Shown here: positions 1 through 50,594 of the stretch, piece by piece
How positions within the stretch are numbered: position 1 is the first letter of the stretch
Layout of the letters: each line of letters opens with the position of its first letter
The notes under the pieces: model-generated
Database searches by the model: none
What the model was told of the DNA's origin: nothing
What the model saw: only the letters and a program-made list of their open reading frames with translations
Program-made: the position numbers and the translations under genes
Source: a virus
IMG/VR virus record: IMGVR_UViG_3300030060_001384
Span: 1 to 50,594 of that record
Strand: one strand, 5' to 3'
Length of the DNA stretch: 50,594 bases

Positions 1-1
1 C

Positions 2-40
2 GGTTCAGTTGAGTTGACCGTAATGGGAGACCTCGCATAA
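2..40 (+). CDS. tail-fibre paralog, C-terminal end only (partial)
   Basis: Only the last 12 codons of a gene that begins outside the window are present, ending in MGDLA. The same terminal GDLA closes the genes ending at 432, 818 and 49500, so this is the tail of another member of the short tail-fibre family. Its stop codon overlaps the ATG of the next gene (TAATG). The gene starting at 50321, which is cut by the other window end, is the obvious candidate for the missing front half. Confidence 0.6.
   Translation, partial: GSVELTVMGDLA
26..38 (+). repeat. 13-bp fibre-cassette border repeat, copy 1
   Basis: GGAGACCTCGCAT recurs perfectly at 418-430, 804-816 and 49486-49498. Each copy encodes the final G-D-L-A of one fibre-type gene, and its GGAG lies about 9-10 nt before the next start codon, so it also serves as that gene's Shine-Dalgarno sequence. 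Confidence 0.85.
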
Positions 41-432
41 TGGCAAGCACACTCAAAGTAGATACAATCACAGGGGTAACCACGGCTGGGTCTATTGCGA
101 TTACCGGCGAGGGCAACTCGACCACAACGAATTTGCAGCAGGGGTTGTGCAAAGCGTGGGCAGATGCTGAAAATGACGCAACTCGTAATGATTCATTAAA
201 TATTGCAAGTGGAACAGACAACGGAACTGGCGACTACGTATATGCGTTTACTAATGTGATGAACTCTGCCCTGTATATCACTCTTATGTCAGGTTCGTAT
301 GCTAATATTACTCAATTTGATAATGGCGAACAGGCAACAACATCCTATACGGTGCGTGGTTTTTCTAGGGCAGATAGCCTGACAGCCAGTGACCATCCTA
401 ATCATTCAGGTATATTTGGAGACCTCGCATAA
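40..432 (+). CDS. short tail-fibre/receptor-binding cassette protein
   Basis: This 130-aa protein opens with a TLKVDTITG motif and ends in GDLA, as do its paralogs at 432-818, 49102-49500 and 50321-end. The middle is Ser/Thr/Asn/Gly-rich and differs strongly between copies, which suits an exposed fibre or receptor-contact domain. The LK(V/A)DT start motif is one I associate with marine phage tail-fibre proteins; the receptor role is inferred. Start codon and ribosome-binding site lie in the 13-bp border repeat. The gene is part of a tandem array with TAATG overlaps, which implies coupled translation. Confidence 0.65.
   Translation: MASTLKVDTITGVTTAGSIAITGEGNSTTTNLQQGLCKAWADAENDATRNDSLNIASGTDNGTGDYVYAFTNVMNSALYITLMSGSYANITQFDNGEQATTSYTVRGFSRADSLTASDHPNHSGIFGDLA
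418..430 (+). repeat. 13-bp fibre-cassette border repeat, copy 2
   Basis: This is an exact copy of GGAGACCTCGCAT. It ends the gene at 40-432 and supplies the ribosome-binding site for the gene starting at 432. Confidence 0.85.
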
Positions 433-818
433 TGGCTAGTGAACTTAGAGTAAACACCCTGAAGGATGCTAGCGGGAACAACAGCATCGCCACCAGCTTT
501 GTTGCAGGGGGTAGTGCGAAGGCGTGGGTTAACTATAATCAAGCTACGCCAGCTACAGTAGACAGTTTTTCTGTAAGTTCTGTGACAGACAGCACAACAG
601 GACAATATAAAATTAATGTTTCATCTGCTTTTGCAAATACTGGTTACTCTTGTACTGGTTTAGCTAAAGGTGAAGCAGGAACAAGTTTGGGTAGAATATC
701 TGAAGACCACGATAATAGCAGGACAACATCTCAGATGCCAATCATTACATCTCGTATATCAGATGGAGCATACAGAGATTTAGTGAGTTCAGCTACAATT
801 CACGGAGACCTCGCATGA
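432..818 (+). CDS. short tail-fibre/receptor-binding cassette protein
   Basis: This 128-aa paralog has an N-terminal VNTLKDASGNNS motif followed by GGSAKAW, a block also seen in the fragment at 50321 (GSAKAW). It ends in GDLA. The central part is unlike the neighbouring copy, so the family keeps its ends and varies its middle. It sits between two cassette repeats, with its ATG overlapping the upstream stop. Fibre or adhesin function is inferred from position, composition and paralogy. Confidence 0.65.
   Translation: MASELRVNTLKDASGNNSIATSFVAGGSAKAWVNYNQATPATVDSFSVSSVTDSTTGQYKINVSSAFANTGYSCTGLAKGEAGTSLGRISEDHDNSRTTSQMPIITSRISDGAYRDLVSSATIHGDLA
804..816 (+). repeat. 13-bp fibre-cassette border repeat, copy 3
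   Basis: This is an exact copy of GGAGACCTCGCAT at the junction of the genes ending at 818 and starting at 815. The downstream start is ATGAG, so the stop and start codons overlap as ATGA. Confidence 0.85.
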
Positions 819-1909
819 GTAAGGCAGCAGAACTCGCCGCACTGATTGGTTCGCAGTCGGCGTTGTCAGACAGGAATCTTGTTATCAACGGTGCAATGGC
901 AATTAGTCAGAGAGGCACAAGCAGCACTGGTCAGGGTGCATCTGACTTGTTTCTTGTTGACCGCTTTCACCTAAACACAAACGGCAACTCTGCTGGCAGG
1001 TTTACTGTCACACAAGAATCTGATGGCCCAAGCGGCATACCTAATTCTTTAAAGCTGGCTTGCACCACATCCGACACATCCATTGCAGCCAGTGAAAGAT
1101 TTTTCATTGAGCAAAGACTAGAAGGGCAAAACCTTCAACGTATGAAAAAAGGCACCAGCGATGCACAGGCAATTACTGTGTCCTTCTATGTCAAGGGTAA
1201 CGCAGCAGCCACATATGTCGTAGGTATTTACGACGGTGATAACAGTCGTCAGATTGGCGCACAGTTTTCTGTAACGACATCTTGGGCCAGAGTATCTGTT
1301 ACATTTCCCGGTGATACAGGCGGTAGCGCACTAGATGATGACAATGCCGAAAGCCTGTCGCTCCGTTTCTACTTACACGCTGGCTCGACCTACACTGGCG
1401 GGACATTGCAGACAACGTGGGATACTGCTGCAAATAATGAACAAGTAGGCAGTGGGACTACCTCTTTCTTTGACAGCACTGACCGCACATTTTTCCTGAC
1501 AGGAGTGCAGATGGAACTTGGCGAGGTAGCTACGCCGTTTGAGCATCGGTCGTTTGCGGATGAGTTGGCTAAGTGCCAGAGGTATTGCTATGTGTGGGTT
1601 GCAGAAAACAACTATGGCAACTTTGCAAATGGTGGTGCGCTTAATACAAGCCAAGCAAGGGGTACAATGGTTTTGCCGCAAGTAATGAGAACACAGCCAT
1701 CACTAACTCAAAACGGAACATTTCGGGCAGTTTCTCACGGTAGCGGAATTACATCTGGAACAGTGTCTGTAACTATGGTTAGGGGACATACGCACAGTCC
1801 CTTCACCATGACGGCTGGCGATAGCGGTTCTTTAATAGCAGGAAGAGCATGTGAAATGGGTGCAGACAATGATAGCGATGCAGAGCTTGTATTGAGTGCG
1901 GAGTTATAG
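815..1909 (+). CDS. tail fibre protein with carbohydrate-binding-type beta domain
   Basis: This 364-aa protein has the N-terminal block NLVINGAMAISQRG followed by DRFHL, a signature I recognise from many phage tail-fibre and tailspike proteins with beta-sandwich binding domains. A second conserved block near residue 230 (FFLTGVQMELGEVATPFEH) precedes a Tyr/Cys-containing segment (CQRYCYVW) and a variable C-terminus. It is probably a receptor-binding fibre exposed on the virion. It follows the last cassette repeat and is the final and longest member of this fibre cluster. Confidence 0.75.
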   Translation: MSKAAELAALIGSQSALSDRNLVINGAMAISQRGTSSTGQGASDLFLVDRFHLNTNGNSAGRFTVTQESDGPSGIPNSLKLACTTSDTSIAASERFFIEQRLEGQNLQRMKKGTSDAQAITVSFYVKGNAAATYVVGIYDGDNSRQIGAQFSVTTSWARVSVTFPGDTGGSALDDDNAESLSLRFYLHAGSTYTGGTLQTTWDTAANNEQVGSGTTSFFDSTDRTFFLTGVQMELGEVATPFEHRSFADELAKCQRYCYVWVAENNYGNFANGGALNTSQARGTMVLPQVMRTQPSLTQNGTFRAVSHGSGITSGTVSVTMVRGHTHSPFTMTAGDSGSLIAGRACEMGADNDSDAELVLSAEL

Positions 1910-1911
1910 CT

Positions 1912-2094
1912 ATGAGGGATATGATAATTTCTAATGCTCAATACATTCAAGATGAAGGTGAGAACACTGCCATCAAGGCGACAATCGACGGCATAGATTG
2001 GTCAGTGCCAATCTGTGTAGGAAACTCGCACTACGACGAAATAATGAAACAGGTCGCAGCCGGTGACTTAACAATCCTTGACGCCGACGACTGA
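1912..2094 (+). CDS. small acidic protein of unknown function
   Basis: This 60-aa acidic protein contains one Cys and the segment DGIDWSVPICVGN. It lies 2 nt after the main fibre gene. Similar short proteins often follow tail-fibre genes, so a fibre-associated or chaperone role is possible but not shown. A second in-frame ATG at 1921 could be the true start. Its stop codon overlaps the next ATG (TGATG), so it belongs to the late operon. Confidence 0.55.
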   Translation: MRDMIISNAQYIQDEGENTAIKATIDGIDWSVPICVGNSHYDEIMKQVAAGDLTILDADD

Positions 2095-2294
2095 TGAAGC
2101 TGGCGATGGAACCCGTACTCAAAACCCAAATGGAACTCGAAGCGCACGAGAAGGAGTGTGCTATCCGCTATGCTGCTGTCCAAGAGAAGCTCGACGCCCT
2201 CGACAAGCGCATGTGGCGGCTTGAGGCAATGATCATGGGCAGTACGATTTTAGTTGTGGCTATGGTCGTCACAGTATTTATGGGAATGAATTGA
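2094..2294 (+). CDS. coiled-coil protein with C-terminal membrane anchor
   Basis: In this 66-aa protein a charged heptad-like helix (about residues 8-45) is followed by one hydrophobic segment at the C-terminus (about 46-64, rich in Ile, Val and Met). This layout resembles XhlA-type or other membrane-anchored lysis accessory proteins, but no family is certain. It lies between the fibre gene and the internal virion protein genes and overlaps its upstream neighbour by one base. Confidence 0.5.
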   Translation: MKLAMEPVLKTQMELEAHEKECAIRYAAVQEKLDALDKRMWRLEAMIMGSTILVVAMVVTVFMGMN

Positions 2295-2296
2295 CG

Positions 2297-3637
2297 ATGG
2301 CAGAGATTGCAGGTAAAACGGGCGAAGAACTCGAAAAGGGTCTGATCCAAGAGCAAGCTGAAAGAGTTAAATCTGAAACACTCCCTGCTGGCGTAAAGAT
2401 AGAGCCTGAAAAAGTAGAGGTAAAGCCGGGCGAAGAAGTTGCAGTTACTGCGGGACAGATGGGAGCGATTCCCACTGCACAAGCTCGTCCTGATATTCAA
2501 GCTGAACAATTTGCACAGGACGCACCAGAAAAGTTCGAGGCCCCTACTATTCAAGCCGCACAAGTCGGACAGGTAACTCCTGCAACTTCCGCTAGAGGAC
2601 AACTTTCTGAAAAGACAATTATGGAAGCGGCTCAAGGGGAGCTTTCTAATGAGAGTCTCGCACAAGCTGCAACACAAGAGCTTGATCCTCGCGCTACCAC
2701 TAGTTATCAACTTGCAGAATTATTTAAAGGTATAGAAGAGGGAGGCCCCACTCCCGCATGGGCAGCACCAGCCGTGAGGCAGGTTACCGCTGTCATGCAA
2801 CAACGAGGTCTGGGTGCGTCGTCTATGGCAGCAGCCGCAGTGATGCAGGCTATGATGGAGTCGGGCATTCAGGTAGCGGCTCAAGACGCCCAAAAATACG
2901 CAAACATCCAGTTGCAAAACCTGTCCAATCAGCAACAGGCCACACTGCAGAATGCGGCGACATCTGCACAAATGGACATGGCAAATTTAAATGCACGACA
3001 GCAGGCTAACGCTAACAACGCAAAGTCATTTCTTAGCCTCGATTTGCAAAATTTGACTAACGAACAACAAAGTGCTACAATAAGTTACCAAGGTCAGCTA
3101 CAAGCAATGCTGACAGATAAGGCACAAGAAAACGCTGTTCGTCAGTTGAACGCTAAGAGTCAGATTGAGGTAGACACGTTTTTTACGGATTTAGGCGTGC
3201 AGATAGAATCTGCGACCATTAACCGTAAGGCAGCTATTGAACAATATAACGTATCCCAACAGAATGCGTTAGCACAATTTAACACGCAAATGCAGGCGTC
3301 TCGTGAACAATTTAACGCTAGTATGTCTGCACAAATCGCCCAGAGTAACGCACAGTGGCGCAGGGATATTAACACTGCAAACACTGCGTCACAAAACGCC
3401 GTCAATCAGGTGAACGCACAGAACTTGCTCGGTATAAATCAGCAGGCTCTTGCAAATCTGTGGCAAGCTTACCGGGATCAGGCCGCATGGAGTATGCAGA
3501 TTTCTGAAAATAACCTTGCTCGTGCCCACAACGCAGCCATGCAAGCCGCGTCTATTTCTGCAAGCGAATCTATGTACGACGATAAGTTTGAAGATTTTTT
3601 AATTGTAAAGACAATCGACAACATCTTTCTTGACTAG
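2297..3637 (+). CDS. Gln/Asn/Ala-rich internal virion protein candidate
   Basis: This is a protein of about 446 aa. The N-terminal 130 residues are acidic with VEVKPGEE-like stretches. From about residue 150 it is a long helical, Gln/Asn/Ala-rich region with repeated QFNAS/QFNTQ/QYNVS-like units and almost no Cys or Pro. Such composition is typical of phage proteins packed inside the capsid and ejected with the DNA. It heads a run of five virion-type genes ending with the 1557-aa protein. ATG 2297 was chosen over the in-frame TTG at 2291. Function is inferred from composition and position. Confidence 0.6.
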   Translation: MAEIAGKTGEELEKGLIQEQAERVKSETLPAGVKIEPEKVEVKPGEEVAVTAGQMGAIPTAQARPDIQAEQFAQDAPEKFEAPTIQAAQVGQVTPATSARGQLSEKTIMEAAQGELSNESLAQAATQELDPRATTSYQLAELFKGIEEGGPTPAWAAPAVRQVTAVMQQRGLGASSMAAAAVMQAMMESGIQVAAQDAQKYANIQLQNLSNQQQATLQNAATSAQMDMANLNARQQANANNAKSFLSLDLQNLTNEQQSATISYQGQLQAMLTDKAQENAVRQLNAKSQIEVDTFFTDLGVQIESATINRKAAIEQYNVSQQNALAQFNTQMQASREQFNASMSAQIAQSNAQWRRDINTANTASQNAVNQVNAQNLLGINQQALANLWQAYRDQAAWSMQISENNLARAHNAAMQAASISASESMYDDKFEDFLIVKTIDNIFLD

Positions 3638-3647
3638 GTAAACTAAT

Positions 3648-4130
3648 ATGCTCTCAACAATACTTGCCGCAGCCGCTGGTCCCATGATTGGTAGAGGCAT
3701 AGAAATGGCCGCTCCAGCAGTATCCGAATATTTTGGTGGTGAAGACACTTTACTCGGCGACTTCTTCGGTGGATTCGCGGCGAAGTCGAGTGGTGCGCCT
3801 AGTTTTGCACAGGAGATTGGCTCGGCGGTAGCAGGGGCACTGACTCCTAGCAAATCTGTCGGCTTTGCCGACTTGCCTTCTGTTGATGTTGCTGCCCCGC
3901 GCACGATGGCTGCAGTGCGTATGCAAGCCGCAGGTCAGGCAGCGCAGATTCCTCTAGGATCAGGAAATACAGTTCCTAATTATCTTCAGCGCAGTAATGT
4001 CCGTAACACTTTGGCTCGTGTCCAAACCATCCCCTTACCTAGAGTAACTACCCTTGCTGCCAAGCCCAACATTCCGCTAGGCTCCGCGACAGTTAAGTCA
4101 CGGGTAAGAAGAAAGACAGCAAAATCATGA
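3648..4130 (+). CDS. structural protein candidate, Ala/Gly/Pro-rich
   Basis: This 160-aa protein has a hydrophobic N-terminus (AAAAGPMIGRGIEMAAPA), a Gly-rich FGGFAAKSSG block and a very basic C-terminus (VKSRVRRKTAKS). I do not recognise a family. The hydrophobic start and basic end would fit a small virion component interacting with membrane or DNA during ejection. It is co-directional with the large internal proteins and overlaps the next gene by 4 nt (ATGA). Confidence 0.5.
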   Translation: MLSTILAAAAGPMIGRGIEMAAPAVSEYFGGEDTLLGDFFGGFAAKSSGAPSFAQEIGSAVAGALTPSKSVGFADLPSVDVAAPRTMAAVRMQAAGQAAQIPLGSGNTVPNYLQRSNVRNTLARVQTIPLPRVTTLAAKPNIPLGSATVKSRVRRKTAKS

Positions 4131-4657
4131 TGGACAAGATTACACCCCTTTCTGCTCCTCCCGGTCATTCTCTCACAGGAGTTCCCGGAAAATGGCCGTG
4201 GGAACGTCCTCCAGAGTTTTCAAATCCAGACGACGTTATCGACAACATCATAGAAAAATTTGAAAACGGCGGCGGAAAAGACGACCTTGCCAAGATGATG
4301 TTGGCGGGAGTCACTGTGGAAGAACTTGTAAATCAGATTTCTTTCAAGGGGTTTATGAACGGCAAATTTTCTCCAGATGTTGCCGAGCTAATCAAGCCTG
4401 CAATGGCTATATACCTGATGGGTCTTGCTGATGATGCAGGATTTGAACCGCAGCTATTCGTTAATGATCCGGAACAATCGGCAGATCAGATTTCTGACGA
4501 AGCGTTTTTCAACATTATGAAACAGCGTAATCCGCAGTTACACGCAGATATGATAGAAGAGATGAACAGAAGTAAACGTATGCCGTCTGATTCGCCAAGA
4601 ACTCCGCAGCAACAACAGCCTGAACCGTCGTTCATGCAGATGACAGGGGAGATGTAA
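4127..4657 (+). CDS. hypothetical late structural protein
   Basis: This is a 176-aa, mostly acidic and helical protein with a Pro-rich N-terminus (LSAPPGHSLTGVPGKWPW) and a Gln/Pro-rich C-terminus (PRTPQQQQPEPSF). No enzyme motif is visible. Its place between two internal virion protein candidates and its tight coupling (start overlaps the preceding stop) suggest a minor virion or assembly protein. Its family is unknown to me. Confidence 0.5.
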   Translation: MMDKITPLSAPPGHSLTGVPGKWPWERPPEFSNPDDVIDNIIEKFENGGGKDDLAKMMLAGVTVEELVNQISFKGFMNGKFSPDVAELIKPAMAIYLMGLADDAGFEPQLFVNDPEQSADQISDEAFFNIMKQRNPQLHADMIEEMNRSKRMPSDSPRTPQQQQPEPSFMQMTGEM

Positions 4658-4658
4658 A

Positions 4659-7463
4659 ATGCCAGCACCACTAGCACTGATAGCTGCATACGCTTACTCT
4701 GCGAAAAAGAAGGGCGACAGACAACGCGCTGCTGCGACTGCAAAAGCTGAAGCAGATGCGGCTGCAAAAGAAGCTGAGAACATGCGGGGCACGTTGTTTC
4801 AGTTGCCCAACAATGGCGGATTTATGACAGTCGAAGATGGCGACAGCGTAGGTCTTGGTCGCGCACAAATGATGGGGGCAGTGCCTATGAAGTATGGCCC
4901 CATGAAAAATCTGTCTATGGAATTCAAGGGCCGCACAGATTACTACGAGGACAAAAACGGCAAGACTGGACCTCTTAGTGAATGGAGTCTTGAAGATCAG
5001 TTGACGGCTGGTCTCGTTAAACTGGGGCAAACAGATATACACGGCATTGTTCACTATGACCCCCAACATATAGTGGATGCTCGTAGGGGCAATACAGACA
5101 TAACATCTTCGTCTAAGAGAATGGTTGAGGCGTTGCACCCCCTTCTTCCTAACAAAGTGTATACGGGTGCGCCTGAAACTGTGATCGGCGCTCTCAATCA
5201 GGCCGGTATCAGCCTTACAGATGACAGACTGCTCGGCAATAGCTGGATTGAGACAACTGACAAAAACGGCACGAAAATTACAAATTTTAAAGAATACGAT
5301 TTTGGCACGGCTCCATCGACGGAAGCGAAAACAGACATTCGCTACCATCTACTCGATGGCAGTAAAGTTATGTCTTCCGAGATAGGTGATGAACGGGTTA
5401 TCAAAGACGCAGAAATTGACTTCTATGAATACGGTAAATACGGCGATGACGGTAAGTTCAATCCGACAAGTCGAGGCAGTCCATCAGGAACTCGCGATGC
5501 CAAGACGAGCATGGAAGAAGCATTAAAGGCTTCTGGATCGACCTACATGTACAAAGTTTCAGACGACATAATTATCGTCACGGACAACAAGGCATCGAAT
5601 CAAGAACGAGTAACATCCTTTGCTAATCAACTGGCGGCTGCAGAAGCAAAAGAATCCGGAAGTATTGCAAAGTTTAAAGCGGCCTACGACTCCGGTAACG
5701 TAGGTGCCGTGTCAGCAGTGAATGGCATATATCGAGACCTTCTTGCTGAATATGACTCCTTTGAAGTTGGACCCAACGGGCAAATGCTTAGAAGATACGA
5801 CATGTCGATGTCCTTCAAACACATGCTAGAAAGAAACTACGGCGACGTAATTCAGATCATTCCGGGATTGCTTGCTAAAGCAGAAGCACTAGACAATGAT
5901 CGACGTGAAAATAAAAGAATTGAACTTGATCAACAGGCCAATACCGAAACCACTAGCGCAAAGACTATCATTGTTACTGGAAATCCGCCTGCAGAGGAAG
6001 CTGCCGGTAATCCAGAAGTTCCAGAAGAGGTAGAGATTCCTATCACTGTAACGTGGCCGAGTAGGTTTAACACGCTTGTAAATGATTCGCTTATACCTCT
6101 CATTGCATCACGTCAAGTTAATCCTGTGGATGTGACAGGTCAACCTATCTCGCCTGAAGACGCAGCTACGGCAATCGTAGGACAGTACGTCATGTACGAA
6201 AAAAGTGTGCTTGACACATTTGAGCGCGATGAACGCGGCAACAAAATACCGCTAGATGATCAGCCTATCCTTGATGCGTTCGAAAAACTTCGCACACGAG
6301 TTATCCCCGGAACCAACACCAATCTTCTTGACCACCTGATTTTTTCGATAGCTGACCCTACTAAAAGTAAGGTCGATCAGCTTGATCAAAGCGGCCAAGA
6401 GGTTGCAGAAATTATCGCACTGGCAACTGACGGTGATATGCAATTAGCTACCCAGATCATTGCTCCTCTCCTCGTATCAGGAAAGGGTGCAAAGATTGCC
6501 ATGAACAACAAGTTTGGGTTCGGTCAAAGTCAAGCAAAAGCTCTAGATTTTCGCCGTGATCAAGCTGCAGTAAATGCAGCCTCTCGTCGAGGCATCAGCG
6601 TGGTTAACGCTGCTCTTAGCACGTACTATGGACCTGATGGTGAGTTGCTCGACAGCACAGCAGTTGCAAACCTGTATCTTGGATTCGAAGGAGTACAATA
6701 CTGGGCAGGTAAGGCTGCTGATCTAGTAGGAATAGATTTTACGGATTCAGACGCAGTTCTAGAGCAAGGCCGAAAGTATATCACACAGGCTCGTATAAAC
6801 CTAAAAAGATCAGGCAACTTAGAAGAAAGTCAAGATGCGCTGAATGCGATGGAAAAGGACCTTCAGGACATTGCAAAGCGAGGGGCAACCAACGCTAAGT
6901 ACGCACAACGAGAGTTCTTTACACTGGTGCTTGCATATGAGGTTGCCGCAGCAATTCAGGGTGGCACTGGTGGCCGTACGATTTCTGACCAAGACGTTGC
7001 GCTTATCTTCCGTGGCCTTCGTCAGAGGTTCACGGACGCACCTCAAGCACAGGTTGCAGCACTCCAAGGCGTCAAGGCCATGCTGACCCGTTTTGAACAT
7101 CGTTCGGGTATGCTCATGGCAGATGCCAAGTCACAGGCGGCGTATCTTACCGCTGAGAATCTGTTATTCGCTGCAGGGTTTGATACGAATCCGTACTACA
7201 CGACCGACTACGTTGTAGACGAATTTGGACCGCAAGCAGGCTCTGGCAAAAAGAAGCCCCCTGCTGATCCATTCTTCGGCATGAAAGAAGATGATTATAA
7301 CGCGGGTCTGCTTGATCGAATCAACAAGCAAAACCTGACAGGCGGTAATTACAGCACTCTTGATGAAGCTAAACTAGCCCAGCCTAAATTCTTCGAGAGC
7401 CAGAAACGAGCGTATGACGCACAGCTACAGAATCAGCAGAAAAAACAAGGATCGCAAACCTGA
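4659..7463 (+). CDS. large internal virion protein (934 aa)
   Basis: A 934-aa protein starts with a short hydrophobic stretch followed by an Ala/Lys/Glu-rich helical region (residues 15-45). The rest is a mixed acidic sequence with long helical segments and a Gln-rich C-terminus (LQNQQKKQGSQT). No catalytic motif is evident. In podoviruses, genes of this size encoded next to each other usually make the internal core/ejection complex (compare T7 gp15 and gp16). That assignment rests on size and position only. The stop overlaps the next ATG (TGATG). Confidence 0.6.
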   Translation: MPAPLALIAAYAYSAKKKGDRQRAAATAKAEADAAAKEAENMRGTLFQLPNNGGFMTVEDGDSVGLGRAQMMGAVPMKYGPMKNLSMEFKGRTDYYEDKNGKTGPLSEWSLEDQLTAGLVKLGQTDIHGIVHYDPQHIVDARRGNTDITSSSKRMVEALHPLLPNKVYTGAPETVIGALNQAGISLTDDRLLGNSWIETTDKNGTKITNFKEYDFGTAPSTEAKTDIRYHLLDGSKVMSSEIGDERVIKDAEIDFYEYGKYGDDGKFNPTSRGSPSGTRDAKTSMEEALKASGSTYMYKVSDDIIIVTDNKASNQERVTSFANQLAAAEAKESGSIAKFKAAYDSGNVGAVSAVNGIYRDLLAEYDSFEVGPNGQMLRRYDMSMSFKHMLERNYGDVIQIIPGLLAKAEALDNDRRENKRIELDQQANTETTSAKTIIVTGNPPAEEAAGNPEVPEEVEIPITVTWPSRFNTLVNDSLIPLIASRQVNPVDVTGQPISPEDAATAIVGQYVMYEKSVLDTFERDERGNKIPLDDQPILDAFEKLRTRVIPGTNTNLLDHLIFSIADPTKSKVDQLDQSGQEVAEIIALATDGDMQLATQIIAPLLVSGKGAKIAMNNKFGFGQSQAKALDFRRDQAAVNAASRRGISVVNAALSTYYGPDGELLDSTAVANLYLGFEGVQYWAGKAADLVGIDFTDSDAVLEQGRKYITQARINLKRSGNLEESQDALNAMEKDLQDIAKRGATNAKYAQREFFTLVLAYEVAAAIQGGTGGRTISDQDVALIFRGLRQRFTDAPQAQVAALQGVKAMLTRFEHRSGMLMADAKSQAAYLTAENLLFAAGFDTNPYYTTDYVVDEFGPQAGSGKKKPPADPFFGMKEDDYNAGLLDRINKQNLTGGNYSTLDEAKLAQPKFFESQKRAYDAQLQNQQKKQGSQT

Positions 7464-10400
7464 TGGCATACGTTCGTGACACTAAATCACTAACAACTAA
7501 AATCGACGAAGTTCCGACTCCATCTAACACAGGGTTTGGTCCTCCCACGACAAGAGACTCTGCGTTCATGGCCCCGATGGGCATGACACCGGAACAGGAG
7601 AAATTGCTTTCGACTCCTACCGATGTGGCGCTGGAGAAGACCGAGGAAGTCACTACGGCTCCTCTAGAGTTGCCTGTGGTTGGTAAGATACCCGGTGGCA
7701 TGGGTATGGCTACCAATCGTCTACTGGAAATTCCGTGGCAAAAGACAAAACCCGGCATTTCTATTTCGTCTGTGATTCCGCTCGATGATGAAGATTATCG
7801 TGTCAATACATTTATGACACTTGACGAGTACGAGAACGCCGAGGGAGAGACTATATCTCTGGAGGGCTACGATTATGCAAGGCGCTTATCCACTGCTGAC
7901 AAGTTTGGCGCAACTAAATTTGTAAAATACGACAAGGAAACTGGAGAACGAATCGTACAGGCTGTTCCATGGGAAAAAATTGTAATACAACAAACAAAAG
8001 TTCCCGAAAAAATTGGTGGAAGCGATCTTCTTGGCGGAGATAAATTTCAAATTTACACCGAAGGTATGACGTTAAAGGAATATGAACGTCTTGTCTTTGC
8101 CAACAGAGCGTTCAGCACATTAATTACTCCCGATCCCGATTTGGGAAGGACCATACACGCACAGTATCTGAATGAAATGTTGACCGCTGCAGGTATTGAC
8201 GATAGAGGTCGTGCGCTTATTATCTTCGATCAGCTTGAAAATCCAAGTAACGACGAAATGACTCGTCTTGTCACAGGAGCGATGGACGTATTAGGTCGAT
8301 CTGTAATCGAAACCGCTCTGTACGCCACAGGTGAAACAGCAGGTTTTGTAGGCATGTTAATTGACAAAAAGATGGACGGCACCATTGCCGACTATCAAAC
8401 TCGTCAAGCCGTAGCAGATTCGTGGTGGAAACCTTTAGCATACGACGTGCAAGACTATTTTAAGAAGCAGGGTGTAACGATGAACCTTGCAACGGCAGAA
8501 GAATTAGCCCGAACTCAAACAGGATTTATCCCGTTTCTTACGCAGTTTGGTCTGGAAGTTGCAGCCCCCTCTAGAACAGCACTTGCCAAAAGGGGAATGA
8601 CTGCAGAAAAAGACTTAGAAAGATTCTTCGTATTTTTTCGACAGCAGCGCAGAGAAAATCCCGAAATTACCGTGGACGATGCTGTCAAGGGATTTGCAGA
8701 ACAACAGGCAGGAAATAGCTTTCTAAGATTTGTACCTCTTTCTAGTGATAAACGCCGTATCGCTGGCTATGAAAGTCGTTTAGTCACGGCTTTTCAACTG
8801 CAGGAAACTCTCATGGAACCCGCCGAACGCGTAGCCGTAAGGGGGGCAACAAGTCGTTTAGCTGCCTTGATAGCTCAACAAGATCATTTGCGTGAAAGAA
8901 TCGCTGATCCTAAAGTAGAACAGCCTTTTAAACTTAAAAAGGAACTTGAAACCGTCAATCAAAGAATCAATGCGGCGGAATACGAACTTCGCAAAGTTGA
9001 AAGGCAGAGCAGCATTCCAAAATATGTCACGGACATGAAGATACAAGATAATTACATCATCGTGGGAGGTGCCACCGTAGGTCACTTCTTCGATGAAAAC
9101 GAGATGGACCGCGACTTTGGCACGATCATAGGTCTTGGTGCTGGCATCGCTGTGTCCGTAACAAAGGGCAAGGTACCCGCCGCTCTGGACTTTGTTTTAG
9201 GGCAGATGAACAAGTTTAACCCTATTACAAGCTCTAGAGAAGCGGCGCAGCTACGGTTCTTTGTGCGGGAAATGCAGCGTTCCTCTCCTGAACTTCAGGA
9301 GATCGTTAACCTTCAGGGGCAAAGAATCGCAGAGTATCAGGATCGTCTAGTAGCTGCGGGTGTTCCTGTTGAAGTTTTGCAAACCACACTGCCCGTAATT
9401 ACTAACATTGTAACGCTGCGTCACTTTGAAGACGTTATTAAACAGCGCGTGGACACGAAGGGCATCATCAGCAGCGAACAAACCCAAAATATTCAGAAGC
9501 TGGCTAGTCTTAATCAACAGCTTAACGCCCAACTAAATCGTGTGCTTGCTGATTTCGAGGTATCGAACGAAGTCGAAAAAGAATTTTTTGACATGATTGA
9601 TTACTTCCGCAAGGAAACAGCCGAGACACGGGACAGACTATCAGCAACTATAACCACATACAATAAAGAAGGTATTGGTCACTACCTGAATCCTGCGATT
9701 GGAAGCAAGGCTACCATCACACAGGAGGGTTCTCCCGTAGGCGTTCCGGGATCAGAGGAGTTTATGACTTTTGATCAGGCATCAGAAAGTCTTCACAATC
9801 AACTTCTGATTGACAACAACGCACTTCCCGAAGATGATTTTCTATCTGTTCTACAGGAGGGAAGGGATGTTGTAAATCAAGGCTTGCAAGCCGCCTCTAA
9901 TGGAATGCTTGCACGTGTCGGAAACGCAAAAGCCGCTAAGAGACAGATTAACACAGAGGGTAGCATCGACATCGAGGTTGACGCCACACCGGGGGGCATG
10001 ATGTCCATGCACCTAGAGTTTGAATATTCTGCATCTAGAACTTTTGCAAGCAGACGATTCTCTCATATGGACAGCAATAACGTCGAATATGCTGTCTTGG
10101 GTAGTAAAGTTAGCGGCACTCCTGTCGTTGACATGAAAGATGTTTTTGACGAAGCCTTCGCCTTAGAAGTTCCGGGAGTTGGAAGACTTTCGAGAATTAA
10201 CAAAGACGATCTAAGCGCGGGTGAACTAGCAACTTTAGACAAGACGATAGAGGAGTTGACCAATCCTTTCTTTGAAACTATGGCTGCTGAAAAAGGTATA
10301 GACAAGGCAACTCTGTTAAAAGACCTCAAAGCATCTGCAGAAGCGGCCAACTACTCTTTTGGCAGTGGACGAAACACACAAGCTATTGTTGCGAAGTATC

Positions 10401-12136
10401 TCGTCGAGACAGCCGCAGAAGAAGGAGTGTACCTGCCTCTATTTGAGATGACACCGAATCAGGTGCGGAAAGTTGACCTCGCTATTACTAATCTGAAGTA
10501 TCGTCACAGAGATAACGGACAGGTAACCCGGACCCTTGTCAACATGGCTAATCTTACAGAAGGAAAGTTTGGACAGTTTGAGATTGACGGTGTAGATGCC
10601 GGTCAGTTGCAGATACGCGATCCTGACAGTGGCAAGCTAGTTGCTTTCAGTGATTACATGGGAGCGGCTAAGAGGGACTACTTCGAATTCAAGTCCAACT
10701 GGCACGATATGAACGAGGACGCAATCATCCCGAATCTGATGTCGTGGGGCACGCGCAAAAGAAATCCCTTGGGAGTGACAGCGGACAACCCTACAGGGAT
10801 GAAGTACGACAGTCTCGTTAGCGAGTGGATCACAATGGACATGCTTACTGATCCGACGCAGAGTGGTCGATTTATGGCGTCTCTCAATAGGACGTTAGGA
10901 AAGCCTGCAGGTGATAGGGGCTATCGTCTCGTAGAGGGTTCAGGTAACACCGTAACTGCACAGGCTTACTTACGTGCATTTCTCGGGGAGAATATAGCCA
11001 AGATGGCCTCTGCTGGCGAACTGGATGCAAACAAACTTCGTTTGATGGCCGCTGATATAGAACAGAATCTAAAGATGATTGACGCTAACGGAACTGAAGT
11101 TCCCCTACTGCCAGTTGGAGAAGTTATCGATGACGTGCTGGGAGATTGGCGAGGCAACATATCCGAGGAACTGGTTGCGTCAGTAGAAGCTAATACTAAA
11201 AAGAAAATTGGCATGGCTCTAAGTAATGCCTCCGGACCTGCAAAGCAACGTAGAAACGATCTGAATGATGCTTTAGGTGTTCTTAACGAATTGAACGGTA
11301 CAAGAGCGACTATGGAACAGGCAGGAATCATGCTCGTAGGTAGCGGCAAAAACGGCTACTTTAAATTCAAAGAAGCTTTATCTGTGCTTAGAAACGCAGA
11401 CGGGAGCTTAAAATATACAGAAGACGAAGTAGATGAGTTGATTGCGAGCATCTATCTTCTCAACACACGCTCTAAAGTGTTTTCGCCCACGGGAAGAAAG
11501 CTGGTATCAACAGTGGAGGGCGGCGAAGTAAAGAAGTTTGCTGAAACTCCCGAACTTCGCGAAGACCCCACCATGTTTAATCTTATGCTTGGCCAAACTG
11601 ATGAACAGCGAGAAGTTGTCCGCATGATTATTGGCGACAAAAGATTTAAAGTTTGGGAAGCTATGGCAGGGTTCATGTCCGAAATCAACAATAACCCTAT
11701 CGGCAATAGCGGTATTCTTATCAAGGGTGCGCCTCGTTCTCTGTCTATTGAGAGCTACATTAGCCGTCTCTATGCGATCAACAGAGGAGTTGTTCGTCCC
11801 CAATATGTCGGCACTGAAGCAGTCATCCAGTCTCTTAGATTCCGAAACTACGAATTCTTAACAGCCGCTTTAACAAACCCAGAACTGGGAAGTTTGTTTC
11901 TTGAGATGGTACGCACTGGCAAGCCGCTAAGTCCAAAACGGGACGCTCGTTTCCAAGAACTTCTAGTACAAACGTATGCACAACAGTCGCAAATGCACGG
12001 CGCAGAAAGCAAAGACGTGGTAGACGTGGCAGGAAGAAAGTTCACTGTACACGCAACACCCGCAGACAAGTTTCGTATGGGATACGAAGCAACAGACATC
12101 GATTTAACACTACCATCTTTAAACATACTGCCATAA
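7463..12136 (+). CDS. giant internal virion/ejection protein (1557 aa)
   Basis: This is the largest gene in the window. The protein is acidic and mainly helical. It has a coiled-coil-like region near residues 465-520 (KKELETVNQRINAAEYEL) and a hydrophobic Gly-rich segment near 545-565 (IIGLGAGIAVSV) that could cross a membrane. Another helical stretch lies around 665-730. Size and position at the end of the late block match the largest ejection protein of podoviruses (T7 gp16-like by analogy). I see no lysozyme, protease or polymerase motif that I can defend. Confidence 0.6.
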   Translation: MAYVRDTKSLTTKIDEVPTPSNTGFGPPTTRDSAFMAPMGMTPEQEKLLSTPTDVALEKTEEVTTAPLELPVVGKIPGGMGMATNRLLEIPWQKTKPGISISSVIPLDDEDYRVNTFMTLDEYENAEGETISLEGYDYARRLSTADKFGATKFVKYDKETGERIVQAVPWEKIVIQQTKVPEKIGGSDLLGGDKFQIYTEGMTLKEYERLVFANRAFSTLITPDPDLGRTIHAQYLNEMLTAAGIDDRGRALIIFDQLENPSNDEMTRLVTGAMDVLGRSVIETALYATGETAGFVGMLIDKKMDGTIADYQTRQAVADSWWKPLAYDVQDYFKKQGVTMNLATAEELARTQTGFIPFLTQFGLEVAAPSRTALAKRGMTAEKDLERFFVFFRQQRRENPEITVDDAVKGFAEQQAGNSFLRFVPLSSDKRRIAGYESRLVTAFQLQETLMEPAERVAVRGATSRLAALIAQQDHLRERIADPKVEQPFKLKKELETVNQRINAAEYELRKVERQSSIPKYVTDMKIQDNYIIVGGATVGHFFDENEMDRDFGTIIGLGAGIAVSVTKGKVPAALDFVLGQMNKFNPITSSREAAQLRFFVREMQRSSPELQEIVNLQGQRIAEYQDRLVAAGVPVEVLQTTLPVITNIVTLRHFEDVIKQRVDTKGIISSEQTQNIQKLASLNQQLNAQLNRVLADFEVSNEVEKEFFDMIDYFRKETAETRDRLSATITTYNKEGIGHYLNPAIGSKATITQEGSPVGVPGSEEFMTFDQASESLHNQLLIDNNALPEDDFLSVLQEGRDVVNQGLQAASNGMLARVGNAKAAKRQINTEGSIDIEVDATPGGMMSMHLEFEYSASRTFASRRFSHMDSNNVEYAVLGSKVSGTPVVDMKDVFDEAFALEVPGVGRLSRINKDDLSAGELATLDKTIEELTNPFFETMAAEKGIDKATLLKDLKASAEAANYSFGSGRNTQAIVAKYLVETAAEEGVYLPLFEMTPNQVRKVDLAITNLKYRHRDNGQVTRTLVNMANLTEGKFGQFEIDGVDAGQLQIRDPDSGKLVAFSDYMGAAKRDYFEFKSNWHDMNEDAIIPNLMSWGTRKRNPLGVTADNPTGMKYDSLVSEWITMDMLTDPTQSGRFMASLNRTLGKPAGDRGYRLVEGSGNTVTAQAYLRAFLGENIAKMASAGELDANKLRLMAADIEQNLKMIDANGTEVPLLPVGEVIDDVLGDWRGNISEELVASVEANTKKKIGMALSNASGPAKQRRNDLNDALGVLNELNGTRATMEQAGIMLVGSGKNGYFKFKEALSVLRNADGSLKYTEDEVDELIASIYLLNTRSKVFSPTGRKLVSTVEGGEVKKFAETPELREDPTMFNLMLGQTDEQREVVRMIIGDKRFKVWEAMAGFMSEINNNPIGNSGILIKGAPRSLSIESYISRLYAINRGVVRPQYVGTEAVIQSLRFRNYEFLTAALTNPELGSLFLEMVRTGKPLSPKRDARFQELLVQTYAQQSQMHGAESKDVVDVAGRKFTVHATPADKFRMGYEATDIDLTLPSLNILP

Positions 12137-12147
12137 AGGAGAAACCC

Positions 12148-12468
12148 ATGAAGATGTACAACAACGGCCAACGCAAGGCCATGATGTATGGTGGCATGTC
12201 AAAGCGTAAGCCGATGATGTACGGCGGCATGGCAGCCAAAAAGAAAAAGCCCCGCAAGAAGGCTCAAGCGGGGGGCATGATGACCACAACACAGGGTCAG
12301 CAGAATCAGATGCAAAATCAGACGATGCAGAAGCCGAAGATGCCGAAAATGCCGATGATGGGCATGAAGGAGGGCGGCAGTCTGAAGATGGTAAACGTAG
12401 ACGGTAGGATGGTCCCAGAGTTTGCCGCAGACGGCGTAGGTGCGAAAGACCTCAAGAAGCGCGGTTAG
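12148..12468 (+). CDS. Met/Lys/Gln-rich basic protein with MMYGGM repeats
   Basis: This 106-aa protein has a clear ribosome-binding site (AAAGGAG, 6 nt before ATG). The first third repeats MMYGGM after Lys/Arg-rich stretches. A Gln/Met/Lys/Pro region follows, then a more ordered C-terminus (SLKMVNVDGRMVPEFAADG). It is highly basic, like the genes at 40360 and 40595, and could bind packaged DNA, but this is inference. It is the last gene of the rightward late block and meets the leftward operon tail to tail with a 4-nt overlap. Confidence 0.6.
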   Translation: MKMYNNGQRKAMMYGGMSKRKPMMYGGMAAKKKKPRKKAQAGGMMTTTQGQQNQMQNQTMQKPKMPKMPMMGMKEGGSLKMVNVDGRMVPEFAADGVGAKDLKKRG

Positions 12469-12674
12469 ATATACCCGCCTGACTTATCCATCATCTCATC
12501 TGTTACTGAACTAAAGTAACGTAACATGGACGCTATGGAGTGTGCCCCATCATAATCGGGCACCCCGGCGTCCATTTCTCTTTGAAACTCTTCTGGCCGG
12601 ATCATATCCTTTGCAAGCTCTACCTTGCCATCCTGTCGTAAGTATACATTGAACGAAAACAAGTTAGCCTTCAT
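12465..12674 (-). CDS. small protein of unknown function (end of replication operon)
   Basis: This 69-aa protein begins MKANLFSFNVYLRQDGKVELAKDM and looks like a small mixed alpha/beta domain. I recognise no family. It is the last gene of the leftward operon. It overlaps the upstream gene by 4 nt, and its stop overlaps the stop of the convergent gene at 12148-12468. Confidence 0.5.
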   Translation of the reverse strand: MKANLFSFNVYLRQDGKVELAKDMIRPEEFQREMDAGVPDYDGAHSIASMLRYFSSVTDEMMDKSGGYI

Positions 12675-12880
12675 AACTGTTCTCCCACTACTTCACACTT
12701 GTATGAATACGCATGAGGTGGTGGAAGAGGCTTGGGCATTCGCAATATCATTTCTGACATCTCCATGACCCGCTCTTCACAAAGTTCCTCCGTCCGGTAT
12801 GGTCCCCACTCATCTTCAAAATTCATACAAGGTCCGTCCGGTAAATAAAAAGAACACACTATGACCAGTGCCTTATACAT
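12671..12880 (-). CDS. small exported-type cysteine protein
   Basis: This 69-aa protein has a short hydrophobic N-terminus (ALVIVCSFYL) and four Cys at 9, 18, 34 and 62. The block YRTEELCEE followed by a distal YKC resembles two other small proteins here (23227-23427 and 42984-43172), which also have a hydrophobic start, a Cys at 32-34 after Glu/Leu, and a second Cys further on. A periplasmic or membrane-anchored disulfide protein is inferred. Similar small phage proteins can affect superinfection, but nothing here proves that. Confidence 0.5.
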   Translation of the reverse strand: MYKALVIVCSFYLPDGPCMNFEDEWGPYRTEELCEERVMEMSEMILRMPKPLPPPHAYSYKCEVVGEQL

Positions 12881-13394
12881 TGTTTAATTCCTCTATCGTA
12901 AGATTGTAACAGTCTGCTCGTACCTCGTATCCGTTGTCGGGATCGAAGTCCCCCTTTTTCATAAACTTTGCCTTCTCGAAATACTCTTCCTTTGGCAAGA
13001 ATCCCAAAAACCATCCCTTAGAAAAATCTTTCAACACACGAGTAAACGCATAGATGTCACACTTCTGCCGTGTGTTGTAGTTGCTGATGCTGCATGAGTA
13101 GTGGGGCAACGGTGTGGCAGATGTCTGTTTGGTTTTTACCTCGACTTTGCGACCATCGTCCAAGATGATGTCGTAGTCAAAAGAGTTGTTCCATTTACCG
13201 CCCATGGCCTCAATCGCGATTTGCTCACCGAGGAAGCCTGCTACGCTTCCGCCGCCCCTTAGTATCGAGTTATGCAGTAGACCCATCTCAGTGGCCTTCC
13301 TACGGCCAGCAATCAGCATTTCGTCACTTATCTGTACTTCGATCAACGATCTTCCTCCACTCCTTGTAGCAGGGGTGATTTCGAGGTGGGTCAT
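12873..13394 (-). CDS. PD-(D/E)XK-fold nuclease-like protein
   Basis: In this 173-aa protein the core runs GFLGEQIAIEAM (Glu57), then SFDYDIILDDGRKVEVKTKQ. Asp75, Glu85 and Lys87 fit the E-D-ExK pattern of the PD-(D/E)XK nuclease fold. Length and fold suit a small DNA endonuclease or a restriction-like accessory. Substrate and role are unknown. It lies downstream of the ribonucleotide reductase gene, separated from it by 47 nt that hold nothing obvious. Confidence 0.6.
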   Translation of the reverse strand: MTHLEITPATRSGGRSLIEVQISDEMLIAGRRKATEMGLLHNSILRGGGSVAGFLGEQIAIEAMGGKWNNSFDYDIILDDGRKVEVKTKQTSATPLPHYSCSISNYNTRQKCDIYAFTRVLKDFSKGWFLGFLPKEEYFEKAKFMKKGDFDPDNGYEVRADCYNLTIEELNNV

Positions 13395-13441
13395 GCTGGA
13401 CCCACCCCTTTCCCTGCTTCCATATGGGACGTGTTTCTTTC

Positions 13442-15382
13442 TTAGGCGGCATTGAGATCAACCACCTCACACACACCAGCCGTGCAGGCCAACTCGCGAG
13501 AGCCAGACGTATTGTCTTCTCGCTCGTATTCGGACAACGCCTGCCAGTCAATGTCGATGTATCCGTATGCCTTCTCCCACTCCAGATAATCTTCGCGTTC
13601 GATGTCCTGATAGGGTGCCTGTTGATAGGTGTGATCACTGTGCGGCAGGAACGACACGCCCGACGCCACGTCGAAGTTCTCGTACACCCACGTGCCCACT
13701 TCCATCCACTCGTCCTCTTTGACCGTGATGGTCACAGACGGCTTGTGTTCGCACCAGTGGACAGCGTACGTCTTCCAAAGCTCTAGCTGTTCAATGGCTG
13801 TCATATCATTGCGAGTGACCGCACCATCAGGCGACTCCATTGCAAAGGAGAACACAGTCGTATTATCCGGCTTCATCACATCCGGCTCGTTGTACACACC
13901 CTGTTCCTTCAGGAACTGTGTCAGCGGGTCTTTGTTGTCTCCACGAACTGTGCGTATGTAATACTTGCTGTGTCTAGCGTGAATGCCGCTTGCAGCGTCC
14001 ACCAGTTGCGATACAGTACCCGACGGTTTTACACAGGTGATGGCAGCCGACTGTGGAATACCAAGCCCGTTCGTTGCCAAGTCCCAGTTTGTGTCTACGG
14101 CCACGAGCTTCATCTCTTCGAGCCAACGGGCGGAATCGACGGTCTTTGATAAGACGTGATGATCCATGATACCAGTCAAGGATACGCCCAACAATCGTTC
14201 TTCTTCTGTGTTGGTCTTCCATATCTTCCTCAGATACTTGAAGTCAGTGAGCGTGGACTGCAGCGTGCCCAAGATAGTCGCAAGATGGACCTTTTCTTTC
14301 AGGTCTTCAAGCGTGTCGTAGTCACGGACAACCACCTCTGACAGGTTGCAAAACTGGTAGGGACGCAGGATGATCTCGCTGCAGGGATTGGTGCCCCACA
14401 TGTGCCCTGTCTCGCGACGTTCGTTACGAGCAACCTGTTTGTCGGCAGCGTCACGATTGAAGATGCCACGCTCCCCAGACTTGGAGTCATACAGAGACAG
14501 CCACTCGCGCATGAACGTGCCCATCTCGGGCTTGCCCTTGTAGGCAACAGAGTTGTTAGCCAGCGCACGCTGTCCCTCGTTCTCCCACCACGCACCAGAC
14601 TTGGCATGTGCCATCTGATCGTCGTTCAGGTTCGACAGACTAATCAGGGCAGAGCGACGAACGCCGCCCACCACAACGACCTCGCCCACCTTGCACATCA
14701 GGTCGTGACACTCGATAGGAAACAGGCGACGACCTTGTGCCTTTACAAATAGTTGTACAGCAAAGTTAAACAAATCTTCGAGCGGACCCGGGCCAGAAGC
14801 ACGACCACCCATCGTCTTTAGACGCGCACCAGACGGACGTATGGCGGACAAGTCCCACTTCGGAATGTGTCCTGCATACAGCAGTGCAATCAGTTCACGC
14901 AGCGCCTTGGCCCATCCGGGCTTAGAGTCGCCAACTTTGATCACTGTGTCTGTGGGTTGCATACCGTCACTGATCACCGGCAGCTTGTCCACGTTCTCAC
15001 GCTCCACAGAGAAGCCCACGCCTGTGCCACACATCAGGATGTACATGCACTCGTCAAACGCACGAGGGCTGTCAACAGGGATGTAGCTACAGTTGTATCC
15101 ACAGATGTTGTCCCGTGCAAGAGCGGGACCAGCAGTCATCATGGCACGCATCGACGGCATGATGTCTTGACTAAGTATCGCCTCACGTAGCTTGCCCACA
15201 TCACCGGGACACAGATACTCTATATCAAAATCGTGCTTCTCTTTGACGTGATCGACCATGAACTGCAAATAGCGTTCTACGGTCTCGTCCCAATTCTCTC
15301 GGCGTTGTTCGTCGTCAAGCCAGCGTGCGTAGCGGGACTTGTGTATGAACTGCTGATAGGGTGTGGGCAACATGTTATTCAT
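13442..15382 (-). CDS. adenosylcobalamin-dependent (class II) ribonucleoside-triphosphate reductase
   Basis: This 646-aa monomeric class II reductase makes deoxynucleotides for phage replication using coenzyme B12. Key residues are visible: Cys98 in YNCSY, the active-site group N332-P-C334-S-E336, Cys345 in PYQFC, and the C-terminal redox pair Cys633/Cys638 in ACTAGVC. This pattern matches the Lactobacillus leichmannii type (RTPR). Length is slightly below that enzyme (about 740 aa), and no intein is present. The start has a strong GAGGAG site 7 nt upstream. It implies a host or environment that supplies cobalamin. No thioredoxin gene is visible, so host reductant is presumably used. Confidence 0.92.
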   Translation of the reverse strand: MNNMLPTPYQQFIHKSRYARWLDDEQRRENWDETVERYLQFMVDHVKEKHDFDIEYLCPGDVGKLREAILSQDIMPSMRAMMTAGPALARDNICGYNCSYIPVDSPRAFDECMYILMCGTGVGFSVERENVDKLPVISDGMQPTDTVIKVGDSKPGWAKALRELIALLYAGHIPKWDLSAIRPSGARLKTMGGRASGPGPLEDLFNFAVQLFVKAQGRRLFPIECHDLMCKVGEVVVVGGVRRSALISLSNLNDDQMAHAKSGAWWENEGQRALANNSVAYKGKPEMGTFMREWLSLYDSKSGERGIFNRDAADKQVARNERRETGHMWGTNPCSEIILRPYQFCNLSEVVVRDYDTLEDLKEKVHLATILGTLQSTLTDFKYLRKIWKTNTEEERLLGVSLTGIMDHHVLSKTVDSARWLEEMKLVAVDTNWDLATNGLGIPQSAAITCVKPSGTVSQLVDAASGIHARHSKYYIRTVRGDNKDPLTQFLKEQGVYNEPDVMKPDNTTVFSFAMESPDGAVTRNDMTAIEQLELWKTYAVHWCEHKPSVTITVKEDEWMEVGTWVYENFDVASGVSFLPHSDHTYQQAPYQDIEREDYLEWEKAYGYIDIDWQALSEYEREDNTSGSRELACTAGVCEVVDLNAA

Positions 15383-15671
15383 CTGTAATCTCCTCGATAA
15401 GTTTTCCTAAGTACCACTGTGCCTTTTCTAGGTCTTGGACGCCGTTCTTGTAACGATAGCGCCAGAGGTACTTGATGATGTTTCCTTGCAGGTAATATTG
15501 ATAGCCTTCGTCTGTGGCAGCGCGTATGGCTTCGATACACTCAACCCCTGCCTGATTGTAGTGCGGCGGGTTGTTGACCATGTCCGCCGCCCAATTGGCA
15601 TTTGCTGCCCCCTGTAAACTTGCCATGGTCTCTTCCCGCATTCGTTCTTTCATGTACTCTTCGTGTCTCAT
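15375..15671 (-). CDS. DUF3310 (SaV-like nucleotide kinase) family protein
   Basis: This 98-aa protein carries the DUF3310 signature: HYNQAGVECIEAI, then GNIIKYLWRYRYKNG and DLEKAQWYL. The family is widespread in phages and usually sits with nucleotide metabolism or replication genes. Members have been described as SaV-like, but a defined reaction is not established to my knowledge. Its stop overlaps the reductase start by 8 nt, which supports a link to dNTP supply. Confidence 0.8.
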   Translation of the reverse strand: MRHEEYMKERMREETMASLQGAANANWAADMVNNPPHYNQAGVECIEAIRAATDEGYQYYLQGNIIKYLWRYRYKNGVQDLEKAQWYLGKLIEEITDE

Positions 15672-16012
15672 TGCTTCTTACCAAAGTCTACTTTGATGAT
15701 GTTCTTGCCCGGAAGTCTCTCTACGTTTGCACCGTTGCCTGTGACCTCTTCCATCACATGCTTCTCGTGTTCAAAACGCAGACGGGCCAGACCTGCCGCC
15801 ATGACCCGATCAAAGTCAGACTCCATTAGCTCTATCAGTCCTGACAACACAACAGTGCCAGCGGAAAAGTAGTCGTCGTCTTCATCCTCAATAGTCGTGT
15901 CGTAGGCAGCCATGTTGAGGCTGTCTTCGTCGTTTGTACGCAGGACGATGTACCACCTGTCTTGCAACAGGCTGGCCCTCTCCAGCATCGATTCCATATC
16001 ATTTTCGTCCAT
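15668..16012 (-). CDS. small acidic protein in replication operon
   Basis: This 114-aa acidic protein starts at 16012, chosen for its GGAGGG ribosome-binding site and because longer starts run deep into the endonuclease gene. It contains an Asp/Glu cluster (IEDEDDDYFSAG) and the C-terminal NIIKVDFGKK. No family recognised. It overlaps the endonuclease gene upstream and DUF3310 downstream, so it is translated within the replication operon. Confidence 0.55.
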   Translation of the reverse strand: MDENDMESMLERASLLQDRWYIVLRTNDEDSLNMAAYDTTIEDEDDDYFSAGTVVLSGLIELMESDFDRVMAAGLARLRFEHEKHVMEEVTGNGANVERLPGKNIIKVDFGKKQ

Positions 16013-16379
16013 TTTTGTACCAACCCTCCGGTATGCTGCCCTCGGCCCACTCGAAGCCATGGCGGTCAGCCCAAGCACCGTACGTGGTCTTTGACCCTTT
16101 GTAAATCTTGTTGCGTGCGTTCTGGAACAAAAGGCGAATATCCAAGTCCGGATTCTGTTCCTTGACAAGCAGCATCTTAACACGGTCGTTCTTGTCGAAC
16201 TTGCCCTTGGCCTCTACAAACACATCTGTGGACGGGAAGTAGAAGTCAGGTGTGTAGGTGCGAGGCTTGGGCACGAACGTAACCTTACGCTTCTCGTACT
16301 CGAACTTTACATCCCGCTGTCGCAACGCTCTAGCCACGTTCAACTCGAAGTGCGACCTGTATCCCCCCATGCTCTTCAT
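15999..16379 (-). CDS. T7-type endonuclease I (Holliday junction resolvase)
   Basis: This 126-aa protein matches phage T7 gp3. It resolves branched DNA before packaging and can help degrade host DNA. Conserved residues are Glu12 in SHFE, Asp45 in YTPDFYF, and Glu56-x-Lys58 in VEAKGK, the PD-(D/E)XK active site. The downstream part has the family blocks LDIRLLF and KGSKTTYGAWADRHGF. The start at 16379 is preferred: AGGA lies 8 nt upstream and the start overlaps the preceding stop as ATGA. Longer reading would add 36 residues with no family support. Confidence 0.9.
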   Translation of the reverse strand: MKSMGGYRSHFELNVARALRQRDVKFEYEKRKVTFVPKPRTYTPDFYFPSTDVFVEAKGKFDKNDRVKMLLVKEQNPDLDIRLLFQNARNKIYKGSKTTYGAWADRHGFEWAEGSIPEGWYKNGRK

Positions 16380-16756
16380 AGTGACATTCCTATCGAGTCC
16401 ATTCTTTTTTTCATGTAGCCTGCCAGTTTTGGGGATAGTCTTTGTATACTGTCCATTTCTCTTGAGAGGGGCAATATCGGCACACACACATTTGCTCCGT
16501 TGAAAGATAGGCGACTGATGTTTTGTAGTTCTATTTCGATCTGACGCACGTCCCGTGCCTCTGTCTCGGCAGTGAACAAACCCATGTCAGAATAGTTGTC
16601 TCGCAACGTGAAGGGCAGGCCGCGTTCGTGCTGACGCATGTACACGACCTTGCGCTCTCCACCGGCTTGCGAGACAGACTCGACAAAGACGTGGTGCATG
16701 TCCTTGTTCAACTCCATCAGATCGATGTCGTAGTCTCGCACGAAGATGTATGGCAT
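16376..16756 (-). CDS. hypothetical replication-operon protein
   Basis: This 126-aa protein begins MPYIFVRDYDIDLMELN. The start at 16756 overlaps the stop of the exonuclease gene (TGATG), and a longer start would lie entirely within that gene. The sequence looks like a compact alpha/beta fold with a basic C-terminus (LAGYMKKRMDSIGMSL). No family recognised. Placement between a recombination exonuclease and a junction resolvase suggests a part in DNA recombination, by context only. Confidence 0.55.
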   Translation of the reverse strand: MPYIFVRDYDIDLMELNKDMHHVFVESVSQAGGERKVVYMRQHERGLPFTLRDNYSDMGLFTAETEARDVRQIEIELQNISRLSFNGANVCVPILPLSREMDSIQRLSPKLAGYMKKRMDSIGMSL

Positions 16757-17649
16757 CACAGAACCTTCTTCTTCAGGCGGCTGTACCATGCCTTCGGTCT
16801 GTTCTTGGCACGGGACGTGACCTTGTCGTGATACACAGCGTTGGGCCAGCAGTGATGCTTGAAGCCACACATGCCACACTGTTTTGCAAGCAGCTTGTTG
16901 CCCGTGCGGACATCCTCGCCGTCCTTGCGGAACGTCTCGAATTCGTCCTTGAAGTCCACCCGAGGTTTGACACTCGGGTCTGTCAAGATTTTGACACGTC
17001 GCACAGCATCCTTGAGATATTCTTTCTTGTCGTCTTGGCACCAGTCAGGCACGTCCACGACAGCTATCTCTCCGCTGGACTTGTTGACCACGATCCAGCC
17101 GCCAAAGGGCAGGCCCACGGCCTCTGCGTACAGGAAGCCCTGCATAGCGTAGCCAAAGGGATCATCGCGCTTGATGGCCTCGTAGCCACCCGCGCCCGTG
17201 TACTTGTACTTGTACGCCCATTCGCTTGCAGACTTGATGTCCCAGACTTTCTCTTCGCCAAGCTCGTCACGCAGGATCACGTCAAGGGTGCCCTTGATCT
17301 TATGCCCAGCTATCTCTAGTTCGACGGAGCGTTGGAAGTCTACGATCTCGACGCCTGCCTCTCGCAGTGCCATCATCACGACGGCCTCTGTCAGATCGCC
17401 AAACAGGAAACGGAATATAGCGTTATACTCCATCTCTTCTTTGTGGCCCTCGCGCTCCAGCAGTTGCTGACACAGAGGGCGTCCCAGTCCAGACATGCGT
17501 ATACGATAGCCCTCGTCACCACGGCTCATTTGCTTGGTAATGGCTTCTGTGCAGTCTTTGGAAAAGGAATCAATGCTTTCCGGGGAGACATTTACGTCCC
17601 CCCGGAGTGCGTTTGTCAGGAAGTCTTGGACTTTAAGTTGCGTGAACAT
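16756..17649 (-). CDS. RecB/Cas4-like PD-(D/E)XK exonuclease with iron-sulfur cysteines
   Basis: In this 297-aa nuclease the active-site blocks are FLFGDLTEAV near residue 85, Asp123 in GTLDVIL, and Asp137-I-Lys139 in VWDIKSAS. Four cysteines placed as in Cas4/AddB-type 4Fe-4S nucleases are visible: Cys60 in LGRPLC, then Cys258, Cys261 and Cys267 in CGMCGFKHHC. It probably resects DNA ends during replication or recombination. Positions next to the ssDNA-binding candidate and endonuclease I fit a phage recombination module. It overlaps the upstream gene by 17 nt. Confidence 0.85.
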   Translation of the reverse strand: MFTQLKVQDFLTNALRGDVNVSPESIDSFSKDCTEAITKQMSRGDEGYRIRMSGLGRPLCQQLLEREGHKEEMEYNAIFRFLFGDLTEAVVMMALREAGVEIVDFQRSVELEIAGHKIKGTLDVILRDELGEEKVWDIKSASEWAYKYKYTGAGGYEAIKRDDPFGYAMQGFLYAEAVGLPFGGWIVVNKSSGEIAVVDVPDWCQDDKKEYLKDAVRRVKILTDPSVKPRVDFKDEFETFRKDGEDVRTGNKLLAKQCGMCGFKHHCWPNAVYHDKVTSRAKNRPKAWYSRLKKKVL

Positions 17650-18490
17650 CGACGAAATCCGACGCTAGATCGCTTTCGTCATCAGTTGCTACAAGCTTGA
17701 CTGCTTCGCGATATTGGTTAGTGACAGTCTCATTGTGAGCCTTCACTGTGTCCCCGAACATCCGCATCAGTTCCTTGTCTTCTTCCTTAATCTCCACGGC
17801 CTTTGCAAAACTGACCACGGGTGTCCAATACGTCACGCTACCCTTCTTATTCTTTCCGGTAGAGAAGTTGGCGACAGATTTTTGCATCACCTTCTTCTGC
17901 TTGTTCAGCGTGTCGATAAAATCAGCGACGGGCTTGAAGCCAGACCTCTTGAAGTAAGAGATGATTGGCTGGTCAACGACCTGTACCCCGTTGCCGTCTG
18001 CATCCACAAAGTCACCGGTGATCTTGCCATAGATGACCTGATTACACACCACAGAGCGTGAATGCAGGTAGGCAGGATCGTCCTTTGACAGAGCGTCTTC
18101 TTGCTCCCGTGTCAGGCGGCCACACTTGTTGCCCCCAAGACTGTCCGGAAAATCCCCTGACAGCACGGTCTTCTGAACCGACTTGCAGGAGAAGGAGTTT
18201 GTCTCCTGATCCCACACGCTGTACTCGTAGGTTCGCAACAGAATCTGTATGTCAACAGAGGGCGCATAGATCATCTTGCCCTCATACATCATCTTCCATT
18301 CACCACGGGTCAAGGGCTTGCCCTCGTCGTCCTCTGCATCGTAATTGATATTGATGCGAGGCAGTCCGACCTGACGGTTACCGCCAGTTGACTGTCCCGA
18401 TGCGTCCATCAGAGCCTGATCATCACCAGACTCAAATGCTTGGACGAGTTTATCCACATCGTCAAGTGCCGCTACATTTGTCCCTAACAT
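17633..18490 (-). CDS. putative single-stranded DNA-binding protein
   Basis: This is an acidic protein of about 285 aa with beta-rich segments (VGLPRININYDAED, MIYAPSVDIQILLRTYEY) and a charged C-terminus (DDESDLASDFVD). An acidic tail and the location between polymerase and exonuclease genes are typical of phage ssDNA-binding proteins, and the fold suggestion comes from that context. I see no zinc motif. ATG 18490 is preferred to GTG 18496 because GAGG sits 5 nt upstream of the ATG. Confidence 0.55.
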   Translation of the reverse strand: MLGTNVAALDDVDKLVQAFESGDDQALMDASGQSTGGNRQVGLPRININYDAEDDEGKPLTRGEWKMMYEGKMIYAPSVDIQILLRTYEYSVWDQETNSFSCKSVQKTVLSGDFPDSLGGNKCGRLTREQEDALSKDDPAYLHSRSVVCNQVIYGKITGDFVDADGNGVQVVDQPIISYFKRSGFKPVADFIDTLNKQKKVMQKSVANFSTGKNKKGSVTYWTPVVSFAKAVEIKEEDKELMRMFGDTVKAHNETVTNQYREAVKLVATDDESDLASDFVDVHAT

Positions 18491-18523
18491 GTTCACCTCG
18501 TTCTTTAGGGTTGTAGAAAGATA

Positions 18524-20059
18524 TTACAAACTAACTTCTTCCAAGTCAAGCCAGTTTTTTCCTATTTTAATTTCTATGCCCACTGGCATGTCGTAGGTCA
18601 GTCCGTATCTGCGAATAGTTTCAAACGGTAAGGACAGCATTGCGTGTTGTAAAATATTTATGCACATGTCCTTTTCGTCTGGATGAACGTCCATGACAAT
18701 CGAGTCGTGGACCGTGTTGCAAATCACACTGCGGATGTTGACATCCGTAATTGTTTTCTGTAGGGACACCAGAGCCAGAGGGAGAAGGTCCGCAGTGGCA
18801 AACCCCTGCACAGGATAGTTGCATATGGCGGTGCGGTTGGTGGCTGTGCCCCACTCTGTCCACTTGCATCCGGGGAACATGTACTCCCGACCGGATGGTA
18901 GTCGGACCTTTTTGTATTTGACTGCATGTCGTTGCAACTCCCCGTGCCACATGGTGATGTCTTCGTACTTCTCCTTGAAAGCACGGTAGTATCGCTTCTG
19001 TGCATCCGTGCCTGTGGTGCCGCCGTACAGAGGCTTGAACGTGTGCGCCTTGGCCTGTTGCCGTGTGCAGCCGATCACGTCCGCTGTGTAGCTGTGTACG
19101 TCTGTGCCGTCTCGCACGTCAGCGTATGCCTGTTTGTCCCCCGCGAGAAAGCCAGCCACACGAAACTCTAGTTGCGAGTAATCTCCTTCCATGATAAGGC
19201 CGCCCTCGAAGCGGCTCTCGACAACCTTGCGTATTGCGAAGGTATTACCACGTGGCATATTTTGAAAGTTCGGGTTACGAGACGAAAGGCGACCCGTCGC
19301 CGTAACACATTGCATGAATTCCGGATGGATGAAGCCGTGGTCATCGACGTTGTTTTCCATGCCCTCGACGAACGTGTTGATGTACGTCTTGAGGGCGTTG
19401 TAGCGAGTATACGCTGAAACAAATTCATGTGCATCCCCCTGCAAGTCTTCGAGTTGCTCTTCCAGTGTGGTCTTGTCAGTGCGGAATCCTGCTGACGCTG
19501 TGTCAAACGAGTTGCGTGGCACGATCTTGAAGCCAGCCACTCTGCCAGTAGACGTGTAGAACACACCACTGCCGCCACAAGCCTTGCACACACGCATGGC
19601 TTTGCCCGGGCTGCCATCCTTGCGGATGCTTTGTATGCGGCCTGTGCCGTTGCATTCCTGACACATCTCACCCCGTGTGCGATACACCACGTCTGTGTGA
19701 CGACGTACGATGCCGCGAAACTCGTTCTCCGACATGCGTGTGCGTTGTTTAGGCTTCATGGTCGAGCCTCGCATCTCATGCCCCAGATTGAACATACGCG
19801 CCCACTCCTTCTTGTCACGCACACGACGCGAATACAACAGGACACTGCGGTCATCTGGGCTAGACAGATTGATCGGCGTGTCACCCATGGCTTCACGAGC
19901 CAACTCCATCAGCCGCGCCTCTAGCTCCAGCATCTCTTCTTCGTACTGCTTGCGTATATCAGCAAGCGTGTCCAGATTGATACGCAGTCCGTTGCGCTCA
20001 ATTTGTGACAATACGTTGGTCATCTCCAATGACAGCTTCAGTGTCGGTACTAGGCTCAT
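18524..20059 (-). CDS. family A DNA polymerase domain with DnaJ-like zinc insertion
   Basis: This 511-aa polymerase subunit copies the phage genome. Motif A is DYSQLE (Asp293). The O-helix reads RQQAKAHTFKPLYGG with Lys337, Phe341 and Tyr345. Motif C is HDS (His451, Asp452). An inserted zinc motif, CQECNGTG (Cys133, Cys136) and CKACGGSG (Cys158, Cys161), resembles the DnaJ central domain. A DnaJ-like insert between exonuclease and polymerase domains is, as I recall, a hallmark of HMO-2011-type phages. Here the exonuclease is a separate, overlapping gene. The start has GAGGAG about 7 nt upstream, which supports independent initiation. Confidence 0.92.
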   Translation of the reverse strand: MSLVPTLKLSLEMTNVLSQIERNGLRINLDTLADIRKQYEEEMLELEARLMELAREAMGDTPINLSSPDDRSVLLYSRRVRDKKEWARMFNLGHEMRGSTMKPKQRTRMSENEFRGIVRRHTDVVYRTRGEMCQECNGTGRIQSIRKDGSPGKAMRVCKACGGSGVFYTSTGRVAGFKIVPRNSFDTASAGFRTDKTTLEEQLEDLQGDAHEFVSAYTRYNALKTYINTFVEGMENNVDDHGFIHPEFMQCVTATGRLSSRNPNFQNMPRGNTFAIRKVVESRFEGGLIMEGDYSQLEFRVAGFLAGDKQAYADVRDGTDVHSYTADVIGCTRQQAKAHTFKPLYGGTTGTDAQKRYYRAFKEKYEDITMWHGELQRHAVKYKKVRLPSGREYMFPGCKWTEWGTATNRTAICNYPVQGFATADLLPLALVSLQKTITDVNIRSVICNTVHDSIVMDVHPDEKDMCINILQHAMLSLPFETIRRYGLTYDMPVGIEIKIGKNWLDLEEVSL

Positions 20060-20603
20060 TGTATAGCTCCTCGAATGTTACGCCATAGGCGTCCAGTTGT
20101 TTCAGTGCAATCTCTTCCGTGGCAAGCACGTCTGCACGACCGTACTCTTCTATTATCTCCCACGGTATGTCGTAGAACGTCTTGCCCTCTTTGAGATACG
20201 GCTCCACAAGGTCCGTCTCCTTTTGGGTGACGTTATACTTTTTTGCAAGAGCAGCAAGTCCAAGAGGCCAACGTCTTGCACGGGCCAAAAGATATTCCGC
20301 AACCATCGTATCATAGATATGTCCCTCGTATGTAAAGCCACACTCTCGTATCCACGTCAGGTCAAACTTGATGTTGTGACCCACGAGAACGTCAGCATAG
20401 TTCAATGCCAGTTGGAAGCCTTCCGTCGCAGCCGCAGTCGGTGGCTCCGTCGAATGATAGTAACAGTCGTATGCCACTCTGCTTTGTAGCCACTTGTATC
20501 CGATTGATACCAACCTGTTGCCAAAGTACGGCAGAGGCGTGTGTCCACCACCACGCTTCTCGACGTGGGTTGTCTCCACGTCAAATGTCAGGACATTTAC
20601 CAT
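19998..20603 (-). CDS. 3'-5' proofreading exonuclease (DnaQ/PolA type), separate from polymerase
   Basis: This 201-aa protein has all three exonuclease motifs: DVET (Asp8, Glu10), GHNIKFD (Asn77, Asp81) and EYGRADVL (Tyr154, Asp158). These bind the two metal ions that remove mismatched nucleotides. It ends 62 nt inside the polymerase gene, which is read in another frame. Together they reconstruct a T7-like or PolA-like exonuclease-polymerase. Either the gene pair is a true split or a frameshift has separated the domains; the polymerase's own ribosome-binding site favours a split. Confidence 0.88.
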   Translation of the reverse strand: MVNVLTFDVETTHVEKRGGGHTPLPYFGNRLVSIGYKWLQSRVAYDCYYHSTEPPTAAATEGFQLALNYADVLVGHNIKFDLTWIRECGFTYEGHIYDTMVAEYLLARARRWPLGLAALAKKYNVTQKETDLVEPYLKEGKTFYDIPWEIIEEYGRADVLATEEIALKQLDAYGVTFEELYNEPSTDTEAVIGDDQRIVTN

Positions 20604-20782
20604 ATGCCGTGCAACTCGTCGTCATAGTCTGTGTTTTCTGAAGTCATGTGTATCAATTCATCCACCTCTCGTATTTCAGCAATCTTCTCAGCCCTTGTCA
20701 AAGACCTGAATCTTGCTATTTCCTTTTCATCCTGAAGTGCGCCCTCTTCGTAATCTTTAAAGGACTTAAAATGTATGAACAT
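20597..20782 (-). CDS. small acidic protein of unknown function
   Basis: This 61-aa, strongly charged protein contains repeated Glu/Asp (DYEEGALQDEKEIARF) and a DDELHGIW end. The start at 20782 is chosen because AGGAG lies 7 nt upstream; the upstream alternative at 20806 lacks one. It is encoded between helicase and exonuclease and overlaps the exonuclease start. Function unknown. Confidence 0.55.
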   Translation of the reverse strand: MFIHFKSFKDYEEGALQDEKEIARFRSLTRAEKIAEIREVDELIHMTSENTDYDDELHGIW

Positions 20783-20805
20783 TTTCTTACTCCTAGCTTT
20801 TGTCA

Positions 20806-22047
20806 TCAGTAATACACCCCCTTGTTAATGTCGATCTGTGCGTGGATCATGCCATGCCAGCCGTTCAGTTTGTTTTTTGACACACAGATGTGACGCACGT
20901 CGTTCTCCACCTCGCTTGATCCGGTCTTGCCGATACCAATGATGATGTCAGCTTCGCCAGCCTTACCTGTACGCGAGTTGTCCAACATACTGTAGTCAAT
21001 AAACTGACGGTCGTGTGCCTCGTAGCTTGCCTGACTTACAGCCCACACAAGCATCTTGTTGCGCTTGGCAATCTCTCGTGCGTACACATAGATAGCTTTC
21101 AGTCGCTCGTCTTGACGGTTGAATTCGCCCTTGATGCGGAACTTGTCTAGCTGATCCATGAACATCACGTCGGGCTTGTTCAACTTGGCATACTCGTCCG
21201 CCTCTTCGACAGACGTGCCAACCGAGTCCATGACCCGTAGATACGGAGCCACCTCTGTCAGGTATCTCTGTGCCAGCACGGCACGCTGTTGCCGCATCTC
21301 CTCGTCCGTCACCTCAAAGAAGGACTGAATGATACGCAGCTTGATGCGATCAGCAGGCTCCTCGTTCGCCCAGTACACAACCTTGACGCCCTGCCGTATG
21401 TACGACGCTGCAAGAAAACAACAGAAGGTTGTCTTCCCAACTTCCGGACGAGCGAACAGGATGCCGAAGTTGCCACGGTCGAGACCCGGCACCTCCTCGT
21501 GTATCAGGTTGAAATCAAAGGGAAAGTCAGGGTCTTCAGCCACGTCGTCAAGCAACTCGTCAAGGTCACTTGCCACCTCTGTGTAGGTTGTCTTGTCCGA
21601 CATACGACCATCATCGACAGCATCAATCAGCCGCTGTAGCTCTCCAAACTCCTCGCTTTCACCAGTGAAAATTTCAATTGCTTTTTCACCAATGAGACGT
21701 GCGCGGTCACGCAGCCAGAAGTTCTGAACCATGTCAATGTGCATGTCTGTGTTGTCAGGGTTGCCCGACTCCAGTTGCACAATGATTTCGTGGACCGAGT
21801 CCCGCGCACTCGACGGCATAGCAGGATTACGATCATCAAACAAAGCAGCAAGCTCTGTCGATGTCATCGTCGTGCCATACTTTGTGTGACTGTACACAAT
21901 CGTGTCGAAGATATCTCGCATCTCTTTGGTGAACATGTCACGGTCAAGAGTGTTTTTTACTTGCGAGAAGAATTCTGCGTTCAGGCAAAAGCCTAGTATT
22001 TGTTGGTCAAGCGATACGCTCTTCAATGTATTCGTCCCTTTCGTCAT
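20806..22047 (-). CDS. replicative DNA helicase, DnaB/T7 gp4-like
   Basis: In this 413-aa protein the C-terminal RecA-type ATPase begins at about residue 185: Walker A is ARPEVGKTT (Lys205), Walker B lies in VMFMDQLD, and a later WAVSQASYE block matches the sensor/motif 3 region. The N-terminal part lacks a zinc finger or Toprim, because the primase is encoded separately upstream. It unwinds the duplex for the phage polymerase. The start overlaps the primase end by 41 nt, so the two are probably translationally coupled. The exact start is uncertain, since a TTG eight codons later has a better ribosome-binding site. Confidence 0.88.
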   Translation of the reverse strand: MTKGTNTLKSVSLDQQILGFCLNAEFFSQVKNTLDRDMFTKEMRDIFDTIVYSHTKYGTTMTSTELAALFDDRNPAMPSSARDSVHEIIVQLESGNPDNTDMHIDMVQNFWLRDRARLIGEKAIEIFTGESEEFGELQRLIDAVDDGRMSDKTTYTEVASDLDELLDDVAEDPDFPFDFNLIHEEVPGLDRGNFGILFARPEVGKTTFCCFLAASYIRQGVKVVYWANEEPADRIKLRIIQSFFEVTDEEMRQQRAVLAQRYLTEVAPYLRVMDSVGTSVEEADEYAKLNKPDVMFMDQLDKFRIKGEFNRQDERLKAIYVYAREIAKRNKMLVWAVSQASYEAHDRQFIDYSMLDNSRTGKAGEADIIIGIGKTGSSEVENDVRHICVSKNKLNGWHGMIHAQIDINKGVYY

Positions 22048-22810
22048 CCATCATGTTTTTCAAGTCGTGTTGCAACACAGCCAAGCTAGTCGGCACAAGA
22101 AAATACAGACGCCGCACCATGTCAAGTGCTTTGTCAGTCGCATCCTTGTCGAGTGCGATAAACACGCGCTCATAATTCTCTAGCCTTTTTATGTGTTCAT
22201 TCAATAGGTTAGTGCCAAGCAGCGCCATGCCAGTGACCTTGTTGCTGATAGCACACGCACTGGCACAGTCCTCAACCACGAACACTGTGCCGTGATTGCC
22301 ACACACAAATGGCACCTGTGACTTGCCGTAGCGATACCACTTAGGGCGCACATTGTTCAAGGCACGCCCCACCGCATCGACCATGCGCTTTCCGTCATTG
22401 ACCATGTACACCACACGATGCCGCTGGAAGTCGTAGCGAATGTCAACGCGACCGGCAAGGTACGCATCGTAGGAATTGACACGCCGCACATGCAACTCTG
22501 CATCCCGATTGCGGGACAGACTGACGAACGTGTGCGGTGGCTGAAAAGAATTGTCAGCAACTTCTTCTGTTGGCTTTGCAAGTTTTCGCACCAGTGCGTG
22601 CGTCGCAAACTCTTTTGTCAGCTTGACACCAGTGCGGCCCTTGACGTTACAGTCAGCGTGAAAGCAGTACCACATACGTTGCACACCATCGTCCGTGACG
22701 CTGAACGTGTTAGACTTGCCACACACAGGACAGTCGGATCGGTACTTTGTCAGCGGCTGTATGTCGAGCGACTCGACGTAGGTTGTCAACCATTGCGGTG
22801 ATTTTGTCAC
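22007..22810 (-). CDS. DNA primase with zinc finger and Toprim domain
   Basis: This 267-aa protein has an N-terminal zinc-binding domain with Cys27 and Cys30 (CPVC) and Cys49 and Cys54 (CFHADC). The Toprim core follows: Glu180 in VFVVEDCASA, and Asp221/Asp223 in ALDKDAT. It corresponds to the primase half of T7 gp4, encoded as its own gene. Translation starts at GTG, with AGGGAG about 7 nt upstream. It is the first gene of the leftward replication operon, transcribed from the divergent region at 22811-22912. Confidence 0.9.
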   Translation of the reverse strand: MTKSPQWLTTYVESLDIQPLTKYRSDCPVCGKSNTFSVTDDGVQRMWYCFHADCNVKGRTGVKLTKEFATHALVRKLAKPTEEVADNSFQPPHTFVSLSRNRDAELHVRRVNSYDAYLAGRVDIRYDFQRHRVVYMVNDGKRMVDAVGRALNNVRPKWYRYGKSQVPFVCGNHGTVFVVEDCASACAISNKVTGMALLGTNLLNEHIKRLENYERVFIALDKDATDKALDMVRRLYFLVPTSLAVLQHDLKNMMDDERDEYIEERIA

Positions 22811-22912
22811 TTTTGTTCTCCCTAATTTTTGTCAACGTAACCCATACAGATATCTATTGACAAGCAAAATTTTGTCGGCCACTATCAATAACCCCCCTAT
22901 GGGAGATACCCC
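22811..22912. promoter_or_regulatory. divergent early control region
   Basis: This 102-bp gap separates the leftward replication operon from the rightward early genes. A perfect -35 hexamer TTGACA (22857-22862) points rightward, but no good -10 lies at 17 nt (TATCAA at 20 nt is the closest). The region carries TTTTGTC-type repeats (around 22802, 22826 and 22870), and GACAA/TTGTC form an inverted repeat. ATGGG (22899) and CCCAT (22910) can form a hairpin that would cover the ribosome-binding site and ATG of the first early gene. Confidence 0.45.
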
Positions 22913-23065
22913 ATGATAAAGAAAATAGAGAAAATAAATCCCATTGCTAAGTCCCTTCGGGATAGGCTCTACAGGAAAAGAGTCATCCAAGACAAGAGAG
23001 AAAAGCAACGGGAAAAGCTACACAAGAAGGACATACGAGATGGGAAGACCTCACAAGATTCGTGA
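22913..23065 (+). CDS. small basic early protein
   Basis: A 50-aa, strongly basic protein (Lys/Arg about 40 percent, with repeated KREKQREK-type charge) begins MIKKIEKINP. GGGAG lies 7 nt before the ATG. It is the first rightward gene after the divergent control region, so it is likely expressed at once after infection. Basic early peptides may act on host nucleic acid or RNA polymerase, but no family is recognised. It overlaps the next gene by 26 nt. Confidence 0.5.
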   Translation: MIKKIEKINPIAKSLRDRLYRKRVIQDKREKQREKLHKKDIRDGKTSQDS

Positions 23066-23282
23066 AGATACAAAGACTTACAACCTGTTGATGACAAAAC
23101 GTCAGTACGATATTTTGTCAACACATTCACGCACCATGACCAAGGCTGGGCTAGAACAGGTCGCAGTTGCTGACCTAATTCGCGAAGCTATAGACATCTA
23201 CATTGAAGCACTGGAGGACAGCGATTATGACGGTGGAAGTAGTGTGGGTTCTGTTGTTAGTAACAGCCTTGAACAAGTATGA
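23040..23282 (+). CDS. ribbon-helix-helix (CopG-like) DNA-binding protein
   Basis: This 80-aa protein has a beta strand (TYNLLMTKRQYDIL) followed by two helices (VAVADLIREAIDIYIEAL), the arrangement of MetJ/Arc/CopG repressors. It probably dimerises and binds operators, perhaps the repeated TTTTGTCA or AATATTGTCAG sites nearby; that link is inference. The ATG at 23040 follows GAAGG by about 8 nt. The C-terminal 20 residues are Gly/Ser/Val-rich and overlap the next gene. Confidence 0.65.
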   Translation: MGRPHKIREDTKTYNLLMTKRQYDILSTHSRTMTKAGLEQVAVADLIREAIDIYIEALEDSDYDGGSSVGSVVSNSLEQV

Positions 23283-23427
23283 TTTTGTCACCGAAAATAT
23301 CGGGGACTACGAGACGGTGGCAGAGTGTCACTTTGCAGCGACACAAATGTTCTGGGACGATATGCCTGCGAACAAGGAAGCTGTGTGCATGAGAGTGGAG
23401 GAGTATAAACTTGCAGAGAAAGATTAG
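23227..23427 (+). CDS. small exported-type cysteine-pair protein
   Basis: This 66-aa protein has a hydrophobic N-terminus (VVWVLLLVTAL) and Cys at 34 and 54. The block YETVAEC matches the layout of the proteins at 12671-12880 (YRTEELC) and 42984-43172 (FRDLNEC). A periplasmic or membrane-tethered disulfide domain is inferred. It overlaps the ribbon-helix-helix gene by 56 nt in another frame and the next gene by 17 nt. Confidence 0.55.
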   Translation: MTVEVVWVLLLVTALNKYDFVTENIGDYETVAECHFAATQMFWDDMPANKEAVCMRVEEYKLAEKD

Positions 23428-23686
23428 AGTGTTTCGCAACCACAAGGGCGAACAACTGTTGCCGATTGTGGAGGAGCGTATAAAGGGACGCTACGAAGTT
23501 GTCGCTCCTGTGTCGTCTGTCCGTATTGGGGAGACACGCAAAGATTTTGTCAGGTCAAAGGCTTGTGTGGACTACCCACGATGGGTTGCACTCTTTGTCA
23601 GCAAGAGCGAAAGAGAATGTCAAAAATGGCTTGACAGGTACGAGAGGGTGGTGCTAAAACTGTGCATACCGTACGAAGTGCGTTAG
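23411..23686 (+). CDS. small basic early protein, TTG start
   Basis: This 91-aa basic protein reads QRKIRVFRNHKGEQLLPIVEE after a TTG start. A strong GGAGGAG ribosome-binding site is placed about 8 nt upstream, and no in-frame ATG exists. The middle has a beta-rich look (YEVVAPVSSVRIGET) and a late Cys/Trp helix (RECQKWLDRYERVV). Family unknown. It ends the first short early gene run before the terminator-like hairpin at 23711. Confidence 0.55.
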   Translation: MQRKIRVFRNHKGEQLLPIVEERIKGRYEVVAPVSSVRIGETRKDFVRSKACVDYPRWVALFVSKSERECQKWLDRYERVVLKLCIPYEVR

Positions 23687-23781
23687 GCATCGTTTGGTCT
23701 CCTTGGGAAGCAGGGCTGGTTTTCGGACTGGCCCTGTTTCTTTTTGTGTTGACAGTCGTGTTGCATTACCTGTATGGCTAA
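23662..23781 (+). CDS. possible 39-aa membrane peptide (GTG start)
   Basis: A GTG-initiated frame encodes one strong hydrophobic helix (AGLVFGLALFLFVLTVVL) ending in HYLYG. A GAGAGGGTGG stretch about 10 nt upstream could act as a ribosome-binding site. It overlaps the end of the previous gene and spans the hairpin and TTGACA motif at 23711-23754, which compete as an explanation of this stretch. Small membrane peptides are common in phage early regions, but this one is uncertain. Confidence 0.4.
   Translation: MHTVRSALGIVWSPWEAGLVFGLALFLFVLTVVLHYLYG
23711..23778 (+). promoter_or_regulatory. terminator hairpin followed by promoter-like sequence
   Basis: CAGGGC (23711-23716) and GCCCTG (23731-23736) form a stem followed by TTTCTTTTT, typical of an intrinsic terminator. 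Thirteen bases later lies TTGACA (23749-23754), with TATGGC 18 nt downstream as a weak -10. A similar terminator-then-promoter arrangement occurs at 39612-39657. The gene at 23814 would be the first one served. Confidence 0.45.
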
Positions 23782-23813
23782 CTTACATAGCGTCAAACAA
23801 AGGAGATTGACAC

Positions 23814-24056
23814 ATGGAAGTGATTATAAAAGACGACGACCGCCGACAGCTTTTGAAGGCACACAATGATCTGCGTAACATGATCACCACGATTCACGAG
23901 TGCCACGACGTTTGGATGTCAGACGTAGGCAAGTTAGAGCATTTGCAACATCTGTTGCACCACGCGCTCAAGTTCACCCCACCGGTTGACGATGAAGGCA
24001 AAAAGATGTGGTGGCGTGACTATGTGTACGAAGAAGAGGTGCCTATCGATGACTAG
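23814..24056 (+). CDS. small early protein of unknown function
   Basis: This 80-aa protein is preceded by AAAGGAG. The first half is helical and His-rich (HECHDVW, LEHLQHLLHHALKF), and the end is acidic (YEEEVPIDD). It may bind metal through its His/Cys residues, but the spacing fits no known finger. Its end overlaps the next ATG by 8 nt, so it belongs to a coupled set of early genes. Confidence 0.55.
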   Translation: MEVIIKDDDRRQLLKAHNDLRNMITTIHECHDVWMSDVGKLEHLQHLLHHALKFTPPVDDEGKKMWWRDYVYEEEVPIDD

Positions 24057-24330
24057 GTTGTATCAACTGGTAATGGACAGCGCAAAGAACCCGCTGTCCA
24101 ATATCCCTGACGTGAACACTCGTCACATGATCATGCAAGTTCTTGCGTGGATGTGGTGTATCGTGTTCTCGTCGTGGGTGGGATCGATTGTCGTGTTTGG
24201 CATCAGTGCGCTTGTTCACGCAATCCTGTTGGCTGGTATCTTTATCACAGTCGGCGTATTCGAGACTGCCAAACGTAAGCCGCAGTATTTCGGTGGACTT
24301 GGCAGAGGCAACGGGGGAGAGCATGAGTAA
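24049..24330 (+). CDS. two-helix membrane protein
   Basis: In this 93-aa protein, hydrophobic segments near residues 30-50 (VLAWMWCIVFSSWVGSIVVF) and 52-73 (SALVHAILLAGIFITVGVF) predict two membrane spans with a short turn. A basic Gly-rich tail follows (KRKPQYFGGLGRGNGG). Early phage inner-membrane proteins often alter host physiology or exclude other phages; nothing in the sequence picks between these. Start 24049 overlaps the previous stop. Confidence 0.6.
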   Translation: MTRLYQLVMDSAKNPLSNIPDVNTRHMIMQVLAWMWCIVFSSWVGSIVVFGISALVHAILLAGIFITVGVFETAKRKPQYFGGLGRGNGGEHE

Positions 24331-24466
24331 GTTGTGGGACAAGGCTGTGGAATACTACCTCACACACGATGACATAGAAATATTCCTGCTTGCGTGCTGC
24401 TGGGCCTTCTTGGGCTGGATGATGTTCCACGCCTTCAACGGCATCATGGAAAGGATTTACTGCTGA
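24323..24466 (+). CDS. small single-span membrane protein
   Basis: This 47-aa protein has one strong hydrophobic helix (IFLLACCWAFLGWMMFHAF) and two adjacent Cys inside it. GGGGGAG precedes the ATG by 5 nt. It overlaps both neighbours (ATGA-type at its end) and follows another membrane protein, so the pair may work together in the inner membrane. Family unknown. Confidence 0.55.
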   Translation: MSKLWDKAVEYYLTHDDIEIFLLACCWAFLGWMMFHAFNGIMERIYC

Positions 24467-24801
24467 TGCGTATAATTGAGAACCACGTCGAATCTTGTCA
24501 CTGCTGGCACTGTGGCGGCTATGGCAAGGTTGCCTACACAAAGGCCGTTCCGGACCCGATCTGTGGCGGCGACCTTGTCGAGGAATACGGTCACTGCCAC
24601 GACTGCGACGGCGGCGGGGGATTGTACCGTGCCAAGCTAACGCAGACGACGGTGATCCGTGCCTTCTTGACACAAGCAAAACACGCCTTAGAAGATATAG
24701 ACCTGATGGACAGCGACCTTGACCAGATATATACAAAGATCGATCAGGTGGTTGCTGATGTTGAAAACTACGAGAAAAAGGTAGGCACAAGAGATGGGTA
24801 A
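24466..24801 (+). CDS. zinc-binding DnaJ-like Cys-rich protein
   Basis: This 111-aa protein begins with CHCWHCGGYGKV and continues to CHDCDGGGG, i.e. CxxC-GG-x-G pairs like those of the DnaJ central zinc domain. The C-terminal half is an acidic helix (DIDLMDSDLDQIYTKIDQVV). It may bind zinc and act as a small protein- or nucleic-acid-binding factor. The polymerase of this phage carries a similar motif, so the two could share ancestry, but I cannot test that. Confidence 0.6.
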   Translation: MRIIENHVESCHCWHCGGYGKVAYTKAVPDPICGGDLVEEYGHCHDCDGGGGLYRAKLTQTTVIRAFLTQAKHALEDIDLMDSDLDQIYTKIDQVVADVENYEKKVGTRDG

Positions 24802-24976
24802 AGTATCCGACTGGCTAATCGAAATGGAAGAGGACGCATCGTACATGACGCGTCAGGAATTCATCGACAAGCACGGCGAGACGGTGTCCGAGATGTACGA
24901 CGAATTGCAACTCAAATGGCGGATAGACTATGCCGATCCGGGCGACGGCTTCACACACCCGGATGATGTGGACTAA
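24794..24976 (+). CDS. small acidic early protein
   Basis: This 60-aa protein is rich in Asp/Glu and Met (WLIEMEEDASYMTRQEF). It contains no Cys and no hydrophobic helix. Its start overlaps the zinc protein by 8 nt. Acidic early proteins can mimic DNA or bind RNA polymerase, but there is no motif to support a particular role here. Confidence 0.5.
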   Translation: MGKVSDWLIEMEEDASYMTRQEFIDKHGETVSEMYDELQLKWRIDYADPGDGFTHPDDVD

Positions 24977-25032
24977 ATAATGTCAGCCAAAAATATTGTC
25001 AGCCTAAATATTGTCAGTCGGAATATTGTCAG
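24976..25032 (+). repeat. four AATAWTGTCAG direct repeats
   Basis: Units start at 24976 (AATAATGTCAG), 24992, 25007 and 25022 (AATATTGTCAG). The last three are spaced exactly 15 bp, and the first contains the ATG of the gene at 24980. In coding frame they give the peptide repeat NIVS. Further copies lie at 25444, 25841 and 25864. The 15-bp phase keeps the coding frame but is not a multiple of the helical turn. Confidence 0.8.
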
Positions 25033-25189
25033 CCAAAAGCCCACAACATTGTCACCCGACTATCTGTGTGACAAATGTGGTGAGCCAGCCATGACAAACG
25101 ATTCGGGGCAGTTACGCTGTCCGTCCTGTTGGCTACAAGAAAAGGGAAGACAAATAAAACCTATTGACCGGGGCGGCTATCGTCCGTAA
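24980..25189 (+). CDS. zinc-ribbon protein with NIVS repeats
   Basis: This 69-aa protein has an N-terminus made of three NIVS repeats encoded by the AATATTGTCAG units. It is followed by a four-Cys ribbon: CDKCGEP and CPSCW. Zinc ribbons of this size in phages often bind RNA polymerase or DNA. The repeat-derived leader looks like DNA sites that happen to be translated, so the true domain may be the last 45 residues. The ATG lies within the first repeat and has no classical ribosome-binding site. Confidence 0.55.
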   Translation: MSAKNIVSLNIVSRNIVSQKPTTLSPDYLCDKCGEPAMTNDSGQLRCPSCWLQEKGRQIKPIDRGGYRP

Positions 25190-25230
25190 GGTTTGGCAAC
25201 GATTAGGAAACATGACAAGGAACTAACGAC

Positions 25231-25845
25231 ATGAAACAAGCCACGCTAGTCGATCACGAAAGAATGATTCACAATATCACCAGCGTTTACCGTGACGCCG
25301 ACGAAATACAGCACGCCGAGGGTTTGTTGTGGTACTCCGACGCACAAAAGGCGGCGCACAATATCGCGGTAAAATACGACATTGCGGTTTATATTGTGGT
25401 TGCTGTTATTGCTGCGCTTTCCCCGAATAACAAATGGTCTCGAAATATTGTCAACGCCGATGCCTTGATTGGTGCATTCATCCGGGGCGATGGTCTCTTG
25501 TCGGTGAAGGTCTCGACCTATCACACCATGAAGCGCAAGGCTTGGGATATTTTGGCGGCGCGTCCGGACTACGACGGGGCAAAAGCCATGCTGAAAGGTC
25601 AAAAGATTACGTCCTTTTTCATGGACATTATGGGCGAGTTTAACGTCACGATTGACGGCCATGCACGAAACATTGCCTACGGTGAGCGCGTCGGCTTGAC
25701 TGACGACCGGACAAACATTGGCGTCCGTGAATACCGCGCTTTGCAGGCTGCATATGAAGAGGCAGCACGCCGCGTCGGCCTCATGCCCTACCAATTACAG
25801 GCAATCACTTGGCGCGTCTGGCGCGACCGACACGGCATCAAATAA
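25231..25845 (+). CDS. HhH-GPD glycosylase-like protein
   Basis: In this 204-aa protein a helical N-terminal half (ALSPNNKWSRNIVNADAL) is followed by KGQKITSFFMDIMG and VTIDGHARNIAYG. The pattern, a lysine-containing helix-hairpin-helix-like turn then a V-T-I-D-x-H-A block, resembles the G-x-K...V-D-T-H-V region of Nth/OGG-type DNA glycosylases, with Asp in the catalytic place. I infer base-excision or DNA-binding activity. The Cys cluster of Nth is absent. Similar proteins occur in other phages, but I recall no assigned function. Confidence 0.5.
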   Translation: MKQATLVDHERMIHNITSVYRDADEIQHAEGLLWYSDAQKAAHNIAVKYDIAVYIVVAVIAALSPNNKWSRNIVNADALIGAFIRGDGLLSVKVSTYHTMKRKAWDILAARPDYDGAKAMLKGQKITSFFMDIMGEFNVTIDGHARNIAYGERVGLTDDRTNIGVREYRALQAAYEEAARRVGLMPYQLQAITWRVWRDRHGIK

Positions 25846-25885
25846 TGTCAGCGCCATGCCTCAAATATTGTCAGCGCCATGCCTC
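25846..25885 (+). repeat. two 17-bp direct repeats after the HhH-like gene
   Basis: TGTCAGCGCCATGCCTC occurs at 25846-25862 and 25869-25885 (23-bp period). Each copy is joined to an AATAWTGTCAG-type unit (25841 and 25864). They mark the border where the GC-rich stretch begins. Confidence 0.75.
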
Positions 25886-26092
25886 TAGTTTGGGGATCGG
25901 TTGGGGGTTTCCTGCGCCATTGTTCGGGGGCGGGACTGTCGGGCCGGTCAGCGGTTGCCGCGAGTCGCGGGGCGGCAACCAACTTTTGCCGGGGCTGCAA
26001 AACTTTTTTGCGCCCGGGGCTTCAACTGGTGCAAAACCTGTGCCATGATTCGGGTGCTGGCGATCTTGCCAGCCAGAAAAGGAGAACAAGCT
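25886..26092. other. GC-rich non-coding region with hairpins
   Basis: About 200 bp with a base composition clearly more GC-rich than the flanks. It can form a long hairpin of GGTTGCCG with CGGCAACC (around 25951-25980) and a second, GCAAAA with TTTTGC separated by CTT (near 25997-26011). A reading frame across it (25845-26048) is Gly/Pro-rich and unconvincing. It lies directly upstream of the DUF932-like gene and may hold its regulation. Confidence 0.45.
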
Positions 26093-27118
26093 ATGCTTGA
26101 TTTAGTACCGACTAACGATGCCATCCGCCCGGTGGGTGACGGCTGGGAATACCGTCACAACCATGTTGACGATCTGTCACTGTATACCGATCACTGCCGA
26201 ATCCGGCGGATTCCGATCGTTGCCATGCGGCCATATTACAGCGACCTGCACGGCACGGTGGAAGAGCCGCATAATATGGATGACTTCCATGCTCTTTATA
26301 ACGCCGCGACCGATCAGGTGCTTTCGACCCGGCCTATCGGGAAGACCTACAAGCTTGTTCCCCATGATCAGCTTTTTGCGGCGCAAGCCGAGAAGCTTTC
26401 CGAGGGGGACTTGCCGACCGGTAACGTGACGGTGACCGACCGGCTCTATGACGGGGGACTCCGGGCGCATCGAACCATCCACTTCAACGACCTGTCCGAG
26501 AACATCGAACACTTACAGGACCGGGTGGTTTACCGCATGGACATTTTCAATTCGGTGGACATGTCGTGGAGCTTCCAAATATTCAGCGGGGCTTATCGCG
26601 ACCTGTGCCGGAATACTTTGGTGTTCGGTGGCGAGAAGGCATATCACCAGAAGCGCAAGCACACCAAAAACCTGTCCGTCGGGGCTTTGATTAGCAAGGC
26701 GGCAATGGGGCTTGAATTCTGGCAAAACAACCGGGACCAGATGCAACTGTGGCGGGGCCGTGCCATGAACAGCCAGCAATTCGCCGCGCTGCTGGCCGAT
26801 ACCATCTGCAAGAAAAACGACGCGGCAGCGGAAGCCGGGCAGGGTGACGGTCTCAACCGGCGGCTGATGAATTACCTACTGCACCGCTTCGAGGAAGAAG
26901 AGCGGGAACTGGGCCGGACCATGTGGGCCGGTTATAACGCTCTGACCCATTGGTCAACGCATCTCGACACCGAGTGGACAGACGACGACGGGAAGACATG
27001 GAAGACGGGCCGCAAGGATGCCCGGCCTCATTATGTCGCGCGGTCCCGCTCTGACGCTGTCCGGACGGTGATCGAATCCGACCGGTGGCGAGACATGGAA
27101 GGATTAGCCTTTGCATGA
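26093..27118 (+). CDS. DUF932-like phage/plasmid protein
   Basis: This 341-aa protein has the central block RDLCRNTLVFGGEKAYHQKRKHT followed by a helical half (AALLADTICKKND). It resembles the DUF932 family of phage- and plasmid-encoded proteins, whose members share a C-x-N-x-(L/M)-V-F...RHT core; biochemical function is unknown. The ATG is preceded by AAAAGGAG. Base usage is GC-rich compared with the genes to the left, which suggests a different origin. It ends overlapping a possible tiny membrane peptide. Confidence 0.6.
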   Translation: MLDLVPTNDAIRPVGDGWEYRHNHVDDLSLYTDHCRIRRIPIVAMRPYYSDLHGTVEEPHNMDDFHALYNAATDQVLSTRPIGKTYKLVPHDQLFAAQAEKLSEGDLPTGNVTVTDRLYDGGLRAHRTIHFNDLSENIEHLQDRVVYRMDIFNSVDMSWSFQIFSGAYRDLCRNTLVFGGEKAYHQKRKHTKNLSVGALISKAAMGLEFWQNNRDQMQLWRGRAMNSQQFAALLADTICKKNDAAAEAGQGDGLNRRLMNYLLHRFEEEERELGRTMWAGYNALTHWSTHLDTEWTDDDGKTWKTGRKDARPHYVARSRSDAVRTVIESDRWRDMEGLAFA

Positions 27119-27188
27119 TCTTATAGCCTCAATATTCCGGCTTTGCTGGATTCTCTTGTTGGTGATCATCATTGCCAGCATCATTTAG
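27111..27188 (+). CDS. possible 25-aa hydrophobic peptide (TTG start)
   Basis: TTG at 27111 has AAGGA exactly 7 nt upstream and opens a 25-residue frame with the core LCWILLLVIIIASII. It would be a single membrane span. It overlaps the previous stop by 8 nt and lies before the winged-helix gene. The placement suggests translational coupling, but the frame is short and could be chance. Confidence 0.35.
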   Translation: MHDLIASIFRLCWILLLVIIIASII

Positions 27189-27207
27189 AACGAAAGGAAC
27201 CAAAACG

Positions 27208-27648
27208 ATGAATATCCCGAAAACACTTCTGAACGATGTTCGCAAGCTTGCGGACCGGTTCGAACAGGTTGTCCGTCAGGACGAACGCAAGCGCCTGTTA
27301 GCGAAATTCCGTGCTGAGACTGGGCGCAAGCCAGTCGCAAAGCCGCAGCCGTTGTATCCCGTGACCGGGCTGCATGGTGAGCCGCTTGTCGAGGTGGCAT
27401 CCGTGCCGGTGAAGACTGTGGCCCAAAATGTGGATATCGGCCCGGGCCATCACCGGCTTCTGGCGGAATTGGCAAAGGGCTATCAGGCCGCGCCAACCAT
27501 GGCCGGAAACCTCGGGCTTACCCGTCTCACTGTGGTCCGGTATCTGTCCGACCTCCGCAAGGCAGGCTATCCGATCAAGGCAAAAAGCACGGGCCGTCGG
27601 GCTGCTGGCCGCTACCAGAAGATATACCGGCTTGACCAGACCGGTTGA
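27208..27648 (+). CDS. winged helix-turn-helix regulator
   Basis: This 146-aa protein has a basic helical N-terminus (RKLADRFEQVVRQDERKRL), then a C-terminal DNA-binding domain: HHRLLAELAKGYQ, TMAGNLGLTRLTVVRYLSDL (helix-turn-helix) and a GYPIKAKSTG wing. It likely controls early or late transcription, possibly through the palindromes nearby. Start 27208 has AAAGGA upstream; the earlier in-frame ATG-less extension was rejected. GC-rich like its neighbours. Confidence 0.65.
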   Translation: MNIPKTLLNDVRKLADRFEQVVRQDERKRLLAKFRAETGRKPVAKPQPLYPVTGLHGEPLVEVASVPVKTVAQNVDIGPGHHRLLAELAKGYQAAPTMAGNLGLTRLTVVRYLSDLRKAGYPIKAKSTGRRAAGRYQKIYRLDQTG

Positions 27649-27703
27649 CCTGTGGCTATAATTCGGGGCGGTCCAGATCGGGCCGCCTCAACTTTTGCAA
27701 AAG
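27632..27703 (+). promoter_or_regulatory. promoter, hairpin and palindrome before 27715
   Basis: TTGACC (27632-27637) and TATAAT (27657-27662) are separated by 19 nt. Just downstream an 8-bp stem (27667-27674 with 27680-27687, one G-U pair) could terminate or attenuate. Next, CTTTTGCAAAAG (27692-27703) is a perfect 12-bp palindrome that overlaps the ribosome-binding site AAAAGGAG. This is a compact control element for the gene at 27715. Confidence 0.5.
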
Positions 27704-27714
27704 GAGACGAAACA

Positions 27715-27936
27715 ATGCAAAGCCTGATCAAAAACGAACTGACCACATCTGAAGCCGCCGACGTTTTCGCCATCACCGAACACGAGCTAAAGGTGTTGCG
27801 GTATCACCTCGATGCCATCAACAACCAAATCCGGGGACTAGAGGCATTCATGGATTCCATGGGCTTCACTAGCTGGATCGGTAGCGAATCCCCTCGTTCG
27901 ATCAAGAAGGCAGAATTCACGGTGAAGACCGATTAA
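27715..27936 (+). CDS. small acidic helical protein
   Basis: This 73-aa protein begins MQSLIKNELTTSEAADVF and is mostly helical, with possible coiled coil (ELKVLRYHLDAINNQIRGLEAF). AAAAGGAG precedes the ATG by 8 nt, inside the palindrome. It is the last gene of the rightward early block, followed by a terminator. Function unknown. Confidence 0.55.
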   Translation: MQSLIKNELTTSEAADVFAITEHELKVLRYHLDAINNQIRGLEAFMDSMGFTSWIGSESPRSIKKAEFTVKTD

Positions 27937-27986
27937 CCTGTTCCGCTTCCCGGTGCGGCGGTAATAGCCCGGGTTTTTCCTCCATA

Positions 27987-28036
27987 CCGGTCAGTGACCG
28001 GCACTTGCCCCCGGCCATAGCGTCGGGGGTTTTTTT
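27987..28036 (+). terminator. intrinsic terminator after the early block
   Basis: CCCCCG (28008-28013) and CGGGGG (28024-28029) form a GC stem with a 10-nt loop, followed by seven T (28030-28036). Just upstream, CCGGTCA-G-TGACCGG (27987-28001) is a perfect interrupted palindrome that may add to the structure or be an operator. Position at the end of the early operon supports termination. Confidence 0.75.
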
Positions 28037-28511
28037 GTGGGCATGACCCACAATAATGGCTTGGCGGTTGAACTGGCGGGATAAATCCGGCGGTCTGTTG
28101 TTCGGGTAATGCTGCGCCGGGTGACCTCAAACGACAGCCCGGCGGGTTTTCGATATGGCAAAACTTGTCAGACCAGCAAGAAAGCCGCACACGTTTGACC
28201 AGTAAGGGCAGACTGTTGGTTCCCGGTCAGTAAATATTCTGTCAGGCGGTCAGATGGCGGATCGGCGATGGACAGCCCCTAATAGGGGGTCGCAAGGGCC
28301 ACCGGGGGGCTACCCATACCTGTATGCAACCCCGGCATATTTTTTGTATTTTTTTGTTTTTTGTATGGATAAGTGGGCATGACCCGTCATACAGCCCCGG
28401 CATGCTATGTCAGCATGACCCCCAGTGTAGAACTGAGGGGATATATCCCGGCGGGTACTAGACCCAGTCTACATACGGATGTTTACTTTGTCAAGTATTT
28501 TGTTTTTTCTG
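28037..28511. other. non-coding region upstream of terminase (repeats, T-tracts)
   Basis: No convincing gene lies between 28037 and 28511. GTGGGCATGACCC occurs at 28037-28049 and 28373-28385. CATGCT and AGCATG (28401-28417) form an inverted repeat, and CCCCGGCAT occurs twice. A strongly T-rich stretch (about 28341-28367) follows a GC-rich one. Such architecture next to the terminase genes would fit a packaging start site or replication origin; this is inference. Confidence 0.45.
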
Positions 28512-28540
28512 TTGACAATCAGTGTTACTAGCCCTAATAT
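28512..28540 (+). promoter_or_regulatory. sigma70-type promoter for terminase/late block
   Basis: A perfect -35 TTGACA (28512-28517) and TAATAT (28535-28540) are separated by 17 nt. Transcription from about 28547 would give a leader of about 110 nt before the small terminase ATG. TTGTCAA at 28488-28494 is the inverted copy of TTGACAA and gives a leftward TTGACA with TAGACT 16 nt away, so the element may be divergent. Confidence 0.55.
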
Positions 28541-28656
28541 TGTATCGTGGGCCGTTTCATACACGGTATATTCCCACAAATCTGTGCAATTACGCCTGTA
28601 ACCACGGTGAATAAGGCTGATTGAGACGCCCACACCCTCTTTTTTACATAAAAACA

Positions 28657-29058
28657 ATGAATCTGCTTCCAAAACAGTACAAAGAGCGGGTATTAACCCC
28701 TCAACAGAGCCAGTTTCTTGAGCTTTTGTTTGAAAACGGTGGAAATGTAACCCAAGCTGCCGTAGATGCGGGGTATTCCCGTGGTTCTGCCCAGTGGCTG
28801 AAGCAAACATTGGCAGATGAGATCATTGAACGCACAAAAAGCATACTTTCAGTAAATGCAATAAAGGCAGCAAACCGTGTAGTCTCCACAATTGACAATC
28901 CCGCCCCCGAACGAGGTGACGAACTACGGCTAAGAGCCGCTGAATCGTTGCTTAACCGCGTAGGAGTTGCAAAACAAGAGACACACAACCACAATGTACA
29001 AGCAATACACGGTGTGGTGCTGTTGCCCCCAAAGAGTGAAGTAGTGATTGATGGCTGA
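28657..29058 (+). CDS. terminase small subunit
   Basis: This 133-aa protein contains a helix-turn-helix near residues 25-50 (GNVTQAAVDAGYSRGSAQWL), typical of terminase small subunits that recognise the packaging site. It ends just before and overlapping the large terminase gene, the standard order. ATG 28657 is chosen over an upstream TTG at 28621. No clear Shine-Dalgarno sequence precedes it, which is unusual for this genome. Confidence 0.75.
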   Translation: MNLLPKQYKERVLTPQQSQFLELLFENGGNVTQAAVDAGYSRGSAQWLKQTLADEIIERTKSILSVNAIKAANRVVSTIDNPAPERGDELRLRAAESLLNRVGVAKQETHNHNVQAIHGVVLLPPKSEVVIDG

Positions 29059-30742
29059 ACAAGCCCCCAAGAGGCGCGGTAGACCTAAAAAAGACCCTAA
29101 CGCACCCAAGGCCACGTACAACCTGTCTACAAAGGAACGTGCCCGTCGTGCAGCTACAAAGCGGGTAAACGCCGCCAAGAAGCGTGCAGAGAAATCAACC
29201 AAAGCCGCAGAGGATAGACGCAGATATGCCCGAAAGCTTGAACAAACTACAACAAAAGTTGAAAAAGCTCTGGTTGGGAACGAGTCTGCCACAATCGATC
29301 TTGGGGATTTGGATGCTTTACCTGACGCGGTATCGGACCTTGTTGGAGAAAGTGAAGTTGTTTTCCAACCGAATGACGGACCTCAGACAGACTTTTTATC
29401 GGCGGGTGAGCGAGACGTACTCTACGGCGGTGCTGCCGGTGGTGGAAAAAGCTTTGCACTTCTTGCTGATCCGCTACGTTACTGTCACAATCCTAATCAT
29501 CGTGGTCTTCTTCTCCGTCGTACACTGGATGAACTTACCGAACTGATCGACAAGTCCCGCCAACTGTACCCCAAAGCCTTTCCCGGGGCAAAGTTCCGCG
29601 AATCCAAGTCAACATGGGTATTCCCCTCTGGAGCCACGATTTGGTTCACCTATCTTGACAAAGACAAGGACGTGACGCGCTTTCAGGGTCAGGCATTCAA
29701 CTGGATAGGCATAGATGAGATTACCCAGTATCCTACACCCTATGTCTGGGATTACTTGCGTTCTCGCCTTCGTACTACTGATCCTGAACTCCAGCAACAC
29801 CTGTACATGCGCTGCACAGCCAACCCCGGAGGAGTGGGTGGTTGGTGGGTCAAGAAAACATACATTGAAGATGTGGAACCAAACAAGCCTTTTCCTGCCT
29901 TTGATATAGAAACAAAAACACCCTTTCTGTGGCCCAACGGTCACGAGAAGGCAGGTCAGCCGTTGTTCTTTCGTAAATTTGTCCCGGCACGGCTGACCGA
30001 CAATCCCTACCTCATGGCAGATGGTCAATACGAGGCCATGTTGAGGTCGCTCCCCGAAGTCGAACGAAAGAGGCTTCTAGAAGGTGATTGGGACGTGGCG
30101 GAGGGAGCGGCCTTCCCCGAGTTTTCAAGGAGTCGGCACGTTGTCGAACATTTCGAACTACCTACCAATTGGCCACGAATACGGGCGGCGGACTACGGCT
30201 ATGCGAGTCCGTCGTGCGTTCTGTGGGGGGCTATTGACTGGGATAATAATATCTGGATATATCGCGAACTATATGTCAAACACTTGACAGCAGAGCAACT
30301 AGCTGATAAAATAATGGAAGCAGAACAACTTGATCCAACACCACACTACACCGTGTTGGACTCGTCGTGCTGGAACAAGACAGGATTCGGCCCGTCTATT
30401 GCAGAAACAATGATGCGTGTTGGTGTTCGTTGGACACCCTCTGATCGCAACCGTGTCCAAGGCAAGATGGAAATACACCGCCGTCTTGCTGACGATCCCT
30501 ACACAGAAGAACCACGACTACGTATCTTCTCCAGTTGCCAAAATATAATCAAGCAACTTGCTGGCATACCACTCTCCAAGTCAAACAGTGAAGACGTAGA
30601 TACAAAGTCCGAAGACCACGCCTACGATGCTCTGCGATATATGCTGATGACACGCATGAGCGGGTACACATCAATACACAAACAACTTGGTGCAATCAAG
30701 AGTCAAGTGTACCAAGTCCAAGATGAGACCTTTGGATACTGA
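29051..30742 (+). CDS. terminase large subunit (packaging ATPase-nuclease)
   Basis: This 563-aa protein is the motor that packages DNA into the procapsid and cuts it. Walker A is GGAAGGGKS (about residues 126-134), and Walker B is WIGIDEITQY. The C-terminal RNase H-like nuclease has ADYGY, TVLDSSCW and EDHAYDALRY acidic motifs. The N-terminus carries an AT-hook-like KRRGRPKKDP followed by a long Lys/Ala-rich helix, an unusual addition. ATG 29051 overlaps the small subunit stop by 8 nt. Confidence 0.93.
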   Translation: MAEQAPKRRGRPKKDPNAPKATYNLSTKERARRAATKRVNAAKKRAEKSTKAAEDRRRYARKLEQTTTKVEKALVGNESATIDLGDLDALPDAVSDLVGESEVVFQPNDGPQTDFLSAGERDVLYGGAAGGGKSFALLADPLRYCHNPNHRGLLLRRTLDELTELIDKSRQLYPKAFPGAKFRESKSTWVFPSGATIWFTYLDKDKDVTRFQGQAFNWIGIDEITQYPTPYVWDYLRSRLRTTDPELQQHLYMRCTANPGGVGGWWVKKTYIEDVEPNKPFPAFDIETKTPFLWPNGHEKAGQPLFFRKFVPARLTDNPYLMADGQYEAMLRSLPEVERKRLLEGDWDVAEGAAFPEFSRSRHVVEHFELPTNWPRIRAADYGYASPSCVLWGAIDWDNNIWIYRELYVKHLTAEQLADKIMEAEQLDPTPHYTVLDSSCWNKTGFGPSIAETMMRVGVRWTPSDRNRVQGKMEIHRRLADDPYTEEPRLRIFSSCQNIIKQLAGIPLSKSNSEDVDTKSEDHAYDALRYMLMTRMSGYTSIHKQLGAIKSQVYQVQDETFGY

Positions 30743-32736
30743 TGATCCTTACAGAAATTGAATTCATTACGAAGGCAGAAGCAGGCACCGTAACTGTTCA
30801 AGAAGTTGTGGATTACGCACTGGAAAATGCACAGCGACTTGATGCGCTACCGACGCACGTCAAAGGCGCTAAACGTGTTCTTAATAACATACGGGAGTTG
30901 GGCCTTGATCCTAACATGCCGTACGCTGAACTCCGTGATCACGCTTTCAAGTTCTCGGAAGAGGGAACTCCGGAAGGTGTTCCAATCAAAAACAGAGCGT
31001 ATAATTTACAAAATTTAGAAAGCATTGTTCGACCCATATTCGAAGATTACGGTCTAACAGCAAAAAAGACGTCTGACATTACCACCGATACGGGACAAGT
31101 TGTACCCGGAAAAACCATGTACCCGCAACTCGCGGGTAAAGGTTCAAAGACAGGCGCAGGAACCCAGCGTAGCACCGTAACCACTGGTGCCTTAGAAATG
31201 CAGGGGCTGTTGCCCAAAGCTGACTTAGATGAAATCTATAAGGAAGCAATGCCCCTGATCCGAGCCGAATATGGTGACAAGATCGCTGATGTTATTGAGT
31301 ATCACTACACCACTGGAAACAGACCCGAACAACTTCTAGGACTTACAGAGGACTCTAAAAAACGTCTTACAAAAAATAAAGTGACAATAGACACTAGAAA
31401 AAATACCATTAGTGTTGCAGAGAGAAAAGTAGTATCTAAAAAAGATAACAAGGGGCGTCCTCGCCTGACGTTTGACTTAGATTCTCCTACTGGTCAGCTT
31501 CTTAAAAGAAACTATGATGCAGCATCAACTGCGTCGTCCAAGCTGTTTGACGTTAGCGAAACAGAGTTTGATGAGGCGTTTGGCAAGCACATTAGTCCTC
31601 GACTAGAAAAATATGCAGATGTTTTACCTCTAGCAGTTACGGATAAAAAACGCGGCCCTGACGGAAAAATTATAGTTACAGAAACCCCTGTAACAACCAA
31701 GTCTGCTATTCGTCACATTATCCCTAGATATTTAGTTGAGGAATTTGAAGTTCCTGACAATCTTGTAGAAGGTATGATGGGCCATGTCAATGCTTCGACT
31801 CTTCGCAAGCATTACGTGGGCATGGTTCCAGAAAAAAGGATTCCTCAACTACTTGCCGATCCGTCTCAATTCAGTATCGATATTGACGCCAAAGGAAATA
31901 GAGGTGCAATCGATGTAGAAATGTTAAGCGAAGAGGATCGCTTAGAGCTTGCCGCTGCACAAAAGTCCGAAAGAATTGCAGAGGCGCAGGCAGGTCAAAA
32001 GAAAGCAGAGGCTGCGGGTGCGGCAGCAGAAAAAGAGCGGATTGAAACTCTCGCAAGTATATCATCAGAAGATGTCGAAGCAGCGGCACAAGCACAGGCA
32101 AACATAGCCGCTCGTACAGAAGAATTAGAACAACAATTCGAAACTGATGCAAAAATAAAAAGAAGACAAAACGCAGTAGAACGAGGGAATGACGCTAAAA
32201 ACGATATGATGTCTCGTTTTGGTCGTAAAAGAATTCCTCCCTCTCTTAAAACAGTTGCGCTGACGACGTTGGGCGCTGCTGTGACTGCTTTGGGTGCGTT
32301 TCCTCCTACAAGAGCAATAGCAAAGACTGCAGAAGTGGGTCTAGAGGCGCTAGGAGCGTACGGCTCTACCCAAGAGGGTCTCTCTACGCGAGAGCAAATG
32401 ATAAGAATGGGCGTGGCTCCTCCACTCGCTACGGCTGCAGGTGTAGCTAAAGGAGTTGCAGACTTTGTTTCTCCAGTGCCGGAACAGCCGGTTGTAGCTG
32501 ATCCCTTTTCCACGCGTCCTATTGATCGTATTGCTGCAGAGGATGCGGAGGTCGCCCAAAGCCTACAGGCTTCCGGTAAAATGGAACCCGTCGATATTCC
32601 TGATCCTGTTCCGTCAGAACCTCCGATGGCTGCACAGGGCTTTGCACAAAGACGGAATCAAGCACGCACAGCCGCAATACGGGGTGAAGAAACTCCGTTG
32701 GCTGAATCATTTCTTTATGGCGGTATTGTCCGCTAA
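30742..32736 (+). CDS. tyrosine recombinase-like protein with long C-terminal extension
   Basis: In this 664-aa protein residues 15-105 look like a helical core-binding domain. Residues 155-365 match the tyrosine recombinase catalytic fold: TTGNRPEQLLGL (Arg194), a Lys-rich hairpin (KVVSKKD, 229-235), SAIRH (Arg324, Ser321 in place of the usual His), GMMGH (His348) and TLRKHYVG (Tyr358). Residues 380-664 are Ala/Glu/Gln-rich coiled coil, then a hydrophobic stretch near 500-535 and a Pro-rich end, like virion proteins. It sits between terminase and portal. It may be an integrase, or a recombinase used in or delivered by the virion. Confidence 0.65.
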   Translation: MILTEIEFITKAEAGTVTVQEVVDYALENAQRLDALPTHVKGAKRVLNNIRELGLDPNMPYAELRDHAFKFSEEGTPEGVPIKNRAYNLQNLESIVRPIFEDYGLTAKKTSDITTDTGQVVPGKTMYPQLAGKGSKTGAGTQRSTVTTGALEMQGLLPKADLDEIYKEAMPLIRAEYGDKIADVIEYHYTTGNRPEQLLGLTEDSKKRLTKNKVTIDTRKNTISVAERKVVSKKDNKGRPRLTFDLDSPTGQLLKRNYDAASTASSKLFDVSETEFDEAFGKHISPRLEKYADVLPLAVTDKKRGPDGKIIVTETPVTTKSAIRHIIPRYLVEEFEVPDNLVEGMMGHVNASTLRKHYVGMVPEKRIPQLLADPSQFSIDIDAKGNRGAIDVEMLSEEDRLELAAAQKSERIAEAQAGQKKAEAAGAAAEKERIETLASISSEDVEAAAQAQANIAARTEELEQQFETDAKIKRRQNAVERGNDAKNDMMSRFGRKRIPPSLKTVALTTLGAAVTALGAFPPTRAIAKTAEVGLEALGAYGSTQEGLSTREQMIRMGVAPPLATAAGVAKGVADFVSPVPEQPVVADPFSTRPIDRIAAEDAEVAQSLQASGKMEPVDIPDPVPSEPPMAAQGFAQRRNQARTAAIRGEETPLAESFLYGGIVR

Positions 32737-32762
32737 CAACCCCAACGAACAGGGAGCTAATA

Positions 32763-32975
32763 ATGCAAAATCTAAACATGGGTGAAGCGTACATCATGAA
32801 CGCGGACAAAGTATCCGTAGACGATCAGATGGGCGCAGACAAATTGTACCGTGAAGGTCTGGAATTCGACACTCGCGCTCAGACTGGTGTTCTGACCGAA
32901 GACATGCCGAAGCAGATGACCAAGGGTGCAGTTGATCCTTCGCTGTTTAAGATGGCTGAAGAACGCGACTACTAA
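32763..32975 (+). CDS. small head-module protein
   Basis: This 70-aa acidic protein begins MQNLNMGEAYIMNADKVSVDD. AGGGAG lies 7 nt before the ATG. It lies between the recombinase-like gene and portal, in the place where other phages encode small head proteins. No motif. Expressed with the late block. Confidence 0.5.
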   Translation: MQNLNMGEAYIMNADKVSVDDQMGADKLYREGLEFDTRAQTGVLTEDMPKQMTKGAVDPSLFKMAEERDY

Positions 32976-32988
32976 GAGGTAAGTCGAT

Positions 32989-35115
32989 ATGGCTGACAAC
33001 TTTCTGGAACCGGCTGACGATACGGCAGTTCCGCTTGTAAACCCGGAGGAACAACTTCCGGGTCTAGCGGCGTACGTAAAGCGTAAGTTTGAAGACGCGG
33101 AGAACGGACGTTTCTCCTATGAACAGCGATGGCTGCAGGCGTACAAAAACTTTCGCGGCATCTACGATTCCACCACACAATACCGTGACTCCGAACGATC
33201 CAAGGTGTTCATCAAGATCACCAAGACAAAGGTACTTGCGGCATACGGGCAAATCGTAGACATTTTGTTCGCCAATAAAAAGTTTCCAATGGTTGTCGAG
33301 CCGACGCCCGTGCCAGAGGGCATATCCGAGTTTGCACACCTTCAAACTCCAGCGGATGAATTGGTAGATCAAGAAACGCAAGACATCTATGGTTTTCCGG
33401 GGGACGGTCGTGAACTTTTACCGGGAGCTATGAAAGCAACTCCATCTATGGATTTTTTAGGTGGTCTTAGTGGTCGATATGCTAACATGCCGCTTGCAGA
33501 GGGTCCGTCTCTCATGGGGGAACCTCAAATCAGCCCGGCTCAAAAGGCTGCACTAAATATGGAGAAACAAATCCATGATCAACTCCTCGATACAAGTGCT
33601 GTCAATGTTCTTCGATCTTCTATTTTCGAGTCTGCTCTTCTGGGAACTGGTATCGTAAAAGGACCGTTCAATCACTACAAGCGCGTTCATAGATGGAAGA
33701 GTGGTCCTGAAGGTCGAGTGTATTCTCCTTACGAAAAAACAGTGCCTCGCATTGAATACGTTTCTGCGTGGGACTTTCATCCTGATCCCTCCGCTACTAC
33801 GATAGACGATTGCGAATACGTAATCCAACGTCATCGCATGAATCGTTCGCAGTTCCGTAGCTTGATTGCACAACCCTTCTTTTACAAGGACGCAATTGAA
33901 GACTGCCTTGCAAAGGGACCAAACTACGAAGACAAGTATTACGAAGATACCATTCGCGAAGACGAGACCGAACCGTACTACCAAAATAATCGCTATGAAA
34001 TACTAGAGTATTGGGGTGTTCTTGACGGCAAAATGGCCGAAGAGGCAGGACTTGATGTTGCAGAACAGATGGACGAGTTTGATCAGGTACAGGTCAACGT
34101 ATGGGTGTGCGGTACAATGGTTCTGCGCTGCGTTCTGAACCCATTCACACCCGCACGTATTCCATATCAGGTGTTCCCCTACGAAATCAACCCTTATCAA
34201 ATTTGGGGTGTTGGTATAGCGGAGAACATGGAAGACGCACAGATGTTGATGAACGGCCACGTTCGTATGGCGATCGACAACCTCGCTCTCGCTGGCAATC
34301 TGGTATTCGACGTAGACGAAGCAAGTCTCGTGCCGGGACAGAACATGGACATTTTCCCGGGCAAGATATTCCGTCGTCAGTCAGGTGTTACGGGCACGGC
34401 AATCAACGGTCTCAAGTTCCCCAACACAGCGCCTGAAAACATACAGATGTACCAGATCAGTCGCCAGCTTGCGGACGAAGAGACAGGTCTACCGTCCATC
34501 ATGCACGGACAGACAGGCGTGACGGGCACAGGCCGCACAGCATCCGGTCTATCCATGCTGCTTGGCGGTGCAAGTCTGTCTCTTAAAACGGTCATTAAGA
34601 ACATTGATGATAGTCTCCTTAAACCGCTCGGCGAAGCATATTTCCAATGGAACATGCAGTTCAACGAAGATACCCCAGATATCGAGGGCGACCTAGAGAT
34701 CAAGCCTCGCGGCGTAGCAGCCGTCATGCAGAAGGAAGTGCGTAGTCAACGACTCACCACGTTGCTTCAGACCGTATCGAATCCGATGCTGGCACCGTTT
34801 ATTAAGATTCCAAACTTGATGCGAGAGCTTGCTATTGCACAGGACATTGATCCAGACAGCCTCGTCAACGATGTTAGTGAGGCACAAATATTCGCAGAGA
34901 TGTTGAAGGGACTAGCCAATGCTCAACAAGAAGCAAGCCAGCAAGGTCAGCCAACTGGTGACCAACAAGGAGGCGTGGGACAGTCTGGAGGAGTACCTCC
35001 GGGAGCAAATCCAGATGACGCTTCGGGCGTTGGTGGCGGCACAATCGGAACTGGAAGTGTTCCGGCTGCAGGGGAAGATAACTTCACTGGAACAGATCAA
35101 GGGGCTGAAGGCTGA
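32989..35115 (+). CDS. portal protein
   Basis: This 708-aa protein forms the dodecameric DNA entry ring. It has the podovirus portal look: RWLQAYKNFRGIYD near the N-terminus, an aromatic-rich wing, the WDFHPDPSATTIDDCEYV block, YQVFPYEINPYQIWGVGIAE, and a helical barrel with MHGQTGVTGTGRTASGLSML. The last 65 residues are Gln/Gly/Pro low complexity and overlap an out-of-frame gene (34919-35155), which may explain their composition. It follows the terminase genes and precedes the scaffold and capsid genes. Confidence 0.88.
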   Translation: MADNFLEPADDTAVPLVNPEEQLPGLAAYVKRKFEDAENGRFSYEQRWLQAYKNFRGIYDSTTQYRDSERSKVFIKITKTKVLAAYGQIVDILFANKKFPMVVEPTPVPEGISEFAHLQTPADELVDQETQDIYGFPGDGRELLPGAMKATPSMDFLGGLSGRYANMPLAEGPSLMGEPQISPAQKAALNMEKQIHDQLLDTSAVNVLRSSIFESALLGTGIVKGPFNHYKRVHRWKSGPEGRVYSPYEKTVPRIEYVSAWDFHPDPSATTIDDCEYVIQRHRMNRSQFRSLIAQPFFYKDAIEDCLAKGPNYEDKYYEDTIREDETEPYYQNNRYEILEYWGVLDGKMAEEAGLDVAEQMDEFDQVQVNVWVCGTMVLRCVLNPFTPARIPYQVFPYEINPYQIWGVGIAENMEDAQMLMNGHVRMAIDNLALAGNLVFDVDEASLVPGQNMDIFPGKIFRRQSGVTGTAINGLKFPNTAPENIQMYQISRQLADEETGLPSIMHGQTGVTGTGRTASGLSMLLGGASLSLKTVIKNIDDSLLKPLGEAYFQWNMQFNEDTPDIEGDLEIKPRGVAAVMQKEVRSQRLTTLLQTVSNPMLAPFIKIPNLMRELAIAQDIDPDSLVNDVSEAQIFAEMLKGLANAQQEASQQGQPTGDQQGGVGQSGGVPPGANPDDASGVGGGTIGTGSVPAAGEDNFTGTDQGAEG

Positions 35116-35155
35116 CTACGAAGCCGCAGTGACATCTAAAAATGACGATACTTAG
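34919..35155 (+). CDS. helical protein overlapping the portal 3' end
   Basis: This 78-aa protein begins MLNKKQASKVSQLVTNKEAW and continues as helix (LEEYLREQIQMTLRALVAAQ, then RLQGKITSLEQIKGL). AAGGGA is about 8 nt upstream of the ATG. It shares 197 nt with the portal gene in another frame. The portal part there is low complexity while this protein looks well ordered, so this is probably the true selected frame. Small helical proteins after the portal are seen in related marine phages, as far as I recall. Confidence 0.65.
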   Translation: MLNKKQASKVSQLVTNKEAWDSLEEYLREQIQMTLRALVAAQSELEVFRLQGKITSLEQIKGLKADYEAAVTSKNDDT

Positions 35156-37148
35156 CGATATCATTGCAGGAGAGTTGGGGGGTAGAGGTGCCGCTGCTTT
35201 GGTAGAGCGCACTCCTGTACCTAAAACGCCGTCAGCACAGGCTAGGCGACCTACTCCCGGTCCAATGGCTGCTCCTGATTTTCCAATGGGATATCGTAGC
35301 CCTTCACTAGAAGACAGCACAGACGTGCAACCTGCAACGCCTTTTGATCGCGATGACGATGATGATGGTCCCACAGGTGGAACAAGATACCCAGTGACCC
35401 AAGGAAGAGGTCCCGTATTTAACATATCTGTAGTCACACCGATGTCTAGCGCCCGACGCGCAGAAATAGACAGCAGAAATCAACGACTAGATGTGCAATT
35501 TGGTCAAGGTCTAGTCGGTATGAAGGACATTTATAATCCTGCTACGGGAAGGTATGCTGCGTCAGCACCTAAAATGGGCCTATTCGGAGTTCCTTTACTT
35601 GGTATAGGAGCAATGCTCGGCGATGCGTTTATGAAAAAGAAACAAAAAGAGGCTGCTTTATCTGCTGCCATGGGTAACGAAAACAGCGGCGTTATCATGG
35701 TAAACGATTCCGTAATTGCTGTCGTTGATGGTAAAGTATACGGCAATACACCTGATCATATACCTCGCCATCAAGTACAAAACGCTATTCGAGACTTTGT
35801 TAGAAATACACCAGCGTCCAAAAAGTCTGGAGACTATTATGATATTAGTCAGGGCGGACTAGGCAAAATTCCTCTTCCACAAAGTCCAGAAGAACAAAAT
35901 AGACCCATCATACCTCCACCTCCTCCTCCTCCGGCACCGCCGCCTGCCCCTTTCTACGAAGCAGGGCGCAGCGATGACTCTGATCGCAATTACGGTCGAA
36001 CTGAATATTCTATTAGCGGCGGTGCTGGGACATCACAAAAACCGGGTGGTTTTTCCATGAGAGCCGAGGGCGGTAGTGTGGAAATGGCCCGTGGGGGTAG
36101 TGCTGATCCTGTGCAGGGTAACGGTTTTGTAGACGGCTCTCCTGACAACTACACTAAATCCCAGACTGTAGCCGATGACGAGTATCGTCGATTACGTCCG
36201 GGATCATTTGTGATGAACGCGCCCATGACAGAAAAACTGCAAGAAGCAGGGGTGTTACCAACAGGGGTTGACAATCCAGCTAAAAAGAGTACAATAAAAG
36301 TAAACAAAGGCGGCATGATTGATGTTGCTTTGTCCAAAGGCGAATACGTCTTTGAGCCAGAAGAAGCCGAAGAAATTGGCTACGACGTTCTCAACAAGTT
36401 AAATGATCAGGGCAAAGCCGAGGTAGATCGTCGGCAAGCTTTGCAGGGAGGCGGAGAGCCACAACCTGCTGGCACTGACCTGTCTCGTATTCCTCCACTT
36501 GCTGCAGGTCTTCGTCCGAAGATTAAAAGAGATACTAAGCCAGAGGGCTTTATTTCTACACAATCTGCTACGCAAGATACCGGCATTCCGCCACTGCTTA
36601 TCAATGGGATCAACGTCGAGCAAGTTGGAAAAGCGTTGTCTCTCGTCGAAACGAGAGGATACGAAGATCGTAACGACGGCTACTTCTATACCCGTGCAGA
36701 TACTAAGAGCAATCCGTCATCTGCCTTTGGGCCTCTGCAGATCACAGGCGACACACTCGCTGCTATGTTGGAAGAATCGGATGAACTTCGTATCCAAATG
36801 AATGAAGACATCAATCCGGGTTTTGCTAACTACCTTGAGAGATATGCAACAGACGCACGTAATAGAACTAACTTTCGAGCGTTTGGATTAATATACGAAG
36901 GCGAAAAGGGCAAGAAAGCGAAGGGACGTGCGCCTACTGCAGCAGAAAAAGAGATGTACAAAGGCTTAGGCGCAGGATCGATTTCTCTGGAAGATCACAA
37001 GAAATATTACCCTCTTCTTGCAAACATATATTTACGTTACAAAGCCGGAATGAGCGACTCCGAAGAAGATATGGTGCGGAGACATTTCGGTAACGACAAA
37101 TCTACACAGAAATACCGTGATGCTAAAATTGAACTCGGTATTAACTGA
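35142..37148 (+). CDS. virion protein with C-terminal lytic transglycosylase-like domain
   Basis: In this 668-aa protein the middle includes a Pro tract (PPPPPPPAPPPAP) and the common phage motif LSKGEYVFEPEEA. From about residue 490 it resembles a lytic transglycosylase: SLVETRGYE with a candidate catalytic Glu near 505, then SSAFGPLQIT. It may cut peptidoglycan during DNA entry. Its position between portal and scaffold, not with the internal proteins at 2297-12136, is noteworthy. It starts inside the preceding small gene. Confidence 0.65.
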   Translation: MTILSDIIAGELGGRGAAALVERTPVPKTPSAQARRPTPGPMAAPDFPMGYRSPSLEDSTDVQPATPFDRDDDDDGPTGGTRYPVTQGRGPVFNISVVTPMSSARRAEIDSRNQRLDVQFGQGLVGMKDIYNPATGRYAASAPKMGLFGVPLLGIGAMLGDAFMKKKQKEAALSAAMGNENSGVIMVNDSVIAVVDGKVYGNTPDHIPRHQVQNAIRDFVRNTPASKKSGDYYDISQGGLGKIPLPQSPEEQNRPIIPPPPPPPAPPPAPFYEAGRSDDSDRNYGRTEYSISGGAGTSQKPGGFSMRAEGGSVEMARGGSADPVQGNGFVDGSPDNYTKSQTVADDEYRRLRPGSFVMNAPMTEKLQEAGVLPTGVDNPAKKSTIKVNKGGMIDVALSKGEYVFEPEEAEEIGYDVLNKLNDQGKAEVDRRQALQGGGEPQPAGTDLSRIPPLAAGLRPKIKRDTKPEGFISTQSATQDTGIPPLLINGINVEQVGKALSLVETRGYEDRNDGYFYTRADTKSNPSSAFGPLQITGDTLAAMLEESDELRIQMNEDINPGFANYLERYATDARNRTNFRAFGLIYEGEKGKKAKGRAPTAAEKEMYKGLGAGSISLEDHKKYYPLLANIYLRYKAGMSDSEEDMVRRHFGNDKSTQKYRDAKIELGIN

Positions 37149-37234
37149 TTAGTCAGCTACCCGCCAGTGCGGCCCTGACACAACCGGAGCGGCTACCTAC
37201 ACGCCAAAGTAGCCCCGCTAATGAGGTAAATAAA
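37149..37234 (+). promoter_or_regulatory. structured leader before scaffold/capsid genes
   Basis: This 86-nt gap is rich in inverted repeats: GCGGCTAC (37189-37196) pairs with GTAGCCCCGC (37209-37218) with a small bulge, and GTCAG/CTGAC arms lie upstream. No good -35/-10 pair is visible. It precedes the highly expressed scaffold and coat genes and may stabilise mRNA or adjust expression. Confidence 0.35.
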
Positions 37235-38113
37235 ATGGCAAAAAAAGTTCGAGGCCACCGTGCCAACAAACCCAATGATTCCTTTGGAACAATCAACAGC
37301 GAAACTCTTTACAAAGGTGCCTACCGCGAGGAGGTATATCAAGACGAAGACGAAGAAGCTGTAGAACAACACGCGGAGCAATCCGAGTCGGATGAGCAAT
37401 CCGAACCAAATTTTGCACAGGGTGCAGAGAAAGCGGAACACGACTACAAGAAGCGTTACGATGATCTCAAAAAGCACTACGACGCAAAGGTGAGTGAGTT
37501 CAAGGCAAAAGAACAAGAAATGACGGCGACCCTTTCCGAAGCTACTCGCCAACAGAACATTTCTTTGCCCAAGTCTGCTGAAGAACTAGAAGAATTCAAG
37601 CAACAGTATCCTGATGTCTACGATGTTGTGGAAACGATTGCAACGATGAAAGCTGGTGAACGTGCAGGAGAACTTGAAAAAGAACTCGAAACAATCCGCG
37701 AGAAGGAACAGAATACACGGGTTCAAGCGGCATACCAAGAACTAACAAACAAACATCCGGACTTCAATGAACTACGTACGGATGAGCGTTTTCTCCAGTG
37801 GCTAGAAGAACAACCCGAAAACATCTCGGATGGCATCCTGAAGAACAACACTGACGCTCGTTGGGCGTCTCGTGTTCTTGACCTTTACAAGGTTGATGCT
37901 GGCATCACCACAAAGAAGCGTACTAGGAAGAGCGAGTCTGCTGCAGCGGCTGTAAACTCTCCAAAGGCACGTGACATTACAGGTGAAGCAAAGGGAACTG
38001 ATCGGATTTGGAAAGCCTCTGAAATCGGTCGAATGAAGCCATGGGAGTTCGAGAAGCACGAAGCTGAACTCGACGCCGCACGGGAAGAAGGCCGAATAGA
38101 CTACAGTAACTAA
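37235..38113 (+). CDS. capsid scaffolding protein
   Basis: This 292-aa acidic protein has a long coiled-coil stretch (YDDLKKHYDAKVSEFKAKEQ, ELEKELETIREKEQ) and a basic segment (TTKKRTRKSES) near residue 230. Composition, size and position directly before the major capsid gene match podovirus scaffolds, which guide procapsid assembly and are then removed. AATGAGGT lies upstream of the ATG. Confidence 0.8.
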   Translation: MAKKVRGHRANKPNDSFGTINSETLYKGAYREEVYQDEDEEAVEQHAEQSESDEQSEPNFAQGAEKAEHDYKKRYDDLKKHYDAKVSEFKAKEQEMTATLSEATRQQNISLPKSAEELEEFKQQYPDVYDVVETIATMKAGERAGELEKELETIREKEQNTRVQAAYQELTNKHPDFNELRTDERFLQWLEEQPENISDGILKNNTDARWASRVLDLYKVDAGITTKKRTRKSESAAAAVNSPKARDITGEAKGTDRIWKASEIGRMKPWEFEKHEAELDAAREEGRIDYSN

Positions 38114-38139
38114 ACCTCAACAAAGGAAGGAACAGACCA

Positions 38140-39114
38140 ATGGCTTTTGGTACTGCTGCAGGTTATGGTAACCTGCCTTCCGGTAACTTTACACCGGAAA
38201 TCTTTAGCCAAAAGGTTCTCAAATTCTTCCGTCGCGCTTCGGTTGTAGAAGACATTACGAATACCGACTACGCTGGCGAAATTGAGAACTTTGGCGACAC
38301 CGTCCGCATTATCAAGGAGCCGACAATCACCGTCTCCTCGTATACTCGCGGCTCGGTTATCAACGCGCAAGACCTTGCTGACGATCAGATCACCATGGTG
38401 GTCGATCAGGCAAATGCTTTCTCGTTTAAGATTGACGACATTGAAGAGCGTCAGTCTCACGTCAACTTCGAAGCACTTGCTACCTCTTCGGGAGCATTCT
38501 CCCTGAAGCGGAAGTACGATGCTAACGTCCTTGACATCATGGCAACTGACGCAGGTCTCAACGGTGAATCCACTGCTACCACCACCCAAATCTCGGGTAT
38601 CGGTACGCTCGGTTCCGCCCTTGATATCGGTGGTGCATCCAGCCCCGGCGATACTGCTGTCAACACCATGCTGAAGATGGCAGAGGCACTCGACAACGAA
38701 TCGGTTCCGGAAGAGAACCGCTGGTTCGTTGCTCCCCCAGCATTCTACAAGCACCTCTTCTCGGCTGGTGCGAAGTTCGCAGAAGTTCAGGTAACTGGCG
38801 ATGCAACTTCCCCGCTGCGTAACGGTCTTGTTTCGCTGGGCAACATTGCTGGCTTCCAGTGTTACAAGTCCACCGCTCTCGTTTCGAACGCGGGTACGGA
38901 TCAGGTAACGCTGACTGGCCTTGCTACGGACGGCTCTGAGAACGTGATTCTCGGTGGTCACATGTCCTCAACGGCTACCGCTTCGCACATTGCGAAGACC
39001 GAGGTTGTCCGTTCGACTGAAACCTTCAGCGACATCGTTCGCGGTCTGCATGTCTTTGGTCGGAAAGTTCTCCGTCCGGAAGCCATCGTCCGTGGCGTTG
39101 TTAGCCTCGACTAG
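38140..39114 (+). CDS. major capsid protein
   Basis: This 324-aa protein is preceded by AAGGAAGGA, a strong ribosome-binding site. It begins MAFGTAAGYGNLPSGNFTPE and has the coat-type blocks FFRRASVVEDITNTDYAGEI, FGDTVRIIKEP and KAIVRGVV-like end sequence (FGRKVLRPEAIVRGV). No signal or Cys-rich motif. The fold is presumably HK97-like, as in other tailed phages. Codon use is biased to high-GC third positions, as expected for a highly expressed gene. Confidence 0.85.
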   Translation: MAFGTAAGYGNLPSGNFTPEIFSQKVLKFFRRASVVEDITNTDYAGEIENFGDTVRIIKEPTITVSSYTRGSVINAQDLADDQITMVVDQANAFSFKIDDIEERQSHVNFEALATSSGAFSLKRKYDANVLDIMATDAGLNGESTATTTQISGIGTLGSALDIGGASSPGDTAVNTMLKMAEALDNESVPEENRWFVAPPAFYKHLFSAGAKFAEVQVTGDATSPLRNGLVSLGNIAGFQCYKSTALVSNAGTDQVTLTGLATDGSENVILGGHMSSTATASHIAKTEVVRSTETFSDIVRGLHVFGRKVLRPEAIVRGVVSLD

Positions 39115-39130
39115 TAGGGAGGACTGAGTA

Positions 39131-39598
39131 ATGGCTACTTATGATCGTACTATTACCGGCGGCGGTACTGTAGGACATCCGGGCAATCTGCCCCGTCCGT
39201 ACATCGTCACCTCCCCGGTCTACGACGCGGTGGATAACACCTCGCTTGCTGGCGCTGACATCGTCAAGCTCATCGATCTGCCTGCAGATACGATGGTAAT
39301 CGGCGGCTGTATCGAAGTCCTTGAGGCTTCGGGCAACTCGTCCGTGACGCTCGACGTAGGCACCAGCGATGATGTTGACGCCTTCGTTGACGGTGGCGCA
39401 AGTAACGCTGCCGCAATCCTTCAGTTCAACCTGAAGGCTACGGCAAACAACATGGTTACTTCCGCTGACTCTGTTCAGGTGACTGTGCTTGACTCCGGAT
39501 CATCCGGTACGACTGCACTGCGTTTCCGTGTACACGCCGTCCTGTGCGACGTGTCGCAGAACCCTGTTGAGTCTGCTACCGTTTCGACTGGAACATAA
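39131..39598 (+). CDS. capsid decoration/stabilisation protein candidate
   Basis: This 155-aa beta-rich, Gly/Ser/Thr/Val-rich protein (SSVTLDVGTSDDVDAFVDGG) follows the major capsid gene, preceded by GGGAGGAC. The place and composition suggest a capsid-decorating or stabilising protein, or a neck component. It is followed immediately by a terminator, so it ends the terminase-capsid transcription unit. Confidence 0.6.
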   Translation: MATYDRTITGGGTVGHPGNLPRPYIVTSPVYDAVDNTSLAGADIVKLIDLPADTMVIGGCIEVLEASGNSSVTLDVGTSDDVDAFVDGGASNAAAILQFNLKATANNMVTSADSVQVTVLDSGSSGTTALRFRVHAVLCDVSQNPVESATVSTGT

Positions 39599-39611
39599 TA
39601 ACCCATGTCAG

Positions 39612-39628
39612 GGGGGCGTCTTGCCCCC
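39612..39628 (+). terminator. intrinsic terminator after capsid cluster
   Basis: GGGGGC (39612-39617), loop GTCTT, GCCCCC (39623-39628), followed by a T-containing stretch. The stem is very stable and sits 14 nt after the decoration gene stop. Termination may be partial because the U-tract is weak. Confidence 0.65.
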
Positions 39629-39657
39629 TTGACCCTTTTACTTATATATGATATAAG
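39629..39657 (+). promoter_or_regulatory. sigma70-type promoter abutting the terminator
   Basis: TTGACC (39629-39634) and TATAAG (39652-39657) with a 17-nt spacer match 5/6 and 5/6 of the consensus. The -35 begins directly after the terminator stem. CTTATAT-ATG-ATATAAG (39641-39657) is a perfect inverted repeat over the -10, a possible operator. It would drive the gene at 39696 and the lysis and tail genes. Confidence 0.65.
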
Positions 39658-39695
39658 CAGGAACCCCTGCCGGGAAAATGACAGGAGTCTGGCTT

Positions 39696-40382
39696 ATGAA
39701 CTATATAACAAGCAACGTACCCTACTTCAAAGCATGGGTACGTAGAGAATACACAACGAATCACGACCGCTATCAGGGTGAATTTCTACACGCAATGGTG
39801 ATAGCAGTCACGACTCTGCCGATGCGTACCCTATCCTTTCAGGTGTTGTTTACAGGGTGTGACGAGGAAGAGAATGTACATGGCGGTGCAATGTGGGCAC
39901 GTATGCCTCTCACAGCACTCGTAGGTGACACGCCCTTCGATGAATGGCCCGAACCTATGCCAACGTACTTAGCCCAGCCGTGGGACTGTCAGTCACATCA
40001 CCACTCGGTGTTTGTATTGAACAGAGCCACACCGTGTCCGTGGTTGGCAAAGATAGACGGAGAGTTCTATCCTGCCAAGTACTACTTCACAGTAGACTAC
40101 ACAGACACAGAAGTAGCAGATGACCCTGCACAACACAAACAGAGTCATGTGCTAGAACTACTCGATGCGGGTAAATGGACAGGCAACATCGTTGCATTAC
40201 CTAACAACAGAGTACGAGTCACCAACCCTGCGTGGTTTGTGACAGGCGAAGGACCACCAGACTTTGCTCCAAGTCAGTGGGTCCACCACTCGAAACAAGA
40301 CCCGAACTACGTAAGTGACACGGCACGGGTATTCGACAACCTCTATGCGGAGAGCGATTATGAAGAAGATGATGAAGAGTAA
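39696..40382 (+). CDS. conserved-looking late protein, unknown function
   Basis: This 228-aa, Trp/His/Tyr-rich protein has VLFTGCDEEENVHGGAMWAR, LAQPWDCQSHHHSVFVL and an acidic end (SDYEEDDEE). No known fold. The start at 39696 is chosen because AGGAG lies 9 nt upstream; ATG 39678 lacks one. It is the first gene after the internal promoter. The acidic C-terminus overlaps the start of a very basic protein gene. Confidence 0.6.
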   Translation: MNYITSNVPYFKAWVRREYTTNHDRYQGEFLHAMVIAVTTLPMRTLSFQVLFTGCDEEENVHGGAMWARMPLTALVGDTPFDEWPEPMPTYLAQPWDCQSHHHSVFVLNRATPCPWLAKIDGEFYPAKYYFTVDYTDTEVADDPAQHKQSHVLELLDAGKWTGNIVALPNNRVRVTNPAWFVTGEGPPDFAPSQWVHHSKQDPNYVSDTARVFDNLYAESDYEEDDEE

Positions 40383-40590
40383 GGGCATGAAGCGCGGCGG
40401 CAAGATGAAAGCCAAAGGTATGGCTAAGGGCGGTATGCGCGGTGGCCGGAAAATGATGATGAAGAAGGGCGGCAAGGCTATGAAGGCCAAGGGCATGGCA
40501 AAGGGTGGTAAGCGCGGTGGCGCAATGACCCTTGCATCGATCCGTGCTGCTGCCAAAGCAAAGGGCTACAAGCTCGTAAAGATGGCGTAG
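40360..40590 (+). CDS. Lys/Met/Gly-rich basic protein with internal duplication
   Basis: This 76-aa protein contains almost only Lys, Met, Gly, Arg and Ala in its first 50 residues. It holds a duplicated unit (KAKGMAKGG followed by M/K-RGG), then a short ordered tail (LASIRAAAKAKGYKLVK). It may condense DNA or bind RNA. It overlaps the previous gene by 23 nt. Comparable composition is seen in the gene at 12148. Confidence 0.6.
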   Translation: MKKMMKSKGMKRGGKMKAKGMAKGGMRGGRKMMMKKGGKAMKAKGMAKGGKRGGAMTLASIRAAAKAKGYKLVKMA

Positions 40591-40594
40591 TCAA

Positions 40595-40744
40595 ATGGCA
40601 CGTCGCGGACTATATGCCAACATTGCAGCCAAGCGTCGTCGTATCAAAGCCGGTAGCGGCGAGAAGATGCGTAAGGCTGGCAGCAAGGGCGCACCAACAA
40701 CCGGCAACTTCAAGCGTGCTGCACAAACTGCAAGGAAGAGATGA
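40595..40744 (+). CDS. small very basic protein
   Basis: This 49-aa basic protein begins MARRGLYANIAAKRRRIKAG and ends ARKR. It is short, without Cys, and rich in Arg/Lys. It overlaps the next gene by 4 nt. I recall similar small basic proteins in marine cyanophage genomes; function is unknown. Confidence 0.55.
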   Translation: MARRGLYANIAAKRRRIKAGSGEKMRKAGSKGAPTTGNFKRAAQTARKR

Positions 40745-41028
40745 TGGCACGCAAAGCCGACAAGATGCCAGCCCGTAACAAAAAAAACTTTCGACCAACG
40801 AAAGCAGGGGCTGGCATGACTAAGGCCGGAGTGGCTGCGTATCGTCGCAAGAACCCCGGTTCTAAGTTGAAGACTGCAGTCACAGGCAAAGTCAAGCCCG
40901 GAAGCAAGGATGCCAAACGTCGTAAATCGTTCTGTGCGCGTTCTGCTGGGCAGATGAAGAAGTTTCCAAAGGCTGCAAAGAATCCGAATAGCCGCCTACG
41001 ACAGGCGCGGAAGAGGTGGAAATGCTAA
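40741..41028 (+). CDS. DUF6321-like basic protein
   Basis: A 95-aa protein contains FRPTKAGAGMTKAGVAAYRR, NPGSKLKTAVTGKVKPGSK and KRRKSFCARSAGQ, ending ARKRWKC. This is the pattern of the DUF6321 family found in marine phages and some bacteria. It is strongly basic and Gly-rich; the two Cys might bind metal. The start may be either of two adjacent ATGs. Function unknown. It overlaps the holin gene by 7 nt. Confidence 0.7.
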   Translation: MMARKADKMPARNKKNFRPTKAGAGMTKAGVAAYRRKNPGSKLKTAVTGKVKPGSKDAKRRKSFCARSAGQMKKFPKAAKNPNSRLRQARKRWKC

Positions 41029-41405
41029 CTGCATTGATCGGCCCGATAGCAAATCTAGCTGGTACGTGGCTAGAGGGCAAGGTCGAAAAGACGAAAGCCG
41101 AGACAGGGGCCAAAGTCGCAAGGGCAAAAGCCGAAGCGACCATCATGGAAAAGAAGGCCACGGGGGAACTCGAATGGGACTTGGAAATGGCACGTGGAAG
41201 CCAGTCATCGTGGAAAGACGAGTGGCTGGTCATTTTGTTTTCGGTGCCGTTGATCCTTGCGTTCATACCGGGCATGGAGGGAGTCGTAGCTAATGGATTC
41301 CAGCAACTCGAAGCTATGCCGCAATGGTATCAATATTCTCTGGGGGTTATCGTTGCTGCCTCATTTGGCGTTCGTAGCGCTACTAAATTCTTTGGGAAGA
41401 AGTAA
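41022..41405 (+). CDS. holin candidate (GTA 3TM holin-like)
   Basis: This 127-aa protein has a first hydrophobic region (LTALIGPIANLAGTW), a charged helical segment, then KDEWLVILFSVPLILAFIPGM and QYSLGVIVAASFGVRSATK as membrane spans. The W-x-DEW block and layout resemble the 3TM holin family known from gene transfer agents and marine phages. It would make the inner-membrane hole for lysozyme release. AGAGGTGG precedes ATG 41022. It is followed by a second membrane protein and the lysozyme. Confidence 0.65.
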   Translation: MLTALIGPIANLAGTWLEGKVEKTKAETGAKVARAKAEATIMEKKATGELEWDLEMARGSQSSWKDEWLVILFSVPLILAFIPGMEGVVANGFQQLEAMPQWYQYSLGVIVAASFGVRSATKFFGKK

Positions 41406-41407
41406 GT

Positions 41408-41614
41408 ATGGCCGAAGTTACGATGGAGCGCATACTGAAGTGGAAGATACTCCCCCGTTTGATGATGCTGGGGATGTCGATCTCGGCATGGCGCGTGGTG
41501 GAGTGGTTCATGGGGCTGTCGGACCCGACAAGTCAACAGGCTGCACTTGTAAGTGTGGTGACGGGGGCGATGACGGGAGCGTTCGCAGTGTGGATGGGAC
41601 ATGAGGCAAAGTGA
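41408..41614 (+). CDS. small membrane protein of lysis cassette
   Basis: This 68-aa protein has two hydrophobic segments (LMMLGMSISAWRVVEWF and ALVSVVTGAMTGAFAVWM) and short charged ends. It may be a second holin or antiholin, given its place between the holin candidate and lysozyme. Its stop overlaps the lysozyme start. Confidence 0.6.
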   Translation: MAEVTMERILKWKILPRLMMLGMSISAWRVVEWFMGLSDPTSQQAALVSVVTGAMTGAFAVWMGHEAK

Positions 41615-42132
41615 TGATGAATGCACACAATGTAATTCCTAAAATGAAATACGACATAAATACATTTGTAAACAAGGTTCGCGTACACGAAGGCTTGGTC
41701 CTTACGGTGTACAAGGACACCCTCGGCATCGACACTATTGGTATCGGGCGCAATTTAAAAGACCGAGGAATCAGTAAAGAAGAACTCGATCACATGGACA
41801 TTCCCTCCATGGATGCTGTCTACGAACACGGCATCACAGAAGAGGATGCGTATTATCTTGCCACCAACGACATTGCAATCGTGGAGAAGGAACTAGCACG
41901 GGCCAAGCCCTGTGTGTACGATCTCGACGCTGTGCGGCAACTGATCGTGATGGATATGGCATTCAATATGGGCGTGCCACGCCTCTGCAAATTCAAGAAG
42001 ATGTGGGCTGCTATCGAGGCGAAAGACTTCGACACCGCATCCGTCGAGATGCTCGATTCGCGCTGGGCACGGCAGGTCAAATCACGGGCGACGAAACTCT
42101 CGGACGCCATGAAGACAGGAGAATTCGCATGA
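41611..42132 (+). CDS. T4-type lysozyme (GH24 endolysin)
   Basis: In this 173-aa enzyme the triad fits T4 lysozyme spacing exactly: Glu27 in HEG, Asp36 in YKD and Thr42 in DTIGIGRNL (9 and 6 residues apart). It cleaves peptidoglycan at the end of infection. There is no signal peptide, so the holin is needed. Several nearby ATGs (41611, 41614, 41617) make the exact start uncertain. Confidence 0.9.
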   Translation: MMMNAHNVIPKMKYDINTFVNKVRVHEGLVLTVYKDTLGIDTIGIGRNLKDRGISKEELDHMDIPSMDAVYEHGITEEDAYYLATNDIAIVEKELARAKPCVYDLDAVRQLIVMDMAFNMGVPRLCKFKKMWAAIEAKDFDTASVEMLDSRWARQVKSRATKLSDAMKTGEFA

Positions 42133-42443
42133 GCGAAGCACGAGGAAGACAGGCGCAGGATAGTGCAGAAAAAAGTGTGTTTTCTGGCAGACCGCTAACA
42201 AAAGGTGAAAAACAAGCAGCAGTTGGTCTGATAACAGGCGCAACTGTTGGAGGGATGGCAGGCATAGCTGCTTTAGATATTTCCCAAGATAAAAAGCGAA
42301 GAGAGCGCATTGATAAAGAAGCAAGACGCCGTAACGAAGAAATAAAAAGAAAGTATCGCGGTGGCGGCGGTGGCGGAGGTCTTTACGTGACTCCAGACGC
42401 AGCTACCAAACGAGATGTCACCAAGAGGTTCAAGAAGAACTGA
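42129..42443 (+). CDS. basic protein with one hydrophobic segment (spanin-like?)
   Basis: In this 104-aa protein a hydrophobic stretch (AAVGLITGATVGGMAGIAAL) is followed by a charged coiled-coil-like region (KKRRERIDKEARRRNEEIKR) and a Gly run (GGGGGGG). It follows the lysozyme, where spanins are often encoded, but it lacks a clear lipobox. A membrane-anchored accessory lysis role is possible. Overlaps both neighbours. Confidence 0.5.
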   Translation: MSEARGRQAQDSAEKSVFSGRPLTKGEKQAAVGLITGATVGGMAGIAALDISQDKKRRERIDKEARRRNEEIKRKYRGGGGGGGLYVTPDAATKRDVTKRFKKN

Positions 42444-42631
42444 TGCAAGATAAACCTTCTCGCGGAAGAAAAGCACAGCCTAGTGCAGAAAAACCTGCAA
42501 AACAACCCGGAGTGTATGAGATGCTGCACGACGATAAATATTATATGACAAACCCCCGTCGCGGAGGTGCTGTAGGCACAAAAATGAAAAAAGACCTTGC
42601 TAAAATGCTCGGCATTGTGAGGGACGTTTGA
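42443..42631 (+). CDS. small basic protein
   Basis: This 62-aa protein is rich in Lys, Pro, Gln and Arg (RGRKAQPSAEKPAKQPGVYE) with a Gly/Lys end. No family is recognised. It is coupled to the neighbours by one-base and ATG/TGA overlaps, within the run of small basic late genes. Confidence 0.5.
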   Translation: MQDKPSRGRKAQPSAEKPAKQPGVYEMLHDDKYYMTNPRRGGAVGTKMKKDLAKMLGIVRDV

Positions 42632-42984
42632 TGCCCCTAACAGACAAAGGCAAAAAGATCATGCAATCCATGAAACGCACATACGGGGGACGCAAGGGTG
42701 AACAAGTCTTCTACGCCACACGCAACGCTGGCAAAATCACGGGCGTTGAAAAGAAAGCGCAAGGTGGGACGGCTGGAACGCTTGGCCTCAAGAAAGGCGG
42801 TAAAGCGAAAAGCAAAAGTAGAGTTAATGAAGCTGGCAACTACACTAAGCCCGGAATGAGGAAGCGTATCTTCAACCGTATCAAAGCTGGTGGTAAGGGC
42901 GGACGCCCGGGACAGTGGTCGGCGCGTAAAGCCCAGATGCTTGCGTCAGCCTACAAAAAAGCAGGGGGCGGTTACAAAGACTAA
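42631..42984 (+). CDS. DUF5872-like basic protein
   Basis: In this 117-aa protein the N-terminal half (PLTDKGKKIMQSMKRTYGGR, then EQVFYATRNAGKITGVEK) and the C-terminal block (NYTKPGMRKRIFNRIKAGGK, GGRPGQWSARKAQ, YKKAGGGYKD) match proteins I remember from cyanophages and other marine phages. The C-terminal block is DUF5872-like. It is very basic and perhaps binds nucleic acid. Function unknown. ATG 42631 overlaps the preceding stop. Confidence 0.7.
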   Translation: MPLTDKGKKIMQSMKRTYGGRKGEQVFYATRNAGKITGVEKKAQGGTAGTLGLKKGGKAKSKSRVNEAGNYTKPGMRKRIFNRIKAGGKGGRPGQWSARKAQMLASAYKKAGGGYKD

Positions 42985-43172
42985 TGAAGCATGTCTTTCT
43001 CCTGTTTGTCTTTCTTGGCACAGGAGAGGACAAACGTCAAGTCAGTAGTGACATGTACTTCCGTGACTTAAACGAGTGCGTGTGGTTTGCACAAAAGCTC
43101 CACAAACAAGGAGAGAAGGTGACGGCATATTGCCTGCCTAAATTAGTTGATGAAAGTGTACGAGTCTACTGA
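42984..43172 (+). CDS. small exported-type cysteine-pair protein
   Basis: This 62-aa protein has a hydrophobic N-terminus (VFLLFVFLG), Cys at 32 (FRDLNEC) and 50 (TAYC). It shares layout with the proteins at 12671-12880 and 23227-23427. It is likely exported or membrane-tethered, with a possible disulfide. It overlaps both neighbouring genes by one base. Confidence 0.55.
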   Translation: MKHVFLLFVFLGTGEDKRQVSSDMYFRDLNECVWFAQKLHKQGEKVTAYCLPKLVDESVRVY

Positions 43173-43603
43173 TGCTTGCCGAACTTGCTGCTGCCAACGC
43201 TGCCTTTGCCGTGATCAAGACGGCTGTCCAGAATGGCAAGGACATAGCCGCTGCAGGGAGCGCGATTGCTAACTTTGTGGGCGCAAAGGAAGACCTGCAA
43301 CGCAAGGCAAGTAAGAAGGGCAACGGATCAGACTTAGAAGAGTTCATGGCTCTGGAACAAATACGGGAACAAGAAGAACAACTAAAACAGATTATGATAT
43401 ATGCTGGACGGCCCGGACTGTGGGGTGACTGGCAACGCTTCCAAGCAAAGGCACGGACAGCACGAAGAGAGGCAGAAATAGCAGCAGCCAAGCGTCGTAG
43501 AAAGATAATGGACTGGACTCTGATCACAGTAATATCGGCAGCACTCTTGGCAACACTCGTAGGATTTATCTTTTTACTGATGCACCATCAGGGCAAGTTA
43601 TAG
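43172..43603 (+). CDS. conserved marine phage protein with C-terminal membrane anchor
   Basis: This 143-aa protein begins MLAELAAANAAFAVIKTAVQ, has an acidic/Gln-rich helix (LEEFMALEQIREQEEQLKQI), the block IYAGRPGLWGDWQRFQAKAR, and a hydrophobic C-terminal span (LITVISAALLATLVGFIFLL). I remember a close pattern from cyanophage and other marine phage genomes; its role is not established. A spanin-like or virion membrane role is possible. Confidence 0.65.
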   Translation: MLAELAAANAAFAVIKTAVQNGKDIAAAGSAIANFVGAKEDLQRKASKKGNGSDLEEFMALEQIREQEEQLKQIMIYAGRPGLWGDWQRFQAKARTARREAEIAAAKRRRKIMDWTLITVISAALLATLVGFIFLLMHHQGKL

Positions 43604-43612
43604 TGAGGGACA

Positions 43613-43864
43613 ATGCGTAACTTAGCAATACAGGCATTACAGCATAAATATCAGGCGGAGATGGCAGATGCAGAGTTTGTATTCCAAATTTATCTGGACA
43701 AGCCGGTGGGTATTGGTGAACATCCGGGTCTGCTGGAGGAGATGGACGCGGCGCTTACGAAATGGGGTGACGCGCAAGACAAACTAGCTGCACTCGCTAC
43801 TTTGACAATGGAGATAGAAGATGGCACTGAAAAAGAGCCAACGCTCTTTGAAGAGTTGGACTAA
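43613..43864 (+). CDS. small acidic helical protein
   Basis: This 83-aa acidic, helical protein (NLAIQALQHKYQAEMADAEF) contains one loop with VGIGEHPG. Its end overlaps the next gene by 44 nt. No recognised domain. It is probably co-expressed with the tail genes that follow. Confidence 0.55.
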   Translation: MRNLAIQALQHKYQAEMADAEFVFQIYLDKPVGIGEHPGLLEEMDAALTKWGDAQDKLAALATLTMEIEDGTEKEPTLFEELD

Positions 43865-44081
43865 GCAGAAGTGGCGCACGAAGAGTGGCAAACCGTCCAC
43901 GCAGGGTCCAAAGGCAACCGGGGAGCGATATCTACCGTCTGCAGCTATCAAGGCGCTCTCGTCGAAGGAGTATGCGGCTACCACAAGAGCCAAAAGGAAA
44001 GCTACTCGCGCCGGTAAACAGGTGGCGAAGCAGCCTAAGAAAATAGCAAAGAAGACCCGCGCATATCGCAAGGTACGATAG
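43821..44081 (+). CDS. conserved basic marine phage protein
   Basis: In this 86-aa basic protein the blocks MALKKSQRSLKSWTKQKWR, SGKPSTQGPKATGERYLP and SSKEYAATTRAKRK are strongly reminiscent of a family I recall from cyanophages and pelagic phages. GGAGATAGAAG precedes the ATG. It is likely a nucleic-acid binding or virion protein, but no biochemical data are known to me. Overlaps the previous gene by 44 nt. Confidence 0.7.
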   Translation: MALKKSQRSLKSWTKQKWRTKSGKPSTQGPKATGERYLPSAAIKALSSKEYAATTRAKRKATRAGKQVAKQPKKIAKKTRAYRKVR

Positions 44082-44744
44082 ATGACATTTCTAGAACTTA
44101 TCAATGCTGTGTTACGAGAGATCAATGAAGTGGAAATTACCACAGTTTCTTCGACACGCGGTATCCAAACGTCAGTCAAAGACTTCATCAACAAGTCACA
44201 GCGAGACATTATCAACTCCGAAGTTGAGTGGCCGTTTACTGTTGTTAATCAGTCTTTTACGACTACTGCGGGAACAGGAGAGTATTCCCGAGAGTCAGAT
44301 GCAAAGACTGTCGACTATGATAGTTTTACTGTACAAGAGTCCGCATCCACGGCGGAAAAACAACTGAAGTACCTGTCATTCAACGAGTATCTGGAGCGGC
44401 GCAACGAGGCAGACACCAACCCCGACACGGGGTCTCGTGCGTTGCCCGAGTTTGTCTACAAGACTCCTGATCAAAAAATTGGTCTGTCTCCGGTGCCTGA
44501 TGTATCAACGTATACAGTCAGGTATTACTACTATCAAACCACATCAGATTTGGTCAACAACACTGACGTATCTGTCATACCCGAACGCTTTCACGATGTG
44601 ATAGTCAACCGCGCTCGTTACTACACCCACATGCTTCGCTCTGATATTCAATTTGCGCAGCTTGCTGATAGAGATTACAAGGAAGGATTGCTTCGCTTGC
44701 GTGTAGAACTAATCAACCGTAAGGACTACATGAGGGCCGTCTAA
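44082..44744 (+). CDS. tail tubular protein A / head-tail adaptor (T7 gp11-like)
   Basis: This 220-aa protein begins MTFLELINAVLREINE and continues through INKSQRDIINSEVEWPF, then a beta-rich part, ending in RVELINRKDYMRAV. This helix-beta pattern is that of podovirus adaptor/tail tubular A proteins, which join portal and nozzle. It lies directly before the large nozzle gene with a one-base overlap, the standard order. Confidence 0.75.
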   Translation: MTFLELINAVLREINEVEITTVSSTRGIQTSVKDFINKSQRDIINSEVEWPFTVVNQSFTTTAGTGEYSRESDAKTVDYDSFTVQESASTAEKQLKYLSFNEYLERRNEADTNPDTGSRALPEFVYKTPDQKIGLSPVPDVSTYTVRYYYYQTTSDLVNNTDVSVIPERFHDVIVNRARYYTHMLRSDIQFAQLADRDYKEGLLRLRVELINRKDYMRAV

Positions 44745-46267
44745 TGCCAGATACTTCGCTACTTAGTCCGTTTGTTGTGAGGTTAGGCGGCGGTTTGGTG
44801 CTTGATAAGGATGCCTTTACCCTACCCCCCGGTGCAGCTACACAGTTGCAAAACTTTGAACCTGACATCAACGGCGGATATCGCCGCATCAACGGGTTCG
44901 CTAAGTTCAACTCGAACATCATACCGCAGACTAGCGCGTCCACTGAAAAGGTTCTTGGCGTGCATATCTACAAAGATCAGGTTCTTGCTGCACGTGGTGA
45001 AAAGGTATTCAAGGGCGGCGCAACCGGATCGTGGACAGAGATAGATTCAGGCCGCACCAGCGCCGGACGATATAACTTCGTCAACTTCAACTTTGACGGC
45101 ACAGACAAGGTCGTCTTTGTAGACGGCGCAAACCTTGCGTCGGTCTTCAATAATAGCAGTATCACTGACGTAAGTGCCAGTGGCAGACCAGCAGACCCCG
45201 CGTTTGTCGAAGTATTCCGAAGCCATGTGTTCTATGCGGGTATGTCTGCAAGTCCACAAGAACTTATTTTTAGTGTGCCGTTTGACGAGGATAATTTCAC
45301 AGGCGGTAGCGGCGCAGGGTCAATCAAGGTTGACGGCATCATCAAGGGCATCAAGGTCTTCCGTGAAAGCCTCTTTGTTTTTTGCGAAGACTCTATCTTC
45401 AAGATCACGGGTTCGAGTTCGTCAGACTTTGCAGTCGTGCCGGTCACACGAAAGATTGGTTGTGTAGACGGCTTCAGCATCCAAGAGATATCAGGTGACA
45501 TTGTTTACCTTGCACCTGACGGATTACGCACAATTGCAGGTACGGAAAGAATCGGTGACGTTGAGCTTGGCACCGTGTCAAAACAGATACAGCCTCGCCT
45601 AGAAAATGTGTCCACGGAAAGAATGTCCTCTCTAGTTATCCGAGGAAAGACGCAGTATCGTCTATTTTTCCCCACGGACGCACAGGCAGCATCGTCGGCT
45701 CTTGGCATAATCGGAGTTATCAAAGCTGGCACAGAAGGCGGCATAGGTTGGGAGTACGCTGATCTCAAGGGCATCAAACCCGCCTGTTGTGCATCCGGCT
45801 TTATCAGCGGAGTCGAGACAATCTTGCACGGAGGGTACGACGGCTACATCCACAAGCAAGAGTCAGGCAACACTTTTGACGGTACTAATATAGGCGCAAT
45901 ATATCGCTCCCCCGACTACACGATGGGAGATGCTGGTATCCGCAAGTTGATGCAGCGAATCATCTGGAACTATGACAACGACGGCGCAGTCAATTCTAAA
46001 TTTCGTATTCGCTACGATTTTAGTTCAGCAGATGTACCCCAGCCAGCAGAATACGATCTGACCACTGGATCGGCAATCGCACTATACGGTTTGGCCGCAT
46101 CAACATACGGCACTGCAGTGTATGGATCATCGGGCACACCGCTCGTACGACAGAGTGTTGAGGGTGGCGGATTCACAGTAGCAGTGCGCTTAGATGATAC
46201 ACAAGGCGCAGCCCCCATATCAGTCAAGGGGTATCAATTAGAATTTACTCCGGGAGGGAGGAGATAA
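44744..46267 (+). CDS. tail nozzle/stabilisation protein (tail tubular B-like)
   Basis: This 507-aa protein has beta-propeller-like repeats (VLGVHIYKDQVLAARG, YNFVNFNFDGTDKVVFVDG, GIKVFRESLFVFCEDS). It begins with LGGGLVLDKDAFTLPPGAA and a block GGYRRINGFAKF, as in podovirus stabilisation or nozzle proteins. It probably forms the tail tip below the adaptor and holds the DNA in. The order adaptor-nozzle-fibres supports the assignment. Confidence 0.75.
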   Translation: MPDTSLLSPFVVRLGGGLVLDKDAFTLPPGAATQLQNFEPDINGGYRRINGFAKFNSNIIPQTSASTEKVLGVHIYKDQVLAARGEKVFKGGATGSWTEIDSGRTSAGRYNFVNFNFDGTDKVVFVDGANLASVFNNSSITDVSASGRPADPAFVEVFRSHVFYAGMSASPQELIFSVPFDEDNFTGGSGAGSIKVDGIIKGIKVFRESLFVFCEDSIFKITGSSSSDFAVVPVTRKIGCVDGFSIQEISGDIVYLAPDGLRTIAGTERIGDVELGTVSKQIQPRLENVSTERMSSLVIRGKTQYRLFFPTDAQAASSALGIIGVIKAGTEGGIGWEYADLKGIKPACCASGFISGVETILHGGYDGYIHKQESGNTFDGTNIGAIYRSPDYTMGDAGIRKLMQRIIWNYDNDGAVNSKFRIRYDFSSADVPQPAEYDLTTGSAIALYGLAASTYGTAVYGSSGTPLVRQSVEGGGFTVAVRLDDTQGAAPISVKGYQLEFTPGGRR

Positions 46268-46270
46268 CAC

Positions 46271-48262
46271 ATGGCAGGTTACACTAGACAGTCGTCTTAC
46301 TCTGACGGCGATACTATCACCGCCGCACACAGTAACAACGAATTTGATCAGGTTCTTGCTGCGTTTAACAATTCCAGCGGCCACAAGCACGATGGCACGG
46401 CAGCAGAGGGTCCGGTCATCGGACTCATTGGTGATCCGGGCGAAACCACGCCGAAGAACAAGGTCGTTGTTGACAATCCTAACAATCAGATCGAAGTCAG
46501 TATCGACGTATCGGGTACGTCCACAGAACAGGTTGTCTTCAAGGACGGCGTAATTGAGCCAACAACCGACAACGACATCGATCTCGGTTCGTCGAGCAAG
46601 CAGTTCAAAGACCTACACATAAACGGCACTGCCAACATTGACAGCTTGGCTGCGGACACAGCCAATATCGACGGCGGCTCTATCGACGGCGCAACGCTCG
46701 GCACGAACAGCGCAATCACGCAGGCCGTCATCGACAACGTCAACATCAACGGCGCAACCATCGGACACACTGACGACACAGACCTGATGACCCTCGCATC
46801 GGGCGTCCTGACTGTCGCTGGCGAAGTGTCGATGACAACCCTCGACATCGGTGGCACAAACGTGACTGCCACTGCCGCAGAACTCAACCTGATGGACGGC
46901 GGTACGTCTGCAGGCACAACAGCCGTAGCGGGTAGCGATGGCATCGTAACCAACGACGCTGGCACGATGCGTCAGACTACGGTCGATACCTTCGACACGT
47001 ATCTCGCCGCAACTACAAAGACCCTGACAAACAAGACACTCGATGCTGATAACAACACAGTGTCGAACCTCGAAGTAGACAACCTCAAGTCGGGCGTCCT
47101 TGACACGGACTTGTCGAGTGTTGCTGGCACGGACACCACCCTCGCATCGGCCAAAGCCATCAAGGCATACGTGGACAGTCAAGTTCAGTCTGCAGATACA
47201 ATCGAAGAACTGAACGACACAAACATCTCGTCGCTTGCGTCGGGTCACATCCTGATCTACGACGGCTCTGACAGCTTTGACAACAAAGCCATTTCCGGTG
47301 ACGTTACACTCGCTTCTACGGGTGCTGTGACGATTGCTAACGATGCCGTCGAAACAGCGATGGTCAACGAGAACGTCGTCAGCGGTCAGACTGCAATCAC
47401 CTCCGGCGATGTCAACATCACCAACGACACGCTTCTCTTGCACGACGCAGATGCCAGTGCCCTGAAGAAGGTCACAGTCACTAACCTGATTTCTAGTGCC
47501 GGTGGCTTGACGGAGGTCGTAGCTGATACTAGCCCACAACTTGGTGGCAACCTCGACGTAAACGGCAACGACATTGTATCCACGTCGAATGGTAATATCG
47601 ACATCCTGCCCAACGGTTCTGGTGTAGTCAACCTCGACGGCAACGGCTCATCGGGTGGTGTGTCTATCTCTGACGGTCTTGTCGACATTCGCACTGGTAC
47701 GGGTTCACGTTCGCAGGTCAAGTTTTACTGCGAGTCGAGTAACGCACACGCACAGACTGTCCAGCCGCAACCACATTCCGCAGGTGTAACAAATACCCTG
47801 ACACTTCCTGCCGGTGGTGATCAAGAAATCGTCGGTGCGTCTGCTACCCAGACCCTGACCAACAAAACCATCGATGCCAGTCAGTTGTCCGGCACCGTTG
47901 CGAACGCACGTCTAGACGCAGACCTACAAGCACTTGCGGGTCTGACATCTGCAGCGGACAAGGGCATCCAGTTTACCGGCTCTGGTTCTGCGGCGACGTA
48001 CGATCTCACGGCAGCAGGTAAGGCGCTGCTCGACGACGCCGACGCAGCAGCACAGCGTACGACTCTTGGGCTTGGCACTGCAGCGGTTGCTGCCACAGGT
48101 ATCAGCAACGGCAACGTAGCCGTGTTCACTAGCGGTGTTGCTGACGACGACTTCTTGCGTGTCAACGGCACGTCTATCGAGGGTAGGTCCGCATCGGAGG
48201 TCGCGTCGGACATCGGTGCGGCTACTGCCGGTTTTGCAGTCGCGATGGCGATTGCGCTTTGA
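46271..48262 (+). CDS. long tail fibre protein
   Basis: This 663-aa, Asp/Thr/Ser/Gly-rich, repetitive protein has an N-terminal part with [15 protein letters not shown], then fibrous beta repeats ([27 protein letters not shown]) including two TLTNKT(L/I)DA units and an ATAAELN motif found in many phage fibres. The C-terminus is Ala/Gly-rich with [20 protein letters not shown]. No chaperone domain is seen here. A promoter follows immediately, so distal fibre genes can be expressed separately. Confidence 0.8.
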
Positions 48263-48263
48263 C

Positions 48264-48292
48264 TTGACTAGATAATATTATTGCTGTATAAT
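48264..48292 (+). promoter_or_regulatory. sigma70-type promoter for distal fibre genes
   Basis: TTGACT (48264-48269) and a perfect TATAAT (48287-48292) are separated by 17 nt, starting two bases after the long fibre stop. A start near 48299 would give a leader of about 14 nt before the ATG at 48313. It would boost the distal fibre cluster and, if read-through occurs, the genes at 40-12468. Confidence 0.7.
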
Positions 48293-48312
48293 ACAGTGAT
48301 GAAGGAGAGGTA

Positions 48313-48645
48313 ATGGCACAGGATTTTGAAAGAAACATTGCACGTAACGTCGGAACAAGTGAGGTCGTTCTACGCACCGCAAACTCCGACGATGCAATTG
48401 TTGGTATCAATATCGCTAATGTTACAACTAGCCAAATCTTAATGGATGTGTACATCACTGGCGCAGGTGCCACTGATGACTACTACATCATTAAGGATGC
48501 CCCGATTCCAGTAGGTTCAGCCCTACAGGTCTTGGATGGTGGTGCAAAGATTGTAATGCAATCCGGCGATATACTTAACGTACAGAGTGATACCGCAAGC
48601 AGTGCAGATGTTTGGGTCTCTGTAGTTGACGCAATCAGCACGTAA
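48313..48645 (+). CDS. small beta-rich tail-associated protein
   Basis: This 110-aa protein (MAQDFERNIARNVGTSEVVL ... AIVGINIANVTTSQILMDV) is beta-rich with a short ordered fold. AAGGAGAGG precedes the ATG by about 4 nt. Similar proteins lie among fibre genes of marine phages, in my memory. Likely a virion tail or baseplate-like accessory, but unproven. Confidence 0.6.
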   Translation: MAQDFERNIARNVGTSEVVLRTANSDDAIVGINIANVTTSQILMDVYITGAGATDDYYIIKDAPIPVGSALQVLDGGAKIVMQSGDILNVQSDTASSADVWVSVVDAIST

Positions 48646-48655
48646 GGAATAACAG

Positions 48656-49105
48656 ATGCCATACATAGGTCAAAAAGTTCCGGGGTCTTATCAGGCTACG
48701 AAAGCTGTCCAGCGTTTCAACGGCGATGGCAGTGACACTACGTTTACCCTGACCACCACAGTCTCTTCTGTGCAAGACGTGCTGGTATCGGTGGACGGCG
48801 TAGTGCAGGATACCTCTGCGTACACAATCCCTGACGGCACGACACTCACCTTCACTGCTGCCCCGTCGAGTGGCACAGGCAACATCTTTGTAAATTACCT
48901 TGCACCCCAAGCGGGTACGATTGTGCCACCCGCAGAGAACAAAGGCAACTTCAAGGGCGGTGGTCTGTTCCGTACCAACGCACAGTCGTTGACTGCTGAC
49001 ACAACCATCCTTGCAACTGAGAACGCAAACGTGACAGGCCCGTTTACCGTAGCCAGCGGTGTGACCCTGACCGTTGAAAGCGGCGGGACATTGGTGACGC
49101 TATGA
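48656..49105 (+). CDS. fibre-type beta protein
   Basis: In this 149-aa protein the N-terminal QRFNGDGSDTTFTLTTTV and VQDVLVSVDGVVQDTSAYTI pattern is typical of phage tail fibre adaptor domains. It is followed by a Gly/Pro segment (GNFKGGGLFRTN) and a Thr/Val-rich C-terminus. It may connect fibres to the tail or be a short fibre itself. It overlaps the next gene by 4 nt (ATGA). Confidence 0.65.
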   Translation: MPYIGQKVPGSYQATKAVQRFNGDGSDTTFTLTTTVSSVQDVLVSVDGVVQDTSAYTIPDGTTLTFTAAPSSGTGNIFVNYLAPQAGTIVPPAENKGNFKGGGLFRTNAQSLTADTTILATENANVTGPFTVASGVTLTVESGGTLVTL

Positions 49106-49500
49106 GTACGCTGAAGGCAGATACCATCCAAAGCACCAGCGGCGGTGCGGCTACGCTGACGAAGCAACAGGCAGCGAAGATATGGTCTAACTTTGACGGC
49201 ACCACCAGCGGTATTACTCCTCGTGATAGCTTCAATGTATCAAGCGTTGGAGACACAAACACCGGCACTTACACAATCAATCACACAAACGCCATGTCAA
49301 ACAATGACTACTGTGCTGCTTTGATGGGGCGTATGCAAAGAGGCACAAGCAACAGTGGTGCTGCAAACGGGATTGACTCATCAGATGGTGACTCAACTGT
49401 TTTAACAACCAGTCACATATTAGCTTACATCAATGTTGCAACCACCAACGATGCTGATGTGCCTATTGGTGGGTCAATGGTGATGGGAGACCTCGCATGA
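49102..49500 (+). CDS. short tail-fibre/receptor-binding cassette protein
   Basis: This 132-aa member of the cassette family begins STLKADTIQSTSGGAATL and ends MVMGDLA, the same start and end signatures as the genes at 40, 432 and 50321. The middle differs from the other copies. Its last codons are the border repeat that provides the ribosome-binding site of the S74 fibre gene. Confidence 0.65.
   Translation: MSTLKADTIQSTSGGAATLTKQQAAKIWSNFDGTTSGITPRDSFNVSSVGDTNTGTYTINHTNAMSNNDYCAALMGRMQRGTSNSGAANGIDSSDGDSTVLTTSHILAYINVATTNDADVPIGGSMVMGDLA
49486..49498 (+). repeat. 13-bp fibre-cassette border repeat, copy 4
   Basis: This is an exact copy of GGAGACCTCGCAT between the short fibre gene and the S74-type fibre gene, about 50 kb from copies 1-3 in window coordinates but adjacent to them if the genome is circular. 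Confidence 0.85.
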
Positions 49501-50321
49501 GTGAAGTAAAGACAAACAAAATCACCAGCCTTGCGAGTAACAACGACATCACCCTCGACCCTGATGGCACGGGCGATGTTGTCGTAAAAACAGGTTCTAA
49601 TGAACAGGATGCTCTACTCGTTAAGCAGTCTGACGGCACAGATGTTGGCTCTCTACGCATCAATAACGGCGCTTTTATATTAAAGGGTAAAAACTCATCT
49701 CAACCGATTCAAATTCAATCGCATGATGGCAATGAGGACATTGAGGTAGACCCAGATGGGTTTATCAAGTTTGAAACTGCCGGTTCAGAACGGATGCGTA
49801 TCGACAGCAGCGGCCGATTGTTTATGGGTGTTACTAGCAACACTACTGGAGGAGAAAGTTTCACTGTTGATGCCGCTGATGGTTTTCGACTGTTTTGCTC
49901 TAGAGGTAGTACGTCTGCGAGAGAGCAAATTATTTTCTTTAACCCTAACGGCGATGTCGGTTCAATCGACACAAGCGGAACATCCACGTCTTACAACACA
50001 TCGTCCGACCATCGCCTAAAGCAAGGCGTAGAGGACATGACCGGCGCAATCGACCGCGTCAAGGCGCTAGCTCCCAAACGCTTTCAGTTCATCGCAGACG
50101 CCGACACAACGGTTGATGGCTTCCTTGCCCACGAGGCACAGGCAGTCGTGCCAGAGGCTGTCACCGGCACTAAAGATGAAGTAAACGAAAACGGTGATGC
50201 TGTCATGCAGGGGATTGACCAAGCCAAGCTGGTGCCGCTTCTGACCGGCGCACTGCAAGAGGCGATTGCCAAGATTGAAACGCTTGAGACTAAAGTCGCA
50301 GCGTTAGAGGCAGGTGAGTAA
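49497..50321 (+). CDS. tail fibre with C-terminal S74 intramolecular chaperone
   Basis: In this 274-aa protein a beta-fibre N-terminal part (SNNDITLDPDGTGDVVVKTG, SERMRIDSSGRLFMG) leads to the S74 peptidase/chaperone domain from about residue 165: SSDHRLKQGVEDM, PKRFQFIADADTTVDGFLAHEAQAVVPEAV, and a final coiled coil (IETLETKVAAL). The SDxRLK motif holds the Ser-Lys pair expected for self-cleavage after trimer folding. It starts in the border repeat and overlaps the next gene (TAATG). Confidence 0.85.
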   Translation: MSEVKTNKITSLASNNDITLDPDGTGDVVVKTGSNEQDALLVKQSDGTDVGSLRINNGAFILKGKNSSQPIQIQSHDGNEDIEVDPDGFIKFETAGSERMRIDSSGRLFMGVTSNTTGGESFTVDAADGFRLFCSRGSTSAREQIIFFNPNGDVGSIDTSGTSTSYNTSSDHRLKQGVEDMTGAIDRVKALAPKRFQFIADADTTVDGFLAHEAQAVVPEAVTGTKDEVNENGDAVMQGIDQAKLVPLLTGALQEAIAKIETLETKVAALEAGE

Positions 50322-50594
50322 TGGCATTCGGTACACTCAAAGCAGATACCCTGACGCACTCGACTGCGGGTTCGCTGGCTACGAATTTTGTTGTGAATGG
50401 TAGTGCGAAGGCGTGGATGCAAGCTGTTGGTGATGGTACGAGTTACAACGATAGTTTTAACACAAGTTCTTTGACTGATGTAGGCACGGGGAATATCAGA
50501 GTCACTTACACAAACAATATGTCTAATGATGATTCTGCTTTTACTCTAGGGCATCAGTATCAGTCTTTAAGTGGTTCGTCAGCTTTTGCTGCAA
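50321..50594 (+). CDS. short tail-fibre cassette protein, N-terminal part (truncated by window end)
   Basis: The first 91 codons of another cassette-family member are visible: FGTLKADTLTHSTAGSLATN, then GSAKAW, like the paralog at 432. The gene runs off the window. With 128-132 aa expected, about 40 residues are missing, of which the last 12 may be those at 2-40. Joining the two ends directly does not keep the frame, so some bases are absent. Confidence 0.65.
   Translation, partial: MAFGTLKADTLTHSTAGSLATNFVVNGSAKAWMQAVGDGTSYNDSFNTSSLTDVGTGNIRVTYTNNMSNDDSAFTLGHQYQSLSGSSAFAA

Follow-up and report, generated by a model that had tools for sequence, protein, structure and literature searches.

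Why does a marine phage encode a tyrosine recombinase-like protein between its terminase and portal genes, when phage tyrosine recombinases are usually regarded as early or lysogeny enzymes? The gene lies in the window, by which we mean the whole stretch of 50,594 nucleotides analysed here (IMG/VR record IMGVR_UViG_3300030060_001384). The phage belongs to an uncultured marine, HMO-2011-like clade, whose large terminase subunits (TerL) are at least 61% identical to that of the window. From the single sequence, the initial annotation described a tyrosine recombinase-like domain fused to a virion-like tail and encoded in the head-morphogenesis block. Both the gene and its placement are borne out. 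The TerL stop and the recombinase ATG share one base (junction TACTGATG), and portal and capsid genes follow, placing the gene in a late head and packaging block and not among early or lysogeny genes (Table 1). No lysogeny regulator was matched in the ten window ORFs scanned.

Table 1. Coordinates of the recombinase gene, its modules and its neighbours in the window
Feature	Position	Strand	Remarks
Terminase small subunit	28621..29058	+	Adjoins TerL upstream; phrog_51/4044/641, best of these 8e-7
Terminase large subunit (TerL)	29048..30742	+	phrog_979 2.9e-60; PF03237 1.7e-8
Recombinase ORF	30742-32736	+	ATG start; 664 aa
Head module, residues 1-384	30742..31893	+	Core-binding and catalytic domains of tyrosine recombinase (predicted)
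Arg194 codon	31321..31323	+	Catalytic, box I; 37/37, 123/123 in wider set
Lys229 codon	31426..31428	+	Hairpin, catalytic-Lys candidate; GK lysine in 36/37 relatives; one position later in the window
SxxR box, Ser321 to Arg324	31702..31713	+	Ser at position of usual first His; both 37/37, R324 123/123
His348 codon	31783..31785	+	GH motif; 37/37; wider set H 86, R 36, S 1 of 123
Tyr358 codon	31813..31815	+	Nucleophile; 37/37, 123/123 in wider set
Tail module, residues 385-664	31894..32733	+	Helical start, then mildly hydrophobic, Pro-containing, low-confidence; ends SFLYGGIVR
70-aa ORF separating recombinase from portal	32763..32975	+	Kept across 27 aligned loci
Portal protein	32989..35115	+	PF23899 SU10_portal 2.3e-26; phrog_332 2.7e-77

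This arrangement recurs in other phages, where homologues next to portal genes had been proposed as a check. Among 49 loci with the head type of the window, TerL lies upstream in 48 and the portal gene downstream in 44, the remainder running off the contig. Wherever both neighbours are visible in relatives, the gene sits between them, in a fixed position downstream of TerL, which it overlaps or nearly overlaps start to stop. We refer to this position as the slot.

The predicted fold of the N-terminal head is that of a tyrosine recombinase. An AlphaFold model of the window protein, confident over most of residues 1–105 and 151–380, matches Xer, lambda Int and Cre, in agreement with the comparison to Cre/XerD suggested earlier. 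VIA-align gave Z scores of 10.7 for an archaeal Xer, 10.3 for XerH and 9.5 for the lambda Int core, and all matches listed for the model are tyrosine recombinases or type IB topoisomerases. The top match has an RMSD of 9.6 over 242 residues, and single-domain matches measure 3.4–3.6 Å over ~150 residues. Foldseek with the whole model reached an E-value of only 0.015; the head of locus L062, which has been swapped (see below), matched lambda integrase at 7.5e-5 in Foldseek and with a Z score of 12.5 in VIA-align.

At the level of sequence profiles, the window protein alone matches no Pfam entry (E up to 1) and its PHROG matches are all weak and unrelated, so the family is needed to prove the fold. 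The phrog_1 integrase profile is matched by 8 of 9 relatives of the protein (best 1.9e-10). In a set of 49 slot proteins, comprising that of the window and 48 of the 50 found in the TerL survey described below (L063, identical to L061, and the partial L069 were omitted), PF00589 is found in 24 at E up to 0.1 (best 2e-30) and phrog_1 in 25 at E up to 0.01; the telomere-resolvase Pfam family is absent among the families that these sequence profiles listed. Searches for direct relatives in named phages yielded chance-level matches only for P0001 (E 6–7) and none for the L026 protein or for L101, a slot protein without a recombinase. A PDB sequence search with profile A1 returned a single weak, unrelated match.

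The catalytic residues are strongly conserved. The window head type comprises 50 sequences including that of the window, 45 of them full-length, which reduce to 37 distinct proteins after merging 8 exact duplicates. Arg194, Arg324, His348 and Tyr358, as well as Ser321 at the usual first His of HxxR, all named in the initial annotation, are each invariant in these 37 proteins. The Lys hairpin of that annotation is likewise recovered as a Gly-Lys motif in 36 of them, the lysine of the window itself being shifted by one position to K229. Across 123 divergent heads that could be aligned, R194, R324, Y358 and F269 are the only columns conserved at 100%; this count leaves out 7 of 130 heads, namely six classical N-terminal recombinases misplaced by the alignment and the doubtful L107. 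With all 130 included, R194 is present in 127, R324 in 126 and Y358 in 128. L019 (phiM6), whose slot is unrelated, was excluded from the head counts. In the separately aligned L062 cluster, R185, K210, R281, R304 and Y313 occur in 19 of 19 proteins. The first position of HxxR is S, T, A, K or a gap in heads other than the window type. His is usual at this position in tyrosine recombinases, and substitutions occur within the family; since the residue is not invariant there, we did not use it to exclude membership. Judged from sequence conservation and the models, the head almost certainly retains the catalytic chemistry of a tyrosine recombinase and is predicted to be active.

What distinguishes the locus is that the recombinase head is exchanged wholesale, as a cassette, between near-identical phages. 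Phages with 97–99% identical TerL DNA can carry heads that are only 12–24% identical. L047 and L062 share 98.9% DNA identity up to codon 2, have unalignable heads, and are 98.4% identical again from codon 450/446. Between the window and L213, TerL is 97.1% identical, the heads are unrelated and DNA homology resumes at about codon 618. Heads below 30% identity were found in 16 of 23 locus pairs with a TerL flank of 96–98% identity, and in 7 of 25 pairs with a flank of 98% or more. Each head type is under purifying selection (dN/dS 0.009–0.315 in 16 of 17 pairs, those computable), and the tails are under looser selection and also reassort. Polymorphism of this kind could not have been revealed by the earlier reading of a single sequence.

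REC-family loci were collected by head similarity, and we therefore based head-independent counts only on a survey of TerL relatives (best 80 of 597) and a scan for the TerL-end pattern. Among these best 80 of 597, every visible slot in the clade is occupied by a long ORF (50/50). The pattern scan, among the matches listed, added 116 new loci, and in 101 of them TerL ends at the pattern; a full slot protein of 300 aa or more is present in 72 of the 101, 19 are cut by the contig end and the remaining ones carry short ORFs in more distant phages (TerL 42–49%). Gathered regardless of head, at least 102 distinct full slot proteins are available; the R-R-Y triad can be aligned in 90, and another six are classical tyrosine recombinases. 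In several clade members (L092, L097, L098, L101 and L111) the slot protein lacks a recombinase; the proteins of L097, L098 and L101 are homologous to the C-terminal half of L099/L100. The slot clade holds no isolates; the best isolate TerL has 58% identity over the aligned part.

The C-terminal tail (approximately residues 385–664) had been described as coiled coil, hydrophobic and Pro-rich, unlike integrases. A Pro-containing, non-integrase tail with long predicted helices (397–438 and 442–492; low model confidence otherwise) agrees with this, but its hydrophobic stretches are mild: the best 19-residue Kyte-Doolittle mean is 1.47, so there is no obvious membrane segment. The tail is present in every full-length window-type member and measures 209–280 aa in all 37 distinct relatives. 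A tail HMM run against all ORFs outside the slot genes found weak matches only (0.012 or worse), and an independent virion protein thus gives the tail reading no support. As for a C-terminal delivery tag shared with other virion proteins, we claim a tendency at most. A motif consisting of F and a following residue that is hydrophobic or similar, located in the C-terminal 12 residues, is found in 93 of the 135 distinct slot proteins, as against 13–15% of windows inside slot proteins; it is also present in 9 of 39 other ORFs of the window stretch and in 8 of 26 post-portal proteins, and the slot proteins are mutually related. Moreover, several pairs of loci (L036/L039, L022/L026, L043/L040 and L081/L082) have heads that are 87–98% identical yet strongly different tails, which weakens the view of the tail as a constant delivery tag.

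How might these features fit together? We propose that the gene encodes a site-specific tyrosine recombinase that would be made late, alongside TerL, and is fused to a C-terminal tail. Exchange of the head would give the enzyme another DNA sequence to cut and join. As site choice differs among tyrosine recombinases that share one chemistry, the heads would be swapped to change the target DNA, and a switch in DNA-site specificity is the probable meaning of the exchange; genes that recognise a variable target typically show turnover of this wholesale kind. The tail may hold the enzyme inside the particle or at its surface, with the result that the enzyme would enter the next cell together with the genome. 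For carriage in the virion, which was already considered in the initial annotation, we put the chances at slightly below even. In the new cell, the enzyme would recombine the incoming genome, either by integration at a host site or by circularisation, and would replace the stand-alone integrase that some slot-less relatives encode beside their replication genes. Taken as a whole, this chain, from a late-made recombinase with heads swapped for specificity to delivery with the genome in place of an integrase, is tentative. The same applies to the more general idea of a polymorphic, particle-borne recombinase whose heads are traded like the variable parts of effectors, and whose substrate, early in infection, could be the entering genome, host DNA or the DNA of a rival.

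Alternatively, the protein could be an ordinary integrase of lysogeny that has moved into the late block, expressed when needed and not part of the particle, with head swaps exchanging integrase and attachment site together. Related temperate phages are well known to swap integrases. Slot recombinase and stand-alone integrase were not found together in the records checked, and their distribution is complementary: of four isolates checked that are devoid of a slot recombinase, three encode a stand-alone integrase, and no integrase besides the slot gene was found in 19 slot-clade records with profiles that miss many slot recombinases, including that of the window. Furthermore, the slot-less relative CRP-3 integrates into tRNA-Met, according to excerpts of PMC6918029. 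To this extent the data fit the displaced integrase of the initial annotation. However, the gene is coupled to TerL and distant from the early genes, the long tail is present throughout the full-length window type, and no prophage of the clade was found in 84,980 genomes. A prophage scan with the head family gave 68 pattern matches and 0 relatives, and one with TerL gave 34 matches that included two relatives (34% and 51%); the 51% relative, L144, has an empty slot. This absence is weak evidence, because temperate empty-slot relatives such as CRP-3 left no clear trace either.

Nor does the search for a tRNA-type attachment site lend support to a displaced integrase. An attP-like sequence matching a tRNA, which had been suggested as a check, was not seen in the window with a T-arm motif test that does detect the tRNA 3'-end-like sequence of CRP-3 (L264:3195, minus). 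In the window the test gave one match only, within a coding gene, and in the slot regions 3 matches in 212,735 bases. Rfam did not report a tRNA in the CRP-3 int region including the tRNA-like fragment, and the T-arm pattern test alone is therefore informative; the window has no tRNA genes and no Rfam matches. Two weak, short inverted repeats of the loxP kind occur near the gene (28000-35200). A noncoding attP-like element in the gap between recombinase and portal was considered and rejected, as the gap encodes the conserved 70-aa ORF. In swapped loci, the head is flanked on both sides by ~99% identity, so a matching attP would have to sit within the head gene itself or at some other place in the genome. 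With neither a prophage nor a tRNA-type attP, integration has no direct support, and we regard a displaced integrase as rather unlikely.

By analogy with baculovirus VLF-1, the protein might instead process DNA during packaging, resolving branched or multimeric DNA at the portal and staying in the particle. The gene position between TerL and portal would suit such an enzyme, and VLF-1, a member of the tyrosine recombinase family, is located at the ends of the nucleocapsid and linked with genome processing (excerpts of PMC11654684 and PMC6669607). Such a housekeeping role is ill-suited to swaps for 15%-identical versions between near-identical phages, and L092, L097, L098, L101 and L111 would have to package with a recombinase-less slot protein; we consider it unlikely. 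Slightly less probable still is an ejected weapon aimed at specific sites in the host chromosome, prophages or satellites, with an arms race maintaining variety as in polymorphic toxins. Cassette polymorphism among near-identical phages, with the chemistry kept and other surfaces free to vary, is what such a weapon would show, but the idea has no target site, immunity partner gene or virion support on its side. A non-catalytic protein of the same fold, such as a repressor like phi3T SroF with variety reflecting immunity groups, is very improbable: repressors do vary between close phages and SroF (9rgl and 9rd5) matches the L062 head fold with Z scores of 10.0 and 9.0, but a repressor needs neither the R, R and Tyr found in all 123 heads nor the R, K, R, R and Y of the L062 cluster, and a late position alongside TerL is unlike one.

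When comparing the slot protein of our preferred reading, a late-made and possibly particle-borne recombinase, with known tyrosine recombinases (PF00589; lambda Int, Xer, Tn1549 Int and Cre), the fold, the R-K-x-R-H-Y set and the combination of core-binding and catalytic domains are the same. Differences are the serine that replaces the first His in window-type heads, an arginine instead of the second His in 36 of the 123 aligned heads, a C-terminal tail of 200–280 aa, the late location and cassette exchange. The stand-alone integrases of HMO-2011-type phages (HMO-2011, CRP-1/2/3 and CRP-603) are tyrosine recombinases from the same phage group. Unlike the slot recombinase, they measure 292–383 aa (three isolates) and do not adjoin TerL: in HMO-2011 the gene directly precedes a primase-like one, and in the CRP phages it lies upstream of replication genes. 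In single-sequence comparisons at E 1e-4, the integrases of HMO-2011 and CRP-603 did not match slot heads.

Here, a tyrosine recombinase is found in a packaging operon, with its chemistry kept across ~15% identity next to a flanking gene that is 97–99% identical. Head exchange at this locus was not found in print, as far as our literature searches reach. These dozens of natural recombinases, with the same chemistry and presumably different sites, make DNA-site specificity directly studiable. Should virions carry the protein, nature would offer a case of a phage particle delivering a recombinase, and, as far as literature searches and excerpts of PMC11654684 show, this would be the first tyrosine recombinase known in a tailed-phage particle. 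The closest likeness in this respect is VLF-1, which is built into the baculovirus particle near its end (excerpts of PMC11654684 and PMC6669607). Whereas VLF-1 is a conserved core gene, the slot protein, a putative virion component, is a swapped cassette. The internal proteins (IPs) and Alt of T4 and DarA/DarB of P1 are targeted to the capsid and ejected. By analogy, such a system would account for a late enzyme with a targeting segment, the putative role of the tail, and a variable cargo.

The slot gene, named for its place between the genes for the terminase large subunit (TerL) and the portal, encodes a tyrosine recombinase, as judged from its predicted fold and catalytic residues. The window protein alone has no Pfam match, and its identity was settled through its relatives, 13 at first and then 49 by profile search. 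In a set of nine proteins that included the window's, eight matched the phrog_1 integrase family (best 1.9e-10) and three matched PF00589 (best 1.9e-5). The catalytic pattern read in the initial annotation is borne out: R194, S321, R324, H348 and Y358 (window numbering) are each invariant in 37 of 37 distinct full-length members with the window's head type (head, residues 1-384). The hairpin Lys is found in 36 of them and is shifted by one position in the window. Conservation of the Arg and Tyr residues extends to a wide alignment of 123 heads, where only R194, R324, Y358 and F269 are 100% conserved. The AlphaFold model of the window protein (27 sequences) is confident over most of residues 1-380, and the proposed structural comparison agreed, with VIA-align matching Xer, XerH, Tn1549 Int, lambda Int and Cre (Z 8-10.7); Foldseek on this model was weak (E 0.015).

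The window, a 50,594-base virus record, comes from an HMO-2011-like marine podovirus. Its DNA polymerase has a DnaJ zinc domain match, reported as a hallmark of that group (PMC6918029). Its TerL is 56% identical to that of HMO-2011, 54% to Roseobacter phage CRP-603 and 50% to pelagiphage HTVC115P. The gene order initially noted recurs in the 49 relative loci: TerL precedes the slot gene in 48 and the portal gene follows it in 44, the remainder ending before the neighbour is visible. Across relatives, identity to the window is 71-93% for TerL, 69-85% for portal and 75-98% for capsid, whereas the slot protein reaches only about 34-46%.

Features of the window and of related loci (L-numbers)
Feature	Position	Strand	Remark
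Slot gene (ORF, 664 aa)	30742-32736	+	ATG overlaps TerL stop
Small ORF, 70 aa	32763-32975		between recombinase and portal genes; conserved in 27 aligned loci; below size cut-offs
Portal gene	start at 32989		
Post-portal gene, window	35142-37148		end possibly transglycosylase-like, by eye
Post-portal gene, relatives	L002:6688-9234; L032:8484-10616; also L005, L006, L066, L072		L002, possible ADP-ribosyltransferase-like stretch, by eye
Short Lys/Met/Gly-rich proteins	12148-12468; 40315-40590		late region; repeated MYGGM or KGGK-type motifs
tRNA 3'-end-like sequence, CRP-3	L264:3195	minus	near primase gene
TerL–portal interval, Sinorhizobium phage phiM6	L019:2980-6829		annotated phoH and SGNH/GDSL hydrolase genes; unrelated slot filling
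TerL, HMO-2011-like phage contig (Blastopirellula MAG)	L144:6747-9338		in-frame, intein-like insertion
Split capsid gene, same contig	L144:14657-16642		intervening 234-aa ORF, homing-endonuclease-like by eye

We surveyed TerL-bearing contigs chosen without regard to the downstream gene (best 80 of 597). A long ORF (at least 300 aa; four end at a contig edge) follows TerL in all 50 visible slots where TerL is at least 61% identical to the window's, and 21 of 22 loci at 52-59% with a visible portal have no slot ORF of at least 150 aa, the exception being L131 (175 aa). Many slot proteins (L080, 4.9e-15; L081, L077, L075, L074 and others) share the window's tail (residues 385-664), but their heads have no HMM similarity to it. 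Pfam and PHROGs identify roughly half of 49 slot proteins as integrases. When similarity was followed transitively with phmmer, 126 of the 136 distinct full slots fell into a single component. Of the 102 distinct full slots listed by searches that did not depend on the head, 90 have an aligned R-R-Y triad and six are classical tyrosine recombinases with the motif read by eye (L099, L100, L104, L108-L110), integrase matches being seen for L099, L108 and L110. L107 is doubtful as a recombinase, and no recombinase was seen in L092, L097, L098, L101 and L111. The C-terminal half of the recombinase-bearing L099/L100 has relatives in L097, L098 and L101.

Comparison of near-identical phages indicates that head differences reflect exchange rather than drift. 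The DNA of L047 and L062 matches at 98.9% across TerL as far as codon 2; their heads cannot be aligned, and identity returns, at 98.4%, from codon 450/446. L025/L243 (98.5% before the head, 98.4% after) and L156/L202 (98.2%, 96.2%) follow the same pattern; the window is 97.1% identical to L213, then 80.0% from codon 618, and 97.0% to L203, then 85.1% from codon 635. Across 120 dereplicated loci, a sample biased towards equal heads because it was partly gathered by head similarity, heads are <30% identical in 7/25 pairs with TerL flanks at least 98% identical, 16/23 at 96-98%, 11/26 at 94-96% and 58/78 at 90-94%; few pairs in these bands have heads of intermediate identity. The swapped L062 head is likewise modelled with a tyrosine recombinase fold (lambda Int is matched by Foldseek at E 7.5e-5), and R185, K210, R281, R304 and Y313 are retained throughout the 19 members of its cluster. 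Tails reassort too: L036 and L039 have 98% identical heads and very different tails. N-terminal extensions of several types (~125-145 aa) precede different heads (L035, L037, L069, L075, L078, L079), so the slot gene may have three exchangeable parts. The post-portal gene, strongly variable chiefly in its C-terminal part, appears to be a second polymorphic late gene.

Within head types, dN/dS is 0.009-0.315 for heads and 0.09-0.87 for tails, where computable. Since the chemistry is kept while other parts change freely, selection probably acts on the choice of DNA site. Its tail, together with a late position coupled to TerL, suggests a recombinase that would be built into, or delivered by, the phage particle. 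An ordinary lysogeny integrase, displaced into the late block and not carried in the particle, seems somewhat less likely: no prophage of the clade was found among 84,980 genomes, and a tRNA-type attP, for which the initial annotation proposed a search, was not found in the window, though the same test detects the tRNA-like CRP-3 sequence, presumably that phage's attP, in agreement with its published tRNA-Met site (PMC6918029). The only integrase mentioned in a 2022 survey of HMO-2011-type phages lies upstream of the replication module, and that survey records lysogeny genes as absent from subgroups IV-X. No integrase besides the slot gene was found in 19 slot-clade records, and the isolates HMO-2011, CRP-603 and ctYwJ313, all without a slot recombinase, carry a stand-alone one; the slot enzyme may thus have replaced it in integration or circularisation. 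In HTVC115P no stand-alone integrase was found. An enzyme processing DNA at packaging, like baculovirus VLF-1, is improbable, as an enzyme with a housekeeping role would not be exchanged in this way and a recombinase is missing from several clade members.

Our literature searches turned up no account of this slot. The nearest analogue for a recombinase beside packaging genes is VLF-1, which is reported to be a virion component (PMC11654684, PMC6669607).

Follow-up and report, generated by a model that had tools for sequence, protein, structure and literature searches.

Cassettes move singly between the seats of a tandem phage tail-fibre array

Results

Features of the window

The window analysed here, 50,594 nucleotides long, is a linear IMG/VR virus contig (IMGVR_UViG_3300030060_001384). 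Comparison with relatives places both of its ends within one fibre array, the middle of which is missing, with a gap of about 3 kb between positions 50594 and 1. The window is thus an array cut open: slot 1 holds p3 (49102-49500), slot 2 a fibre with an S74 chaperone tip and slot 3 the truncated p4 (50321-end), and after the gap come the end of slot 4 at 1-40, p1 (40-432) in slot 5 and p2 (432-818) in slot 6. The features of the array, followed by two candidate genes for exchange machinery, are:

48656-49105, plus strand: adaptor gene of unit 1, which heads the array; short protein with a T7-tail-fibre N-terminal domain (Pfam Phage_T7_tail, 8e-7; phrog_18673)
49102-49173, plus strand: seat-specific N-terminus of the alpha gene (slot 1, p3), which remains with the seat (concordance of slot and N-terminal type; alignment)
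49174-49485, plus strand: exchangeable p3 cassette (slot 1; cross-seat matches, alignment)
49486-49498, plus strand: 3' border GGAGACCTCGCAT, comprising GDLA and the stop overlap, and ribosome-binding site for the next gene
49497-50321, plus strand: S74-chaperone-tipped fibre gene in the beta seat (slot 2; Pfam Peptidase_S74, 1.4e-8)
50321-50594, plus strand: gamma gene (slot 3, p4), cut by the contig end; 5' border AGTGCGAAGGCGTGG at about 50402-50416
1-40, plus strand: 3' end of the slot-4 alpha gene, border at 26-38, the rest missing from the contig (the frame ends in GSVELTVMGDLA and a stop; array grammar)
40-432, plus strand: beta gene (slot 5, p1); cassette at about 148-417, border at 418-430
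432-818, plus strand: gamma gene (slot 6, p2); cassette at about 516-803, border at 804-816
815-1909, plus strand: fibre-like gene closing the array, homologue of HMO-2011 gp28 (phrog_4492 tail fiber, 1e-57)
15999-16487, minus strand: T7-type endonuclease I (Holliday-junction resolvase), candidate exchange machinery (Pfam Phage_endo_I, 5e-38; phrog_945)
16756-17649, minus strand: Cas4/RecB-type exonuclease, candidate exchange machinery (phrog_1990, 2e-27)

The initial annotation regarded p1 to p4 as four short paralogs, and all four match phrog_11355 'tail fiber protein' (6e-9 to 5e-19, over most of the protein), the family that HMO-2011 gp40 matches at 1e-38. The signatures by which they had been recognized are looser than described: GSAKAW is literal in p2 and p4 and reads GLCKAW in p1 and QAAKIW in p3, LK(V/A)DT reads LRVNT in p2, and the GDLA end is not visible in p4 because that gene is truncated at the contig end. 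The perfect 13-bp sequence reported with them, GGAGACCTCGCAT, does occur four times (26-38, 418-430, 804-816 and 49486-49498, all on the plus strand), with no copy in 100 dinucleotide shuffles of the window. Each copy encodes G-D-L-A and the first base of the stop codon, and its GGAG precedes the next ATG by 8 nt where the overlap is ATGA and by 10 nt where it is TAATG, so that the proposed double role, ending one gene and placing GGAG before the next, holds at 4/4 copies. Only one of the four lies within 49102-50594, the interval given for the cassettes; the copy at 26-38 ends the gene that is cut off by the window start.

The best ten tblastn records for the DNA polymerase are HMO-2011, HTVC033P and CRP phages, at 39-49% identity over 96-100%. 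It is a family A polymerase of the HMO-2011 type, the feature by which this phage group is recognized, and on that ground we take the window to be a contig of an HMO-2011-type phage. The polymerase (18524-20059) is 41% identical to that of HMO-2011 (the closest of the best ten records is HTVC033P, at 49%) and the adaptor (48656-49105) shares 94% amino acid identity with HMO-2011 gp41; the fibre module therefore seems to travel between distantly related phages of the HMO-2011 type. We note that the polymerase and its 3'-5' exonuclease part occupy two overlapping frames on the minus strand (18524-20059 and 19998-20603), and that a DnaJ-like CxxCxGxG zinc motif lies inside the polymerase ORF; a frameshift or a split gene is possible.

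Array organization across phages

Three scans of viral contigs yielded 276 loci, which were grouped by shared k-mers; 230 viral loci are non-redundant. Of 279 sequences searched with an iterated profile, 271 contained family ORFs, 967 in all, and in loci selected by the pattern itself 151 of 157 sites of the 17-mer GGAGACCTCGCATRATG lie at the 3' ends of family genes. The gene order in relatives is adaptor, alpha, beta, gamma, a gene of ~158 amino acids, a 124-amino-acid gene, a variable gene, a second adaptor (~154 amino acids), alpha, beta, gamma and a fibre gene of ~350 amino acids. Across the 230 loci the array has a fixed grammar of two adaptor-alpha-beta-gamma units with two conserved genes between them. 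N-terminal type and seat agree near-perfectly among typable genes, and GGAG is the ribosome-binding site of nearly all coupled genes. Seat number and order are largely fixed, so of the additions, losses and swaps of cassettes that had been envisaged, swapping of content outweighs gain or loss.

Beta seats sometimes hold other fibres (slot 2 is occupied by a non-family gene in 28/102 arrays, slot 5 in 8/68), and whole-gene replacement occurs there, as with the S74 fibre of the window. Such occupants come in pairs, a fibre or C1q protein with a small tail-fibre-assembly-like protein (L279:2503-3277 and L279:5736-6546; HMO-2011 gp30-31 and gp38-39). The isolate HMO-2011 (L279) keeps the array order, with slot 5 taken by a C1q gene pair. 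Of the two conserved genes that separate the units in the two-unit arrays seen (L126, L140 and L279), the first, at ~158 amino acids, ends in xLAA and gave no family match; the 124-amino-acid gene ends in SPYA and belongs to phrog_20196. Two contigs have a single unit with the closing gene directly after adaptor-alpha-beta-gamma (L220:5009-7792 and L053:5075-6895, array oriented on the plus strand), which could represent an ancestral state with one unit or the outcome of a collapse between the two units. One-unit arrays are also present in two freshwater cyanophage isolates, Microcystis phage Mel-JY33 (L280) and Nostoc phage Nsp-JY18 (L283). Mel-JY33, at 67% GC, has the exact border GGAGACCTCGCATGAG twice in the same gene context, although the protein itself is only 36% identical, and Nsp-JY18 has the variant border GGGAGCCTCGCATAATG. 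A scan of bacterial genomes with p2 found no relative.

Cassettes move singly between seats

Each gene of the array consists of a seat-specific N-terminus of ~30 codons, a hypervariable cassette and the GDLA end. Cassettes are common to different seats of different genomes, in 110 pairs at 60% amino acid identity or more, compared with 90 same-seat pairs. In the 50 cross-seat pairs at 85% or more, which come from 70 contigs and are not phylogenetically independent, similarity most often starts at the first base of the xKxW motif (0 nt) and ends at the last base of the 13-mer (nt 13), and nucleotide identity at the joints drops over a few bases from about 0.9 to about 0.35. In a minority of these pairs similarity runs beyond the blocks on either side. 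Breakpoints thus mostly fall on the 13-mer, relative to which the initial annotation had suggested mapping them, and translational coupling is kept. However, the 13-mer is the 3' border only, and the unit exchanged is not the whole gene but the part from about codon 30 to GDLA: the 5' crossover falls inside the gene at xKxW, so the N-terminus stays with its seat. For the alpha and gamma seats a whole-gene cassette is ruled out, since similarity begins at xKxW and not at the ATG. The simple 5' motif does not fit about 15-30% of alpha, beta and gamma genes, and 44% in slot 4, so the 5' junction is the looser of the two.

The p3 cassette of the window recurs in slot 4 of locus L236 (93% amino acid identity), and L157 and L252 carry it in slot 3. 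Base-by-base alignment shows the surrounding sequences to be unlike. Near relatives of the p2 cassette, at 76-78% identity over the whole protein, occupy slots 1 and 4 of L201, L203 and L204. Neighbouring cassettes are shared in 0/39 cross-seat pairs and 16/69 same-seat pairs; because neighbours never accompany a cassette into another seat, cassettes move one at a time, from seat to seat and from genome to genome; their junctions lie at the blocks, and the linkers are kept. The share of pairs in the same seat falls with cassette divergence from 0.61 to 0.40 to 0.26 (0.17 would be expected if seats were irrelevant). Apparent swaps could also arise from metagenome assembly chimeras at conserved linkers, since the majority of loci come from metagenomic contigs and the same-seat linkers, at close to 100 bp, could confuse assemblers. 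Cross-seat pairs, however, have only about 12 bp in common at the joints, many pairs are 60-90% identical and so diverged too long ago for an assembly artefact, and the isolate HMO-2011 has the same array, in which the slot-4 cassette, that of gp32, is best matched by the slot-5 cassette of L252. We regard chimeras as the least probable of all the explanations considered.

Replacement rather than drift is evident where the adaptors of two loci share 95% identity or more over 360 nt. In 101 of 112 such pairs the slot-1 cassettes share less than 0.6 identity, in 6 they exceed 0.9 and in none do they fall at 0.7-0.9, alongside a median identity of 0.88 for the slot-1 N-terminus. Near-identical relatives therefore differ in their cassettes, and the outcome that the initial annotation had named as evidence against exchange, relatives with the same cassettes in the same order and no breakpoints at the repeats, did not occur. 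Shuffling could still be absent if the middle of each gene underwent fast point divergence between two constrained ends, the coupling site and the GDLA peptide; the repeat is both peptide and ribosome-binding site, and BLAST ends would snap to such blocks regardless. Sharp ends of local similarity between loci do lie there, passing from similar to dissimilar 60-105 nt after the ATG and from dissimilar to similar 10-20 nt before the stop (196/274). As alignments snap to conserved blocks, we treat this histogram as descriptive only and use the cross-seat pairs as evidence. Near-identical cassettes in different seats of different genomes, together with the lack of intermediate identities between close flanks, make point divergence extremely improbable.

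Intragenomic duplication is ruled out as the source of cassettes: 3/1200 within-locus cassette pairs reach 50% identity, a share similar to that of random between-locus pairs. With duplicates so rare within genomes, whole-gene duplication, the other refuting outcome named in the initial annotation, also fails to account for the repeats. We counted 578 cassette families, 448 of them seen once, giving a Chao1 estimate of about 1,630 that is crude because the loci are not a random sample.

Border blocks are conserved as DNA

The 5' block has the consensus GCGAAGGCKTGG and encodes xKxW. We compared codon choice at both blocks with background usage in low, mid and high GC tertiles, restricting this control to loci that had not been fetched by the repeat (L122 onward). 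The border Asp is GAC in 63/96/100% of cases, against a background of 27/36/42% and against 31-37% (31% at mid GC) for an internal conserved Asp. In TAATG joints, where the third base is unforced, the border Ala is GCA in 83/85/95%, compared with about 40%. For the 5' block the figures are 48/83/86% AAG for Lys, compared with about 20% (mid-GC background 22%), and 33/69/75% GCG for Ala, compared with about 8-14%. The GGA of the border is explained by the ribosome-binding site and the remaining codons are not. Synonymous codons are thus held against local usage, demonstrating that a ribosome-binding site and a peptide cannot be the sole cause of the conserved blocks. The Leu codon inside the 3' block varies (CTC, CTA or TTA); used to ask whether the border goes with the cassette or with the linker, it matches in 50% of cases with the cassette and 61% with a matching linker, over a baseline of 33%.

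We favour, with a probability of roughly three in four, a multi-seat receptor-probe array whose single cassettes are exchanged at two short blocks by homology-guided recombination with co-infecting phages. Each seat gene joins an N-terminus, presumably the docking part, to a beta-rich cassette, presumably the receptor-binding head, and to GDLA; the cassette is bounded by the 5' block and by the 3' block that carries the stop and the next Shine-Dalgarno sequence. In a cell infected by two phages, annealing-type recombination by phage exonuclease and endonuclease I would join molecules at these blocks and at the linkers of roughly 100 bp (GDLA plus the next N-terminus) that are conserved between phages. 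Products would retain the frame, the docking end and the downstream ribosome-binding site, and selection by host surfaces would maintain the diversity of the array. Linkers of this length would make same-seat exchange easy, whereas a move between different seats has to be resolved in about 12 bp. A stretch of 13 bp is little for homologous recombination of the ordinary kind, which counts against this reading. We infer that the joining is done by the phages' own enzymes, and the contig carries a T7-type endonuclease I, an exonuclease and a replisome.

The main rival is illegitimate recombination followed by selection, in which joints form anywhere, only those at domain edges that keep the frame, docking end and ribosome-binding site survive, and the blocks serve assembly and translation rather than guidance. 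Selection alone can put joints at domain edges, and GGAG is required by nearly all coupled genes. In mosaics between temperate phages, De Paepe et al. 2014 (PMC3945230) found traces of flanking homology in only about one case in three. Illegitimate joining would not, however, explain why synonymous positions (GAC, GCA in TAATG joints, GCG-AAG) are held when internal conserved residues are not, nor why junctions cluster within a few nucleotides. Recent cross-seat moves also prefer homologous seats, which have longer N-terminal homology in common (13/29 against 20% expected, p = 0.002, for pairs that are not independent), a preference absent in older divergence bands. This preference argues modestly for homology guidance over pure selection, and we consider illegitimate recombination unlikely, at perhaps one chance in several.

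A dedicated enzyme, such as a site-specific recombinase or homing-type nuclease, might instead recognize the border and move cassettes. The 3' block is strikingly invariant, and the Microcystis phage, at 67% GC, has GGAGACCTCGCATGAG twice. Against this, the 5' and 3' blocks are unlike in sequence, the Leu codon of the 3' block varies, and the contig, of which roughly 3 kb is missing, contains no reverse transcriptase (PF00078), tyrosine integrase (PF00589) or serine recombinase/resolvase (PF00239). The proposal that the system works with no reverse transcriptase or invertase is borne out within this incomplete contig, where no gene was found for a diversity-generating retroelement, invertase or integrase as the mover. 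We judge a dedicated enzyme very improbable.

Predicted structure and function

Predicted models of p3 and p2 are all-beta, with mean pLDDT of 76 and 86. A fold search of the PDB with these models gave no match below E = 0.001, the top weak matches including a phage tailspike and TNF-type heads, and a profile search of the PDB gave none; matches in BFVD were small phage proteins and tail fibres. Family annotation, genomic context and this weak fold resemblance suggest that the cassettes bind receptors and contribute to host range.

Discussion

Beyond homology-guided exchange, a stronger version is conceivable, although we hold it more doubtful than probable: the two blocks may be evolved exchange sites of a population-wide cartridge system, in which well over a thousand receptor-probe cassettes fit any of about six seats and give each virion a combinatorial set, perhaps as fibre heads of three different chains (alpha, beta and gamma); phages would then recombine at one nucleotide signal that ends the protein, supplies the stop and binds the ribosome. 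Phages of the HMO-2011 type are counted among the most abundant viral groups of the sea (PMC9038755). If each carries a combinatorial set of probes in six seats, replenished from a common pool, marine host range could change by the swap of one 300-bp cartridge, without waiting for point mutations, and the target of each seat and the rate of cassette movement would be measurable from existing long-read viromes. One short sequence acting as protein end, ribosome-binding site and exchange border would be a compact way to keep swapped genes expressed. The system also bears on the old question of whether mosaic joints in phages are guided by boundary sequences or merely filtered by selection.

The gp28-gp41 array of Puniceispirillum phage HMO-2011 has the same adaptor, alpha, gamma, two intervening genes, W-adaptor, closing gene and GDLA borders but is annotated merely as a run of tail-fibre genes, and the HMO-2011-type papers searched (PMC9038755, PMC6918029) do not describe the cassette structure or the border. 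Metaviromic islands, variable host-recognition modules recognized from read recruitment (Mizuno et al. 2014, PMC3909814), likewise place hypervariable tail-fibre, C1q and lectin-like genes in otherwise similar genomes; seats, borders and single-cassette movement are absent from that account, as is the word 'recombination' from its text. Hypervariable host-recognition islands of marine phages (PMC3909814) and boundary mosaicism are already known; the cassette-and-seat design was not found described in the literature searched, which covered few subscription papers.

Lambdoid and other phages have short conserved boundary sequences between modules, with mosaic joints at them. The arrays resemble these in that the joints of the 50 cross-seat pairs coincide with conserved sequence and that this sequence is conserved beyond coding need. 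Unlike in lambdoid mosaicism, two distinct blocks lie within each of about six tandem seats, one block doubles as stop and ribosome-binding site, and a common cassette pool serves every seat. Diversity-generating retroelements, invertible tail-fibre switches and shufflons also vary receptor-binding ends on a fixed N-terminus, but they differ from the present case, where reverse transcriptase, invertase and integrase were not found and exchange is between genomes rather than within one. Polymorphic toxins of the CDI/Rhs type likewise exchange a variable C-terminal module behind a conserved motif; here, in contrast, both borders of the cassette lie inside the gene and there are several tandem seats.
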